From NCBI GenBank assembly GCA_028712155.1, contig JAQTQO010000006.1, positions 1 to 56,162 on the forward strand: a stretch of DNA of 56,162 bases, written 5' to 3'. A program made the position numbers and the translations under genes. The notes under the pieces were generated by a model. That model made no database searches. It was not told where the DNA came from and saw nothing but the letters and a program-made list of their open reading frames with translations. This stretch comes from Patescibacteria group bacterium. GTDB lineage: Bacteria; Patescibacteriota; Patescibacteriia; Buchananbacterales; GWA2-38-13. Below are positions 1 through 56,162 of this stretch, in pieces (the first letter of the stretch is position 1; each line of letters begins with the position of its first letter).

Positions 1-3000
1 CATCTTGGTTGGTCGTGGCTTCGGCCGAAGCGATATTCAAGTCTTGGGTACCGTCATAGCCAGCCGTCGGATAAACCCCATCCTGGAAACTGTAGCTCCG
101 CGCCGCCGGACCGTTCCAGTAGCAGTCCTCGCTATTGGCACTGCAGTTGATATTGAGCGTCCAGGAACCCGCACCGCCCGCGACATACACCGATCCCTGG
201 GCGGGATTTGCCACGGTCGTAGTCTGGGCGGAAAAGCTGTAGGATACCGGGGGGAACGAGAGGATCGATGAAGAGGCCGTCACCGACAGGGCGGCGCCGC
301 TCTCAATCTCAATGGTTTTGTCGTCATACGCATTCGTGGCGTCGTCGTTGTACACTTCCAATTCCAGATTATCGGCGGCGGATACGGCCGTAAAATTTTT
401 GAACGACATCAGGCCGATAGTCCGTGATTCACTGGCGTCAAAGTCGCTGGTCACATCCAGCACCAGGGTCTTATCGCCGTCTTCAAACCAGCACGCGTTG
501 TTGATCTTGCTGTCGCGGGCGTATCGCCCGTACTCATCATCCTCACCGGTAACAAACATATAGTCACCGTTCGGGGAGAAATCCAACCCCTCGGGCTGGA
601 AGAAGCCGCTCACGGAGAATGTCCCCAAAATCGTCCCGGTGCTGGTCGCCTCGATGATAGTTTCTTGTTCCTGCGACAGCAAAAATAAATCGTGCGTGAC
701 CGGGTCATAGGCAATATCTGCCAAGTCGGTATACCCGGCGTTCAGCAGCGCCGTGTTCAAGGTGGTGAGTTCCGTCACCGTACCGTCCATGGTCACCTTG
801 AATACCCGGCCGCCGTTACTGCCGTCGGCTTGCTTCTCGGTTTCGACATAAAACCAGTTATTTTCCACGTCGTAGGTAATACCTTCGATACACGCGTTGC
901 TCACACAAGTAATGGTTGGATCAATGATCGTGCCTTCGCTCAACCCGAGCGTGGTCGTGGATTGGTCGAGCGGGAAGTAAATGATGTCGTAGGGATCGCG
1001 CTCCTCGGTTACCACGAACATATTCCCGTACATCCAATCAATGCTCTCGGTATCGATGAAGCCGTGCATGGTGATGGTTCGCACGTAGCTGCCGCCGAGC
1101 GTGAATTCATAAATCGTGGGCGTACCGTTGATAATCATAAAGAGGGAATCGGTGGTTGAACTATAGGTCACGCCGGAAAGATCCGCGGTGATCGTCGGCA
1201 AATCGTTGGTAAAGTATTCGCTCGTGTATTCCGACAAGGTTGGCGCAATCGTGCAAATGGTGCTGTGTGAGTCCCAGATCATGTTGAAACTCGACGGGAT
1301 TTTGATGCGGATGTCGTCGGCGGCCGTGATGACGCCGGCCGATCCATTGGTGATGGTGATCGCCGAACTGGTGGCCTTGGACTGTCCAACGGTAAACGTC
1401 TGATCGTACGCCGAGGATATGATCGGATTGGACAGGGTGCTGACAATAACTTCAATGTAGTAGGAGTTCACCGTCGACTGGACACTGCCGGAATGCTCCG
1501 CAACGGTGGACTGCGCTGCGACATTCATAATTCCGTTGCTGATGAGATTGGCGATATCCGACGTGTAGGTGACTGTTAACGTTTCTTTCGACCCTGACGT
1601 GCCGCTATCCTTTTGCGTCCAGGTGCCCGATTCTTTCACCCACAGCGACTGACCGTAAGATCCTATCGGATACGTATTGTGTACAAAAATTCCTGCGCTC
1701 AGGAGGTAATTATGGAATTCCTGAATCGTCAGGTCGTACACCAGCCCACACAGGCCGTATCGGTAAATGTTTTTCACCGCGATCGCGGCACCCTGCTCAC
1801 CCACCAAATCATCGCCCACCGCGATGGCCCCGGCATCAACGTAGGAGTCATTCGCCCCATCAACCAGCAACTGATGGTAGGGGGTCACGTGTACGGTATG
1901 GCCATTCGCCAGTTCCAGCACGATAATCTCCCCATCATACGGATGCTGCACGGCCGCGGTCACGTGTCCGGGGTACGTCCGGTTCTGCCGTAAGTAAGTC
2001 ACCAACGGCATTCCCTCGATGTGACGCTGGTAGAGGTCATACAAATGCGCCATGGCGACATTTCCTTCCGAGGTTTGCACGGCGGTGTCGGGGACAAAGG
2101 AAGGCGCTGCCCCGCCGCCGTTGACGCCCTTCCAGGTCACGGTAATTGAGGTGATGTCGCCGACCGGCTGACTAATGGGAAATGTAAAGCGATGATACTC
2201 GTAGTTCGTATCACTGTAGGGAGCCGACGTATCATCCTGCACGTAGCTGCTGTTATCTACCGACACGGCGGTATAATCGGCGGCGGTAAATTCCACCTCG
2301 CCGCCGTCATTGAACGCACCGCTGAGGGCATCGCCTTCCCATGCCTGACCGTCGCAGTCGTCGGCCACGTACGTCGCGGAAAAATCGTCAACTGAGAGAG
2401 CGGGCGTCACGTTGTAGGTGTCCAGCGGGTGTGCCACCCCGTTGCCAGATGTCGTCGCCAGTCGGAAGTAGTAAGTTGCATCGTTGCTGGCTTTCTGGGT
2501 CAGCTGAATAGCGAACTCGATCTCGGTAAACTCCGTACCGGCCAGGGTGATCGAGGTGGTGGTGGCGTTGCCGTCCTTTTGATCGCCGGCGACAAAGGTC
2601 GTGTTGGGATCGCTCACGCCGCTCTCGACGTTGGTGGTCGCGGTCCCATCCGTCAGATTTGTCGAACCCTTGATAATAATGGGGCTGGTGGTGGCGCAGG
2701 CCGTGGAACTAGGCACGGTCATCCAACCGGCGTCCGACTGAGGGTTGGCGCTGGTGCCGTACTGGAGCATGAACGTATTCGACTTGCTGCCGCCGTTATT
2801 GTTATTCACGCTGATGCGCAGGCGTTTGATCCCGCCGAAATTCGTTGTGGTGGCCGTATCTTCATTGGCTCCCCAGGTCGCGTTCACCTCGGACCCGTCA
2901 TCGTTTCTCCAGCGGTAGTGCACCTGCTCGATCGGATTGGGGTTTGTCGAGGTAGCTTCCTGCAACCACTCGACATACCCGTTGTCGGCGGCGTACCATT

Positions 3001-6000
3001 CCGCGCGCAGCCAGACGGATTGCGTCGTGGACGCGGTGCTGGTCGGCACCGCAACCTTGTAGACGCGGATCTCGTCCAGATACCCGAACCATCCGCCGTC
3101 AGTGGTCGCGTCGGTTTTGTAGGCCGTACCGATGCCGAGTTTCATCGTGCCGCCGGTGCTCGCGCCCTGGTTTACCGGATACGTCGTCGTGTTGTTCGCG
3201 AAGCCATCCAAATACAGGTTCGCGATCGCGTGGTCCTTGAGGCGGTAGCCGAAGTGCCGCCAGGCTCCGTTGGCAACGGTTGAGCCGCCGAGGAAAGACC
3301 AGTCGTTGCCGGTAATGTGGCGGTCATCCTCAAAGTTGGCGCCGAGGGTGGCTTGTCCGGAACGGTTATACCCCACGGCAAACTGGATGTCAGCTATCTG
3401 CGTATCCGCTTCACCCATGCCTTTCGAGACAAACGGCTCGATGGTCTGGCTTAATGAAAAAGTTGCCGGGTCGCCGGTCCCGATGCGCTTGAACCAGCCG
3501 GTAATCGTTTGGTTGGTGATGTCAAACCCGGCCGAGTCGGGAACGCCGATGCCGCTACCGGCGGCGCCGCCCATCTTCGGCGAGTAGCCGAATATGCTCT
3601 GGTTCTTCTCACTGCGCGATGCCAGCGTGCTGTTCACTTCGTCATGGTGGAACTGCGTGGAATCTAAGTATACGCCGATGGCCACGTCAGTATTGATGCC
3701 CTCGCCGCCGGCGGTGTTCCAAGTATTGGTACCGTCATACGTGGTCCAAGTGACGCCGTCGCCGGTGGCCGAACCGTTGCCCGACCCTTCAACCCACGCC
3801 TGTTTCATCTCAAGAATGTCAAAGTTGAGGCCCGCCGTGCCCATCGGGTTGGTGGTATAGATCGTCAAATACGCGGCCGTCGCAACGCAGTTTGTGGGAA
3901 TGGAGCTCAGATCAAACTTCATGAACGAGTGCTGGTCGTTGGTGCCGGTACCGGATTCATCCGCGTACAAAGAGGTGGCGACGCCGTAGTTGTTGGTGGG
4001 AGCATTCTGGTCATGGTAGGTGTCCGTTGTCCCGGCATAGCTGGCTTCACCGTCACGAAACTTGTAGGTGGTTCCTCCGCTGCAGTCAACGGTGAACTTG
4101 GGCCGCTGCGCGGTCGTAGCGTTTTCCGACGAGTTCCAGACCTCGCCGTCGGTTTCGGTATTGTCCCACGGGCCGATGTACATGCCTTCATTCGAATTGC
4201 TGCCGTCGATCCACGACTGTATGACGCTGAGGCCGGCCGCATTGAACGTGGTGGTGGCAAAGGCATTGGTGCCGCCGGCTGCCAGCGTCGCCATGGTACC
4301 GGATGCCGACTCCCCGAAGTGCCAGACCGCTTCATAGTAATCATCCCGCCACACGCCGGTCGTCGTCGCCGCCGTGGAGGTGGAAGTATTGTCGTAGTAC
4401 ATCGTGATGTAGTCGCAGTCCGTGGAAGTGGCGATCTTTGGCACCCGCACCCACCAATACGCCTCGTGGGTGGTCGTGCTATCCACGTACTCTTTTTCAT
4501 AGTTCAGCATGGTGCCGTTGTTCTCGTCGATGAACCGCACGTCATCGCCAGAGGAGTCGATATCGTCGAGCACCTGGTTAGTCGCCGTGGCCTTCACGAG
4601 GACAGGAAAGTCAAACAGCGCCTCGTTGAACGTCGAACTGCGGAACTGCAGGATCACGCGGTTGAGCATATCGGGATCCCACCAATTCGCGATGCCGGTT
4701 GGCTGGTTGCACGACTGCACGGAACCGGACGTATTGGTGGCGATCGACACGCCCACGTCATCGTACCAGTTGACGTAAATATTGTAATTGCCGTTTTCCG
4801 GAAAATTCGCATTCGAGCAGGTCACCGTATCGGTTTTGGGGCTCGCGGTGGAATCTATTTTGAAGTTCGTGGTTGCTTTGGTGTAATTCCCGGCCACCCA
4901 GCTGGCTGAACCGGCGCAGTTCGAGGTGATGTATTTTTCCCCGGTGTCCGGATCGCCGTCTTGATTTCGATCCAGGTAGATCACGTAACCGATCGTGGTC
5001 GTTGCGATATCCTCGTCCGTGGTCATGGTCGCGGTGATCGTGATATTCGAAGAGCTCGTGGCGTACACCGACCGCTCGGTGGTCACGCTCGAAATGGACG
5101 CGGTGGCCTTAGCCACCCACAGGTACGGATCATTCGCGGTTCCCGTGTATTTGGAGGTATACCACGTCACCAAATTATTGCCGTTGCTTGTACCCGGCGA
5201 GGTATCGGTCAAATCATGGCCTTCGCGCAGCCCGAGTCGCGTCGACGTTGCCGCGGCAATTTTCGTCCGCCCCGACGCATTGAGTAAAAACGCATTGTAG
5301 GCGTTGTTCGTCAAAAGATTTGACCCCGTGTTGATGTTTTTCGTCTCGCCAATCGATGTGGAAACAGTATTATAGTCCCACGTGGACAATTCATGAGAAG
5401 ACGCCTGGTTCGTGTACACCACGCCAACCGTATAAACATCGCTTAATGACTGGTTCTTATTGTAAACCCACACGTACAGGATGGCCTTGGACAAATACCC
5501 GTCGGAGGTCAGCGCTGAAGTATTTAACGGAATATAGGCACGCTGAATATTCAAGTTCGTCCCAGAATCAGCGACATTGATGCCCATCGTAACGGAGCCC
5601 CCGCCGGAATTGACCGAAGATCCGGGGCTGGCATCATGGGCGGAGGCCCAGGTGCACCCTCCGCCAAGACAGCCGTAGCCCACCGTGCCGTCACCGGACA
5701 TCGCGTAGTAGCTTCCGGTACTGTCGGTGGTAACCGGGTACGTAAGGGCCACACCGTCACCCCGGACAAAAAAAGACCGGGGAATGACTTTGGTCAGCTT
5801 CCCGTCTTTCAGCGCAATCGTGATTGGCTCAATGTGATTATTGCTGTCCCAAATGGACGGCTGGCGGAAAAAAATCTTGCCAAGCGTAGTGTTTCGCCCA
5901 TGAATGACGGTGGTTTGCGGGAGCGACGTGGCAAACTCAATGCGGACGTTGCGGGCGGGCGTTTGCGGCGTGCGGAAAACGACGAGCTTGCGCAGTTCAT

Positions 6001-6589
6001 CGGCTTCCGCCTCCACCACGTAATCAATGCCCGGCCCGAACGCGTCGGCGTACACGACGCGGTTTCTCGCTACTACCCCGGCTTGATGGGCGACGGGCAC
6101 ACCGTCAATCCCCAGCGCAGTGAACGTGACGTTTTCTTCATCAATCGTCACGGTGAGCGTCTCATCGGCAAAAGCCGGCGCCCGGGCGGTATAGCTGGCT
6201 TTATCCATCAAAAAAGTTCCGTCGGATTGCGGGCGAAATTGCGGATCGGCCTCCACCACGTTGCCGCGGTCATCGACGTAGTTGATATCACCGGGGTACA
6301 GGACGAATTCGGTGCCGCCATCCTTCTGCTTGAATACTTTCGCATTCAAGTACCCTTTCTTTTGCGCTTCTTGCCGATCGCGCGCGGTCAATTGCACCGG
6401 CTCAACTCCCGGGTGACTTTCCAGGTATTTTTCCAGTGTCGGCACGGCTCCTCCGAAGCGGAAACGATCGCCGGAAGGATAAAAATTCCTAAAATTTAGG
6501 GCGAGCGACGCGCCGATGACGCCGTATGCGCAAGCCAACAGCCCGAAAAATATCACCGCACTTTTCCGGGTAGACTCAAAACTATGCAT
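1..6589 (-). CDS. Giant multidomain surface protein with embedded intein (3' end outside window)
   Basis: The reading frame is open from an ATG at 6589 to the window edge, 2196 codons, with no stop seen in the stretches I translated. Residues 11-32 form a membrane anchor/signal segment; the rest is Thr/Ser/Asn-rich and predicted extracellular. In order I recognise an unassigned beta-rich N-terminal region (about 50-230), a DUF2341-like domain (about 637-755, with FPVLVKA and WVRVPKI), a DNRLRE/CBM96-like domain (about 840-965, FDLSSIP), a LamG/concanavalin-like domain (about 1020-1180, ending GYLDEIRVYKV), an intein/Hint domain (1497-1638), a SdiA-regulated/YjiK-like propeller (about 1795-2030), and a C-terminal module (from about 2097) resembling the MerR fusion protein at 9077-9910. 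Adhesin-like or glycan-binding function is inferred from the domains. The C-terminal anchor is not visible. No clear Shine-Dalgarno sequence precedes the ATG. Confidence 0.88.
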   Translation of the reverse strand, partial: MHSFESTRKSAVIFFGLLACAYGVIGASLALNFRNFYPSGDRFRFGGAVPTLEKYLESHPGVEPVQLTARDRQEAQKKGYLNAKVFKQKDGGTEFVLYPGDINYVDDRGNVVEADPQFRPQSDGTFLMDKASYTARAPAFADETLTVTIDEENVTFTALGIDGVPVAHQAGVVARNRVVYADAFGPGIDYVVEAEADELRKLVVFRTPQTPARNVRIEFATSLPQTTVIHGRNTTLGKIFFRQPSIWDSNNHIEPITIALKDGKLTKVIPRSFFVRGDGVALTYPVTTDSTGSYYAMSGDGTVGYGCLGGGCTWASAHDASPGSSVNSGGGSVTMGINVADSGTNLNIQRAYIPLNTSALTSDGYLSKAILYVWVYNKNQSLSDVYTVGVVYTNQASSHELSTWDYNTVSTSIGETKNINTGSNLLTNNAYNAFLLNASGRTKIAAATSTRLGLREGHDLTDTSPGTSNGNNLVTWYTSKYTGTANDPYLWVAKATASISSVTTERSVYATSSSNITITATMTTDEDIATTTIGYVIYLDRNQDGDPDTGEKYITSNCAGSASWVAGNYTKATTNFKIDSTASPKTDTVTCSNANFPENGNYNIYVNWYDDVGVSIATNTSGSVQSCNQPTGIANWWDPDMLNRVILQFRSSTFNEALFDFPVLVKATATNQVLDDIDSSGDDVRFIDENNGTMLNYEKEYVDSTTTHEAYWWVRVPKIATSTDCDYITMYYDNTSTSTAATTTGVWRDDYYEAVWHFGESASGTMATLAAGGTNAFATTTFNAAGLSVIQSWIDGSNSNEGMYIGPWDNTETDGEVWNSSENATTAQRPKFTVDCSGGTTYKFRDGEASYAGTTDTYHDQNAPTNNYGVATSLYADESGTGTNDQHSFMKFDLSSIPTNCVATAAYLTIYTTNPMGTAGLNFDILEMKQAWVEGSGNGSATGDGVTWTTYDGTNTWNTAGGEGINTDVAIGVYLDSTQFHHDEVNSTLASRSEKNQSIFGYSPKMGGAAGSGIGVPDSAGFDITNQTITGWFKRIGTGDPATFSLSQTIEPFVSKGMGEADTQIADIQFAVGYNRSGQATLGANFEDDRHITGNDWSFLGGSTVANGAWRHFGYRLKDHAIANLYLDGFANNTTTYPVNQGASTGGTMKLGIGTAYKTDATTDGGWFGYLDEIRVYKVAVPTSTASTTQSVWLRAEWYAADNGYVEWLQEATSTNPNPIEQVHYRWRNDDGSEVNATWGANEDTATTTNFGGIKRLRISVNNNNGGSKSNTFMLQYGTSANPQSDAGWMTVPSSTACATTSPIIIKGSTNLTDGTATTNVESGVSDPNTTFVAGDQKDGNATTTSITLAGTEFTEIEFAIQLTQKASNDATYYFRLATTSGNGVAHPLDTYNVTPALSVDDFSATYVADDCDGQAWEGDALSGAFNDGGEVEFTAADYTAVSVDNSSYVQDDTSAPYSDTNYEYHRFTFPISQPVGDITSITVTWKGVNGGGAAPSFVPDTAVQTSEGNVAMAHLYDLYQRHIEGMPLVTYLRQNRTYPGHVTAAVQHPYDGEIIVLELANGHTVHVTPYHQLLVDGANDSYVDAGAIAVGDDLVGEQGAAIAVKNIYRYGLCGLVYDLTIQEFHNYLLSAGIFVHNTYPIGSYGQSLWVKESGTWTQKDSGTSGSKETLTVTYTSDIANLISNGIMNVAAQSTVAEHSGSVQSTVNSYYIEVIVSTLSNPIISSAYDQTFTVGQSKATSSAITITNGSAGVITAADDIRIKIPSSFNMIWDSHSTICTIAPTLSEYTSEYFTNDLPTITADLSGVTYSSTTDSLFMIINGTPTIYEFTLGGSYVRTITMHGFIDTESIDWMYGNMFVVTEERDPYDIIYFPLDQSTTTLGLSEGTIIDPTITCVSNACIEGITYDVENNWFYVETEKQADGSNGGRVFKVTMDGTVTELTTLNTALLNAGYTDLADIAYDPVTHDLFLLSQEQETIIEATSTGTILGTFSVSGFFQPEGLDFSPNGDYMFVTGEDDEYGRYARDSKINNACWFEDGDKTLVLDVTSDFDASESRTIGLMSFKNFTAVSAADNLELEVYNDDATNAYDDKTIEIESGAALSVTASSSILSFPPVSYSFSAQTTTVANPAQGSVYVAGGAGSWTLNINCSANSEDCYWNGPAARSYSFQDGVYPTAGYDGTQDLNIASAEATTNQD
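1676..2101 (-). other. Mini-intein / bacterial intein-like (Hint) domain inside the giant protein
   Basis: This is residues 1497-1638 of the giant protein, 142 residues, the size of a mini-intein without homing endonuclease. The N-terminal block begins SFVPDTAV, with Ser where most Hint domains have Cys. Block B is HTVHVTPYHQL, with the conserved T-x-x-H. The C-terminal blocks read VYDLTIQEFHNYLL and then GIFVHN, followed by Thr as the +1 residue. The penultimate His, terminal Asn and a hydroxyl +1 nucleophile are all present, so full protein splicing is plausible. The flanks read SITVTWKGVNGGGAAP before and TYPIGSYGQSLWV after, and joined they look like one beta-sandwich domain. It may instead be a type-A bacterial intein-like domain that cleaves or splices inefficiently. 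Confidence 0.87.
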
Positions 6590-6718
6590 AGGTGTCGGTC
6601 GCGTACTGCACGTTGGGCGTTTGGGCGATCAGCGTGGTTGGAAAAAATTTCTTCAATTTGAGCCGGCGGTCAGCTGCAGGGTGCTCCGATTCAAACGAAA
6701 ATCGCTCGCAGCGGTAAA

Positions 6719-6825
6719 CCCCCACACCAAAGATTTGGTGTTGGGGGCGTGGCATTAACACAATGCCTTTCGGGTTTCTGACCATTCATCCACGGGCTGA
6801 CGCCCGTGGCGTTCTGGTGTGGGGG
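6719..6825. repeat. Nested inverted repeats in the 330-bp gap between two surface genes
   Basis: The gap 6590-6919 has no convincing gene. It holds an outer inverted repeat (CCCCCACACCA at 6719-6729 with TGGTGTGGGGG at 6815-6825), a perfect 8-bp hairpin CCACGGGC-TGAC-GCCCGTGG at 6790-6809, and a 6-bp hairpin GGCATT/AATGCC at 6751-6767. The arm 6719-6731 can alternatively pair with 6734-6747. The CCACGGGC hairpin resembles the end hairpins of IS200/IS605-type or REP elements, so this may be a relic or a small non-autonomous element. That is a guess. No T-run follows on the minus strand, so it is not a simple terminator. Confidence 0.55.
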
Positions 6826-6919
6826 TAAAAAACGCGCGGCCTGTTTGGGCGAGATTATTGAGGAAAATTCCACGTCCAGTATCTGCGGCTCCATTGGCGA
6901 GCCATTCCACTACCGGGTG

Positions 6920-8797
6920 TTACGGTGACGGCGGGGTCGTGGTGGAACGTCCCAAAATGACGGTCACGTCAACCCCCGGCGTCGACGTCGCCACTTCCTC
7001 CAGCGTGAATTTCTGGTACCGGCTGCGCAGCACGGTCGTGATGTCTTCGGCCGCACCGCGCATACTGCTGCGGTAGCGAATGGTCATATCCGCGTAATCG
7101 AACGCATCGGCATTACCCGCGGTCAGCTTGTGGTATCCGGCCTGCTGCAGCTCCTCAACGACTTTGCCCGCCAGGCCGGCGATACCGCTGCCGTTGAGCA
7201 CGGCAATCGCAATGGTGTCTTTTGCCGGTGCCACCACGGTCGGCGTGGTGGTAGCAACCGGTACCGGGGAAGCGGCCGGCGCTGCGGATGCAGTGGGCGA
7301 CGCCGAAGGTGCGGGGATCGCGGGTGTTGGCGTCGGCGTTGGTTGCAAAGCTGGGTGCATTGAGCGCACGAGCAGCAGCACGGCAATAGTGATGGCGACC
7401 ACGCTCACGACGATGATGCCCGAAAGCGGAAAGAAGCGGCGCCAACGGGGAATGACCGGGAGGATCTCACGACTGACATTCTTGTCGCCGTCGAGTTTAC
7501 CCGTCCTCGGATCGGCCGCACCCTTGTCTTCGCCGCGCGTGAGTTCATTTTTACTGCCGGGAGGCACTTTGAGCATATCGTCTGTGTTAATCGCGTAAGG
7601 TTTTTTCAGCCGGTTAACTTTTGCCAAACGTTTCCAGGAAACTCCGCAACGCGCGGCGATCAGCGGGAGCGTATCGCCGGCTTTCACCCGATACTTCTGC
7701 CACCCCCGTCCGGAATGGTGCAGCTTGCGCCAGATAAACCAGCTGATCATCAACACGAGAAGTAAAACAACGACGCCAAGAACGTAGCCGGTTTCCGGCC
7801 AGGGCAGCACGGTGAAATGCAGCGGCTCGCTTTTGATCGACTGCGGGCCATCGGTCCCTTCGTAATCGAGTGTGACGTATGCCGTGAACCGTCCGACGTA
7901 CGGCCGGCGCCAGCGCAGGTACGTCTCCACTTCTTTCAAACTCTCCTTGGTGCCGCGGGGCAGCTGCCACTTGGTCGGCACCACCTTGGGGTAAAATTTC
8001 TGTAATTCAAAAAAGGAAAAACCGGGAAAATCCACTCGGTCGGGGTCGCCGACGGGAGGTACCTTCACCAACCCCCAGCCATCCAGGTGTAACTTCAGTT
8101 CGGGAGTAATGGTGACGTTGCCTTCATTGACCGCGACGACGGTAAATTCATAGTACGCCAATTTGGGGTCATCACGGACGGTGAAACCGACGAGGCGGGC
8201 CTGACGGGTCAGTTTACCGGGAACCGTGTTATATATCCGCTGCCCTACCCGGGTCGCAATGAATGCGCCGGATTGTCCCGACGGCGAGCCTCGGAGTGCC
8301 GTCGCCTGCACGGTAATTGCACCCGCATGTTCACCGACATCCGCATCAGGTGGAATAGCTAAAATGAAGGTTATCTCGCGCATCTCGCCGGGAGCCAACG
8401 AGAATGTCGTAGTGGAAAGCTGCACCCACTTCCCGATATCATTCTGCTGTGCCCCGGAACCTTTCAGCCCGAACGCGCCGGTATCTGTGGGTTGGTAATC
8501 AACGGAATTGAGCATGAGCGCCTGCTCCTGGTCGGTGCTATTCTGCACGACCACCGTATCCGTCGTGCTCGCTCCGGCCGGCAACTCGTAGATAAACCAC
8601 CCGGACGCCGATTGGTGCTTCATCCGAATGCCAATCCCGCCGAGGCTGAGTGCGAGCGCAACAGGGACAACGAGCACGAGGCCAAAAAAACACACCAGGC
8701 CAACGATCCACCGCCGGGCGCCAAACGTTTGATTTTTCTTCCCGTTCCGGGCGGATAGTCGAAGATGAAGATATTTTGGCATACCGCTATCGCACAT
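6920..8797 (-). CDS. Membrane protein with DUF916-like, LysM and LytR-C-type domains
   Basis: This 625-residue protein probably links membrane and cell wall. A hydrophobic segment lies near residues 29-50. It is followed by an extracellular beta-domain (about 60-335) resembling the DUF916/WxL-associated family (YELPAGASTTDTVVVQN, LAPGEMREITFIL), then a membrane segment, a LysM repeat (about 370-415, YRVKAGDTLPLIAARCGVSW), another membrane segment (about 450-470), a Pro/Thr/Ala linker, and a C-terminal LytR_C-like domain (AVLNGSGIAGLAGKV). The topology puts LysM between two membrane passes, which is odd for a wall-binding domain. An alternative start is the Met at 8782. The gene lies between the tethered MerR gene and the giant surface gene on the same strand, suggesting a shared envelope role. 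Domain calls are by motif; the exact function is unknown. Confidence 0.85.
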   Translation of the reverse strand: MCDSGMPKYLHLRLSARNGKKNQTFGARRWIVGLVCFFGLVLVVPVALALSLGGIGIRMKHQSASGWFIYELPAGASTTDTVVVQNSTDQEQALMLNSVDYQPTDTGAFGLKGSGAQQNDIGKWVQLSTTTFSLAPGEMREITFILAIPPDADVGEHAGAITVQATALRGSPSGQSGAFIATRVGQRIYNTVPGKLTRQARLVGFTVRDDPKLAYYEFTVVAVNEGNVTITPELKLHLDGWGLVKVPPVGDPDRVDFPGFSFFELQKFYPKVVPTKWQLPRGTKESLKEVETYLRWRRPYVGRFTAYVTLDYEGTDGPQSIKSEPLHFTVLPWPETGYVLGVVVLLLVLMISWFIWRKLHHSGRGWQKYRVKAGDTLPLIAARCGVSWKRLAKVNRLKKPYAINTDDMLKVPPGSKNELTRGEDKGAADPRTGKLDGDKNVSREILPVIPRWRRFFPLSGIIVVSVVAITIAVLLLVRSMHPALQPTPTPTPAIPAPSASPTASAAPAASPVPVATTTPTVVAPAKDTIAIAVLNGSGIAGLAGKVVEELQQAGYHKLTAGNADAFDYADMTIRYRSSMRGAAEDITTVLRSRYQKFTLEEVATSTPGVDVTVILGRSTTTPPSP

Positions 8798-9004
8798 TTA
8801 ATACATTCGTGCGATACCTCGCACAAACCGTCAAGCTTAGTATACCAAAAAAAGGCCTGACCGTGGGATTCGCCTTGGGGATATTTACTGTACCAACCCG
8901 ACGGGTTGGTGCAACGAAAATTTTTCATTTACGGTTTTGCCATAACCACTCAATGGAATATTTGCTCGCTTCCAGACAAATCGCAAATTTTCTCATCATT
9001 AAGT

Positions 9005-9037
9005 CAAAAAACCTCCCCCCTGTTCAGGGAGGAGGTT
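9005..9037 (-). terminator. Rho-independent terminator after the tethered MerR gene
   Basis: On the minus strand a GC-rich hairpin (arms 9026-9036 and 9011-9021, one mismatch) is followed by a run of T. It separates the MerR fusion gene from the LysM protein gene, so the two are probably not co-transcribed by default. Confidence 0.8.
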
Positions 9038-9076
9038 AATGAACTGTAATGCTATCGTCGGGACAAGTGTCCTATA

Positions 9077-9910
9077 CTATTGCAAGTCGTACGTAATAAC
9101 TGTCGTATATACGCTTGCCGACGTTCTGCCTGGGATGCCCTGGCCCCAATCCCATTCGGCCAGGTAATAATCGCCGTTCGCCGCCGACCCGGTTGCCGCG
9201 GTAATATCGGTGGTTTTGTTCGTGAAGCAGCGGTACGCCGTAGTCAACGTAACGGCGGCGCATGGGGCTCCGGCGGTGGAGGCGCAGCGATAACCGCCGC
9301 CCCCGGTGAAATCAATGCAGAGTTTTCCGCTGGTGGACGGCGGATCGGATACGATGTTGTACCCACCGATGTCCGCGGTAAGCTGAAACCGGTCTTTTTC
9401 GGTTGCTCCAAGCCAATAGCAGCCGGCCGTCGTGTTATCTTGGCAACTGACGTTAAACGTCCAGCTGCCGGCCCCGCCACGCGCATCCTGGATGCGGACC
9501 GATTCGACATTCGTTGAGGTCGTCGTCTGATTGGAAAAACTGTAGTTCACTGCGGAAAAAGTTTCCACCGTCGACGACGCCTGAATACTCAGAGAACCGG
9601 CCTGAATGTTGAGGTTCATGTTCAAATCCGCATTGCCGTACGCGTAGCGCGTGAACGACAGCAGGCTGAAAGTCATCAAACCTGACGCCAGCAGCGCAAA
9701 TATCGGCAGCAGCGCCGCCCGCCGGAAGTAGTTGGACTGGCGGATTTTCTCGACGATGCGCGAGAAATCATCCGGCGTATAATAACGCCAGCCGCGGCTG
9801 TCGCGTTTAGCGGCAGGAATCAATCCTTGCTTTTCCCAGCGCAAAAGCGTGGTTTTGTCGCGATCCACGGCTTTCGTTAAATCATTGACGCGGTATTGCT
9901 GCTTCTCCAT
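9077..9910 (-). CDS. Membrane-tethered MerR-type regulator with extracellular domain
   Basis: This 277-residue protein starts at ATG 9910 (MEKQQYRVNDL). Residues 1-60 are a MerR-like winged helix-turn-helix (TLLRWEKQGLIP, RYYTPDDF). Residues about 70-92 are one membrane segment (LLPIFALLASGLMTFSLLSF). The remainder is a Thr/Ser-rich extracellular domain with several Cys residues. The block YSFSNQTTT...GGAGSWTFNVSC...CYW closely resembles YSFSAQTTT...GGAGSWTLNINC...CYW near the C-terminal end of the giant protein in this window. A one-component membrane sensor that binds DNA is the simplest reading; signal and target are unknown. A longer frame upstream lacks coding character. An ATAAAGTGA motif lies about 35 bp upstream and also occurs near the second MerR gene. 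Confidence 0.85.
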   Translation of the reverse strand: MEKQQYRVNDLTKAVDRDKTTLLRWEKQGLIPAAKRDSRGWRYYTPDDFSRIVEKIRQSNYFRRAALLPIFALLASGLMTFSLLSFTRYAYGNADLNMNLNIQAGSLSIQASSTVETFSAVNYSFSNQTTTSTNVESVRIQDARGGAGSWTFNVSCQDNTTAGCYWLGATEKDRFQLTADIGGYNIVSDPPSTSGKLCIDFTGGGGYRCASTAGAPCAAVTLTTAYRCFTNKTTDITAATGSAANGDYYLAEWDWGQGIPGRTSASVYTTVITYDLQ

Positions 9911-10323
9911 ATTATTTTGATTTTTTTTAGAGATTACAAAGTATAAAGTGAAAATGTGATGCCGAATTGCCGCTCGTTTTGCGGCGCAAAAAAATGGCTT
10001 CCCAAAAGAAGCCAATACCACGATCTCGATTACGTCATAAATCACAACGCGTGAACTGACGCAGCTCCTTTTGGTTTTTGTTTTTGCCTCTCGATTGTCA
10101 ACGGTTCTAACACTGCCTATATGCATTATACTGCAATTACTCAATATGGTCAACTGGTGATTTAACCAAAATTTGTTGCATAATACGCAATATTTTAGCT
10201 TAATTTAGACAAGAATTCCATTTATCCACAGATATTATTGATTGTTTCAAATATTATCTAAATTAATGGCTAACATTAGCATAAATATCAACAAATCATA
10301 ATTATTATACTTTTAAGCATAAT

Positions 10324-10353
10324 TTGACATTCATTCGTTGCTGTTGGTAATAT
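10324..10353 (+). promoter_or_regulatory. Sigma70-type promoter of the T-box transcript
   Basis: TTGACA at 10324-10329 and TAATAT at 10348-10353 are separated by 18 bp, predicting a transcript start near 10360 just ahead of the T-box leader. The AT-rich stretch 9911-10323 between the divergent genes contains no gene that I can support. Confidence 0.72.
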
Positions 10354-10359
10354 GCAGTC

Positions 10360-10658
10360 TGCAAAGCATTGGGTAACGGTATATTGAAATACGTTAAAAC
10401 CGAAGCACTGGTCCCTCCGATCTACGTCGGAGGGGTTGGGCCAGATGCGGTCCGCCCTGGGCGGACACGGCGATCCCTGCAGCAGTGGGGATCCGGCAGC
10501 CTCCGTAACCACAGGCTAACTGATATCGTCCCCCAGCGGGCGACTGAGTCAGTGAAAGGTCCCTCAATAACGGGACAAACAGGGGTGGCACCACGGCAAG
10601 TGTGAACTTCCCGTCCCTTCTGCATACTTTTGGTATGCCGAAGAGACGGGGAGTTTTT
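10360..10658 (+). promoter_or_regulatory. T-box riboswitch leader (probably tRNA-Trp)
   Basis: The conserved T-box sequence AGGGGTGGCACCACGG lies at 10581-10596. Its 3' antiterminator partner CCCGTCCCTT is at 10610-10619. Upstream are a stem III-like hairpin GTCCC/GGGAC (10559-10576), a stem II-like arm (ACTGA/TCAGT) and a long folded stem I region closed by GGTAACGG/CCGTAACC. The competing terminator lies at 10605-10658. The bulge TGGC would pair with a tRNA ending GCCA, that is discriminator G, as in bacterial tRNA-Trp. The next genes include trpB2 and, further on, trpS. I could not assign the specifier triplet. The leader also contains a palindromic repeat shared with the region upstream of glyA. 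Confidence 0.87.
10605..10658 (+). terminator. T-box regulated terminator
   Basis: A long hairpin (10606-10620 with 10640-10654, including two G-U pairs, capped by GCATAC/GTATGC) is followed by TTTTT. Its 5' arm overlaps the 3' half of the antiterminator, which is the classical T-box switch geometry. Confidence 0.83.
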
Positions 10659-10689
10659 GTTTACTTGAAGTGTTCCCTTGCAATCATCT

Positions 10690-11079
10690 ATGCAACGCAT
10701 CAATTTCGTGCCATTACCGCTCCTGAAAGCTCACGAAAAAACTTCGCGCCGCCGCCTGCGCACCGTACGCCGCGCGATTACGTCAACCGGGTACTTTACC
10801 CATCCCATAATGGTAGACCGCAAAAATCTTGTCATTCTGGACGGCCACCATCGTACGCAAGCGCTCCGCGAGATCGGCGCCAAACGGATTCCCGCCTGCA
10901 TGGTTGACTACCGCAGCCATAAAATCAGCGTCCGCGGCCGCCGAAGCAATGTCCGGGTGTCAAAAACGATTATCATCCGGCGCGCATTAGCGGGAAAACT
11001 TTTTCCGTGCAAAACTTCGCGCCACACCTTTTCTCAGCCTCCTAAGCAGCTACGCATTCGTCTAAAAACTCTGCTATGA
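10690..11079 (+). CDS. ParB/Srx-fold protein, SerK/SbnI-like (possible free serine kinase)
   Basis: This 129-residue protein starts at ATG 10690 (MQRINFVPLP), about 30 bp after the T-box terminator. It shows the ParB-like nuclease/kinase fold signature: LLKAHE near residue 10, VILDGHHRTQAL near 50-60, VDYRS, SKTIIIRRALAGKLFP, and KTSRH near the end. That arrangement matches SbnI and the archaeal free L-serine kinase SerK better than chromosome-partitioning ParB, which carries a helix-turn-helix missing here. Serine is a substrate of TrpB, encoded next, and both are under the T-box. A role in serine supply or sensing for tryptophan synthesis is therefore inferred, not shown. A TTG in frame at 10678 is a less likely start. 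Confidence 0.72.
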   Translation: MQRINFVPLPLLKAHEKTSRRRLRTVRRAITSTGYFTHPIMVDRKNLVILDGHHRTQALREIGAKRIPACMVDYRSHKISVRGRRSNVRVSKTIIIRRALAGKLFPCKTSRHTFSQPPKQLRIRLKTLL

Positions 11080-11159
11080 AACATCTTTTCCAACACCGCG
11101 GAAACCAGTCTTGGTGAAACCAATACCTTTTCGAGTATTTTCGCTTAACCAATTTCGCT

Positions 11160-12455
11160 ATGCCCATATTTTTCCTCAACCAAAACGACATTCCCACCCA
11201 CTACTACAACGTCTTGCCTGACCTACCAAAGCCATTGCCACCGCCGCTCCACCCGGCTACAAAAAAACCGCTCCAGCCGACCGACCTCGCGCCGCTATTT
11301 CCTCGAGCGCTCATTCAGCAGGAAATGGCGCAGGAGCGGGAAATTGAAATACCCGAGGAAGTGCGCCGCGCCTACCAGCTGTACCGGCCCAGCCCGTTGA
11401 TCCGCGCGCGGCGGCTGGAAATCGAACTCGATACGCCGGCCAAAATCTACTACAAATACGAAGGCGTTAGCCCGACCGGCAGCCATAAGCCAAACACCGC
11501 CCTTCCGCAGGCCTACTACAATCGACAGGCGGGCGTACGGCGCCTGACGACGGAAACTGGCGCCGGCCAGTGGGGATCGGCTTTGAGTTTCGCCTGTAAC
11601 TACTTCGGTCTAGCCTGCACGGTCTACATGGTTAAATCGAGCTACGCGGGCAAACCCTACCGGCGCGTCATGATGAATTTGTTTGGCGCCGAATGCATCC
11701 CGAGTCCGTCGCCGCGTACGGAAGCCGGGAAAAAAGTTCTCGCCCAAGATCCGGAGACTCCCGGCAGCCTCGGCACGGCAATTTCCGAAGCCGTGGAGGA
11801 TGCGGCCAAACATGACGATACCAAATATGCGCTCGGTTCCGTGCTCAACCACGTGCTGCTGCACCAGACTATTATCGGCCTGGAGGCAAAAAAACAAATG
11901 GAAATGGCCGGCGACGAACCTGACATCATCATCGGCTGCCACGGCGGCGGCAGCAATTTCGCGGGCATCGCCTTGCCATTCCTGCGGGATAAATTGTCGG
12001 GCAAACGACCAAAGCTGCGGGCGATTGCCGCCGAGCCGAAGTCTTGCCCAAGCCTAACCGAAGGACGTTACGAATACGACTTCGGCGACACCGTCGGCCT
12101 CACTCCGCTACTCCTGATGTACACGCTCGGTCACGACTTTACTCCACCGGCGATTCACGCGGGAGGTCTGCGCTACCACGGGGCCGCGCCGATTGTCAGC
12201 TTGCTGCACAAAGAAAAAATCATTGAAGCAGTCGCGTACGACCAGCAGGAAATTTTTTCCGCTGCGATGGCGTTTGCCAAAAACCAGGGGATTGTTCCGG
12301 CACCGGAATCCGCCCACGCCATTAAAGCGGTTTTTGACGAAGCGGAAAGATGCAAACAGGCCGGCGCAGCAAAAACCATTCTGTTCAACTTGAGCGGCCA
12401 CGGCCACTTCGACATGGGTGCCTATCAGGACTTTCTGGCCGGCAACATCCACTGA
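11160..12455 (+). CDS. trpB: Tryptophan synthase beta chain, TrpB2 type
   Basis: This PLP enzyme condenses indole with L-serine to give L-tryptophan. The 431 residues carry the PLP lysine in [12 protein letters not shown] (about residue 110), the catalytic region [12 protein letters not shown], the phosphate-binding GCHGGGSNF and the C-terminal [10 protein letters not shown]. The long N-terminus and the motif set fit the TrpB2 subfamily, which often acts without TrpA. No trpA or other trp gene is nearby, so salvage of external indole is likely. The gene lies downstream of the T-box and the SerK-like gene, implying induction when tRNA-Trp is uncharged. TrpB2 enzymes in some organisms have alternative serine-related activities, so the physiological reaction is not certain. 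Confidence 0.93.
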
Positions 12456-12509
12456 CCTTTGGGCGTCATTCACCTGCACCTTAACTTCAACGTATTGAGG
12501 AGACTACCG

Positions 12510-12743
12510 ATGGGATGGGGATCATCCACGACCGCCGACCGACTCGCACTTCAAGGCGGAGCACGGTGTCCGGACTGCAAGGTCGGCACGTTATGCCTGA
12601 ATGGCGGCGTGGCCGTACATGGCCACCGCATCACGACATGCGGGAGCTGCAACGCCGTGCGTTGTGCCCGTTGCGGCAAACCGGCCGCGCCGACCGAGGA
12701 CACGGCGCAGGGGAAGAAGTACTCCTGCACCAGCTGCAAGTAG
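12510..12743 (+). CDS. Small double zinc-ribbon protein
   Basis: This 77-residue protein starts at ATG 12510 with an AGGAG-type ribosome binding site about 8 bp upstream. It has eight Cys in four pairs or near-pairs (CPDC with a later Cys, CGSC, CARC, CTSC near the C-terminus), consistent with two treble-clef or ribbon zinc sites. There is no recognisable catalytic domain. It sits between trpB and a terminator, making it the last gene of the T-box transcript. It might bind nucleic acid or a protein partner; the function is unknown. Confidence 0.72.
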   Translation: MGWGSSTTADRLALQGGARCPDCKVGTLCLNGGVAVHGHRITTCGSCNAVRCARCGKPAAPTEDTAQGKKYSCTSCK

Positions 12744-12762
12744 CCGCCAGGCAACCAGTCAC

Positions 12763-12798
12763 GGGGAGGGGGTAGGCAACACCACCTCCCCTATTTTT
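12763..12798 (+). terminator. Terminator closing the T-box operon
   Basis: GGGGAGG (12763-12769) pairs with CCTCCCC (12785-12791) and is followed by TATTTTTAT. It separates trpB and the zinc ribbon gene from trpS. Confidence 0.78.
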
Positions 12799-12803
12799 AT
12801 CCG

Positions 12804-12832
12804 TAGACAAACGCGATGGATTACAGTAAAAT
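12804..12832 (+). promoter_or_regulatory. trpS promoter, nearly leaderless
   Basis: TAGACA (12804-12809) and TAAAAT (12827-12832) are spaced by 17 bp. The -10 box ends 9 bp before the trpS ATG at 12842, so the mRNA would start at or within a few bases of the start codon. No Shine-Dalgarno sequence is present. Confidence 0.65.
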
Positions 12833-12841
12833 GGCAATATT

Positions 12842-13822
12842 ATGGCAAAATCAACCATCTTATCCGGCATCCGACCGACCGGCGGGTTACACCTGGGTAA
12901 CTACCTTGGTGCGCTCCAGAATTTCGTCAAACTCCAAGACGAATACCAATGCTTTTATTTCATTGCGGATCTGCACGCGCTCAACGAATCGTTTGACCCG
13001 CAGAAAAAATACGCCCAGGTGCTTGATACGGCGGCGACCTTCATTGCTGCCGGCATTGATCCCAAGCGCAGCACCTTGTTCGTGCAATCCCACCTGCCCG
13101 AGCACGCGCAGCTGGCAGTAATTCTATCCAATGTCATACCCGTCGGCTACCTCTTCCGCATGACCCAGTACAAAGAAAAGGCCGGCAAGCAGGCCCAGGG
13201 CAACGCCAACGCCGGCCTGCTGTACTACCCCGTGCTGATGGCCGCCGACATTCTCCTGTACCACCCGACGTTCGTTCCCGTCGGCGACGACCAGGACCAG
13301 CACGTCGAGCTCGCGCGCGATGCGGCCGGATTTTTCAACCGCCGCTTCGGCGAAACGCTTGTCTTCCCCAAGACGCTGCATACCAACGCGCCGCGCGTCA
13401 TGAGCCTGCTGGATCCGAATAAAAAAATGTCCAAAACTTTGGGCGGCGACCACTGCCTGAACCTCGACGACCCGCCGGAGGAAATCCGCCGCAAACTCTC
13501 GCGCGCGGTCACCGACACCGGCGACGGCAGCGGCGCGGGCGCCAAGAACCTGATCTCGCTGCTCGCACACTTTGCCGATGCAAAAACGGTTCAACGCTTC
13601 AGCGAAGCAGCGGCGGCAAAAACAATCCGCTACTCCGAGCTGAAATTGGCGCTCACCGACAGCATCAACCGTTTTCTCGCGCCGCTGCAGGAGCGCAAAG
13701 CCCAACTCCTGAGCCACCCCAAAAAACTCGAGGAAATTTTGGCAACCGGCGATGCGCGCGCCGGCAAGGTGGCCGCCAAAACATTATCCGACGTGCTGAA
13801 AAAAGTCGGACTTTGCCGCTAG
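12842..13822 (+). CDS. trpS: Tryptophanyl-tRNA synthetase
   Basis: This class Ic enzyme charges tRNA-Trp with tryptophan using ATP in the cytoplasm. The 326-residue length is normal. It shows the HIGH-type motif GGLHLGNYLG near residue 15, the Trp/ATP pocket block GDDQDQHVELARD, and the KMSKS motif as KKMSKT near residue 200. It follows the T-box operon but has its own terminator-isolated promoter, so it is probably not, or only partly, under T-box control. Its presence near trpB2 supports Trp specificity of the leader. The downstream methyltransferase gene begins 2 bp after the stop. Confidence 0.97.
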   Translation: MAKSTILSGIRPTGGLHLGNYLGALQNFVKLQDEYQCFYFIADLHALNESFDPQKKYAQVLDTAATFIAAGIDPKRSTLFVQSHLPEHAQLAVILSNVIPVGYLFRMTQYKEKAGKQAQGNANAGLLYYPVLMAADILLYHPTFVPVGDDQDQHVELARDAAGFFNRRFGETLVFPKTLHTNAPRVMSLLDPNKKMSKTLGGDHCLNLDDPPEEIRRKLSRAVTDTGDGSGAGAKNLISLLAHFADAKTVQRFSEAAAAKTIRYSELKLALTDSINRFLAPLQERKAQLLSHPKKLEEILATGDARAGKVAAKTLSDVLKKVGLCR

Positions 13823-13824
13823 CA

Positions 13825-14361
13825 ATGCTTGCGTTTGCCATTGGAATTTCGGCGTCCGCGCTCGCCCTGCTTGCGGTCGCGTTACTGGCGGGCGCAGCGA
13901 TGAATCTGATTACCCGCGTCCCGTACGCGCCGACGCCACCCGCGCAGGTGGAACGCATCCTTGATTTCCTCCGGCTGCGCCCGGGGCAACGGCTCTATGA
14001 TCTCGGATGCGGCGACGGCCGCGTCGTTTTTGCCGCCTCCTGCCGCGGGGTGATCGCAACCGGCTACGAACTCCAGCCCCTCACCTACCTGCGCGCCAAA
14101 GCGATGCAACTGGTGCGGTATCGGCCGGCGCACATTCACTTCGGGAATTTTCAGGACGCAAACCTGGCCGACGCCGACATCATTTTCTGCTTTCTGGTCG
14201 GCGCCGTCATGCCAAAGGTGGCCGACATCCTTTCGGCCAAAAGTCCAAGGGGTTGCACCATTGTCAGCTATGGATTTGAGCTCCCCGGCTGGCAGCCGGA
14301 AAGCCGTTTGGAATCAGCCCATGCCGGCGGAAGCGCATTTTTCATCTACCGTAAAAAATAA
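13825..14361 (+). CDS. Membrane-anchored class I SAM-dependent methyltransferase
   Basis: This 178-residue protein starts at ATG 13825, 2 bp after the trpS stop; a TTG at 13813 would overlap trpS. Residues 1-25 are a hydrophobic anchor. The SAM-binding motif LYDLGCGDGRVV is near residue 55 and GYELQP follows as motif II. The combination of N-terminal anchor, the VPYAPTPPAQVERIL lead-in and the short Rossmann domain resembles the FAM173/ATPSc-KMT-like lysine methyltransferases, but the substrate cannot be read from sequence. It is probably co-transcribed with trpS. The C-terminus FFIYRKK is short and lacks extra domains. Confidence 0.78.
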   Translation: MLAFAIGISASALALLAVALLAGAAMNLITRVPYAPTPPAQVERILDFLRLRPGQRLYDLGCGDGRVVFAASCRGVIATGYELQPLTYLRAKAMQLVRYRPAHIHFGNFQDANLADADIIFCFLVGAVMPKVADILSAKSPRGCTIVSYGFELPGWQPESRLESAHAGGSAFFIYRKK

Positions 14362-14365
14362 AGTC

Positions 14366-14394
14366 ATAATTTCTTCATAAAAAAATATTATACT
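14366..14394 (+). promoter_or_regulatory. gdhA promoter, nearly leaderless
   Basis: TATACT at 14389-14394 ends 7 bp before the gdhA ATG (14402). A weak -35 candidate CATAAT lies at 14366-14371. As at trpS, the predicted transcript begins at about the start codon. Confidence 0.5.
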
Positions 14395-14401
14395 CAATAT
14401 T

Positions 14402-15679
14402 ATGCCAAGCATTTTTGCCAACGCCCTCGCCCAGCTGGAATCTGCCGCCAGACAGATGAAGCTCCCGAAAGAGATTTTGGCGGTTTTGCACCAGCCGCAA
14501 CGGGAGGTCACCGCCGCCCTGCCGGTAACGATGGACGACGGCAGCCAAAAGATTTTTTCCGCCTACCGCGTGCAGTACTCCAACGCCCGCGGTCCGTATA
14601 AGGGCGGCATCCGCTTCCATCCGCAAGTGACGCTCGATGAAGTCCGGGCGCTGGCCTTTTGGATGGCGGTGAAATGTGCGGTCGCCGGCATACCATTCGG
14701 CGGGGGCAAAGGCGGTGTGATGGTCGACCCCAAGAAACTTTCCGCCGGTGAGCTCGAGCGCCTTTCCCGCGGTTACCTCCGCGCCTTTGCCGACGTGATC
14801 GGTCCCGAGCGTGACGTACCGGCCCCCGATGTGGGGACGAACGCCCAAATCATGGACTGGATCTCCGACGAGTACGCCCGCGTGACCGGCCATGCCCAGC
14901 CGGCGGTGATTACCGGGAAATCGCTCGATCGCGGCGGATCGCGCGGACGCGAGACCGCCACGGGCCGCGGGGGTTTTTTCATCCTGCAGCAGCTGGCGGA
15001 ACGGCTTAAATTGAAACCTGAAAAAACCCGCCTCATCGTGCAGGGATTCGGCAACGTTGGCATGCATTTCACCCGGCTGGCCTGCCGCGACGGCTACCGC
15101 CTGATCGGCATCGCCGATTCCCGCGCGTCCATTCTCGCCGCCCCCGATCGTTCCCTCGACTACGCGGTCATTGCCAACGCGAAGCAGGATTACGGCACGG
15201 TTGACCCCTGCCGCTGCACGGCGACGAAGGGAAAAATCTGCCGCTGCCCCGACCACCGCCACCTCACCCCGGATAAACTGCTGACCACCGATTGCGACGT
15301 GCTGGTGCTCGCAGCGCTCGAAAACCAGATCACCAAGGCAAACGCCGGAAAAGTTAAGGCACGCATCATCCTGGAGCTCGCGAACGGGCCGACCGCGCCG
15401 GAAGCGGACGTCATCCTGGACCGGCGCCACGTCACCGTCGTGCCCGACGTCATCGCCAACGCCGGCGGCGTGGTCGTCTCCTACTTTGAGTGGCAGCAAA
15501 ACCGCGAAAACGTTAGCTGGACGGAAAGCCAGATCAAGCAGCAGCTCCAGCCGGTCATGGAAAAAGCGTTTCAGGAGGCCTGGGAACTTTCCCGCCAGCA
15601 ACGGATCAATTTGCGCGCCGCGGCGTTTCAGCTCGCGCTCACCCGCATTGCACAATCCATTCAGAAAAAAACCGCCTGA
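14402..15679 (+). CDS. gdhA: Glutamate dehydrogenase (Glu/Leu/Phe/Val dehydrogenase family)
   Basis: This enzyme interconverts 2-oxoglutarate plus ammonia and glutamate with NAD(P)H. The 425-residue hexameric-type sequence shows GPYKGGIRFHP, the catalytic region PFGGGKGGV, DVGTN, the nucleotide-binding QGFGNVG and the C-terminal PDVIANAGGVVVSYFEW. An unusual insertion near residues 269-287 carries CRC...CRCPDH (four Cys plus His), where homologues I know have an acidic or glycine-rich loop. It could bind a metal or form disulfides. The gene has its own leaderless-type promoter and converges on murI across a shared terminator. Cofactor preference cannot be told by eye. Confidence 0.95.
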   Translation: MPSIFANALAQLESAARQMKLPKEILAVLHQPQREVTAALPVTMDDGSQKIFSAYRVQYSNARGPYKGGIRFHPQVTLDEVRALAFWMAVKCAVAGIPFGGGKGGVMVDPKKLSAGELERLSRGYLRAFADVIGPERDVPAPDVGTNAQIMDWISDEYARVTGHAQPAVITGKSLDRGGSRGRETATGRGGFFILQQLAERLKLKPEKTRLIVQGFGNVGMHFTRLACRDGYRLIGIADSRASILAAPDRSLDYAVIANAKQDYGTVDPCRCTATKGKICRCPDHRHLTPDKLLTTDCDVLVLAALENQITKANAGKVKARIILELANGPTAPEADVILDRRHVTVVPDVIANAGGVVVSYFEWQQNRENVSWTESQIKQQLQPVMEKAFQEAWELSRQQRINLRAAAFQLALTRIAQSIQKKTA

Positions 15680-15704
15680 GTGTTTGGTCATTTCCCACGA
15701 CGTA

Positions 15705-15736
15705 ACAAAACCCCGGCCGATGGAGCCGGGGTTTTT
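15705..15736. terminator. Bidirectional terminator between gdhA and murI
   Basis: CCCCGGC (15711-15717) pairs with GCCGGGG (15725-15731), flanked by AAAA on the left and TTTTT on the right, so it can stop transcription from both convergent genes. Confidence 0.88.
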
Positions 15737-15757
15737 GTAGTTGAAAACGCACAATAT

Positions 15758-16582
15758 TCAGCTGGCCGCCGGTGCTCCTTCGATGACCACCGTTTCCAAA
15801 CGAATCGGGTGGCCCAACCATGCGCTCGCAATCTGGGTAAACTGTTCGGTTTGATCAGTGACCAAAAACTGGTGTGCCGGGCCGCGAGTAATGCGCGCCG
15901 CGAGATCGGCATGCCGCACCAGGTAATCGGCCAACTTTTCGGCAACCACTTCCGCCGGATCGGGAACTTGGCACGCATGCCCCATAACCGCCGCGAATTC
16001 TTTGCGCAGCATCGGATAGTGCGTACAGCCGAGCACCAGGGTATCCACCCGTGCGCGCTTGAGCGGTCGCAGGTACTGGCGCAGGATTTTTTTCGTCTCG
16101 GGCCGGTTGCCCCAGCCTTCTTCAATGAGTGGCACCAGCAGCGGGCAGGCCGCCTGCGTGATATGCGCTTTGGGATTTAACACCGTAATCTCACGCTGGT
16201 ACGCTCCGGAAGCCACAGTGCTGCGCGTGCCGACCACGCCGATGCGCGAGAACCGCGTGACGGCGGCCGCGTGCTCGGCCAACGGCCGCACGACCCCCAG
16301 CACTCTCGCTTGCGGATATTTTTTCGGCAGCCATTCCTGCTGCAGCCGGCGCAGCGCGACCGCCGAGGCGGAATTGCATGCGACAATCACCAGCGGACAG
16401 CCCCGCCGCAGCAAAAACCCCACCCCCTCGACGGTAAACCGGTAAATGAGATCTGCCGACCGGTTCCCATACGGGAGGCGGGCGGTATCGCCAAGGTAAC
16501 ACACCTGGTACTCCGGCAGACGTTTGCGGACGGCCCTGGCCACGGTCAGCCCGCCCAGACCGGAATCAAATATCCCGAGCAT
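15758..16582 (-). CDS. murI: Glutamate racemase
   Basis: This cofactor-independent racemase makes D-glutamate for peptidoglycan. The 274 residues begin with the family signature GIFDSGLGGLTV. The two catalytic Cys lie in ACNSAS (usually ACNTAS) and GCTHYP; DTARLPYG is also present. It lies tail-to-tail with gdhA, which produces L-glutamate, and its start is 5 bp from the stop of the upstream LolA-like/TSP3 protein gene, so these probably form one transcript. The presence of murI implies peptidoglycan synthesis in this organism. Confidence 0.96.
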   Translation of the reverse strand: MLGIFDSGLGGLTVARAVRKRLPEYQVCYLGDTARLPYGNRSADLIYRFTVEGVGFLLRRGCPLVIVACNSASAVALRRLQQEWLPKKYPQARVLGVVRPLAEHAAAVTRFSRIGVVGTRSTVASGAYQREITVLNPKAHITQAACPLLVPLIEEGWGNRPETKKILRQYLRPLKRARVDTLVLGCTHYPMLRKEFAAVMGHACQVPDPAEVVAEKLADYLVRHADLAARITRGPAHQFLVTDQTEQFTQIASAWLGHPIRLETVVIEGAPAAS

Positions 16583-16587
16583 GCAAG

Positions 16588-18039
16588 TTATTGGATGACG
16601 GGAACGCTCATTCCCTCCGGCAGCGTCAGCTTTCCCGATCCGAGCGGATTGTAGCCGTTCTTGACCTCGTTGCCATCAGAGTACCCGTCGCCGTCGGTGT
16701 CCGGATTGTTGGGATCCGTGCCCAGCATTTGCTCTTGCTGGTCGGTGAGTCCGTCGCCGTCGGTGTCGAGACTGGCCGAACCGCCGCCGATGCTCGGTGC
16801 TGACAGCGCCTCGGCTTTATTCACCCACTCCGCGTACTCGACAAATTGCGTCGGCACGGCCGCCGCCGTGACCGACTGATTGACCTTCGTTATCCGCATA
16901 TCCATGGTGACCGTCACCGTTCCGCTACTCTTTCCGCTACTCTCCGGCACCGTCAGGGTGGCCACCGCATGCAGCTTGCGCAAAATTCCATCCGGTTCCC
17001 CGGCAGAAACCTCTCCCTCCATGGTCACGGACTCAACGATCGGATTCATGATCGAGGTGAACATGGCCTTGATCATGCCCATGGATTCAGCATCGGTGCT
17101 GGTCGGAGACAATTGCGCCGTCTGCTCTTCCCATACGTAATCAAGGAACGCGCTGAAGAACGGCTTGAACTGCTCGCGGTCGAATTTGAACGTCACGCGT
17201 CGCGTCGCGACGTTATCCATCGTTTCGCCGGTTTCAATTTTATCACCCGTCAGGAACCGGTGCTGCTGATAGAGTTCCATCACGCGCTGCTGCTGGCGCG
17301 CGTCAGCGGCGGCTTGTTCCTTCATCAGCTCCGAGGTCACTCCGGGGAATGTGACCGTTTTTCCCAACTCCTCTGGATTTGCCTTCACCCATTGGTTTTC
17401 CAATGACGTAAGATCCATACCGGGCAGCTGCGGCAAATGCTGGAGCTGAAAATAGAAGGTATTTTTATCCTCGGTAACAAAGGTAAGCTCCGGAGCTATC
17501 AGCATACCGGCCATGGGGAGATTGAATTGCATCGTTCCGGAACCGCGGGTCGGATTTACACTCTCGGTATCACCAGACATTTTGAATGAAATATTTGCCT
17601 GACCATTGGGAAAACCGGCCTGAGCCAGCTCGTCTTCAAATGCGCTCTCCGGCTCGGCTTGCGCGTTTACCGTAAGATCAATTTCTCCGTGATACGACTG
17701 GACTTTCGATAAATTTGTGAACGCCTGCTCAATAACGGTATCCGGAGTTTCTACGACGGGGGACGGCGCCGGAGTCGGCGTTGGTGTTGGCTTCGACTGG
17801 GATTTCTGCCACTGCAGATACGCGAATGCGCCGCCGCCGACCAGCACGACGCCAACGACGAGAATTAAAATGAGTAAAATCATCCGGCCCCCGCGCTTCG
17901 ACCCGCCGCTGAGCGGAGACACCGGCGTCGGCGTGACCGGTGGTTTTGATGATATCGGCATGGCCGGCAGGTTGAACGGATCGGTCGGAGCAGCAGGCGG
18001 CGTGGAAAGTTGCGGCGGGACGAACGTTGGTTGAGGCAT
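16588..18039 (-). CDS. Membrane-anchored protein: LolA/LppX-like domain plus TSP3 calcium repeats
   Basis: This 483-residue protein has a Pro-rich cytoplasmic N-terminus (1-50), one membrane segment (about 53-75) and a Pro/Thr linker. Next is an extracellular domain (about 95-400) with the pattern of LolA/LppX-like lipoprotein-sorting folds (VQSYHGEIDLTV, NQWVKANPEELG). The C-terminal TSP3-type calcium repeats (about 425-470) read DTDGDGLTDQQE and DTDGDGYSDGNEV. The next gene upstream (18073-19461) is a paralogue with the same layout; the two are only 33 bp apart and in the same direction. A role in binding a hydrophobic ligand or in envelope stability is inferred from the fold. The actual function is unknown. 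Confidence 0.82.
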   Translation of the reverse strand: MPQPTFVPPQLSTPPAAPTDPFNLPAMPISSKPPVTPTPVSPLSGGSKRGGRMILLILILVVGVVLVGGGAFAYLQWQKSQSKPTPTPTPAPSPVVETPDTVIEQAFTNLSKVQSYHGEIDLTVNAQAEPESAFEDELAQAGFPNGQANISFKMSGDTESVNPTRGSGTMQFNLPMAGMLIAPELTFVTEDKNTFYFQLQHLPQLPGMDLTSLENQWVKANPEELGKTVTFPGVTSELMKEQAAADARQQQRVMELYQQHRFLTGDKIETGETMDNVATRRVTFKFDREQFKPFFSAFLDYVWEEQTAQLSPTSTDAESMGMIKAMFTSIMNPIVESVTMEGEVSAGEPDGILRKLHAVATLTVPESSGKSSGTVTVTMDMRITKVNQSVTAAAVPTQFVEYAEWVNKAEALSAPSIGGGSASLDTDGDGLTDQQEQMLGTDPNNPDTDGDGYSDGNEVKNGYNPLGSGKLTLPEGMSVPVIQ

Positions 18040-18072
18040 AAGAAATTAAAAATCAATATTTATTAAATAATC

Positions 18073-19461
18073 TCACTCGGAAAACGCCGGCAATTTCCCC
18101 GGTCCGTTCGGGTTGTACCCGTTCTTGACCTCGTTGCCGTCGGAGTAGCCGTCACCGTCGGTATCGGCCACATCGGGGTTCGTACCATACACCGCGCCCT
18201 CTTCGAGGTCGGTCAAACCGTCGCCGTCACGGTCGCTGGTCATATCGTCACTGCCCGGAGTCAGCGCGGACGCCATTATGAGCTGTACCTGCATCGCGAA
18301 CTCTCGGTACGACATGGCCTGACCCGGCAGCGTAACGGATACCGGTTCATTGAAGCGGCTGAACCGTGCGTCCATCGTGGCGGAAAAAGTTCCCTCGGAA
18401 CTTCCTTCCTCCTTGCCCGGAATGACGTAGGTCACCCGGGCAGTAAACCGCCGCAGCTGGTTGTCCGGCTGGGTGGCCCAGACTTCGCCGCTGGCGGAAA
18501 TCGCATCAATATTAATGATAGAGTCTGCGGACGGCTTCGGAACACCTTCGATGGAAACCAGCAGCGGAGCCGCCCACTCGTCCCATGCAGAATTGATAAA
18601 ATTTTTGAACCGCTCACGGTCCAATGCCAGGGTCAACCGGCGAGTCGGTACGCCGTCAATCGGGTCAGCCGGATCGAGCTTATCGGCGACGATGAACGGA
18701 TTCTGCTGATAAAATTCTCGCATCCGTTGTTCTAGGCTTCTGGCCTCCGCATCTTGTTGCGGCGTGATTTCGGGAGACATGCCCGGCAACGCCGCCAACT
18801 CCTCGGTGTTGAGACGTACCCACTGATTATTGATCGAACTGAAATCAAAACCAGAAATTTGCAGATTCTGCAGCCGGAAATACACGGTGGTCGTTCCGGT
18901 CTGCACCAACGACCAGCGCGGCGTTAACGCCACGCCATTGAACGGAATAGCGTCCGGCGTTGGAATGTTTACCTGTGCGGTAATTGCGCTGGCCGGCGCG
19001 GCCGCATCCAGGGAAACGTCAAAGGAGGTGTTCAGGGTGGCCGTCAGCTGGTTATCCGGAATGCGCGCCGAAGCGAGCTCCTGGGCAAGATCACTGCTGG
19101 TCGCGGCCTTAAGGGTGAGCGTCAAATCGTACTCGCCGTGGAAAGACTTCACTTCGGACCACGCGCTGATGACCCCCTGGAGAACGGAGTCGGGGGTTTC
19201 CACGCTTGCGGGTGTCGGGGGTTGACCTTTGGGCTGCTGATTGACCCAAAAGAAATAGGCGGCCGCCACACCGCCGCAGGCAAGCATGGCCACGAACACA
19301 ATGAGGAGCGGAAAAATCCCCCGGCTGCTTTTCTTCAGCGGGCGTAACGTTGGCGGCAGGACGCCGGGATCGGGCGGCGGCGGGTTTGAGGGCGCGTTGA
19401 AAGGATCGACCGGTGCGGCCGGCGGCAAAGGAATTTTCAACGGCGCAGGGGTTGGCGGCAT
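18073..19461 (-). CDS. Paralogue of the LolA-like/TSP3 membrane-anchored protein
   Basis: This 462-residue protein starts at ATG 19461 (a TTG two codons earlier is possible). It has the same order as its neighbour: Pro-rich N-terminus, membrane segment (about residue 50-70), linker, LolA-like domain (VKSFHGEYDLTL, NNQWVRLNTEEL) and TSP3 repeats ending EVKNGYNPNGPGKL. The two proteins align across nearly their whole length, indicating tandem duplication followed by divergence. The TSP3 Asp residues for calcium binding are intact. It sits between the phosphohexomutase gene and its paralogue in one minus-strand run. Confidence 0.82.
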   Translation of the reverse strand: MPPTPAPLKIPLPPAAPVDPFNAPSNPPPPDPGVLPPTLRPLKKSSRGIFPLLIVFVAMLACGGVAAAYFFWVNQQPKGQPPTPASVETPDSVLQGVISAWSEVKSFHGEYDLTLTLKAATSSDLAQELASARIPDNQLTATLNTSFDVSLDAAAPASAITAQVNIPTPDAIPFNGVALTPRWSLVQTGTTTVYFRLQNLQISGFDFSSINNQWVRLNTEELAALPGMSPEITPQQDAEARSLEQRMREFYQQNPFIVADKLDPADPIDGVPTRRLTLALDRERFKNFINSAWDEWAAPLLVSIEGVPKPSADSIINIDAISASGEVWATQPDNQLRRFTARVTYVIPGKEEGSSEGTFSATMDARFSRFNEPVSVTLPGQAMSYREFAMQVQLIMASALTPGSDDMTSDRDGDGLTDLEEGAVYGTNPDVADTDGDGYSDGNEVKNGYNPNGPGKLPAFSE

Positions 19462-19489
19462 AGCCAAAAAAATTCTCGGAGGCTAAAAA

Positions 19490-20854
19490 TTACTTCGAGC
19501 CCGCCTCAATCAATTCCGTCAGTTCATGCTGGACTTTGGCGAGCAGGCTTTGGGAGTCGGCCTCCATATTCAACCGCAGCAACGGTTCGGTGTTGGACGG
19601 CCGGACATTGAACCAAAAATCTTTCGCTTCTATGGTTAACCCGTCGAGGTGATCAACGCGCTTGGTCACCGGACGGTAGTGCTCCTCGAGGCGCTGCAGC
19701 ATGGCCGCTTTATCATGGACCGTGAAGTTATGCTCGCCGGAAATGTGGTAGCGCGCGTACAGCGGTGCGAACAGCTCGCTCATTTTTCCGCCGGAACGGG
19801 AGAGCATCGCCAGTAGCTGCAGCGCCGGGATCCAACCGTTGTCCAGGTAACTGTCGGCGAACTGGTAGTAATAGTGGCCGGTCACCTCGCCCGCGAACAC
19901 CGCATGCAGCTTGCGCATCAATTCTTTAATGAAAGAATGGCCCACACGGCAGATGTGCGGCGTTCCCCCGTGCTTGCGCACCTCATCGGGTACGCCGTGC
20001 GATGCGCGCAGGTCGTACACCACGGCACCGCCGCCGCAACGGTCGAGCGTTGCGCCCGCTAACAGCGCGGTCACGTAATCACCGGGTATGAAACGCACTT
20101 TTTCGTCGAGAAAAAATACCCGGTCGGTATCCGCATCCCAGGCGATGCCAAGATCCGCATGCTGTCGGCGTACTTCCTCTTCCCAATGCCGCCGGTTCTC
20201 CGGCAGCAATGGGTTCGCTTGGTGGTTAGGAAAACTTCCGTCTGGTTCAAAACAGAGCGGGATAATCTCGAGCGGTAAACCGGCAAAGATTTTCGGTGCG
20301 ATTAGTCCGCCCATGCCGTTCCCGGTGTCCATGACGACACGGAACGGTTTGATGGCGGCGATATCGCAGTATGCCCGCACGGCAGCGGCGAAATCGTCCA
20401 GCACGTGCGATTGTTCGCGCACGGTGCCAGTCCTTTTTGCTTTCGGAAAACGGTTATCCTTTACCAGCCGCTGCAAGTCGCGGATGCCGGTGTCGCCGGA
20501 AACCGGCGCGGCATTCGCGCGAACCACTTTAAAACCGTTGTACTGCGCCGGATTATGCGAGGCGGTCACCGCCACGCCGGCATCAAAGCCGTAACGGCTG
20601 ACCGCATAATAGAATGAATCGGAACTGACCAGGCCGAGGTGCACGACATCGGCGCCCTGATCGGTCAAACCGCGCGTGATGGCATCGCGCAAACTCAAGC
20701 TGCTCTGCCGCACGTCCCACCCCACCGCCACCGTACGCACCTTAAGAAACGTCGCGATGGCCCGCCCGAGGCGGTACGCCACATCTTCATCCACCTCCGT
20801 CGGGTACACCCCGCGGATGTCGTAGGCTTTAAAGATTGCTGGAGAATACCCCAT
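19490..20854 (-). CDS. manB: Phosphomannomutase/phosphoglucomutase
   Basis: This enzyme moves phosphate between C6 and C1 of hexoses, supplying sugar-1-phosphates for nucleotide sugars used in surface glycans. The 454 residues have all four alpha-D-phosphohexomutase signatures: the phosphoserine loop TASHNPAQYNG, the metal-binding loop DADTDRVF (the usual first Gly is Ala), the sugar-specificity loop GEVTGHYYY and the phosphate-binding RPSNTEPLLR. The N-terminus AYDIRGVYPTEV fits the bifunctional PMM/PGM group. It is in the minus-strand run with envelope genes. Mannose versus glucose preference is not certain. Confidence 0.94.
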   Translation of the reverse strand: MGYSPAIFKAYDIRGVYPTEVDEDVAYRLGRAIATFLKVRTVAVGWDVRQSSLSLRDAITRGLTDQGADVVHLGLVSSDSFYYAVSRYGFDAGVAVTASHNPAQYNGFKVVRANAAPVSGDTGIRDLQRLVKDNRFPKAKRTGTVREQSHVLDDFAAAVRAYCDIAAIKPFRVVMDTGNGMGGLIAPKIFAGLPLEIIPLCFEPDGSFPNHQANPLLPENRRHWEEEVRRQHADLGIAWDADTDRVFFLDEKVRFIPGDYVTALLAGATLDRCGGGAVVYDLRASHGVPDEVRKHGGTPHICRVGHSFIKELMRKLHAVFAGEVTGHYYYQFADSYLDNGWIPALQLLAMLSRSGGKMSELFAPLYARYHISGEHNFTVHDKAAMLQRLEEHYRPVTKRVDHLDGLTIEAKDFWFNVRPSNTEPLLRLNMEADSQSLLAKVQHELTELIEAGSK

Positions 20855-20903
20855 GAGCGTGCGGGTAAATTAAGTCCCAATTCCGTGCTTCTTCATTCGC
20901 CGA

Positions 20904-22082
20904 TCACCGCCATTCCTTGAGCTGCTTGGCTTTCATTTTTCCGATGGCGCCGACCCCCCACAGCACGGCGACCATTTTCAACAGCGCACCCACCGGACCG
21001 ATGAAGCCGGTCACCGCCACCAGAATGCACAAACCGCACACCATCGGGGCGAGCAGCGAACCGCGGAACCGGCCGCCGGATGTGCGCGCGAAAATCCACA
21101 TGCCGATCGCGATGCCGGCCACCACCTGACCCAGGTACAGCACCGCGAGATACGCTGCCACCAGCATCAATGCCAGCGGTATTCCGATGATGGTGAAGAA
21201 AAGCACAACCGCGAGCATCGGCGTCGCCACGGTGATGACCAACCCCCACGCCAGCGACAGCCAGGGCTGCCGGACCAGCGCCTGCTGCGCCAACTCAACC
21301 ATATACCGCGGAACCAGGCTTACGAGCACCAGGCCAACCACAAGCATCCCGAACAGGCCGACGATGCGGTAGAAAAACAGCCAGGCAAATTGCTGGGCCG
21401 GCGTCGGTGACGACACCGGATCGCGATGCACGGTTCCGCTGACAGTCGCCGCGGGATCGCGCTGGAGCTGGCCGTCGGCGGCCGCCTGGTAACTGAGTGC
21501 ACCTTCAAATTTTGCCGTCGCGGGTAACACCGCGCTGCCTTCTGCGCCAAGCTCCAGGTAACTGTCACCCTTCACCGTACCGCCGAGCGTTTGATTGCGC
21601 GCGCGCGTCGCCAACCCGCCGTCTATGGCTCCACTGAACGCCAATGACTCGGCCACAATATAGGCGTTCCGCCCGACATGGGCTGTCGTGTTCAACGTCA
21701 CCTGGCTGCCCCAGACGTTCAGGTTCCTGCCCACGGTCCCGCCGATGATGACGTCCATCCCGGCCACGCGGATATTCCCTTCAACGGTGCCGGTAATTAG
21801 CAATTCGGACGCGGCGGCAATCACATCGCCGGAAACGTTGCCTGCGATAGTAACCCGGTTGCCCGCCACAATCACATCGCCATCCACGTTGCCCTGCAGA
21901 TCGATGGTTTCGCCCATGGTGATGTAATCACCCTGCACGATCTGGTCTTTGGCAACCTGCAACGGCACGCCGGCGCGCCCGTGCAAAAAAAATGCCGCCA
22001 GTGCCGATGTGGGGAGAGAAATCAGCGCGAGCGCGAATGCGACTACCACCACTTTTCGGTTACGGAACTTGAGATTTCCCAT
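20904..22082 (-). CDS. Bactofilin-like (polymer-forming) membrane protein
   Basis: This 392-residue protein starts at ATG 22082, preceded at some distance by GGAGGG. A signal peptide (about 8-30) leads to a repetitive beta-helix region (about 40-190) with short turns such as GNVDGDVIVAGNRVTIAGNVSGDVI, typical of the DUF583/bactofilin family. The C-terminal half has four or five membrane segments (about 225-385). Because of the signal peptide, the beta-helix is probably outside the membrane, unlike classical cytoplasmic bactofilins. It may act as an envelope scaffold. No conserved catalytic residues are seen. Confidence 0.8.
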   Translation of the reverse strand: MGNLKFRNRKVVVVAFALALISLPTSALAAFFLHGRAGVPLQVAKDQIVQGDYITMGETIDLQGNVDGDVIVAGNRVTIAGNVSGDVIAAASELLITGTVEGNIRVAGMDVIIGGTVGRNLNVWGSQVTLNTTAHVGRNAYIVAESLAFSGAIDGGLATRARNQTLGGTVKGDSYLELGAEGSAVLPATAKFEGALSYQAAADGQLQRDPAATVSGTVHRDPVSSPTPAQQFAWLFFYRIVGLFGMLVVGLVLVSLVPRYMVELAQQALVRQPWLSLAWGLVITVATPMLAVVLFFTIIGIPLALMLVAAYLAVLYLGQVVAGIAIGMWIFARTSGGRFRGSLLAPMVCGLCILVAVTGFIGPVGALLKMVAVLWGVGAIGKMKAKQLKEWR

Positions 22083-22163
22083 ATACAAATTAGTTCCCTC
22101 CGGAGTTATTCCACTGCTTTCAAAATACCAGATTTTACCGAAGATGCCAAGGCCATAATAATG

Positions 22164-22192
22164 TTGTCAATCAATCTTTTTGTTGCTACGCT
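22164..22192 (+). promoter_or_regulatory. Promoter of the HD-hydrolase gene, nearly leaderless
   Basis: TTGTCA (22164-22169) and TACGCT (22187-22192) are 17 bp apart. The -10 box ends 8 bp before ATG 22201, again predicting a transcript that starts close to the start codon. Confidence 0.55.
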
Positions 22193-22200
22193 AAGAGCAT

Positions 22201-22788
22201 ATGCACGACAACCTCATGAAATTCATTTCCGAAATTTACATGCTCAAGCGCAACCGCCGTGAGGGCTTTCGGCTGTCCGGCGTCGAGCACCCCGATTCGC
22301 TGGCCGACCACGTCACCATCACCGCGCAATTGGCGTTCATCATCGGCGAATTGGAAGGCTTGGACGGTAAAGACTGCGCGGCCGTCGTTCTCTTCCACGA
22401 CAACGGCGAGACCCGAACCACCGACCAGCACAAAGTCGCCGCCCGCTATGTGGAACGCCACGACGGAGAATGGCGCGCGCTGCAGGAACAACTCAGCGGA
22501 TTACCCGATCCCATTCGAAATAAAATCAAAGGGTTAGTTTCCCAAATTGAAGAGCGCAGCACACCCGAAGGCATTGTGGCCAAAGACGCCGATTGGATCG
22601 AAGCGGCCATCCAGGCAAAAATTTACTCCGAACAAGGCTACCAACTCCTCGACAGCTGGATCGAGAACGTCACCAATGCAGTCGAAACCAAAACCGCGAA
22701 AGCAATTATGGAAAAAATTAAAGCGACACGCGACTTCACCACCTGCTGGTGGCAGGGGTTGAAGAAGGTGACATATAAAAAAATGTGA
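22201..22788 (+). CDS. HD-domain hydrolase (YfbR/HDDC2-like nucleotidase)
   Basis: This 195-residue protein shows the HD phosphohydrolase pattern: a first His in SLADHVTITAQLAF (near residue 37), the metal pair in VLFHDNGE (near 65) and a later Asp in AKDADWIEAA (near 127). The order and size resemble the YfbR/HDDC2 5'-deoxynucleotidase family, which hydrolyses nucleoside monophosphates. The exact substrate is unknown. The gene is divergent from the bactofilin-like gene and is followed by a long non-coding structured stretch. Confidence 0.82.
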   Translation: MHDNLMKFISEIYMLKRNRREGFRLSGVEHPDSLADHVTITAQLAFIIGELEGLDGKDCAAVVLFHDNGETRTTDQHKVAARYVERHDGEWRALQEQLSGLPDPIRNKIKGLVSQIEERSTPEGIVAKDADWIEAAIQAKIYSEQGYQLLDSWIENVTNAVETKTAKAIMEKIKATRDFTTCWWQGLKKVTYKKM

Positions 22789-22840
22789 CCACCCGATATG
22801 TTGTTCGGATCCATTGAACTTCGGGAGTAGCAACGGTACG

Positions 22841-23149
22841 ACAAACCGCCAGCGGCAGTTTGCCCCGTTAGAAGCAGAATGCCCCTCGGCTCGCTGCAGG
22901 GGGGCAAAAATAAATAACGAGTGCGCCACGCGAGCTTCTAACGGGGTTTGCCAGGCGGTTTTTGTTACCACGCCCTTGCAGCAAGGGAGTCCGCCCAGGG
23001 CGGACGACCGCCGGCGAGGAGGGCGCGGGAACAACCCCGCACCAAGTCAAAAATCAAGCTTGGGAAGTTGAAAATCGAAGCCGAAGGCGACTCCGCGCCA
23101 AAGGAATACCAGCCTCTGAAAAACATCGTTCGCGGACTTTGGTGCGGGG
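22841..23149. repeat. Structure-rich non-coding stretch between HD gene and glyA
   Basis: The 443-bp gap 22789-23231 has no credible gene. It holds a long imperfect stem (AAACCGCC 22843-22850 with GGCGGTTT 22954-22961, and CCCCGTTAGAAGC 22863-22875 with GCTTCTAACGGGG 22934-22946) around an inner GCCCC hairpin. There are two short palindromes (CCCTTGC/GCAAGGG at 22973-22987 and the 17-bp GTCCGCCCAGGGCGGAC at 22989-23005). A second long-range pair (23035-23048 with 23135-23149, one bulge) closes an 86-bp loop. The 17-bp palindrome also occurs, inverted, in the T-box leader. Confidence 0.6.
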
Positions 23150-23231
23150 TAATCTCGAACTTGCCCATTCGTCCATACGTGCTAAGCTGCAAACATAACT
23201 CACTTGTTTCATGTTCCAGGTTCCATGTTCT

Positions 23232-24482
23232 ATGAATTACTCCAACCTCCAACGCCACGACCCCGAGGTCATGGCCATCGTCAAAAAAGAAATCGCCCGC
23301 CAGCAGGAGAGCTTGGCGATGATTCCCTCGGAAAATTACGCCAGCCTGGCGGTGCTGGAAGCCATGGGCACGGTGTTGTCCAACAAGTACGCCGAAGGCT
23401 ATCCGCACAAACGCTACTACACCGGCAACCAGTTCATTGATGAAATTGAAGACCTGGCGATTGCCCGCGGCAAAGAATTGTTCGGCTGCGAACACATCAA
23501 TGTCCAGCCCAACGCCGGCAGCGGCGCCAACCTTGCCATCTACCTTGGCCTGCTGAAACCCGGCGACACCGTCATGGGAATGAAGCTTGACCAGGGCGGC
23601 CACCTCACGCACGGCCATCCCGTCAACATTTCGGGCCAACTCTACCACTTCGTTCAGTACGGCGTGCGAAAAGATACGGAGCTGCTCGACTACGACGAAA
23701 TTCTTGCGATTGCCAAAAAAGAAAAACCGAAAATGATAGTGACCGGCGCCACGGCCTACCCGCGCATCTTTGACTTCGCAAAATTTCGAAAAATCTGCGA
23801 TGAAGTCGGCGCGCTTTTGATGGCCGATATTTCTCACTTCGTGGGGTTGTCACTTTCCGGCGACCACCCCAACCCTCTACCGCACGCCGACGTGGTAATG
23901 ACCACCACGCATAAAACTTTGCGCGGGCCGCGCAGCGCCGTCATTTACTGCAAAGAAAAATTTGCAAAAAGCATTGACCGCGCGGTATTTCCTGGCACCC
24001 AAGGCGGTCCGATGGAACACATCATCGCAGCCAAAGCTGTCTGCTTTGCCGAAGCGTCAAAGCCCGAGTTCAAAACCTACGGCCACCAAATCGCGCTGAA
24101 CGCCAAGGCCCTGGCAAAAACGCTTCAGGCCGAAGGATTGCGGCTGGTGTCTGGCGGCACCGACAATCATCTGATGCTGGTTGACTGCGTGCCGCTAAAA
24201 ATTTCCGGTCGCAAAGGTTCCGAGGCACTCGCGGCCTGCAACATCTACACCAACCGCAATACGATTCCTTACGATCCGGGTTCGGCCTTTGAACCCTCCG
24301 GCATCCGGCTGGGTACGCCGGCGCTCACCACGCGTGGAATGAAAGAAAAGGAAATGGCCCAAATCGGCCGGCTGATCGCCCGGGTCTTGAAAAATACCGC
24401 AACGGCGAGTACTCTGGAAGACGCAAAAAAAGAAGTCGCCCAGTTGACGCAGTCTTTCCCGATTTACCCCGAACTTACATAA
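23232..24482 (+). CDS. glyA: Serine hydroxymethyltransferase
   Basis: This PLP enzyme converts serine and tetrahydrofolate to glycine and 5,10-methylene-THF. The protein is 416 residues from ATG 23232 (MNYSNLQRHDP); an in-frame upstream ATG (23211) lies in repetitive GTTCCATGTTC-like sequence and is less likely. Conserved parts include IPSENYAS, NKYAEGYPHKRYYTG, the PLP-lysine motif TTTHKTLRGPR and the C-terminal RLGTPALTTRG. It is followed after 43 bp by folD, which processes the one-carbon product, so the pair forms a one-carbon operon. Confidence 0.97.
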   Translation: MNYSNLQRHDPEVMAIVKKEIARQQESLAMIPSENYASLAVLEAMGTVLSNKYAEGYPHKRYYTGNQFIDEIEDLAIARGKELFGCEHINVQPNAGSGANLAIYLGLLKPGDTVMGMKLDQGGHLTHGHPVNISGQLYHFVQYGVRKDTELLDYDEILAIAKKEKPKMIVTGATAYPRIFDFAKFRKICDEVGALLMADISHFVGLSLSGDHPNPLPHADVVMTTTHKTLRGPRSAVIYCKEKFAKSIDRAVFPGTQGGPMEHIIAAKAVCFAEASKPEFKTYGHQIALNAKALAKTLQAEGLRLVSGGTDNHLMLVDCVPLKISGRKGSEALAACNIYTNRNTIPYDPGSAFEPSGIRLGTPALTTRGMKEKEMAQIGRLIARVLKNTATASTLEDAKKEVAQLTQSFPIYPELT

Positions 24483-24525
24483 ATCGCTCCGGCACACTAT
24501 TTCCGTACTTTGACAGGAGATACTT

Positions 24526-25392
24526 ATGGCTGTACCTTCATCACCACGCCGATGCCACCGCATCGACGGCAAGGCGCTTGCCGAAGAAATTCTTTTGGCG
24601 CTGAAGCCAAAGATTGCGGCACTGCCCAACCCCCCGGGATTGGCGGCTATCCTGATCGGCGACGACCCGGCGTCCACGCTCTATGTCCGCAACAAAAAGC
24701 GGGCGTGCCAACGCGTCGGCATCACGTTCCACGATTACCTCGCAAACGACCGCTGCATGCCAAACGCCACCCAGGCGCAAGTACTGGAGGCGATCGCCTT
24801 CCTGAATCACGACCCGGCCATCACCGGGATCATCGTGCAGCTGCCGGTGCCGGGAGATTTTTCCGCCGACGCGCTCGTGTCCGCGGTTGACCCCAAAAAG
24901 GACGTGGACGGCTTCCACCCGCAAAACATCGCCAAATACTTGGCCGGACAACCGGTCATCGTTTCACCGCTCATTGCCGCCATCAAACAGGCGCTGGCGG
25001 CGGAGAACGTCGTACTCAACGGCCGCACCGTTGCCATTCTCGCAAAAGACGGCGTCCTGCGAAAAACTTTGGGGAAATTTTTCGTTGACGCCGGTGCACA
25101 CGTTGCCGCTGCCGCACCGCGCGACTCCGACCTGGCGCAAAAAACCCAAGCCGCCGATGTGGTGGTCTCCGCCGTCGGCAAACCCGGCCTCATCACGGGA
25201 AATTTACTCAAACCGGATGCCGTGGTCATTGACGTCGGCATCACGCGGATGCCGGACGGCACCTTTGCCGGCGACGTAGACGCCCCATCCGTCGAGAAGG
25301 TCGCGTCCGCCTTCACTCCGACTCCCGGCGGCATCGGTCCGCTGACCGTCGCGATGCTCCTGAACAACGTGTACGAGCTGGCAACCGCATAA
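24526..25392 (+). CDS. folD: Methylene-THF dehydrogenase / methenyl-THF cyclohydrolase
   Basis: This bifunctional enzyme converts 5,10-methylene-THF to 10-formyl-THF. The 288 residues start at ATG 24526 with an AGGAG ribosome binding site 7 bp upstream. The catalytic lysine region YVRNKKRACQRVGI, the VQLPVPGD motif, the PKKDVDGFHP signature and the C-terminal PTPGGIGPLTVAML are present. The usual nucleotide-binding GRSxxVG is replaced by ILAKDGVLRKTLG, which is divergent and may alter cofactor use. The gene lies downstream of glyA and is followed by a clear terminator. Confidence 0.96.
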   Translation: MAVPSSPRRCHRIDGKALAEEILLALKPKIAALPNPPGLAAILIGDDPASTLYVRNKKRACQRVGITFHDYLANDRCMPNATQAQVLEAIAFLNHDPAITGIIVQLPVPGDFSADALVSAVDPKKDVDGFHPQNIAKYLAGQPVIVSPLIAAIKQALAAENVVLNGRTVAILAKDGVLRKTLGKFFVDAGAHVAAAAPRDSDLAQKTQAADVVVSAVGKPGLITGNLLKPDAVVIDVGITRMPDGTFAGDVDAPSVEKVASAFTPTPGGIGPLTVAMLLNNVYELATA

Positions 25393-25406
25393 ATACACCC
25401 ATGCAA

Positions 25407-25436
25407 TTACCCCGCCTCCTACGGGGTAATTTTTTT
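25407..25436 (+). terminator. Terminator of the glyA-folD operon
   Basis: TTACCCCG (25407-25414) pairs with CGGGGTAA (25422-25429) and is followed by seven T. Confidence 0.88.
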
Positions 25437-25513
25437 ACCAATCCTCATTGGTCCAGCCGGACCAGGCACGAAATTTTACAGATTTTAACCTCCATGCGAA
25501 GAAACGCAAAAAA

Positions 25514-25522
25514 TGTTATAAT
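25514..25522 (+). promoter_or_regulatory. Extended -10 promoter
   Basis: TGTTATAAT matches a TGn extended -10 box (TATAAT at 25517-25522), about 40 bp ahead of the ATG at 25564. No good -35 box is visible. Confidence 0.55.
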
Positions 25523-25563
25523 GGCTGTGGATAAAAACAACTTATAAAATAACGATAAAAATT

Positions 25564-26259
25564 ATGAAACCGAGGAGGGGAAACAATCGGAACGGAAAAG
25601 TGGAGAACAAAAAGAAAAACTTTGTGGCCAATTTTCTGTTTTGGATGACCCTCATTGGCCTCAGTATCGCGGCATTCTCTGCGCTCATGGCGATTACGGA
25701 AATCACGATCGACTTTGCCACGACAAAAATCATCACGGTCTGGCAACCGCTGGGGGCGTCGGCGAACCCCTGCGCACCCGCCGGGACAGCGGGACAAGGC
25801 GCACGGTTGGCGCCGCAACCATACGCAACATTGCAGATGGGAGGATATACATTTAGTAACCCGGGCACCTGGCTGGCGCAAACACAGCCGACCCTGGTCC
25901 GTCTAAACCGCGTCAACCCCGCAGAACTCGTGGCCGTACCCAGCAGTCAGGTGACCTTCCTGTCACCCGAGGGAAAAATGGTCGCGACCCTGAATTGTCC
26001 AGCCCAGGAAATTAACTATCCGCTGGCAAATTTCTCGACGGAGATCCGGCAGTTTGAACGGGACGGGGTTATGTACACGGCGATCTTGCGCACCGGTTTA
26101 GCGAACGCACAAAATCCTGCGGCCGGGCGGGTCGCTTTCATCTTCGTGCAACCCGTCAACATATTCGAAGGGCTTGATGTCTCCTGCCAGATTCTTTCGA
26201 CGCCCACCGGCGCGGCTGATATGGAAAGTTTCCGCCGCGTGTACCAGTCGCTACGCTAG
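25564..26259 (+). CDS. Membrane-anchored extracellular protein of unknown function
   Basis: This 231-residue protein has a basic N-terminus, one membrane segment (about residues 22-45, FLFWMTLIGLSIAAFSALMA) and an extracellular part of about 180 residues. Three Cys are visible (near residues 69, 142 and 208). The region YTFSNPGTWLAQTQPTLVRL resembles a small beta-domain, but I cannot assign a family. It has its own promoter and terminator and is convergent with the small membrane genes downstream. No catalytic motif is seen. Confidence 0.7.
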   Translation: MKPRRGNNRNGKVENKKKNFVANFLFWMTLIGLSIAAFSALMAITEITIDFATTKIITVWQPLGASANPCAPAGTAGQGARLAPQPYATLQMGGYTFSNPGTWLAQTQPTLVRLNRVNPAELVAVPSSQVTFLSPEGKMVATLNCPAQEINYPLANFSTEIRQFERDGVMYTAILRTGLANAQNPAAGRVAFIFVQPVNIFEGLDVSCQILSTPTGAADMESFRRVYQSLR

Positions 26260-26280
26260 TGATTTGCCATTTACTAAAAA

Positions 26281-26310
26281 AACATCGGGCACGATGCCCG
26301 ATGTTTTTTT
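26281..26310. terminator. Bidirectional terminator
   Basis: AACATCGGGC (26281-26290) pairs perfectly with GCCCGATGTT (26296-26305), flanked by A and T runs; it serves the convergent genes on both sides. Confidence 0.9.
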
Positions 26311-26321
26311 AGCGGATAGTA

Positions 26322-26480
26322 TCAACTGCCCGAAAATGCCCCGCTGAGCGCAGCGGCGACGGCAGCAACCGCCGTTACGATCGTGACGGCCAAAAATACC
26401 GTGGTGACGGTCGCGCGGACGCGCACTTTGGTGTCGACGGCAACCAACCGCTTTTCGGCCGATGGGGGGATGTATATCAT
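26322..26480 (-). CDS. Small single-pass membrane protein
   Basis: This 52-residue protein begins MIYIPPSAEKRL (ATG 26480). Residues about 22-48 are one hydrophobic segment rich in Val/Ala/Thr (TVFLAVTIVTAVAAVAAAL). It shares the pattern acidic/basic N-terminus, TKVRVRATVTT-like boundary, Val/Ala membrane segment with the 58-residue protein at 26597-26773, so the two are probably paralogues. An in-frame ATG further upstream would add a basic extension. Function unknown; an exported or membrane-inserted peptide is possible. Confidence 0.55.
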   Translation of the reverse strand: MIYIPPSAEKRLVAVDTKVRVRATVTTVFLAVTIVTAVAAVAAALSGAFSGS

Positions 26481-26596
26481 AGGAATCGTATGTCTTTGCC
26501 TGATGCTTAATCGGACGGGAAAAGATTTCACAACGGCTACGTCACGGTGAACGACGCACGGCGCTTGGAATTTGGCGGGAACGAACGTCTTTCACC

Positions 26597-26773
26597 TTAC
26601 CGTCCAAACGCCTCGATGATGTAGGAGACAGCTTCTATGACTGCCCCAATAACCGCCACGGCGGTAACCACAGACGTTAACGCAAATACTGCCAGGGTCA
26701 CCACGCGCCCGACATCAACCCTGGTGGCAACTTCAATGGAACTTTTTTGATCAACGGATGAGAGCAGCGGCAT
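26597..26773 (-). CDS. Small single-pass membrane protein (58 residues)
   Basis: It starts at ATG 26773, 6 bp after the stop of the upstream lipoprotein gene. MPLLSSVDQKSSIEVATRVD is followed by a Val/Ala-rich membrane segment (TLAVFALTSVVTAVAVIGAV) and a short tail ending EAFGR. It resembles the neighbouring 52-residue protein. Tight spacing suggests co-transcription with the lipoprotein gene. Confidence 0.55.
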   Translation of the reverse strand: MPLLSSVDQKSSIEVATRVDVGRVVTLAVFALTSVVTAVAVIGAVIEAVSYIIEAFGR

Positions 26774-26779
26774 AGCATT

Positions 26780-27166
26780 TTAGTTGGTTTTTATGACTCC
26801 GCACTGTTCGTCGAGCTCAATGAAATGCTTCGCCTGGCCTCCGCGGAACGCCGAGCACTGATGCTCCGGCAGATTATCCACGGCCTGGCGCGGATTGTGC
26901 GCCACATCGCACACCCATTGCGGGATGCCGGGGATCGGATTGCCCAGACACGGCCCCGCCGACAAATCCGTCCCTTTCATCAGTTCGCTGCGGCAGACAT
27001 CCTGGCACTTGATTATTGCGAGCTGCGGGTCCACCTGCTCAATTTTCGTTTTGGCCGCCCCCAAACCCGTCGCGGCATCCACCGCACTATTCGCCTCCTG
27101 ATTTGCCTGTGGGCTGCAGCCAAAAAACAACGCGCTCAAAAAAATTATTGCAGAAATTTTCTTCAT
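26780..27166 (-). CDS. Small Cys-rich lipoprotein
   Basis: This 128-residue protein starts at ATG 27166 (MKKISAIIF), 8 bp after a GGGGAGG ribosome binding site. The signal peptide ends in the lipobox LFFGC, so the mature protein would be lipid-anchored at Cys 17. The mature part has seven further Cys (for example KCQDVCRSEL, GPCLGNP, WVCDV, HQCSAF, EQCGV), suggesting a disulfide-stabilised extracellular domain. No family is recognised. It leads a three-gene minus-strand run with the two small membrane proteins. Confidence 0.72.
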   Translation of the reverse strand: MKKISAIIFLSALFFGCSPQANQEANSAVDAATGLGAAKTKIEQVDPQLAIIKCQDVCRSELMKGTDLSAGPCLGNPIPGIPQWVCDVAHNPRQAVDNLPEHQCSAFRGGQAKHFIELDEQCGVIKTN

Positions 27167-27207
27167 TTCTTCGTCCTCCCCTATCAATAAGTATAGCTGA
27201 TTAAGAT

Positions 27208-27238
27208 AAAAAAAGAAGGGGTCCGGACGGGCCCCTTC
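27208..27238 (-). terminator. Terminator of purC
   Basis: On the minus strand GAAGGGG (27238-27232) pairs with CCCCTTC (27221-27215) and is followed by seven T. Confidence 0.88.
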
Positions 27239-27279
27239 TGCATAGGCAGCGAGGATGTGCGAAGTGCGACGGTAATGTG

Positions 27280-28215
27280 CTACTCCATGAGGAGGTGGCA
27301 GATCTCCTGGTACCGCCGCGTGGTGTCGGTGACGACATCGGCCGACAGCTCCGGCCCCGGCGGCTTTTTGTTCCAGCCGCGCCTTTCCGCGAAGTCGCGA
27401 ACGTGCTGCTTGTCGAGGCTGGGCGGCTTGCCGCCGACCGCGTACTGGTCAACGGGCCAGAAACGCGACGAATCCGGCGTGAGCACCTCGTCGGCGAGGA
27501 CGATCGGCACGACACTCGGACTGACGGGCGGAACGCACGGGATTCCCCATTCGAACTTGGTGTCGGCGATGATGACCCGACGATCGTAAGCGTACTTGGC
27601 AGCCGCGCAGTAGATGGCGATAGACTGATCGCGCAGCTCGGCCGCGCGGCTCGCTCCCACCAGCTGCTCGAGCTGGGTAAACGTCACGGGTTCGTCGTGG
27701 CCGGTCGTTTCCTTGGTGGTGGGTGTGAAGATGGGCTTGGGCAGGACTTCGGCCTCCCGCAGACCGGCCGGCAGCTTGACGCCACAGACCGTACCGTTCT
27801 TCCGGTACTCGGTCCAGCCGGAACCGAACAGGTAGCCTCGCACCACGCACTCGACCGGGAAGATGGCGAGCTTCCGGACGATCATCGAGCGGCCCTCCAG
27901 CACTTCGCGGTACGGCTGCAGCGCCGGGGGAAAATCCGCGAAGTTCGCGGCTACCAGATGGGTCTGCAGTCCGGGCACGACGCGCCGGAGGTACCCATCC
28001 CAGAACACCGACAGACGGGTGAGTGCCTCGCCCTTGCCCGCGATGAGGTCGGGCAGCACGACGTCAAAGACCGAGATGCGGTCGGTGGAAACCACCAGCA
28101 GCGTCCCGTCCCCCAGGTCGAAGATGTCGCGGACTTTGCCGCGACTGGCCAGCGGGTAGGGCAGGTCACGAACCTGTTCCACGCGCCGGCGACCGAGCGT
28201 GACGAATTCTTTCAC
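27280..28215 (-). CDS. purC: SAICAR synthetase (phosphoribosylaminoimidazole-succinocarboxamide synthase)
   Basis: This enzyme joins CAIR and aspartate with ATP in purine synthesis. The 311 residues begin with GTG 28215, 8 bp after a strong AGGAGG site. Motifs GKVRDIFDLG, STDRISVFDVVLP, VECVVRGYLFGSGW, the HDEPVTF region and ADTKFEWG are present. The roughly 300-residue length and motif style match the longer (yeast ADE1-like/actinobacterial) class, not the short E. coli type. No other pur gene is in the window, which is unusual and may mean transfer or a pathway dispersed elsewhere. A long folded leader precedes it. Confidence 0.95.
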   Translation of the reverse strand: MKEFVTLGRRRVEQVRDLPYPLASRGKVRDIFDLGDGTLLVVSTDRISVFDVVLPDLIAGKGEALTRLSVFWDGYLRRVVPGLQTHLVAANFADFPPALQPYREVLEGRSMIVRKLAIFPVECVVRGYLFGSGWTEYRKNGTVCGVKLPAGLREAEVLPKPIFTPTTKETTGHDEPVTFTQLEQLVGASRAAELRDQSIAIYCAAAKYAYDRRVIIADTKFEWGIPCVPPVSPSVVPIVLADEVLTPDSSRFWPVDQYAVGGKPPSLDKQHVRDFAERRGWNKKPPGPELSADVVTDTTRRYQEICHLLME

Positions 28216-28400
28216 GGTTTCACCTCCTCTGGCTTCCGCCAGATATTTCCAATGGGAACGAGCGAACTCTTACGGAAGTGGTGAGGTAACATTTCTCACT
28301 TCACCCCGCACCAATGTTGCGGGTCATTCCACGGTGGGGCGCTGCGCCCGCAGCGGGGAGGGGCTATTCGCCCCTCGCGCCCCACGACTGCTGCCAACGG
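28216..28400 (-). promoter_or_regulatory. Folded 5' leader of purC
   Basis: The non-coding stretch 28216-28571 is structured on the purC strand. Outer stem 28334-28342/28377-28385 (9 bp perfect) encloses hairpins 28358-28364/28370-28376 and CTGC/GCAG near 28342-28353, a three-way-junction shape. Then come hairpins CCCGCA/TGCGGG (28305-28323), GTGAG/CTCAC (28281-28299), and CTGGC-GGAA-GCCAG with a GNRA loop directly before the AGGAGG site. It does not match the purine or ZTP riboswitch consensus as far as I can tell by eye. Confidence 0.5.
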
Positions 28401-28513
28401 AAGATTATAAACCAACAGTTATGTAACAGAAATCGGCAACATTGGTACGGGGTTGTTTTCCGTCACGCAATTCACCCTCGCCTCGAAGGCTTTGGGATCT
28501 TACGGCCGGAAAA

Positions 28514-28552
28514 CAAAAAACGCACGGCCACCTTACCAGAATGGCCGTGCGG
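28514..28552 (-). terminator. Terminator of the secreted-protein gene
   Basis: CGCACGGCCA (28521-28530) pairs with TGGCCGTGCG (28542-28551). On the minus strand it is followed by six T. Confidence 0.9.
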
Positions 28553-28571
28553 TGTCAAAGATTTCCCGTTG

Positions 28572-29642
28572 CTAGCGATACGGAATCAGCCGGACTTCCC
28601 GGGGAGAATTAATGATAACAACGTTGAGTGAATAGGCAGACGTCGGACCGGTCCGATATTCAACGGTCCACTGACCTTTGGCGGTATCAGGTGTGGCGAT
28701 CGGCGCGCGGAAGTCCTTCACTCGGTACCGCTGATTTACCATTCCGTCGGCAATCGCGATCGCTTCAGCCGCCGTGGTCGGATCAGGTACGGCATGGCCC
28801 GCGCAGGTGAACAAGCAGGTGAAACAACCGGCAATACTAGCACCATCAATGCATTGTTTCTTCAACATCGATCCGTCGCCACCGGCATCAACGCGATCAG
28901 CCGTGCGAATATGGCAATAGCCATAGGCCCCCAGCAGTTCGGGCAAAAGTGTGTTACATGCATCATCCGGCGACCGGTCGTCGCGGACAAAATCACCCTG
29001 CGCGACCGAACGCTGCACCGCCGTCGGCACGCTGAACGCACTGGAGGTAAGAGTGAATTCGGGAGAATACGCCATGGTTTGTAGTGTCGGATCGTTCTCC
29101 GGAATGCCGGTTGAACTATAGGCGATGGCTACCCGGTATCTCCCTGCCGGCGCCGGTTGGTAGATGAAGGTTTCCCGGTTTTCCCCATCTCCACAGGCGC
29201 TCTCCCAGAGATTCCACACCCGCGACTCGCTGACGCCCGCCGGGAAGGTCCGGTACCAATGGAGTGGCGCTTCGCAGAACGCTCCGCACGGACATCCGAT
29301 CTGGTCAACCCCCACCCACTTGCCTTGATCCCACTGCTCAAGCGTATTATATGGCTGCCCTCCCCACACCCAAAGATCCTTTTCGGCATTATTACGAAAC
29401 GTAATCTGTACCACTTCTCCTGGCTGATACGCGAGCTTATCGGTGGTGATGGCGATGGCACTCGACGGCGTTGGCGATGGCGTAGGAGAAAAAGCGGTCG
29501 GTTGAGGCATTACCACCCGCTGATAAATGAGCCCCGGGAAACCAACGGTTCGCAGGAACGCCGCGCACATCGGTCCGATGGCGAGTGACGCAACGGCTCC
29601 GGCCAGAAAAGCAACAATGATTCTCTGCGATGTTTTATGCAT
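28572..29642 (-). CDS. Secreted/anchored protein with BsuPI-like domain
   Basis: This 356-residue protein has an N-terminal hydrophobic segment (about 8-30), a Pro/Thr linker, and a beta-domain (about 60-205) whose start AITTDKLAYQPGEVVQITFRN and later GRYRVAIAYSS resemble the BsuPI (intracellular proteinase inhibitor-like) fold. The C-terminal part (about 210-356) is Cys-rich (CNTLLPELL, CFTCLFTCAGHAVPD) and not recognised. It lies 9 bp after the histidine kinase gene in the same direction, so it may belong to the kinase transcript. Confidence 0.7.
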   Translation of the reverse strand: MHKTSQRIIVAFLAGAVASLAIGPMCAAFLRTVGFPGLIYQRVVMPQPTAFSPTPSPTPSSAIAITTDKLAYQPGEVVQITFRNNAEKDLWVWGGQPYNTLEQWDQGKWVGVDQIGCPCGAFCEAPLHWYRTFPAGVSESRVWNLWESACGDGENRETFIYQPAPAGRYRVAIAYSSTGIPENDPTLQTMAYSPEFTLTSSAFSVPTAVQRSVAQGDFVRDDRSPDDACNTLLPELLGAYGYCHIRTADRVDAGGDGSMLKKQCIDGASIAGCFTCLFTCAGHAVPDPTTAAEAIAIADGMVNQRYRVKDFRAPIATPDTAKGQWTVEYRTGPTSAYSLNVVIINSPREVRLIPYR

Positions 29643-29651
29643 AGGCGAAGA

Positions 29652-31082
29652 TTAATTATCATCTTTTTTCTCTACCGCCGGCTTTGCCAACGGTAATGTC
29701 ACGGTCACCTGCGTGCCCGTGCCCTCAATGGATTCGAGCATTATTTTCCCTTTCATCAACTCAACCAGTTGTTTGGTGATCCATAATCCCAGCCCCGTAC
29801 CCGGAATGGCGCGGGTCTGGTCGCTCGACACGCGGTAGAATTTTGAAAACAGCCGTTGCTGGTCTTCGGCGGAAATACCCAAACCGGTATCTTTAACCCG
29901 CACCCAGCCACCGGCTCCTGCTTTGACGCCCATGCTAACTTCAACGCTGCCCTTCGGAGTGTACTTTATCGCGTTGCCGATGACGTTGATCAGCACCTGT
30001 TTGAGCCGGTCCGGATCGGCTTGCACGCGCGGCGATGACCCCGATGCATCAAAATGAAGGGTCAGCTTTTTTTGTTTTGCCATCGGCTGCAACTCTTCCG
30101 TCACCGTTAAAACAACCGCAGCCAAATCGATAGGCTGGAGGTGCACCTCAAGTCGCCGTTGTTCAATTCGTGAAACATTTAGCAGGTCTTCAACCAGCTC
30201 GCCCAACCGTTCCGTGGAACTTCGAACGCGAGCCAATCCCTCCTGGAGCCGTTCGGGCAACGGCCCAAAATCTCCGTCCTGCGCCATGGAAACGTACCCG
30301 CGGATTGCGGTGATGGGCGTCCGCAGCTCATGGCTGGCGATTGAAATGAACTCGTCTTTCATCTGGTCAACTTCCTTAATCTTCCGGTACAACGTCGCGT
30401 AGCTCCACAGCCGCGTCGCCGCACCCAAAAATAGCACGGTGAGGAGTACCACAAAAATCAAGCCCAACATGGCGGATTTCCAGCTCGCGTCGGCTTGGCG
30501 ATCCACTACATCCGAAGACATCTGCAGGCTGAGCAGTGCCACGCGCTCCCGGCGTCCGTCATTGTTCGCATCGGAAAAGAGCGGCAGGCTCACGAGCCAG
30601 TAGCGGCCGCGCGTGGCCGCCAACGTGGGGAGTATGGCGCCATTGGCGGGCGTCGCCAAAAAATCGGTCGCCAACCCTTCGCCTTCGGCCTGTTGCCAGG
30701 CAAGCGAATAGTAGGGCGCCGACACTGTCGCACCGACCGTTTCCGAATGGAGGCTCGCGGTTATCGTGAAACCTTCTTCGGTCGGGGTGAGGACGGTCAC
30801 ATCCAGAATATCCGGGTTGGAACTGCCGACGGCGGCAATCCGCGCTTGCAGCGCGGCGGCGTCCTGCCCCTCCTGCCACACCGAGGTGCCGAACACGCGC
30901 CCCAAAATCAGCGCCTGGCGCTGCAGCGTCACATCAATGGTTTCACTGTAACGGCTGATCGTGAGCACCGTCGCCACCACAATGGCGGTGGGAATGAAAA
31001 TGATGAGCGCCAGACCGTAGATGATCTGAAACCGCTCGTTGGAAAACATCTGCTGCAGTAACGATTGGCGGGGTTTACCCAC
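29652..31082 (-). CDS. Membrane sensor histidine kinase
   Basis: This 476-residue protein has two membrane segments (about 22-44 and 203-225) around an extracellular sensor domain of about 155 residues, then HisKA with the phospho-acceptor His in SIASHELRTP (about residue 251) and HATPase_c with N box NVIGNAIKYTP, G1 DTGLGIS and G2 GTGLGLWI. No HAMP signature is evident. It begins with GTG 31082, 11 bp after the large Ig/TSP3 surface protein gene, and no response regulator is nearby, so it is an orphan kinase here. The genetic link to a surface protein suggests envelope or contact sensing; this is inference. Confidence 0.93.
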   Translation of the reverse strand: MGKPRQSLLQQMFSNERFQIIYGLALIIFIPTAIVVATVLTISRYSETIDVTLQRQALILGRVFGTSVWQEGQDAAALQARIAAVGSSNPDILDVTVLTPTEEGFTITASLHSETVGATVSAPYYSLAWQQAEGEGLATDFLATPANGAILPTLAATRGRYWLVSLPLFSDANNDGRRERVALLSLQMSSDVVDRQADASWKSAMLGLIFVVLLTVLFLGAATRLWSYATLYRKIKEVDQMKDEFISIASHELRTPITAIRGYVSMAQDGDFGPLPERLQEGLARVRSSTERLGELVEDLLNVSRIEQRRLEVHLQPIDLAAVVLTVTEELQPMAKQKKLTLHFDASGSSPRVQADPDRLKQVLINVIGNAIKYTPKGSVEVSMGVKAGAGGWVRVKDTGLGISAEDQQRLFSKFYRVSSDQTRAIPGTGLGLWITKQLVELMKGKIMLESIEGTGTQVTVTLPLAKPAVEKKDDN

Positions 31083-31093
31083 AAAAAAACGTT

Positions 31094-34000
31094 TTATGCC
31101 GGCCGTCGCCGGAGAAGATAGTACAACCCGAGGAAAAGCAGAATCCCGACGGACACCACCAGCGCGGTTAACGGCAGGTACGAACGCGCGGCGCTGACCG
31201 TCGGCGACGGCAGCGGTTGGCGCGCGAAGAGCTCCCGCGGAGAAGCGGCGCGGGCGGACCGCACAAAAAATTCCAGCGGCGTGCTGCGCGCAACGGCTTT
31301 GCCCGTGCCGTCGTTCACCGTGACGTAGACGGCGTGGGGGCCGTCCACGAGCGGCTGCCGCAGTGTATAGGTCCAGTTGCCATCCGCATTCACCTGCGTC
31401 GTCACCACCAGCGGCAGGTCACTGTAGATAAACAGGGCAACGACCTCGCCGGGCATACCCCGGCCCGAGATCTGCAGGCCCGCGCCGCCGGATGACGCAG
31501 CGGCCGTCGCGTCGCGCACGCGTTCGACCACAAAGTCGTCATCAATATCCGGCAGAGCGAGCGGCTGCTCCAACGGCCGGCCGGCCGCCAGCGCCAGCTC
31601 CACCGGCGCCGGGGTAACGGCCGGCGCACCGGTGCCGAGCGGGTTGAAGCCGCTGAGCACCTCAGCCCCGTCGGCGTAACCGTCATGGTCGGTGTCGGCG
31701 AGCTTTGGGTCGGTCCCAAGCCGCCGCTCAACATCATCCGGCAGTCCGTCCTGGTCGGCGTCCAAGACCAGCACTGCCGGTGCGGCCGCGCGCACGGTAT
31801 CACTATCATCCACCACCACGACGCCCGAGGACGGCACCAGCCGTACGGCCAACGGGCTTTTAATGAGCACCGGCACCGCTTGCTCAATAGTCCGAACCGT
31901 CGTGGTAGACACCTGGCGTTCCGGCATTAACGTTATCGGCGCATTGAGGCTGGGCGCCACGATCGTCTGGAGCCGGTCAATGTTTTTTTGCGTATACAAA
32001 ATGGTCGGGAAATGCCGCACTATGGCGTCTGCACACGCCGCCGCATCCACGCAGGAAACCCGGCCTTGAAACTGCGTGATCAGCGCGGTCGTACAGGCGG
32101 CTTCTTCCGGAATACCCAGCCGGGCGCACTCCGGTTTTACGTATTGCTGCCGCAACAACTCCGTGCATGCCGCCGAGGTCTTGGTTTTGGCCTGACGGCA
32201 CGGCCACGGTTGATCCAACGCCGCCAAGTACTCCTGGCAAGCGACCGGGTCAACCAGCTGCTGTACCAAACACGCATCCGGTACGGATTTTATCTGCAGC
32301 AACCGTTGGCACGCCGCTCCCGCAACATTCGCAACGACGCACGGCTGCGGCACGGTCCGCGGTAGCTCGCCAAAACTCTGCTCAAAAAGGTACTGTTGAC
32401 ATGCCGCGAGGGTGGTGCGCTGCGCGGATTGACATTCCGCCGGAAGCTGTCGAACCGCCTGGACTTGCAAAGTAGCCAGCAGTTGCTGACAATCGGCTTC
32501 GGTGCGAAGGCTGCGGGCAATACACCGTTCATCCAGTGATGGCTGTGGCGTCACAGACGCTAGGGAAGGCACGTCTTCCGGGTTCACCGGTTGCGACAAT
32601 GACGGCGAAACGGTCGGCATCGGCGTCGGAAGAATTTTCGGCGGCACGACATTTGATCCGCTCGACCCGGCGAGCGGCGCATACACTTCAATGGTCACCG
32701 TATCCACGGCCACCCGCGCACCATCGCTTGCCTGCAGCCGCAGCACGTAGGAACCGGATTGCGAGAATTTCACTTCGGTGTCCAGCGCCGTCGCGTTGGC
32801 AAAGGTCGCGATTCCCGGTCCTTGCGCCAATACCCAAAAGATCTTCAACGTACCCGGCGGTTTAGGCAAGCCGTCGTCGCCGGCTTTTCCGGAAAGCCGC
32901 ACGGTGTTTGTCGTAACCGTTTGATTCGCCCCGGCTTCGACGGTTGGCGGCTGATTCCCGGTGGCCGGAGTCGGCTGGACTGCCGGCACCAGCGGTGGCG
33001 GTACGCCCAGGGAGTCTGCTGCCGCCACCGTTACCGGCTGCGGCGGGCTGATTGTTTCCGCCCCGTTCGCGGTTGCCACCGCACGCAGCTCATACGCTCC
33101 GGCCGGCAGCGTACGGGTATCCCACAGGCCCGTCCAGGTTGCCCCGTCAAACGTCGCCGGAACAACGCCGGCAAGTGCTCCGCCATAAATAAAGCGCAAT
33201 TTTTCCACGGGTGGATCAACCTTTGCCACCACCTTTGCTTCGCCGCGCACCTCCCCCGCCACCGGTTGCAAAAAGGTAAATATCACGGACTTCGACCCGG
33301 CGGTATTTTGAGGGAGAACAACATCCGTGGTCGGCCGGGACAACGCGAGATACAGATCGACGGTGGCATGCCGGCCGTCCGTATCTTCTGCCTCGGCCGT
33401 AACTACGTAACTGCCGTTTACATACTCCGCCGTATCCCAATAAAATTGGAACGCTTCGATCTCGGGCACCGCAATGGCCGGAAACACCCGGATAGAATCC
33501 CCGCTTTTGACCCGAAAGGTAACCTGGCGAACCCGCGGGAACGGCACGTTGACTTGCGCGAACAGGTACACCGGTGCACCCACGGGACTGACCGGAGGTT
33601 TTCGAAAACTCACGACCAGCGGGGTGACGACGGTGGTGGCGGTATCAAGGATAGTCAGCGCAACGGTATTGATGCACTTGACGATCTCGTTTTGCACCGT
33701 TTTACCCGCCGCACTCAACACGTACGTACCGGCAGGCAGCACCGGGTATTGGAACGGAAATTCCCAGTGCAGGCCCGCGCCATCGGAGGATTTGGCCGTG
33801 AACGTCGCGTCCGGTTGCGTCGTCGTCTCCGGATCATCGAGAAAAAACCATACGGTTGCCAACGGCCCGGATCCTTCGGCGGAAAAATTTACCAGCGTCT
33901 TCCGTTCCGCCTGCATGCTTTCGCTGGGCGACGTCAGGTGGAGCGTCGCCGGCGGATTCACCGTGAGGCTCGAAGTTTCGGGAGACGGATCTTGAACCGG

Positions 34001-34480
34001 ACCGCCGGCACCACCGCCGGTCCCCGCCGAACTTGGCGCCGCCGTACCCCGGCTGATGGTCACGTAGGCGTCAGTCTGCCCCACCCGCCCATCGCTGGTA
34101 TACGCCCGGGCGGTAATTTGGTAAGCGCCGTCGGCAAAACCCGTAATGTTCCAGTACAATTTGTATAACGAGAGCTCGGTCGCAAAGTCTGCCGGATATT
34201 CCCATGACTGGGCACTGCCGTGAATAAAAAATCTGACTTCTTTAACGGCCGTCGTGTCGGCATTCACGCTGACAAACAGGTAGGTGCTTGCCGACAACGG
34301 GCTGCTGGGCGGCTTGACAAAGACCACTTGCGGCGCCGTCGGAGAAAAATTCGTTCCCTGCGCCCGCACCGTCGGAATAAATGCGGTAAAGAAAAAAATC
34401 CAGACGGTCAACCAAAAAATGACCGTCCGGAGTTTACCTTCGGCTGCAATACGGGTGCATCGTCGGAACAAATTTTCCAT
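31094..34480 (-). CDS. Large surface protein: Ig-like, PKD-like, Cys-repeat, TSP3, C-terminal anchor
   Basis: This 1128-residue protein starts at ATG 34480 (MENLFRRC). A signal peptide ends near VRAQG (about residue 42). Three to four Ig-like domains follow (about 50-480, each opening with FVKPP/SFRKPP/TFLQP-like strands), then a PKD/K319-like domain (about 495-595). Residues about 645-825 are seven tandem C-x(about 10)-C units with the second Cys usually followed by QxL or TxL. TSP3 repeats (about 905-950, DADQDGLPDDVE), a bacterial Ig-like domain (about 985-1085) and a C-terminal LPLTALVVSVG-membrane-RRR tail complete it. The tail looks like a sortase-type or simple membrane anchor. Upstream in-frame starts add no signal-peptide logic. 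It leads a run with the histidine kinase. Confidence 0.87.
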   Translation of the reverse strand: MENLFRRCTRIAAEGKLRTVIFWLTVWIFFFTAFIPTVRAQGTNFSPTAPQVVFVKPPSSPLSASTYLFVSVNADTTAVKEVRFFIHGSAQSWEYPADFATELSLYKLYWNITGFADGAYQITARAYTSDGRVGQTDAYVTISRGTAAPSSAGTGGGAGGPVQDPSPETSSLTVNPPATLHLTSPSESMQAERKTLVNFSAEGSGPLATVWFFLDDPETTTQPDATFTAKSSDGAGLHWEFPFQYPVLPAGTYVLSAAGKTVQNEIVKCINTVALTILDTATTVVTPLVVSFRKPPVSPVGAPVYLFAQVNVPFPRVRQVTFRVKSGDSIRVFPAIAVPEIEAFQFYWDTAEYVNGSYVVTAEAEDTDGRHATVDLYLALSRPTTDVVLPQNTAGSKSVIFTFLQPVAGEVRGEAKVVAKVDPPVEKLRFIYGGALAGVVPATFDGATWTGLWDTRTLPAGAYELRAVATANGAETISPPQPVTVAAADSLGVPPPLVPAVQPTPATGNQPPTVEAGANQTVTTNTVRLSGKAGDDGLPKPPGTLKIFWVLAQGPGIATFANATALDTEVKFSQSGSYVLRLQASDGARVAVDTVTIEVYAPLAGSSGSNVVPPKILPTPMPTVSPSLSQPVNPEDVPSLASVTPQPSLDERCIARSLRTEADCQQLLATLQVQAVRQLPAECQSAQRTTLAACQQYLFEQSFGELPRTVPQPCVVANVAGAACQRLLQIKSVPDACLVQQLVDPVACQEYLAALDQPWPCRQAKTKTSAACTELLRQQYVKPECARLGIPEEAACTTALITQFQGRVSCVDAAACADAIVRHFPTILYTQKNIDRLQTIVAPSLNAPITLMPERQVSTTTVRTIEQAVPVLIKSPLAVRLVPSSGVVVVDDSDTVRAAAPAVLVLDADQDGLPDDVERRLGTDPKLADTDHDGYADGAEVLSGFNPLGTGAPAVTPAPVELALAAGRPLEQPLALPDIDDDFVVERVRDATAAASSGGAGLQISGRGMPGEVVALFIYSDLPLVVTTQVNADGNWTYTLRQPLVDGPHAVYVTVNDGTGKAVARSTPLEFFVRSARAASPRELFARQPLPSPTVSAARSYLPLTALVVSVGILLFLGLYYLLRRRPA

Positions 34481-34510
34481 TTTTACTCGGTTGGTTTTTG
34501 CCTCCCGTTC

Positions 34511-34540
34511 TTGACGGAATGATGATACTATAGCACAATA
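34511..34540 (+). promoter_or_regulatory. Candidate ychF promoter
   Basis: TTGACG (34511-34516) and ACAATA (34535-34540) are 18 bp apart, about 35 bp before the ychF ATG. The match is moderate. Confidence 0.4.
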
Positions 34541-34574
34541 CACATCACGCGTAAATCATTTCCTCGCCCCGTGT

Positions 34575-35627
34575 ATGTCATTTGCCATCGGCATCGTCGG
34601 CCTGCCCAACGTCGGGAAAAGCACGCTGTTCAAAGCGCTGACGAAAAAATCCGTTGATATCGCCAACTACCCGTTCTGTACGATCTCTCCCAACGTCGGC
34701 GTCGTCACCGTACCCGACGCCCGGTTAGACGCGCTTGCAAAAATCAGCCAGTCGGCAAAAATCATTCCCACGGTCGTCGAATTCGTCGACATCGCCGGAC
34801 TGGTCAAGGGCGCCCATAAAGGTGAAGGGTTGGGCAATAAATTTCTTTCCAACATCCGCGAGGTGGATGCCATTGCGCATGTGGTGCGCGCCTTTACTGA
34901 CCCCAACGTCATTCATGTCTCCAATAAAGTTGACCCGGCGTCCGATCGCGAAACGATTAACCTCGAACTGATTTTTGCCGACCTACAGGTGGTTGATAAA
35001 CGTCTGGCCGAAGAGAGCCGGAATGCCAAAGGGAAAGACAAGGCCGCCATCGCCGCGGTCGCCGTGCTCACCAAGCTGAAAGCAACGCTCGAACAGGGTA
35101 AACCGGCGCGCGAGCTTGAACTCACCCCGGAGGAAATGCTGCTGATAAAATCGTTCAACCTACTGACGCTCAAACCGGTGCTGGAGATCAGCAACGTGGA
35201 TGAGGACAAGGCCACGACCGACATTCCCGGTACCGTGGTGATCAGCGCAAAAATTGAAGCAGAGCTGGCCGACCTCGATGACGCCGAACGCGTGGCATAT
35301 CTGAAAGAACTCGGATTAAAGGAAAGCGGCCTGGACCGGTTGACGCGCGCCGCGTACGAAGCCCTTGGGTTACTCACATTTTTCACGTCCGGCCCCAAAG
35401 AAACGCGGGCATGGACCGTGCGCCGAGGCGCGAAAGCTCCGGAAGCGGCCGGAAAAATTCACTCGGATTTCGAGCGCGGGTTCATCTGTTCGGAAACCAT
35501 CAACTGGAAAGACCTCGTGGACTGCGGCGGTGAAGCCAATGCCAAGGCCAAAGGGTTGATGCGCACGGAAGGAAAAGAATATGTGATGCAGGACGGCGAC
35601 GTGGTGGTATTCCGGTTTAATGTGTAA
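34575..35627 (+). CDS. ychF: YchF/Obg-family ribosome-associated ATPase (GTPase superfamily)
   Basis: This conserved TRAFAC-class P-loop protein binds ribosomes and prefers ATP in characterised members. The 350 residues have G1 [10 protein letters not shown]3 [20 protein letters not shown] and the altered G4 region ISNVDED (where Ras-like proteins have NKxD), typical of YchF, plus the C-terminal TGS domain (about 265-350, [14 protein letters not shown]...). Its length is close to that of family members. It is divergent from the large surface protein gene and followed after 17 bp by an AT-rich gene of different composition. Confidence 0.97.
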
Positions 35628-35644
35628 TTTATTAAGTTACACTA

Positions 35645-36184
35645 ATGCTTAATCGTATGGAGGAAAACCCCTCTAACCCAAAAATATTCAAACGGAACTG
35701 GAACGCTCTTTCCGCCATTGCAAACACATGCATGGTAATAGCGACCTTCGGAATTATTTACCAAGGTTATTCCGCTGCACGACAAAGCGAGAATAATACC
35801 AGACTACTCAACCGAGCGTATGTCAGCATCAGTGGCCCAGGGGAATTTAAGAATGGAGAAAGTGATTTTAAAATAGTTAACACCGGAAAAACTTTAGCAA
35901 TAGACCTTAAGTATTCGGTCTTCTACCTCTACAATGACGGGGTAAAGAGATTCTTGAATCAAGAAGTACCAATTGGCGTGTTAAATCCTAACCAGATATC
36001 GAATCAGAAACTACAGCTTACCGATGATTTTGTCAAAGAGCTTCTCTCGTCCTCTAGCAAAACATTTTATACCCAGGTTTCATACAAAACCTACTACCAA
36101 GAGTGCGTCGGATTTAGGCTACCGCTACAATACGTGGACAATAACACCTTGCGACTCCAGTCCGTGGAAGAGTTCCCCTGCTAG
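35645..36184 (+). CDS. AT-rich membrane-anchored protein of unknown function
   Basis: This 179-residue protein has one membrane segment (about residues 24-45, SAIANTCMVIATFGIIYQGY) followed by an extracellular or cytoplasmic domain of about 130 residues with Asn/Ser/Lys-rich composition (FKIVNTGKTLAIDLKYSVF). Base composition is clearly more AT-rich than the neighbouring genes, suggesting recent acquisition. The sequence resembles the anchored 'hypothetical' cargo proteins common near mobile or defence genes, but I recognise no family. Confidence 0.72.
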   Translation: MLNRMEENPSNPKIFKRNWNALSAIANTCMVIATFGIIYQGYSAARQSENNTRLLNRAYVSISGPGEFKNGESDFKIVNTGKTLAIDLKYSVFYLYNDGVKRFLNQEVPIGVLNPNQISNQKLQLTDDFVKELLSSSSKTFYTQVSYKTYYQECVGFRLPLQYVDNNTLRLQSVEEFPC

Positions 36185-36198
36185 GACTAAGATTGCAT

Positions 36199-36232
36199 CA
36201 ACAACAGCCCCTTCCCAGGGGCTGTTGTTGCT
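36199..36232 (+). terminator. Terminator-like hairpin
   Basis: CAACAACAGCCCC (36199-36211) pairs perfectly with GGGGCTGTTGTTG (36218-36230). The 3' tail has few T, so efficiency is uncertain; it lies between convergent genes. Confidence 0.6.
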
Positions 36233-36256
36233 TGAAGCTTTAATCAACCAGTCAGA

Positions 36257-38110
36257 TTACAGTGCACTGAAATCGCTTTCTGAAATTCCCAGGCCGAGAT
36301 TGCGCATGATCGCGTAGGCGTCATCGGGTTTACCGAGGAAGTAGCGCTTGCCGTCCACCGGGTTGACGTACCACGCCTCACCCTTGGCCTGTACCTGCAG
36401 GAAAATTTTTCCGGCGTGCAGTTTGGCAAAGGCCGGATCAACCGGGAGCCGTCCGGTGCCGTTCGGGTTGGAACCGCTGGAAACTTCATCGCGATCGGTT
36501 AGTCCGTCACCGTCGGTATCGGCCTTCAGGGGATTGGTGCCGATCGCCGCCTCCAGCGGATCGGCCAAACCGTCGCCGTCGGAATCCGCGCCGCTCACCT
36601 CGGTCACGGCCACCGGAATTTTCTTGAGGTTGGCGTTCGTGATGCCGATGCCTTCTTCGCGCATGATGGCGAATGCGTCCGTTGCCCGGCCCAGGTAACG
36701 CCGGATTTTTTTGACCGGATTGATGTAGTAGGCTTCGCCGTGCACCTCCACGCGCAGAATGATGCGGCCGCGCAGGCGGTCGACGATGGCCATGCCGCGC
36801 ACCTGCTTGATCTGCTGGGCGTAGCGCGGGTCCTGGCCGTAACTGGTGGTTAATGTGACAAGCGCGTCGTCGCCCGAAGCCGTGGCTGCGGCCGACGGTT
36901 CATCGGCCGGTACGGTGATGAAGTAAAGGTCCTCATCCATTTCGCTTTTCCCAAACACCCGCCGCAATTTCGTCAGGAAGTACTCCTGGGTAATGATCGC
37001 CTGTAGGGAATCTAAATCGGTAGCATGCAACTGCTGCTCCCGGCTCTCCAATTTTCCCGGGTTGACCGCTTGATTGTATTCGCGCAAAAACTTCGGCGCT
37101 TTGACTTGATGTTTGGCCAGCACGTAGATCAGCACCTCGGCGGTTTTTCCTGCCTCCGCCGTAGCGGGCTTGACCGACATCTGGGAAATCTTGAGCGGGT
37201 AGACCAGCGTGTCGGAGGCAAAGCTCAGCTTGAGCGGCTGCAAGTATCCCTGGTAGAGCGGAGCATTCGTGGTCAGCACATTGAGCCGCACCTGGATATC
37301 TTCCATGCGCGTGGAAATCATTTGCGTCCACATGGATTCACGGTAGCTCCTGGTTTGCGCGACTTCCGATGCGAATGCTCCCGCGTCCAGCACTTTCATG
37401 CCCGGGTCGAGCTGCTGCATCAATGTTGCGGCCTGCTGGTAAGCCGGAAAATCATTGTCGCGCAGCGCCTGCACGTACCGCGCCGCCAGCCGTTCGGAAA
37501 AATTTTCATTCGTCACGGTTGGATCAATTTTTTGGAAATCGGCAAGCAGTTTGGCCGCCAGCGCCGACGGGTCAACCTTGACCGCCGTGAAGTACCACTC
37601 CTTCCCGACGTACCAGTCGAGCAAGTCTTTGGCCTCGGTAGAAAGCACATATCCGTTCTGCTGCAGCCAGACAAAAACATTATCCTCTTTTGTCGCTGAC
37701 AGTACCGTGATGTTATACACCCCCAGCTGTTTTTGCTCATGCACGACAATACCGCCGGATGTTTGCGTGGACGGCGCGGCATTACCCAAAGCATCCGAAC
37801 GTCCCCACTGCGGCTCCGTGGTCAGGCTGGACAATTCCTCAAAAAGATCATTGGGCGCCGCGCTGACGTTCGGCAACGCCGGCGTCGGAATGACCCAGAC
37901 AAAATTCCGCGCGCTCCCCTCATAATTAACTTTCAGGTAGAGATCTTCTTTCCCCTCATTTTGCACCATCAGCGCCAGCTGCTGCGGTTCATACACATCC
38001 TGGGTTCTCCAATCCGGCGGGATCATACCGCCATCGGCCATGCCGGCGATCGGCAGGGCAAGCGCCACCGCTGCGAACGCCACGCTCGCACAAAATTTTT
38101 TATTGACCAT
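36257..38110 (-). CDS. DUF2330 secreted protein with two WYxxP surface repeats and TSP3
   Basis: This 617-residue protein starts at ATG 38110 (a GTG at 38116 abuts the upstream stop). A signal peptide (about 1-25) is followed by a DUF2330-like domain (about 27-400, ADGGMIPPDW..., VWVIPTP). The C-terminal part has a repeat (about 445-495, GEAYYINPVKKIRRYLGR and DAFAIMREEGIGI), TSP3 calcium repeats (about 510-550, DSDGDGLADPLE, DTDGDGLTDRDE) and a second copy of the repeat (about 565-615, GEAWYVNPVDGKRYFLG and DAYAIMRNLGLGI). This repeat recurs widely in CPR surface proteins. It is likely part of an envelope operon with the next genes. Confidence 0.84.
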   Translation of the reverse strand: MVNKKFCASVAFAAVALALPIAGMADGGMIPPDWRTQDVYEPQQLALMVQNEGKEDLYLKVNYEGSARNFVWVIPTPALPNVSAAPNDLFEELSSLTTEPQWGRSDALGNAAPSTQTSGGIVVHEQKQLGVYNITVLSATKEDNVFVWLQQNGYVLSTEAKDLLDWYVGKEWYFTAVKVDPSALAAKLLADFQKIDPTVTNENFSERLAARYVQALRDNDFPAYQQAATLMQQLDPGMKVLDAGAFASEVAQTRSYRESMWTQMISTRMEDIQVRLNVLTTNAPLYQGYLQPLKLSFASDTLVYPLKISQMSVKPATAEAGKTAEVLIYVLAKHQVKAPKFLREYNQAVNPGKLESREQQLHATDLDSLQAIITQEYFLTKLRRVFGKSEMDEDLYFITVPADEPSAAATASGDDALVTLTTSYGQDPRYAQQIKQVRGMAIVDRLRGRIILRVEVHGEAYYINPVKKIRRYLGRATDAFAIMREEGIGITNANLKKIPVAVTEVSGADSDGDGLADPLEAAIGTNPLKADTDGDGLTDRDEVSSGSNPNGTGRLPVDPAFAKLHAGKIFLQVQAKGEAWYVNPVDGKRYFLGKPDDAYAIMRNLGLGISESDFSAL

Positions 38111-38116
38111 ATGCAC

Positions 38117-40063
38117 TTAGTGCTTTACGCCGCCCCACTCCACGACCGTGAAACCACGGCGCTGCGGGGTAATAATGCGCGGCGGGTTTGATGGTTGCGG
38201 CGCGGATAAGCCTTCGTAATCCATCAAAATGCGGATGATGGTATCGGGTTGAGGCGTAACATTGAGCGGCGCAATTTCGTTCATCACGTGCGTGCCGTGA
38301 AAACCGATTTTGTAGTACGGATGCTCCGGCGTGAAGTACGGTATCCAGTACTCAAGGAATGCGGCGGTTTCCGACTCGTTCAAACCCAGTTGCGGCAACG
38401 TACGGCGCAGAAACGGCCCCGCCTCCGCCTGCGCCACCACCCAATAATTTTGCGGCGGCGCGTACAATCCGCCACGGCCATCCCACCACAAATAAGGATA
38501 GGTCTTGTCAGAGGTAATTTCCGTGAGCGTACCACCCGGTGCAGCCATCACTTCCCAGCCGCTATTGTATGGCGGCTCGGTGTACGTGAATCCGCCGCGC
38601 GGAGAAACCTCGACGCGCACGCGCTGGGTTTGCAACGGGTAAAGGTAGATCGCCGGTTTGGCGCACTCTGCCGGCGGAATAAATGCATCCGCGGTAAACC
38701 GAATGAGCCGACCCAGTTTATCCTGCCAAAAAAAGATGGGGTGTGAGAGGATGAATTCTTCATACGATATCTTGCTATCCGAGAACGGCACATACAACGC
38801 GGAGTACATTTTCTCCAGCTCCGGATGTTTTAGGTCGGCATACTCATAGATTCGATCCCCGTTGCCGGCGACGCCTGCCTGCGCCAGATCCTCACGCTGA
38901 ACCCCGTACACCACATCGGCGTAGTTACGCGTTCCACACCCCCCTTGCGCCGAACTCCGATATTCATCTGTGCTGCTGCCATACCACCACGTCAAGTGAA
39001 ATCGGGCATTGCCCAGTGCGTCGGCGTATTGGAAGGGAATAGCGGGCGAATAGTAAACCACGTGCTTGGTAACACTCTCGACGAAAAAAACGTGGTATTG
39101 AAAGTCATAGTACAAATCTCCAATTGCCGTGTGGAGCGAAACATTCCGCACAAGATGATCTTTAGGGAAAATCTTCCTATCATCAAATACAGGGTAGGGA
39201 ACGCGGTCCAGTATAACGCCATCACTCAGGTGTACCTGAGAAGGATAATCAAGATCTGGAAAACGGTAAGCCCGGTCTACTCGCAAACCTGGATCAAAGG
39301 TACTTTCCTCATCTACAGCATCAAATGGGAACTGCACCAGGAGTGTCCCTTTGTTCGTCACCGGATCACGAGCAAAAAACTCATAATACACTCCCATGCC
39401 CGGGACACCCAACATCACGGCTTGCTGGCCCGCATACTTTCCGGTTTTAAAAGTGCCAATCTGCTCCAGCGTATAGTCGATATACCAGGAATTATCCAAA
39501 TCCTCCCCGGCCATTTGGAAATCCTTTTCCCCGCGCGAAGAACGATAAGGATTCTGATAGCCCAATCCCGTCATCACGGCAGCGTCAATGGAAACGGGTC
39601 GGAACTCACCAAACCACTCCACTCCAGAACTGCGACCGGCAAGGACAAAAGACTGATTGCGCGCTGCGTAGATGCTTGGGGTAGTCAGCAGGAGATTTTC
39701 TAAATCATCTGCATTTTCAGTGATAAACAGACCGAAGGAGTAGGGATCGTCAGCAACCATTTTGACCACGCGGCTAGGGATAACCGGATTGGCGGGAACA
39801 CCGGCGTCAACCGGCGTTGGCGATGTGGCTGGTGTCACTGCTGGCGATGGCGTCAGCTCAGGTGTCGGCAGCGGCGAAGCGGTGGAAGCAGGAGACGGCG
39901 ACACTTGCCCGGGCTGCAGCAGTCCGATGGTTTGCGTTAACTGCTGGCGCAAACGGACGATCTCCTGCCCCTGCAGGTACGCCCATACGCCGACACACCC
40001 CACGAGCGCCACGCCTAGTGATGTCGCGATAACCGTGACCAACGACTTAACCCATTTTTTCAT
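38117..40063 (-). CDS. Membrane-anchored protein of unknown function
   Basis: This 648-residue protein has an N-terminal membrane segment (about 7-30, including VGC, so a lipobox is possible but weak). A Pro/Thr/Ser linker (about 55-90) follows, then a large extracellular region with many Tyr/Trp/Asp residues. A recognisable block near residue 475 reads CAKPAIYLYPLQTQRVRVEV and continues with GWEVMAAPGGTL; I have seen this block only as an uncharacterised domain in CPR-type proteins. Its end overlaps the DUF2330 gene start region (the GTG lies directly after its stop), so translation may be coupled. Confidence 0.72.
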   Translation of the reverse strand: MKKWVKSLVTVIATSLGVALVGCVGVWAYLQGQEIVRLRQQLTQTIGLLQPGQVSPSPASTASPLPTPELTPSPAVTPATSPTPVDAGVPANPVIPSRVVKMVADDPYSFGLFITENADDLENLLLTTPSIYAARNQSFVLAGRSSGVEWFGEFRPVSIDAAVMTGLGYQNPYRSSRGEKDFQMAGEDLDNSWYIDYTLEQIGTFKTGKYAGQQAVMLGVPGMGVYYEFFARDPVTNKGTLLVQFPFDAVDEESTFDPGLRVDRAYRFPDLDYPSQVHLSDGVILDRVPYPVFDDRKIFPKDHLVRNVSLHTAIGDLYYDFQYHVFFVESVTKHVVYYSPAIPFQYADALGNARFHLTWWYGSSTDEYRSSAQGGCGTRNYADVVYGVQREDLAQAGVAGNGDRIYEYADLKHPELEKMYSALYVPFSDSKISYEEFILSHPIFFWQDKLGRLIRFTADAFIPPAECAKPAIYLYPLQTQRVRVEVSPRGGFTYTEPPYNSGWEVMAAPGGTLTEITSDKTYPYLWWDGRGGLYAPPQNYWVVAQAEAGPFLRRTLPQLGLNESETAAFLEYWIPYFTPEHPYYKIGFHGTHVMNEIAPLNVTPQPDTIIRILMDYEGLSAPQPSNPPRIITPQRRGFTVVEWGGVKH

Positions 40064-40075
40064 AAAATTTGTTGG

Positions 40076-41890
40076 TTATTCTTGGTTTGATAATACCATT
40101 TTTCCCTGCCGCAGACTACGTCCCAAATCCGACGGCCCGACGAACGTGTCGGCAAAAAATTGCAGCGTGGTGGAGGCGTACTCGGGTTCGGCCACTCGCA
40201 CCTGGCCGGCGAGCATCTGCACGGGCAAAAGGTAATAGGTGGCGTGTGTACCCTCCAAACGCGTACCTAGCGCTGCACCCTGCTGCGTACCCACCGACCA
40301 GTCCTGATCAAAGATAAAATTGCCCAGTGAATAGAAAATCGCCTTGTCTTGGTACACCTCGACCGGCTGCAGTACGTGAGGACCGGAACCGACGACCAGG
40401 TCCGCCCCCGCATCGATCAGCCCGTGCGCGATCGTTCGCTGCCTACGGCTGAACGCGCGATCATATTCAATACCCCAGTGCATATAGACCACCGCAAACG
40501 TCGAAGAAGAAATCTTCTGCAAATTTTGCGCCGCCGCAAAATAATCGACGGAGGAAGTATCATAAATTGCCGTGAGTGCAACGCGTTGGCCGTGGGCGGC
40601 AAGAGTGAGCGCTCCATCCACCCGGCGGGGGTCGCCAAAAATTTTTCCGCCCGCCCCGCTCAGCAGCATCCGCGTGGTCGCCAATCCGTCCGCGCCCATA
40701 TTCTGGGTGTGATTATTTGCCAGGCTGAAAATCTCCATGCCGGACTTCCGCAAAAACGGCGCATACGCGGCATCGAAGTTGAACGTCACGTTGTTGGGAT
40801 CGGTGGGAGAAGCATGGTAGGCCAGTTTCGTCATCGGACCTTCGTGATTGACGATGGTGAAGTCGTCTCCGGTGAGTACGCGCGGTATTTTTTCAAACGG
40901 GTAATTGAGCGTACCGGCGCGCTTGGCATTCGCATAAACCTTGCGGTCCAGCATCACGTCGCCGGTAAACGTCAGGCTCAGGCCCGCCGCGGGTTCGGGC
41001 GCCCCCTGGCCGTACGCACCGGTGACATAGCTGGTCACGGCCGGGTAGTTGCCGGCGGGATTGAGCGTCGCGCCGTTATCGTTGGCAAACAGCGTGAAGC
41101 GCTGCGTACCGAATTTTTTCATCGTCAAAAGAAACAGACGCATGGCCGCAAGATTGTCAATTTCAAGATCGGCAATCGCGGCGGGGTCAGCTGCGGTGAG
41201 CGCGGTCAGTGACGCGCGGTCATGGAATTCCGCCCACTGGGCCGGCAGCTCGTGGGAAAAATCCAGTGACAGCACCACTAATGTACCGGTTGGCGGTAGC
41301 ATATTGACAATCGTTTCCAGTACCGCGGGATCCGCCCCGTCGCGGACGGCCACCATGAGCACCGGGGTATCCGGCAGGTAGCGGGCGAGGAACGGCAGGT
41401 GCAATGCAAGGCCGTGCTCGCGCGCTGCCTGCTCGGCGGTAAAGGCGGGATACTCGCGCAGCGCGGACGGGACGCCGGCGGACGGCACGATGCCATACGA
41501 CGTCTGCGTGCGTAGGGCTGCCCAATGGATATCGCCGTTACCCTGGGCAAAATGATCCGGGCTGATGAGCACGACCTGCCGGTAGGCGCCGGGCCGCACG
41601 CGGGCGTAGGCGTTCGCAATCAACTCGGCGGCCAGCGCATGGTGGGGCACCACGATTCCCGACGGGGTAGACGCGGGAAGCGCGAGTGATTCCCGCGGCG
41701 GAAGGGTAAAGGAAAAATCGGGAATGGTGAGCTCGGTTGCCGCCGTTGAGGAAGGAAGTTGCGCGGCCAAAACCGGCGGAGACGCCCGAACCGGCGTATC
41801 TTGGCGCGCGCAACCGGAAAAAACCGCGGCGGACAGAAGGATTACCGCCCCGATGCACAACCGGCGCTGCGCGATTATGCCCGCTGCCAT
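40076..41890 (-). CDS. Memo-CapA fusion lipoprotein
   Basis: This 604-residue protein has a lipoprotein signal with lipobox VFSGC (about residues 23-27). The first half (about 70-295) matches the Memo/AmmeMemoRadiSam B family: IVVPHHALAAELIANAY, VLISPDHFAQG, LDFSHELP. The second half (about 305-575) matches the CapA/PgsA-type metallophosphoesterase: LTFTGDVMLDRKV, NHEGPMT, SLANNHTQNMG, YMHWGIEY, GSGPHVLQPVEVY, YSLGNFIFDQ. A lipid-anchored enzyme acting on a surface polymer is plausible for the CapA part; the Memo part is of uncertain chemistry. The start overlaps the upstream methyltransferase stop by 16 bp, implying translational coupling. Confidence 0.88.
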   Translation of the reverse strand: MAAGIIAQRRLCIGAVILLSAAVFSGCARQDTPVRASPPVLAAQLPSSTAATELTIPDFSFTLPPRESLALPASTPSGIVVPHHALAAELIANAYARVRPGAYRQVVLISPDHFAQGNGDIHWAALRTQTSYGIVPSAGVPSALREYPAFTAEQAAREHGLALHLPFLARYLPDTPVLMVAVRDGADPAVLETIVNMLPPTGTLVVLSLDFSHELPAQWAEFHDRASLTALTAADPAAIADLEIDNLAAMRLFLLTMKKFGTQRFTLFANDNGATLNPAGNYPAVTSYVTGAYGQGAPEPAAGLSLTFTGDVMLDRKVYANAKRAGTLNYPFEKIPRVLTGDDFTIVNHEGPMTKLAYHASPTDPNNVTFNFDAAYAPFLRKSGMEIFSLANNHTQNMGADGLATTRMLLSGAGGKIFGDPRRVDGALTLAAHGQRVALTAIYDTSSVDYFAAAQNLQKISSSTFAVVYMHWGIEYDRAFSRRQRTIAHGLIDAGADLVVGSGPHVLQPVEVYQDKAIFYSLGNFIFDQDWSVGTQQGAALGTRLEGTHATYYLLPVQMLAGQVRVAEPEYASTTLQFFADTFVGPSDLGRSLRQGKMVLSNQE

Positions 41891-42996
41891 ACCGTGAGTT
41901 GCCGGACGACGTACTGCTCCGGCCGCGCGTAATCCAACGGCCCGAGTTGCTGGGCAAACCCGAGGCGACGGATATCGTCGGCAATCGGCAGCGTCATCAG
42001 CTGCCGGCCGGTCGCAAATGCGGGCTGCGCGAACACGACGCGCCCGCCCGGTTTCAAAACGGCGTGAAATTCATGGAAAGCTTCGCGGTAGAGCGCAGCG
42101 AGCTCGCGCAAGGTGTTCTCCAACTGGGTCTTTGACTCGCGGCCGCGGCGCGGCGGTCCGAGGTACGGTTCGGTCACGACCGCATCGAAGCGCTGCGCGC
42201 CAAGCGCGGTTGAAATTTTTCTCGCATCGGCCACCTGCACCTGCCAGTGCGCGGCTGCCGTCGGGTATTGCCGGGAAATCCATTGCAAATTACCCAGTGA
42301 CTGTGTGACCGCGCGTTCGGAAATGTCGGTGCCGGCGACCGTGCCGACGCCGGCTAAAACCGCCTCGGTCAAAATCGTACCCGAACCGCAGAACGGATCC
42401 AGCAGCGACCCACCGGCCGGCAGGCGCGCGAGATTGACCATGATGCGCGCAAGCTTCGGCGGCAGGGTGCCGGACTTCAGATCGCGGTGCGGGCGGCCGA
42501 CATCACGGCGCGTGAAATCAACAAAATCCTGCACCGCCAAAGTTCTTGCCAGGCTTTGGTCGGGAAGCACGAGATACTCGCGGCAATGATTCTTTCGCAC
42601 CACCACTGCAGAGAGCTGCGCGTCCTGCGAGGTCACCAGCCGGCAGGACCGGCCGCCGGCTTTCAGAATTTTTTTTACCTCCAGACCCGCTGCCAGCCGC
42701 CGCGCCGCCGCTTTGGGTTTCCCGTACCAGCTCAAACCGAAATTCAATTTTCCCGCCGCGTCGGCCTCCCGCAGAATATCTTCGGCCACCGCCGCAGGTG
42801 AAAACTCAGGCGCCATGATGACGCCGATTTTCACGGTACCGCCAAGCCTTGCCAGCAGTTGGGCGGATTCCGCTGCCGCGCGGTTCAATCGCAAAACATC
42901 GGGTGAAAGCAGCGTTGCCGGCGGATCACCGAGCACCGCGTTAATTTCCGCCCGGGAAAGTTCCGGCAACCGACCCAGAATGAATACCGTCGCCAT
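41875..42996 (-). CDS. tRNA (guanine-N2) methyltransferase-like enzyme (Trm11/TrmG10 family)
   Basis: This 373-residue protein starts at ATG 42996 (MATVFILGRLPELSRAEI). A longer frame reads through the antisense of tRNA-Asn and is rejected. The N-terminal half is THUMP-like; the C-terminal half is a SAM-binding methyltransferase with LLDPFCGSGTILTEA, GTDISERAV, and the catalytic motif TEPYLGPP in place of the common NPPY. RDVGRPHRDLKSGTLPPKLARIMVNLA is a Trm11/UPF0020 marker region. The product probably N2-methylates a guanosine in tRNA. The adjacent tRNA gene is on the opposite strand. Confidence 0.84.
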   Translation of the reverse strand: MATVFILGRLPELSRAEINAVLGDPPATLLSPDVLRLNRAAAESAQLLARLGGTVKIGVIMAPEFSPAAVAEDILREADAAGKLNFGLSWYGKPKAAARRLAAGLEVKKILKAGGRSCRLVTSQDAQLSAVVVRKNHCREYLVLPDQSLARTLAVQDFVDFTRRDVGRPHRDLKSGTLPPKLARIMVNLARLPAGGSLLDPFCGSGTILTEAVLAGVGTVAGTDISERAVTQSLGNLQWISRQYPTAAAHWQVQVADARKISTALGAQRFDAVVTEPYLGPPRRGRESKTQLENTLRELAALYREAFHEFHAVLKPGGRVVFAQPAFATGRQLMTLPIADDIRRLGFAQQLGPLDYARPEQYVVRQLTVWQRA

Positions 42997-43026
42997 AAGA
43001 TAAGATAGTATGTCAGCGGCAGCCTC

Positions 43027-43055
43027 TTGACGCCGCGTCGGGCGTTTGATAACGT
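43027..43055 (+). promoter_or_regulatory. Promoter of tRNA-Asn
   Basis: TTGACG (43027-43032) and TAACGT (43050-43055) with a 17-bp spacer lie 15 bp before the mature tRNA 5' end. Confidence 0.6.
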
Positions 43056-43070
43056 ATTCCCACGATACTT

Positions 43071-43148
43071 CGGAGAGTAGCTCAGTCTGGCCTAGAGCGC
43101 CGGTTGTTAATCCGGATATCGCAGGTTCGAATCCTGCCTCTCCGACCA
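43071..43148 (+). tRNA. tRNA-Asn (GTT) with encoded CCA
   Basis: The 78-nt sequence folds as a tRNA: acceptor CGGAGAG/CTCTCCG, D stem GCTC/GAGC, T arm GCAGG-TTCGAAT-CCTGC, discriminator A and encoded CCA. The anticodon loop carries TTGTTAA, giving GTT for Asn. The anticodon stem is odd: CCGG on the 5' side and TCCGG on the 3' side, one base fewer than the usual CCGGA/TCCGG, so only four pairs form or the loop has eight bases. Confidence 0.9.
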
Positions 43149-43149
43149 G

Positions 43150-43215
43150 GCCGGTCGTGGTAAAGGTGCGGGTGTATGCACTCCGGGCACCTGTTATCAT
43201 CGACCGGCTTTTCTT
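43150..43215 (+). terminator. Terminator after tRNA-Asn
   Basis: GCCGGTCG (43150-43157) pairs with CGACCGGC (43201-43208), with nested AGGTGC/GCACCT (43164-43169 with 43187-43192), followed by TTTTCTTTTT. Confidence 0.75.
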
Positions 43216-43226
43216 TTTGCCCAGCC

Positions 43227-43255
43227 TTGACATCGGGAGCACCTTTTGCTACCCT
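43227..43255 (+). promoter_or_regulatory. Promoter of the rpsF operon
   Basis: TTGACA (43227-43232) and TACCCT (43250-43255) are 17 bp apart; TGC before the -10 box gives an extended -10. The predicted start is near 43262. Confidence 0.62.
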
Positions 43256-43274
43256 CACTATACAATACAACCTA

Positions 43275-43408
43275 AACCTTTCCCATGGTCCCCTCCGGCG
43301 AACGCCTGAGGAACCGTCCCTGGGGCGAATGCCCGCCGGACAAAGGTTATCAACGGGTGCGCTGAAGTTCAGCGACCCGGTGTAACTTATGCCCGGAATC
43401 ATCCGGGC
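43275..43408 (+). promoter_or_regulatory. Structured leader of rpsF-ssb-rpsR
   Basis: About 170 nt separate promoter and rpsF. AACCTTT (43275-43281) pairs with AAAGGTT (43342-43348), enclosing TCCGGCG/CGCCGGA (43294-43300 with 43334-43340) and GGGC-GAAT-GCCC. A later hairpin GCCCGGA-ATCA-TCCGGGC (43391-43408) lies close to the start. This may be an S6:S18 autoregulatory leader, which is known for rpsF operons, but I could not match its consensus. Confidence 0.5.
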
Positions 43409-43430
43409 TTTACGTTTAACGGAATCCGCT

Positions 43431-43868
43431 ATGAACACGAACCGTTACGAACTCACGTACATCGTGCCGACCAAGTACGCCGAGGACGAGCTCGGCGGCG
43501 TCATCGCGCAGGTGCGCGAGCTGGTCGCCAAGCACGGCGGCAAAGTCACGTTCGAGGACAACCTCGGCAAGAAACGGCTGGCCTACCCCATCAAGCAGGC
43601 GACGATCGGCTACTACCTCATGGCCCACTTCGACCTGGATCCGGCCAACCTCAAGGCGCTGAACCGCGACCTGCGGCTCTCGAGCGATGTGCTCCGCCAC
43701 CTCGTCGCCAAGCGCTCTGAGGTCGTGCACAAAGTCGCACCCGCTCCGGTCACCACCGCGGCGACACAGGCCACCCAGGAAGTGCGCAAGCAGGAAGAGC
43801 AATCCCAGGCCAAGCTCGCCGACCTCGATCGCAAACTCGACGAACTGCTGACCAAAGACATCATCTAA
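43431..43868 (+). CDS. rpsF: Ribosomal protein S6
   Basis: This 145-residue protein begins at ATG 43431 (MNTNRYELTYIVPTKY). It has the S6 fold signature YELTYIV, GKKRLAYPIK and YLMAHFDLDP, then a C-terminal extension of about 50 residues rich in Ala/Gln/Glu with coiled-coil character, longer than the E. coli protein's acidic tail. It binds S18 on the small subunit. It is the first gene of rpsF-ssb-rpsR, the common bacterial order. An upstream in-frame start lies inside the leader hairpin and is rejected. Confidence 0.97.
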   Translation: MNTNRYELTYIVPTKYAEDELGGVIAQVRELVAKHGGKVTFEDNLGKKRLAYPIKQATIGYYLMAHFDLDPANLKALNRDLRLSSDVLRHLVAKRSEVVHKVAPAPVTTAATQATQEVRKQEEQSQAKLADLDRKLDELLTKDII

Positions 43869-43880
43869 TACGCCTTCCCT

Positions 43881-44357
43881 ATGGATCTCAATAAAGCGAT
43901 GGTCATCGGGCGGCTGACGCGCGACCCGGAGACGCGCACCACGCCCAGCGGCGCAACGGTCACCACCTTTTCCGTCGCGACCAATTTCTACTGGAAAGAC
44001 CAGACCGGCAACCGCCAGGAGAAAGTGGAGTTCCATAACATCGTGGCCTGGCGCAAGCTCGGGGAAACGATCGCCCAGTACCTCCGCAAAGGCAGCCGCG
44101 TCTTCATCGAGGGCAGGCTGCAGACCCGCACCTGGCAAGCCCAGGACGGAAGCAACCGCAACCGCACAGAAATCGTCGCCGACAATATGGTGATGCTGGA
44201 CCGGCCGACCGGTGCCGGCCGACCGCCGGCGTCCAGTCCCGAACCGACGGTGACCCCGATCGAATCCGCTCCTCCGGCGGCCGCCCCGGCCGGCGATGCT
44301 ACGCCGTCCAATCCCGGCGCGAGCGACGAAATTAAGGTAGAAGATATTCCATTTTAA
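43881..44357 (+). CDS. ssb: Single-stranded DNA-binding protein
   Basis: This 158-residue protein starts 12 bp after rpsF. The OB fold covers about residues 1-110 (MVIGRLTRDPETR, FSVATNFYWKD, FHNIVAWRKLGE, KGSRVFIEGRLQTRTWQ). A Pro/Ala-rich linker leads to the C-terminal EDIPF tip used for binding partner proteins. It coats single-stranded DNA in replication, repair and recombination. Its position between rpsF and rpsR is standard. Confidence 0.97.
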   Translation: MDLNKAMVIGRLTRDPETRTTPSGATVTTFSVATNFYWKDQTGNRQEKVEFHNIVAWRKLGETIAQYLRKGSRVFIEGRLQTRTWQAQDGSNRNRTEIVADNMVMLDRPTGAGRPPASSPEPTVTPIESAPPAAAPAGDATPSNPGASDEIKVEDIPF

Positions 44358-44375
44358 TCGAAAAACATTATTCTT

Positions 44376-44609
44376 ATGCTCCGACAAAAACCCGCACCCG
44401 TCGCTAAAGACCGGTACTGCCACTTTTGTGCCCATAACATGCCGGCCGTCGACTTCAAAGATATCCAGCTGCTCCGCCGCTACACGTCTTCCTACGGGAA
44501 AATTGTGCCGCGGAGAAAAAGCGGCGTCTGCACCAAGCACCAACGAAAGCTCGCGACCGCCATCAAACGGGCGCGGATCCTGGCGCTCTTGCCGTTCACC
44601 ACAAGATAA
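44376..44609 (+). CDS. rpsR: Ribosomal protein S18
   Basis: This 77-residue protein belongs to the zinc-binding (C+) type: CHFCAHNM in the N-terminal part and CTKHQ later provide three Cys and one His. The core VDFKDIQLLRRYTSSYGKIVPRR and the basic C-terminus match S18. It pairs with S6 on the 30S platform and ends the rpsF-ssb-rpsR set. The 80-bp gap to efp contains GTAAAGC-type direct repeats and GCAAAGCG/CGCTTTGC arms but no gene. Confidence 0.96.
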   Translation: MLRQKPAPVAKDRYCHFCAHNMPAVDFKDIQLLRRYTSSYGKIVPRRKSGVCTKHQRKLATAIKRARILALLPFTTR

Positions 44610-44689
44610 ACGTAAAGCGTAAAATGCAAAGCGCACAAGAACGGCCGATGGTTTTATTTTTTTCGCTTTGCGCCTTGCACTAATCGTCT

Positions 44690-45265
44690 ATGTCAGTTCT
44701 CTCCACCCTCAACGACATCAAGCTGGGCATCGCCATTGTCTACAACGGCGAGCCGTACGTCGTGCTGACTGCCAACTTTGTCCGCATGCAGCAGCGCAAA
44801 CCCGTGATGCAAACCAAGCTCCGCAATCTCATCAACGGCAAGGTGCTGGAAATCACATTCAAACCCGGCGACCGCATCGAGGAAGCCGAGGTCGGCCGCA
44901 AAGACGCGACATTTTTGTACACGACGGATGCCGAGGTCCACTTCATGGACGGCGAAACGTTCGAGCAGATCAGCCTGCCGAAAGCGGATGTAACCGCCAG
45001 CCTGCCGTTTTTGCGCGAGGGTACGCCCGTACAGCTCCGCACGTTCAACGAAAAACCGATCGGGCTTGAGCTGCCGGCCAAAATGGATTTCAAAGTGACC
45101 GCAGCGCCCGAGGCGGTCAAAGGCGATTCGGCCCAGGGCCGCGTCACGAAAATCGCGACCATTGAAACCGGAGCGGAAATTCCCGTGCCGCTGTTCATCA
45201 ACGAGGGCGATGTCATCCGCATCAACACGCAAACCGGCGAGTACGTCGAGCGCGTGAACAAATAA
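44690..45265 (+). CDS. efp: Elongation factor P with non-canonical tip loop
   Basis: EF-P rescues ribosomes stalled at poly-proline. The 191 residues have the three-domain layout: KOW-like domain I (1-65), OB domain II (about 70-125) and OB domain III (about 130-190). The domain I tip, normally PGKG or PGRG between FVK and the conserved KLRN, reads FVRMQQRKPVMQTKLRN. The position equivalent to the modified Lys34 of E. coli appears to be Gln35, with Arg36-Lys37-Pro38 next to it. It therefore may work without lysyl, rhamnosyl or aminopentanol modification. A terminator follows. Confidence 0.95.
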   Translation: MSVLSTLNDIKLGIAIVYNGEPYVVLTANFVRMQQRKPVMQTKLRNLINGKVLEITFKPGDRIEEAEVGRKDATFLYTTDAEVHFMDGETFEQISLPKADVTASLPFLREGTPVQLRTFNEKPIGLELPAKMDFKVTAAPEAVKGDSAQGRVTKIATIETGAEIPVPLFINEGDVIRINTQTGEYVERVNK

Positions 45266-45284
45266 TTGTTTACTTTGGGCATGC

Positions 45285-45312
45285 AAAAAGAGGCGCCTGG
45301 CGCCTCTTTTTT
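45285..45312. terminator. Bidirectional terminator after efp
   Basis: AAAAGAGGCG (45286-45295) pairs with CGCCTCTTTT (45301-45310), with A and T tracts on the two sides; it serves efp and the convergent surface-protein gene. Confidence 0.9.
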
Positions 45313-45320
45313 GGTTGGTG

Positions 45321-48314
45321 TTACTCCGGCTTCAGGCGCCGGTACGGCAAAGCCGCGACTTCGTCTTTTGGCAAGGTGAGCGCAAGCTGCTGGACCATGG
45401 CGTACACTTGCTGCGGTTCAAGCAGATAGCGATAGCCGCCGCGAACGTAGTAGGCACGGCCGTCACTGGCATCGACCAGCAGCCAGCCTTCGGCACGAGA
45501 CGCAAAGTTGCCCCTGGCTGGTACGGATTTCACCGCGGCCGAACCGTTGGCGAGCGGAATGCTGCGGATGGCGGAATGTCGGACCACCCCGCCGGCGCGA
45601 TTAACCAGCAGCCACACGACCGTTTCATCGGTCACCGGTATGCGGGTGGCGTCAAGCGGCGTCACGTAGTACATCGCGCGCGGCAAATTGGCCACCGCCA
45701 CGAATTTCCCCGCCATCTTCGCGCGCAATTCCGCGCTCAATAGTACGGTCGCCGGCGGCAGCAGAGGATCGTACCCCTTGGCAAGTTCTACGTCGTCATT
45801 GTAGCCGTCGCCGTCGGTGTCCGCTTTTTGAGGATCGGTCCCCAACAACAACTCCGATGCATTGGAAAGCGAATCGCCGTCCGTGTCAATAAGTTCGAGG
45901 AGATTTTTTTCTGCGGCGGTGATTGGCGCACCCAGAGGATAACTGTTCAAAATTTTATCGGTCAAAACCACTGCGCGATCAACGGGTAATTGCAGCTGCT
46001 TGGCGAGCGCGGGGCTGGAAATTGCCCGCCGGGTGCCGTCGGGAAAAATAAGGTAAAGCCGCTGGCTGGGCGTCCCGCGCACGAGCCACGCAAAACGGCG
46101 CTCCGCCGCCGATACGCCGTTGCCCACCACGCCAAAGACGATCGGTGCGTTGACCTGCGTCACGCCCTTCTTGGGAGCGACGCTCAGCAACACCGGCGCC
46201 GTCGCATTGCCGGAACGGTCAAGGGCGGAAACCGTGTAGGTGTAGGTGACGCCATTTTTCACGGTCAGGTCCGTGAACGTTTCATCCCGCCCTTCGTAGA
46301 CCAGGGTGCCGCTGGCGGCGACCGGCGGCGTGAGCCCCAAAGCGCGCAGAATTTTCACGCGCGCGAAGTCGGGATCGGTGGGGTTCAACCAGCGAATGGT
46401 CACCTGCGCATCGGTGCCTTGCGCCTGCACCTGGGCGGGCGTCGCAGGCGCCGCAGCGTCGTTCAGCCAGTAGACCGTGTAGCCGGTGACCGTACCGTCA
46501 GCCGCCACCACGGGCACCGACACGGTCCCTGGCTGCGTTGACGGCGTGGGGCTGGCTTCCGTCGGAGCCGGAAGCATGGTTGCCTGCGGGATATTGGACA
46601 GCGCGGAAATGTTATCGGCCGCATCGGTTGACGTCATGCCGAAATAATACGTCCGTCCGGGAACCAAGCCGATGGAAATGTACTGGGATTGGCGCGCCCC
46701 CAGGGCGGCCGGAATTGCGCCCGATTGCACGCGCGTTGCGGCAGAAAAATTCTGTGCGGTGAGCGGTGCCGTGTGGTAGCGGATGTCATAGCTGACCACC
46801 CCGCTGGCGTCAACCGGCGCGGTCCAGCTTAAAACCAGCGCGGTTTGCCCGACTTCAGAGATGGTCAGATCGGAAACTACCGGCGGCGGCGTGCGGTCGG
46901 CAACCGTCGGCGCCAGGGTCCGCACGGTAAAATCTTGCGACTGTGCGAGATTGCCGGCCGCATCGCGCGCGGCAACGCGGTAATGGTAGGTGTTGCCGGG
47001 CAGCAATCCCGACAGGACGGCGGAATGAGCGGTTGTCGGGGTCGTTTCGAGCGGCGACGTCAGTCCGTAGCTGGTGGTCAAACCGTACTCGACCTGACCG
47101 GCGGAGGACTCACTGGAGTGCCAGGTGATTACGACGCTTGAGGCCGTCACGGTTCCGGCGGCAATCTCGGCAATGGTCGGCGGTGTGAGGTCGGCTGGTG
47201 GCGGAGTAATGATAATTTCTGCAGGCGTTAATTGAGAGATATTACCCGCAGCATCAACGGCGGCAACGATGTAGGCATAGGACGTCAATGCCGCCAGATT
47301 GGCGTCCGCATAAGTCGTGGCAGTCACGGTCAGCAGCGTAACGCCGTTGCGATAGACGCGGTAACCGGTCACCACGATATTATCCGTTGCAGCCGTCCAC
47401 GCGAGGTTCACTTGCGTCGGCGTGGCGAGCGTAGCGGTCAACCCGGTGGGTGCGGTTGGCGACGTGGTATCCGATCCACCGGACCCGGGGGTCGGTGTGG
47501 GCGTCGGCGTCGGTACCGCCGGAGGCGGATTTGCACCGCCATTGCAACTCTGCGTTTCTTCCGGTTTACCGGTATTAATGCCGCAGACATTCTGGTCGGT
47601 GCAACTTCGCGATTGCGCGCCGTTGGTACAAGCCGACCAGGCCGCGCAGTTCCAGTTGGGCGTACAGGACGCCGGTGTCGGCGTTGGGGTCGAGGTTGGT
47701 GTCGGCGTTGGGGTGCTGGCGGGCGGGGTACTGCAACTCTGGCTTTCGGTCGGTTTGCCCGTGTTCGCGCCACAGCTGTTCCGATCGCTACACGTACGCG
47801 CCTGCGTCCCGGCCGTGCACGCGGACCACGCCGTACAGTACCAGTTTGGCGTGCATGTTGGAGGAGTAACGGTACAACTTTGGATTTCTGCCGGCCTGCC
47901 GACGTTAGTGGCACAAGCATTCAAATCCTGACAGCTACGCGTCTGCAGATTACTCACGCAGCTTGACCACCCTGAGCACGACCAAGCCGGCGTGCAAACA
48001 GTTCCCGGCGGTGTCGGCGTCGGGTAGACATACGGCGGTTCGCCACCGCCGGTGGGAATCACATCGGGAACGATCTCGGGCCCCTGCGGGCAGGCCTGCT
48101 GTTCGATCGGCCGCCGCGTCGTACCGCAGCCGTTCAAATCCTGGCAGGTCCGCGTCTGGTTATCGTTGCTGCACACCGACCACACTGTGCATGACCAATA
48201 CGGCATGCAGGTTTGCGCCGTGGCAGCTGAACGCAGCAGAACGCTCGCACCAAATGCGAACGCAAAAAATCCAAAAATTTGCCAATATTTTCGATTTTGT
48301 TTTTGCCCCTCCAT
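45321..48314 (-). CDS. Surface protein with four TSP1-like repeats, FN3 domains and TSP3
   Basis: This 997-residue protein has a signal peptide (about 10-34). Four TSP1-like repeats (about 35-260) follow the pattern C-x-P-x-W-x-C-x-x-W-S-x-C, then Q-x-R-x-C-x-D-x-N-x-C and a closing C, separated by Pro/Thr linkers. Three or four fibronectin type III domains (about 280-690) follow, then TSP3 repeats (about 835-880, DTDGDSLSNASE, DTDGDGYNDDVE) and an unassigned C-terminal region (about 890-997) with the repeated YYV motif (AMYYVTPLD, RAYYVRGGYRYLL). Binding to a surface or host molecule is inferred. No sortase or membrane anchor is seen at the C-terminus. Confidence 0.87.
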   Translation of the reverse strand: MEGQKQNRKYWQIFGFFAFAFGASVLLRSAATAQTCMPYWSCTVWSVCSNDNQTRTCQDLNGCGTTRRPIEQQACPQGPEIVPDVIPTGGGEPPYVYPTPTPPGTVCTPAWSCSGWSSCVSNLQTRSCQDLNACATNVGRPAEIQSCTVTPPTCTPNWYCTAWSACTAGTQARTCSDRNSCGANTGKPTESQSCSTPPASTPTPTPTSTPTPTPASCTPNWNCAAWSACTNGAQSRSCTDQNVCGINTGKPEETQSCNGGANPPPAVPTPTPTPTPGSGGSDTTSPTAPTGLTATLATPTQVNLAWTAATDNIVVTGYRVYRNGVTLLTVTATTYADANLAALTSYAYIVAAVDAAGNISQLTPAEIIITPPPADLTPPTIAEIAAGTVTASSVVITWHSSESSAGQVEYGLTTSYGLTSPLETTPTTAHSAVLSGLLPGNTYHYRVAARDAAGNLAQSQDFTVRTLAPTVADRTPPPVVSDLTISEVGQTALVLSWTAPVDASGVVSYDIRYHTAPLTAQNFSAATRVQSGAIPAALGARQSQYISIGLVPGRTYYFGMTSTDAADNISALSNIPQATMLPAPTEASPTPSTQPGTVSVPVVAADGTVTGYTVYWLNDAAAPATPAQVQAQGTDAQVTIRWLNPTDPDFARVKILRALGLTPPVAASGTLVYEGRDETFTDLTVKNGVTYTYTVSALDRSGNATAPVLLSVAPKKGVTQVNAPIVFGVVGNGVSAAERRFAWLVRGTPSQRLYLIFPDGTRRAISSPALAKQLQLPVDRAVVLTDKILNSYPLGAPITAAEKNLLELIDTDGDSLSNASELLLGTDPQKADTDGDGYNDDVELAKGYDPLLPPATVLLSAELRAKMAGKFVAVANLPRAMYYVTPLDATRIPVTDETVVWLLVNRAGGVVRHSAIRSIPLANGSAAVKSVPARGNFASRAEGWLLVDASDGRAYYVRGGYRYLLEPQQVYAMVQQLALTLPKDEVAALPYRRLKPE

Positions 48315-48409
48315 AGTAAATCAATTATACCATAATTTATATTATTCGGCAGATTGATTTTTTCCCGGGCTTACCCTACGATAAGCCAGTATCAATTGGA
48401 GGACCGTTC

Positions 48410-48633
48410 ATGGCACATTCCAAAAGAGTGCAGCGAAGCATACTGCGGCGGAAGACCCCGGCCCAAAGAGGTATCCACCTTAAAAAACTGGGGGGTCCGT
48501 CACGGCGATACGCAGTATGCTCACCGACAACCGGCATCCAGAACTCTCGTCCTGGCAAGAGCTATTCGATCAACACCTTCGGAAGCTCTTCGAGATGCTT
48601 GACCCTGTCTACGGCGCCAAGCAGCAAGACTGA
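48410..48633 (+). other. Short transcribed unit with one or two possible small ORFs
   Basis: A plus-strand terminator at 48647-48681 implies a transcript from this 414-bp gap (48315-48728). ATG 48410 has a good GGAGG site 8 bp upstream and opens a Lys/Arg-rich frame (MAHSKRVQRSILRRKTPAQR), but that frame runs through the terminator. A separate ATG at 48517 opens a 38-residue frame ending at 48633 (MLTDNRHPELSSWQELFDQH) that looks protein-like and stops before the terminator. A frameshift between the two, or a small RNA, is possible. I cannot decide. Confidence 0.35.
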
Positions 48634-48646
48634 TGAACATCACCCG

Positions 48647-48681
48647 AGCCCCGCACGGACACCACCGTCGGGGCTTTTTTT
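48647..48681 (+). terminator. Plus-strand terminator upstream of recA 3' end
   Basis: AGCCCCG (48647-48653) pairs with CGGGGCT (48669-48675), followed by seven T. Confidence 0.83.
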
Positions 48682-48683
48682 GT

Positions 48684-48716
48684 ATAAAAAAACGGCCCGG
48701 GTTGCCCCGAGCCGTT
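48684..48716 (-). terminator. Terminator of recA
   Basis: On the minus strand AACGGC...CGGG (48716-48698 region) forms a hairpin with CCCG...GCCGTT and is followed by a T-run (A-run 48686-48692 on plus). Confidence 0.8.
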
Positions 48717-48728
48717 CCAATAATGCGT

Positions 48729-49766
48729 TTACTCCTCCACCGGCGTTTCGCCCGCGCGGACTTTTTCTAGAATCGCGGCGCGGATCTGTGTGATGATTTT
48801 TCTATTCTCCTTAAGAAACGTTTTGGCGGCTTCGCGGCCCATGCCGAGTTTCACTTCGCCCAGGCTGTACGAATTACCCGACTTACTGACCACGCGATAC
48901 GCCACGCCCTTATCCAAAATATCGCCGGGGATCGAGATGCCTTCGTTATAGATGATGTCAAACTCACACGTCGTGAACGGCGGTGCAACTTTGTTCTTGA
49001 CGACTTTTGCCCGCGTGCGGTTACCGAGAACTTTATCGCCCAGCTTGATCTGGCCGATACGGCGCACTTCGATACGCACCGAGGAGTAGAACTTCAGGGC
49101 CATGCCGCCGGTCGTAGTTTCGGGGTTGCCGAAAAACACGCCGATCTTCATCCGGGTCTGATTGATGAAAATGACGATCGTATTGGCCTTGGATACGATG
49201 CCGGCGAGTTTCCGCAAGGCCTGCGACATCAACCGCGCCTGCAGCCCGACATGGGCATCGCCCATCTCGCCTTCAATTTCCGCCCGCGGGGTAAGCGCGG
49301 CCACCGAATCAACCACGATGACGTCAAGTGCATTGGAGCGCACTAAGGTATCCACGATTTCAAGCGCCTGCTCGCCGGTATCCGGCTGCGAAATCAGCAG
49401 GTCTTTGACGTTGACGCCGATGTGACCGGCGTACTGGGGATCAAGCGCGTGCTCGGCATCTACGTACGCAGCCAAACCGCCCGTGCGTTGGACCTCGGCG
49501 ACAATATGCAGCGCCAGCGTGGTTTTGCCCGACGCCTCCGGCCCGTAGATTTCAACGACGCGGCCCTTGGGCACACCGCCCACCCCGAGCGCAATATCCA
49601 AGCTTAAACATCCGGTGGACACCGCATCCACTGCCATGCGCTTGGCTTCGCCCAACCGCATGATCGAACCGTCGCCGAATTTTTCTTTGATCTGTGCCAC
49701 GGCCGCCGCCGCCGACTTCTGCCGTTCATCTTCCTTCGATGCTTCCTTCGCAGGTGCCTTGGGCAT
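48729..49766 (-). CDS. recA: Recombinase A
   Basis: RecA forms filaments on single-stranded DNA, drives strand exchange and triggers LexA-type autocleavage where present. The 345 residues contain Walker [10 protein letters not shown], Walker [11 protein letters not shown], the L2 region [22 protein letters not shown] and the signature [14 protein letters not shown]. The N-terminus has an Ala/Lys-rich extension and the C-terminal acidic tail is short (GETPVEE). The upstream gene is AT-rich and of different origin. No recX or lexA is next to it. Confidence 0.98.
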
Positions 49767-49798
49767 AGAATAGACTTGAAGATTTATCTTCGTAGAGA

Positions 49799-50290
49799 TT
49801 AAACTGGACGTTTTATTGACTGCCTTTCTCCGTTTTTAATGTTGATATAGGTAACCTGTAATGCTGCAAAAAATATTACCATCAACACCGCAAAAACCAA
49901 CATGATAGGCCCCGAATATTTAATGATTCCTAATGAACTGGTATTGATGCCAAAACTATCAAGGATAGTTTGATTCGGCCCGACATCTCCTCCATCAGAA
50001 CGGAAGAAGAAAGCAAAAAACTGGGAAACCGAATACGCCCAAAGAAAAAAAATATACTTATTATACAGCCTGCTTCTTTGTAATATTTTTACCGAAAATA
50101 ATTCTGCAAAAACAATGATGTCTAACAATAATATCACTGGAATAATCCCGAAAACGACCATTAGAATAACCCCCCACCCTTTTGGACTAAACCCTAGTGT
50201 AAAACAGGTAAGAACAAAAAAGAAAAGGAAGAATATGAAAGGAAATTTTTCGGCAAATTTGTAAAGAGTAATGATTTTTATAAAGTTCAT
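49799..50290 (-). CDS. AT-rich multi-pass membrane protein of unknown function
   Basis: This 163-residue protein has four hydrophobic segments (about 14-33, 38-63, 77-95 and 125-150) and a Phe/Ile/Lys-rich composition. The DNA is strikingly more AT-rich than recA and the RodZ-like gene on either side, and the gene lies 4 bp from the latter. It may be a transferred gene inserted between core genes. No motif is recognised. Confidence 0.72.
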
Positions 50291-50294
50291 AGCA

Positions 50295-51035
50295 TTACGG
50301 TTCCTTCGGTTCCAGCACCACGCTGCGCTGGATGACGGTTTCGCTGCCGCGGTGCTTGCGCGCCGTCACGCGAATCAGATTCACCCCGGGCTGCAGATCG
50401 AGCGGGACGGAAAATTGGCCGCGTTCATCGTTGAAAACCTCCTGCCCGTTAACCGTAACGGTGCTGCCGACCTCGGTTTGCCCGGCCACGGTCAAGACCG
50501 GACTTTCCGTCAGCAGTTCGTCCGCCGGGCTGCTCACATTCAAAAACGGCGGCTGCACGATCGCTTCCACTTTGAACCCCAGGTAGGTCAGGCAGACGGC
50601 GAGCACCAGCGCAATGCCGGCATTGCGCATCAGCCGGGCCGGCACCAGCAGCTGCCACCACCCCACGCGGCGCACCGGCTGCCAGCGTTCGGTCGCTTGG
50701 GCGGCGGCGTGCCGGGTAATCTTGAGTTCGCTGCGGTAGCGCGCAATCGCTTCGTTGGCATCCAGGCCAAGGAGCTGCGCGTACGCCTTGAGAAACGCCA
50801 CGGCGTAGACCGTCCCCGGCAGCGCGCGGTGATCGCTTTTCTCCAGGGCCTCAAGGTACTGCGCATTGATGGTGAGCTTATGCGCGGCATCGTCAAGAGT
50901 CAGCGACAACGCCGCCCGCCGTTGGGAGAGACATTCCCCCAATGACTGCTGGCAGGCAATTTTGCGGGTCGTAAAACCGATGCTCCGGCGGGAGCTCGGT
51001 TGATCTCCGGTAACGCGGTTTTCCGCAATTTCCAT
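50295..51035 (-). CDS. RodZ-like helix-turn-helix membrane protein
   Basis: The 246-residue version starts at ATG 51035 (MEIAENRVTGDQ). Longer frames from 51164 or 51197 would overlap the end of ftsK and begin with low-complexity basic sequence, so the start is uncertain. A cytoplasmic HTH_25 domain (LGECLSQRRAALSLTLDDAA, LEALEKSDHRALPGTVYAVAFLKAYAQLLG) is followed by one membrane segment (GIALVLAVCLTYLGF). An extracellular Ig-like beta-domain follows (about 160-246, VSSPADELLTESPVLTV...NGQEVF). RodZ connects MreB to the cell wall machinery; this short form lacks a strong MreB-binding check by eye. Confidence 0.78.
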   Translation of the reverse strand: MEIAENRVTGDQPSSRRSIGFTTRKIACQQSLGECLSQRRAALSLTLDDAAHKLTINAQYLEALEKSDHRALPGTVYAVAFLKAYAQLLGLDANEAIARYRSELKITRHAAAQATERWQPVRRVGWWQLLVPARLMRNAGIALVLAVCLTYLGFKVEAIVQPPFLNVSSPADELLTESPVLTVAGQTEVGSTVTVNGQEVFNDERGQFSVPLDLQPGVNLIRVTARKHRGSETVIQRSVVLEPKEP

Positions 51036-51129
51036 ACAAGGGAGTGACGAGGAACGCCGAACCCGGCGCGGAACATCCGCGTGGGATTTTCCGGACTTGA
51101 CCCGCCGCCGACGCAGCGACGGTTCGGCT

Positions 51130-53445
51130 TCAGGCTGCGAAATGGCCGGCGTCGCCACCGTCATCGGCGACGTCGTCAGGAGTTGATTCCTGTTCATGTT
51201 CAATGGTAGCACCCTCCACGCCCCGCCGCAACATGACTTCGCGGGGCTTGGCACCATCCGCGGGGCCGACTACCCCCCGCTGTTCCAACAGATCCAAAAT
51301 TCTGGCTGCCCGAGCGTATCCGACGCGCAACCGGCGCTGCAAAAGCGATGCCGATGCCTTGCCGGCGCGCACAATAACGTCCGTGGCAGCGCTGAGTAAT
51401 TCATCGCCCGCCTCGTCTTCACCGCCGCCATTACCACTCTCCCAACCGTTCCCTTCCGTCTGGATTTCCACCACCGTCTGGTCATACTCCGGCTGGGCCT
51501 GAGTTTTCAGATGGTCAATCACCCGCTTAATCTCACCATCCATGGCGTACGCCCCCTGCAGACGTTTGGGCTTGGCGATCTCGGCCGACAGGTACAGCAT
51601 GTCGCCGCGGCCCAGCAGCTTCTCGGCGCCGGACATATCCAGAATGGTACGGGAATCCACCAGCGACGCGACCGAGAACGCGATGCGCGTAGTGATATTG
51701 GCTTTAATCAACCCGGTTAGCACGTCCACCGACGGCCGCTGGGTGGCGATCACCAAATGGATGCCCACGGCACGCGACATTTGCGCCAACCGGATGATAC
51801 TGCCCTCGATCTCCGGACCGGCCGCCGCCATCAGATCGGCCAGTTCGTCAATCACCACGACCAGGTAGGGCATTTTCGTTTCGACCGCCTGGTTGTAGGC
51901 GCCGATGTCGCGTTTATGCACGGCCGCCAGCGTGTCGAACCGCCGCTCCATCTCGTGAATGCACCAACGCAAGGCCGAAACCGTTTTCTTGACGTCGGTG
52001 ATGACCGGCGTGATCAGGTGCGGGATGCTGTTGTAGATCGGCAGTTCGACGCGCTTGGGGTCCACCATGATGAACTTCAAATCGTCGGGTCCGTTCTGAT
52101 AAATCAAACTCAGGATCACCGCGTTGATGCAAACGCTTTTGCCGCTGCCGGTCGCGCCGGCGATCAGGAGGTGCGGCATTTTACCCAGGTCGGCGAGCCA
52201 CGGTTTGCCTTTGACATCGGTACCGAGCGCCACCATCAGATTGGTTTTCCGCTGACGGAATTCACTGGAGTCGAGCACATCATGGAGCGGCACCACCGCG
52301 GTGGTTTGGTTGGGCACTTCAATGCCGACCAGCGACCGACCGGGGATGGGCGCTTCAATACGGATAGGGTGTGCCGCCAACGCCAGCGCCAGGTTGTCCG
52401 ACAGGCTCACGATTTTTGAAAGCCTGACCCCTTCGGCCGGCTTGAACGTGTACTGGGTCACGGTCGGCCCGACACTCACCTCGCCCATCTCCACTTCGAT
52501 GCCGAAATTCTTCAGCGTTTTTTCTATAATGTATTGGTTGGCTTTGATGTCGCCGCTGGTGGGTTTGCCGGCCTGGCCGTTGAGGAGCGTGAGCGGCAGA
52601 TCGAGCTTGCGCGGATTTCGGCGCGGCGGTTTCGGCGCGGCGGAAATCTCATCCCCCGCATCGGCCGACCCGGTGTCGGCTGCCGCATCTTCGGTCCCGC
52701 CCTCTTCGACATCAAGCGTGACGGGTACATCACGCTGGCTGAGTTTGGGAGTCTCGGCGGCCGGTGCTGACGAGGTCGACGCCGATTCGCGCTCCAGCTG
52801 GAGTTTGCGCACCCGCCGACGGATCAGCGACTGCCGGATGTTCGCGACAAACGCCCGAACGGTTTTGAACGCCGCGGCAACCTGCGCAAATGAAGTATTG
52901 AAACAGAGGAGCCCTCCGACCACCGCGACCGCGATCATCATAATGGCGATCGCCCACGCGCTCAGGTAGGGCGACAGCCACAACGTCACCCCGTAGCCGA
53001 GCAAGCCGCCCCCGCGTCCTTCCACCACCGCTGTCCACCCCAGGGTCACCGCCCCCAGATGCGAGAGCCCGGCCACGGCAGCCAGGGCTACAACGGCACC
53101 CAGCCACCGCAATGGCATCCAACCGCTGGCATTGGGACGGATGAGCACATACCCGAGTGAAAACAGCAATATGAGCAAAACCCAGCGGGCAAACCCAAAA
53201 CCCTGGGCCAGCCACAGGCGGATCGGCCCGCTCACCGGCCCGGCCAAACCCAGGAGCGCCAAAAGCATGGTCAAACTGACCCCCAGGACCAACACGCTCC
53301 ATATCCCGCGCCGCGTTTCGCGGGAAAGCGACCCCCAGCGCTCGCGCAGCGATCGCCGGTGGCGGGGAAGCTCCGCGCGGTAGTAGTGATCGTAGGCGGT
53401 TTTCGGACTCCGCCAATATCGCCGCCGATGTCGGGTACGTCGCAT
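51130..53445 (-). CDS. ftsK: DNA translocase FtsK/SpoIIIE
   Basis: FtsK pumps DNA during chromosome segregation and division. The 771 residues start at ATG 53445 (MRRTRHRRRYWR); a TTG seven codons upstream is less likely. Membrane segments lie at about 50-70, 85-105, 115-135 and 165-185. A charged linker follows, then the motor domain with Walker A LIAGATGSGKSVCIN, Walker B VVVIDELADLM and the ATQRPSVDVLTG motif. The C-terminal winged-helix gamma domain (about 690-750, ASLLQRRLRVGYARAARILDLLE) reads orientation sequences. It is followed by the RodZ-like gene and preceded by a small MerR gene. Confidence 0.97.
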   Translation of the reverse strand: MRRTRHRRRYWRSPKTAYDHYYRAELPRHRRSLRERWGSLSRETRRGIWSVLVLGVSLTMLLALLGLAGPVSGPIRLWLAQGFGFARWVLLILLFSLGYVLIRPNASGWMPLRWLGAVVALAAVAGLSHLGAVTLGWTAVVEGRGGGLLGYGVTLWLSPYLSAWAIAIMMIAVAVVGGLLCFNTSFAQVAAAFKTVRAFVANIRQSLIRRRVRKLQLERESASTSSAPAAETPKLSQRDVPVTLDVEEGGTEDAAADTGSADAGDEISAAPKPPRRNPRKLDLPLTLLNGQAGKPTSGDIKANQYIIEKTLKNFGIEVEMGEVSVGPTVTQYTFKPAEGVRLSKIVSLSDNLALALAAHPIRIEAPIPGRSLVGIEVPNQTTAVVPLHDVLDSSEFRQRKTNLMVALGTDVKGKPWLADLGKMPHLLIAGATGSGKSVCINAVILSLIYQNGPDDLKFIMVDPKRVELPIYNSIPHLITPVITDVKKTVSALRWCIHEMERRFDTLAAVHKRDIGAYNQAVETKMPYLVVVIDELADLMAAAGPEIEGSIIRLAQMSRAVGIHLVIATQRPSVDVLTGLIKANITTRIAFSVASLVDSRTILDMSGAEKLLGRGDMLYLSAEIAKPKRLQGAYAMDGEIKRVIDHLKTQAQPEYDQTVVEIQTEGNGWESGNGGGEDEAGDELLSAATDVIVRAGKASASLLQRRLRVGYARAARILDLLEQRGVVGPADGAKPREVMLRRGVEGATIEHEQESTPDDVADDGGDAGHFAA

Positions 53446-53485
53446 AGAATGCAAATGACGCTGCAACGAAATAAAAAATGCCGGC

Positions 53486-53728
53486 TCACGATCGCGACCG
53501 CGGCCGCGTCAGCCACTGCCGGATTTCCTGAATCGTCAACCGTTTTTCTTCCTGCAGCTGCTGAATGGTTTTTACCCGCTGCACGGCGGAAGGGTCGTAC
53601 AGCCGATACCCGCCGCGGGAATGATCCGCCGCCCGCAGCAAACCTTCGTTCGTGTAGAAATTGATTGTCGAAGGCAGCACGCTGGTCAGCCTGGCCAGCT
53701 GCCCGATTTTCAGTAAACCATCGCGCAT
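53486..53728 (-). CDS. Small MerR-type DNA-binding protein
   Basis: The 80-residue version starts at ATG 53728 (MRDGLLKIGQLARL); a GTG at 53746 with AGGTGG near it is an alternative. The whole protein is a MerR winged-helix domain: IGQLARLTSVLPSTINFYTNEGLL, GGYRLYDPSAVQRV, QQLQEEKRLTIQEIRQWL. It lacks the dimerisation helix and effector domain of full MerR proteins, so it may act with a partner or as a minimal repressor. It is divergent from the sugar kinase gene, with operator-like arms between. Confidence 0.85.
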   Translation of the reverse strand: MRDGLLKIGQLARLTSVLPSTINFYTNEGLLRAADHSRGGYRLYDPSAVQRVKTIQQLQEEKRLTIQEIRQWLTRPRSRS

Positions 53729-53788
53729 AGCGAAACGCTCGACCACCTGCGGGATAACCGCTGATGGCCACTTATCCCCAGGCTACCA

Positions 53789-53824
53789 TAATAAATATAA
53801 AGCGTAAAGCGTCACTTTATGGTT
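53789..53824. promoter_or_regulatory. Candidate MerR operator between the MerR and sugar-kinase genes
   Basis: TCACTTTATGGTT at 53812-53824 is identical to one arm of the 37-bp palindrome at 55104-55140. An imperfect left arm ACCATAAT with GTAAAGCG-type repeats precedes it. The position in the divergent gap suggests an operator for the adjacent MerR protein. The rest of the gap 53747-54016 holds no gene. Confidence 0.45.
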
Positions 53825-53960
53825 TTGACATCCACACCGCCAAAATGAGCCGTAAAAAACCGATATATTTCGGGTTGACCTGCGTTACCACAATAGGTCA
53901 TCTCCCCATGAAGTCGCCGTGACCGAAAAAAAGCCACCTCCTATCCCCTGATGGAATGAC

Positions 53961-53989
53961 TTGTCTTATCCAAAAAAATAGGGCACAAT
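53961..53989 (+). promoter_or_regulatory. Candidate promoter of the sugar kinase gene
   Basis: TTGTCT (53961-53966) and CACAAT (53984-53989) are 17 bp apart, 27 bp before ATG 54017. Confidence 0.45.
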
Positions 53990-54016
53990 AAATCCCAGCC
54001 AAGATGGCGCATCAAT

Positions 54017-55060
54017 ATGCCAGAGATAACGACCCGCTGCCAAAAACTTCTGAAAGCTTTTCCCCGGCAAACCGTTCTGGGTGTCGGCGACCTCATTTTG
54101 GATCAGTACCGCCGGGGAACGGCGCGCGGCCTTTCTCCGGAAGCGCCCGTAGTGAATTTGTATAACCCCGACCTGACGGAAGTACCAGGCGGCACGGCGA
54201 ACGTGGCCTGGAACATCGGCCATCTCGGCGGCCGGGTACATATGGTCGGCGTGGTGGGCAAAGACGCGGCGGCGCAAACGCTCCGCCGGCTGTTGGAATC
54301 CACGCCGGGCGTTACCCTCGACCTAGTTGAAGATCCTGAGCGCCCGACCACGCTGAAGATCCGTTTCTACCACGCGCAGTTCCAGCTGTTACGGGTCAAC
54401 CACGAATCCCGCCTGCCGCTGGATGTCAACATCAGCCAACGCTGCCGGAAAGCGATACTCGAACAAGCCGACCGCTGCCGCGCCATCTTTGTGGAGGATT
54501 ACGGCAAGCAGCTCATTAACGCGGACATGATCAACACCCTGTGTGAGATCCGCGCACGGCACCCCAAACTGCCGGTCATCTTCGATCCCAAGATCGGTAA
54601 TCACGACATCTACCGCACCGGCATGTGCACGCTGCTGAAACCGAACTGGAAGGAAGCGTGCGCATTGGCCGGACGCGATCCGGAACAAGCCGACCGGATT
54701 GAAATCGCCCGCCATATTTCAAAATTGTACGCGGCCGACATTCTCATCACCCTGGGGAGCGAAGGAGTCCTCGTCTACGAACGGGGCAACGACGCGGTGA
54801 CCCTCGTCCCAACCCGGCCGCGCGAAGCGTACGACGTGGCCGGGGCAGGCGACACGACGCTCGCGGTAGTCACTTTGAGCCTGGCGGCGGGCGCTTCCCT
54901 GCTGGAAGCGGCAATTTTGGCCAACCTTGCCGGCGGCATTGTGGTGGAAAAATCCGGCACCGCTTACGTTACCCCGCAGGAAATCCAAACCGAACTGCAG
55001 CATCCCAAAACGCAAAGCGCATTGGAGGAGCTGACGGAGGCGCAGACGCGTTCGCGTTAG
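54017..55060 (+). CDS. PfkB-family kinase, RfaE/HldE kinase-domain type
   Basis: This 347-residue protein covers the kinase half of HldE (D-glycero-D-manno-heptose-7-phosphate kinase, RfaE domain I). It has the PfkB signatures GVGDLILDQYRRG, PGGTANVAWNI near the N-terminus, the Asp-containing FDPKIGNHD, and the ATP-site motif DVAGAGDTTLAVV. There is no nucleotidyltransferase half, so ADP-heptose would need a separate enzyme. CPR cells lack lipopolysaccharide in most known cases, so the sugar may go to other glycans. The motif VPGGTANVAWNIGHLGG is very typical of this family. Confidence 0.9.
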   Translation: MPEITTRCQKLLKAFPRQTVLGVGDLILDQYRRGTARGLSPEAPVVNLYNPDLTEVPGGTANVAWNIGHLGGRVHMVGVVGKDAAAQTLRRLLESTPGVTLDLVEDPERPTTLKIRFYHAQFQLLRVNHESRLPLDVNISQRCRKAILEQADRCRAIFVEDYGKQLINADMINTLCEIRARHPKLPVIFDPKIGNHDIYRTGMCTLLKPNWKEACALAGRDPEQADRIEIARHISKLYAADILITLGSEGVLVYERGNDAVTLVPTRPREAYDVAGAGDTTLAVVTLSLAAGASLLEAAILANLAGGIVVEKSGTAYVTPQEIQTELQHPKTQSALEELTEAQTRSR

Positions 55061-55103
55061 TTCCGACGTCGCGGCATGCGTCAAATGAAAAAAATTTTCT
55101 ATC

Positions 55104-55140
55104 ACTATAAACCATAAAGTGATACTTTATGGTTTATAGT
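55104..55140. repeat. Perfect 37-bp palindrome with ATAAAGTGA half-sites
   Basis: Arms of 17 bp (55104-55120 and 55124-55140) flank a 3-bp centre. The half-site AACCATAAAGTGA also occurs once (inverted) between the MerR and kinase genes, and its core ATAAAGTGA lies upstream of the membrane-tethered MerR gene (9943-9951). It lies between the kinase stop and the rpoC terminator. It could be an operator or a cruciform. Confidence 0.75.
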
Positions 55141-55162
55141 ACCGGTACTCAGGGATAACAAA

Positions 55163-55192
55163 ACTCCGCCCCTTCTCAGAAGGGGCGGAGTA
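55163..55192 (-). terminator. Terminator of rpoC
   Basis: ACTCCGCCCCTT (55163-55174) pairs with AAGGGGCGGAGT (55180-55191); a short T-rich tail (TTTTGTT) follows on the minus strand. Confidence 0.85.
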
Positions 55193-55215
55193 TCTATTGA
55201 GAAATGGCTCTTGGA

Positions 55216-56162
55216 TTACTCCGTATCGTCGGAAATCGGCGCGGCACCAGCCGTCGCCAGAGCCGGCATATGGAATCCCGTGCCGGCCGGAATCAGACGA
55301 CCGATGATGACGTTCTCCTTGAGACCCTCGAGGTAATCAATGCGCCCCTGGACCGCCGCGTTGATCAAAACGCGTGAGGTTTCCTGGAACGATGCCGCCG
55401 ACAGGAAACTCGGCGTCGAGAGGCTGACCTTGGTGATGCCCAGGAGCAACCGCTCCCCTTCCGCCGGCCGTTTACCGTCGGACGCCATCTGCTCGTTGAG
55501 CGCATTGAACTCCGACCACCCGATGCGGCTGCCCGGCATCAACGACGTATCGCCGGGGTCCTTGATCTGGACGCGGGAGAACATCTGGCGGATGATGAGC
55601 TCGACGTGCTTATCGTTGAGCTGCTGGCCCTGGCTGGTGTAAATGGTTTGAATTTCCTTCAAAACGTAGCGCTGGGTTTCGGCCATCCCCTTGAGCCGGT
55701 AGAGCTGGCGCAAGTCGAGGCTGCCGTCGGTGAGCCGGTCGCCGAGCGCGACCAGATCGCCGCTCTTCACGATAATGGTGAACTCCGTGGGGATCGAATA
55801 CTCCTTCACCCGCTGTTGCTCAACCACGACGACAATCTGACCGGGTTCAAGCTTGACTACGCCGGCGCGCTTCGCGCGCACTTTTTCTCCGGCCGCAGTG
55901 ACTGCGAGTTCGTCCTCGGCTTCCACCGCAGCACCATCCTTGACGCTGACGGACGAGTCCGCACCGGCCGGTTTTTTCTTGCCCTTACCCTTTTTGCCGG
56001 CCCGCTCCGTCACTCCGGAAAGCGGGTAGGCGTCGCGCCCCAGTTCCGTGTATGCGATCTCGACAACTTTCTGCCGTGATCCCTGCGGCGGAGGCTTGAT
56101 GGTGCACTTGCCCGCGACCTCACTGATGAACGCGCGGACTTTCGGACTGCGCGATTCAAAAA
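55216..56162 (-). CDS. rpoC: RNA polymerase beta' subunit, C-terminal part (5' end outside window)
   Basis: This is the last about 315 residues of beta', running in from the window edge; the Met at 56013 is internal. Family blocks: VALGDRLTDGSLDLRQLYRLKG, the LNDKHVELIIRQMFSRV region, ITKVSLSTPSFLSAASFQETSRVL and LKENVIIGRLIPAGTG. A Lys/Gly and acidic stretch (ERAGKKGKGKKKPAGADSS...) lies before the conserved end and is probably a lineage insertion. The C-terminus is the short DDTE tail. It terminates at the strong hairpin downstream. Confidence 0.96.
   Translation of the reverse strand, partial: FESRSPKVRAFISEVAGKCTIKPPPQGSRQKVVEIAYTELGRDAYPLSGVTERAGKKGKGKKKPAGADSSVSVKDGAAVEAEDELAVTAAGEKVRAKRAGVVKLEPGQIVVVVEQQRVKEYSIPTEFTIIVKSGDLVALGDRLTDGSLDLRQLYRLKGMAETQRYVLKEIQTIYTSQGQQLNDKHVELIIRQMFSRVQIKDPGDTSLMPGSRIGWSEFNALNEQMASDGKRPAEGERLLLGITKVSLSTPSFLSAASFQETSRVLINAAVQGRIDYLEGLKENVIIGRLIPAGTGFHMPALATAGAAPISDDTE

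Follow-up and report, generated by a model that had tools for sequence, protein, structure and literature searches.

Inteins reside mostly in conserved replication and metabolic enzymes. Here we ask what a small Hint domain with intein-type residues does inside a giant, putatively exported protein of a Patescibacteria group bacterium, and whether it splices, cleaves or does neither. The window, meaning the whole stretch of DNA analysed, is 56,162 bases long and corresponds to one entire contig of a 1.44-Mb genome.

Host protein and its Hint-domain insert

The host open reading frame (ORF; positions 2..6589, minus strand) encompasses the N-extein, the insert and the C-extein. It comprises at least 2,196 codons from its ATG, stays open and runs off the contig end. 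Profile scans against NCBIfam and Pfam identified DUF2341, DNRLRE and SdiA-regulated domains, the last of these in the C-extein (residues 1785–1994; 608..1237, minus; Pfam 119 bits). A hydrophobic N-terminal segment, read by eye from the translation (residues 1–33; 6491..6589, minus), is a candidate export signal or membrane anchor. We infer that the host is a giant exported-type protein with surface-type domains. Next to it lies a gene for a LysM/LytR_C envelope protein. Elsewhere in the window, positions 31094–34543 (minus) encode a further large protein of surface type, with 1,149 amino acids and Ig-like, PKD-like and TSP3 domains or repeats. By eye, a LamG-like stretch of the host (AVWHFGE ... 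VPDSAGFDITNQTITGWFKR; residues ~750–1030; window ~3500–4350, minus) is apparently broken by the DNRLRE domain (residues 855–986), and the host protein may thus hold a second domain-in-domain insertion.

The insert spans 142 residues (1497–1638; 1676..2101, minus) and is fully in frame. It reads SFVPDTAV...TPYH...VYDLTIQEFHNYLLSAGIFVHN, followed by Thr, and its N-terminal junction is AAP-SFVP. The class-1 positions are all filled, namely Ser1 (2099..2101, minus), block B TPYH (insert residues 73–76; 1874..1885, minus), block F VYDLTIQEFH (residues 121–130; 1712..1741, minus) with an intein-type Asp123 and with His130, and block G His141-Asn142 together with Thr+1 (1673..1681, minus). The first-pass annotation had described such an insert with Ser1, TPYH and Thr+1, and both the translation and the intein profiles bear this out. 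The profile search that it called for gave scores above the cut-offs for NCBIfam intein_Nterm (35.4 bits; curated cut-off 24.5) and intein_Cterm (21.0 bits; curated cut-off 15.6), and for Pfam Intein_splicing (50.3 bits; cut-off 35.8) and PT-HINT (31.9 bits; cut-off 27.7), the PT-HINT score being lower than that for Intein_splicing. The Pfam Hint and Vint models yielded no match to the insert alone at E ≤ 1; among 11 scanned domains, seven match Hint and nine match Vint. The insert is the sole Intein_splicing match in the source genome.

An AlphaFold2 (AF2) model of the insert, built from 11 aligned Hint domains, had a mean pLDDT of 87.5. The top 50 Foldseek matches to this model are all inteins and bacterial intein-like (BIL) domains. 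The best match is the BIL domain 2lwy (E = 1.3e-8, TM 0.83–0.85); the Mtu RecA mini-intein aligns with a TM of 0.87 and an rmsd of 1.7, and further matches include Npu DnaE, BIL2 and the cysteine-less Aes123 PolB1. By sequence and predicted structure, the insert is a Hint domain that has the intein fold and the splicing motifs of both termini. Owing to its length of 142 residues, it has no space for a homing endonuclease.

The insert interrupts a single domain

Joining the two flanks and searching with them revealed a junction-spanning match in another genome (G374; E = 0.001, ORF of 2,092 amino acids), and a two-sequence profile then found a match in a third (G259; E = 1.6e-9, ORF of 1,949 amino acids). 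In both homologues the domain is uninterrupted, reading ...LTINWRGYGEAQAGYDVGLYLWNNNGSSWEEL... and ...FTVNWQGHGAVPDGKQVSISIWNFLSSAWEHL..., respectively. Most of the weak matches of this search looked like chance, and only these two (L018 and L035) were kept. We built a profile from the two homologues, leaving out the window flanks. The joined flanks scored 21.4 bits against this homologue-only profile, whereas the best of 1,000 shuffles reached 9.6. The N-terminal half (residues 1433–1496; 2102..2293, minus), whose last residue is Pro(−1), matches model positions 16–64, and the C-terminal half (residues 1639–1697; 1499..1675, minus), whose first residue is Thr+1, matches positions 74–124. As the two flanks match successive parts of the profile, they belong to a single domain, and the insert occupies a loop within it.

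This agrees with the earlier proposal that the flanks are halves of one domain. The empty site that it had sought was found in the form of the uninterrupted homologues; at 22–25% identity the insertion point is resolved to a loop (model positions 64 to 74) rather than to an exact residue. The flanking domain has few homologues, conserved at that same level of identity, and its beta-rich character was read from the sequence. In an AF2 model of the insert with its flanks, the flanks were mostly below a pLDDT of 50 and hence uninformative on the flanking domain. Two MAFFT alignments in which flanks were mixed with Hint domains (A4 and A5) misplaced the homologues and were discarded.

An intein residue set in a BIL-like location

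We compared the window domain with 65 further Hint domains. A survey of 381 genomes of the same class, 53 of which had a match, supplied nearly all of them, and a small number were added from the phylum at large. In 23 cases the domain is an intein of a replication-type protein (GyrB, GyrA, UvrD-like and others), the host being assigned by eye from flanking sequence; the other 42 are Hint domains of surface proteins or alpha-2-macroglobulins. Position 4 of block F is Asp in 21 of the 23 inteins (one has Cys and one was not read) and Asn in all 42 surface or alpha-2-macroglobulin domains. The +1 residue is Ser or Cys in every intein, and Cys, Ser or Thr in none of the 42. Their residues indicate that these 42 domains are of a cleaving, BIL-like type.

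The window domain has Asp123 and Thr+1. No other domain of the set has Thr at +1, and no other surface-type Hint domain has a +1 nucleophile. It combines an intein residue set (Ser1, Asp123, His-Asn and Thr+1) with a BIL-like location. With Cys, Ser and Thr accounting for 22.6% of extein residues, a Thr at +1 may be there by chance and is weak evidence on its own; the block-F Asp is the better indication of an intein. In a tree, the window domain fell with the inteins, but the support was weak (74/92) and its branch very long (2.39). A-type BIL domains lie in variable regions of non-conserved, often exported proteins, often lack a +1 nucleophile and would be expected to group with BIL-like domains. 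The insert lies in such a region; it has a +1 nucleophile, and the weakly supported tree places it nearer the inteins.

Ser1/Thr+1 is an established class-1 splicing pair for which an additional His, in motif NX, is critical; in Ser1/Ser+1(Thr+1) inteins this His comes after Arg or Lys (PMC10189870). His53 (1943..1945, minus) is a candidate for this residue. It aligns without gaps to a His of PI-PkoII at equal distance from block B, which we take to be the NX His of that intein. His53 is preceded by Gln, not by Arg or Lys, and a His occupies this position in 34 BIL-like domains out of 42 as well, almost all of which have Cys1. Pro at −1 reportedly lowered N-terminal cleavage ~1,000-fold in another intein (PMC8891592). 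This residue is present in the window domain, in none of the 23 inteins and in two of the 42 BIL-like domains. Pro(−1) is the strongest point against efficient splicing, and the reaction may be slow or incomplete.

Splicing, cleavage or a relic

We lean, with restrained confidence, towards a class-1 Ser1/Thr+1 (oxyester) mini-intein that removes itself and rejoins the surface domain. The steps of this mechanism are all deduced from the residues present. Ser1 would attack the carbonyl of Pro(−1) in an N–O acyl shift, assisted by Thr73 and His76 (block B) and Asp123 (block F), and probably also by His53. The N-extein would then pass to Thr+1, and Asn142 would cyclise with the aid of His141 and His130, thereby freeing the insert. 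Finally, an O–N shift would yield an ordinary peptide bond (...VNGGGAAP-TYPIGSYG...) and a domain as found uninterrupted elsewhere; the spliced protein would carry GGGAAPTYPIGSYG across the extein joint.

The main competitor, which we consider less probable but worth serious weight, is that the insert is in effect an A-type BIL domain. Cyclisation of Asn142 would cut the protein at its C-terminal junction, whether or not the N-terminal one is hydrolysed, and leave two mature pieces without ligation. The setting of the insert, a variable loop in an exported-type protein that is not conserved, is the one in which reviews place BIL domains (PMC5874633, PMC7765530), the top Foldseek match is the BIL domain 2lwy, and Pro(−1), which disfavours the first splicing step (PMC8891592), does occur in two of the 42 BIL-like domains. 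Against such cleavage stand the block-F Asp and Thr+1, each absent from all 42 of these domains; a cut at the insert would also break a single folded domain into two parts. The same Pro(−1), together with the long branch (2.39), the occurrence in a single genome and a loop site that could tolerate a small domain, would also fit a relic that neither splices nor cleaves and is kept as a folded insertion. We judge this unlikely; intact catalytic positions and an open frame are unexpected for a neutral relic.

The first-pass annotation had suggested that the protein either splices or forms an ester or cross-link, possibly to mature or fasten a surface fibre. The comparison with the 65 Hint domains favours the splicing part of this suggestion; a lasting ester or cross-link has no sequence support, and with Asn142 and Thr+1 both in place the ester intermediate is predicted to resolve to a peptide bond. 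Nothing in the sequence points to fibre fastening. A related scheme, in which the Ser1 ester is handed to an outside nucleophile as in Hedgehog proteins and the N-terminal part becomes attached to another molecule or surface, is conceivable from Hint chemistry in an exported-type protein, with no tool result behind it. It seems very improbable, given that no extension resembles a sterol-recognition region, that Asn142 and Thr+1 are intact although unnecessary for such capture, and that the insert alone lacks the Hint or Vint matches of seven and nine of the 11 scanned domains.

Returning to the splicing mini-intein, a bolder version would have the giant exported protein splice itself through oxyester chemistry at Ser and Thr, perhaps no earlier than export itself and slowed by Pro(−1). 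In that case the intein would control the maturation of a surface domain like a switch, instead of parasitising a replication enzyme. We regard this extension as speculative and improbable. The insert offers a case in which to learn whether surface proteins can mature by splicing.

Distribution and other Hint domains

The insert is so far known from a single genome. Searches among relatives and in viral contigs turned up no orthologue of the 142-residue domain, and none was confirmed in GTDB contigs by peptide patterns; the host protein was likewise not found in GTDB contigs. Searches of phages and plasmids with tblastn returned only weak Hint matches below 40% identity (phage terminase, ribonucleotide reductase (RNR) and head proteins, and Streptomyces polymorphic-toxin Hint domains). 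A foreign base composition was considered and rejected; GC and GC3 of the insert match those of the host gene, giving no sign of recent transfer.

The survey also brought up other Hint domains. Across the phylum, alpha-2-macroglobulin (A2M)-like proteins carry a Cys1 Hint domain that ends in HN followed by D, E, Q, A or N (L003, L005, L006, L008, L009, L011, L012, L014, L015, L044–L050 and others). The A2M label, given by flank pattern, covers 29 domains. In the two that were scanned with Pfam (L003 and L005), the Hint domain lies between a bait-region domain and an A2M domain. This arrangement suggests a self-cleaving alpha-2-macroglobulin, and our literature search found no report of this. 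One locus (L082; G169:C12:13000-22500) encodes three proteins within 9.5 kb, each with a terminal Hint domain and only 9–11 residues after it; two have Cys1 and one has Ser1, and an A2M-type Hint domain is also present in this genome. In another intein (L104; G031:C20:3000-5612), with Cys1 and Cys+1, block-F position 4 is occupied by Cys and not by Asp (VYCL...HN|C), which is a class-3 feature.

Comparison with known systems

A Hint domain that has every residue of the intein set and divides a single domain of an exported-type protein is a compact, testable case between an intein and a cleaving surface Hint domain. We found no precedent for inteins in CPR bacteria or in adhesins at the level of titles and abstracts, in a search with most subscription journals outside its coverage. 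Cysteine-independent inteins are sought as they are functional under oxidising conditions (PMC10189870).

Among known systems, the insert resembles PT-HINT domains of polymorphic toxins in passing the Pfam PT-HINT cut-off. It differs in that no toxin domain was seen within the contig, with the protein end lying beyond it, and in that at least 558 host residues with the SdiA-regulated domain follow. With the GyrA and GyrB inteins of the same class (L078, L087, L090 and others) it shares the VYDL...HN block F and the NxxLxxGxFVHN ending. These inteins, however, are Cys1/Ser+1, lie in conserved enzymes, mostly have long inserts between their splicing halves and show at most 31% identity to the insert (alignment A2). 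A-type BIL domains such as that of Clostridium thermocellum (2lwy) share its fold, size, His-Asn end and location, a variable part of a protein that is not conserved; the insert has a +1 nucleophile, whereas the BIL-like domains compared have a block-F Asn and no such residue.

Also among the closest systems are the class-1 Ser1/Ser+1 or Ser1/Thr+1 inteins (PI-PkoII/PI-TkoII, Psp Pol-1, Mvu-M7 Pol-3 and PolB16 OarG; PMC10189870), with which the insert has Ser1, TxxH, the block-F Asp and His-Asn in common. Thr+1 is shared with the Ser1/Thr+1 members, and the candidate NX His lies at the PI-PkoII spacing. The named Ser1 inteins reside in DNA polymerases (PMC10189870), whereas the insert of the window lies in an exported-type protein, with Pro(−1) at its N-terminal junction and Gln in place of Arg or Lys before the candidate NX His.
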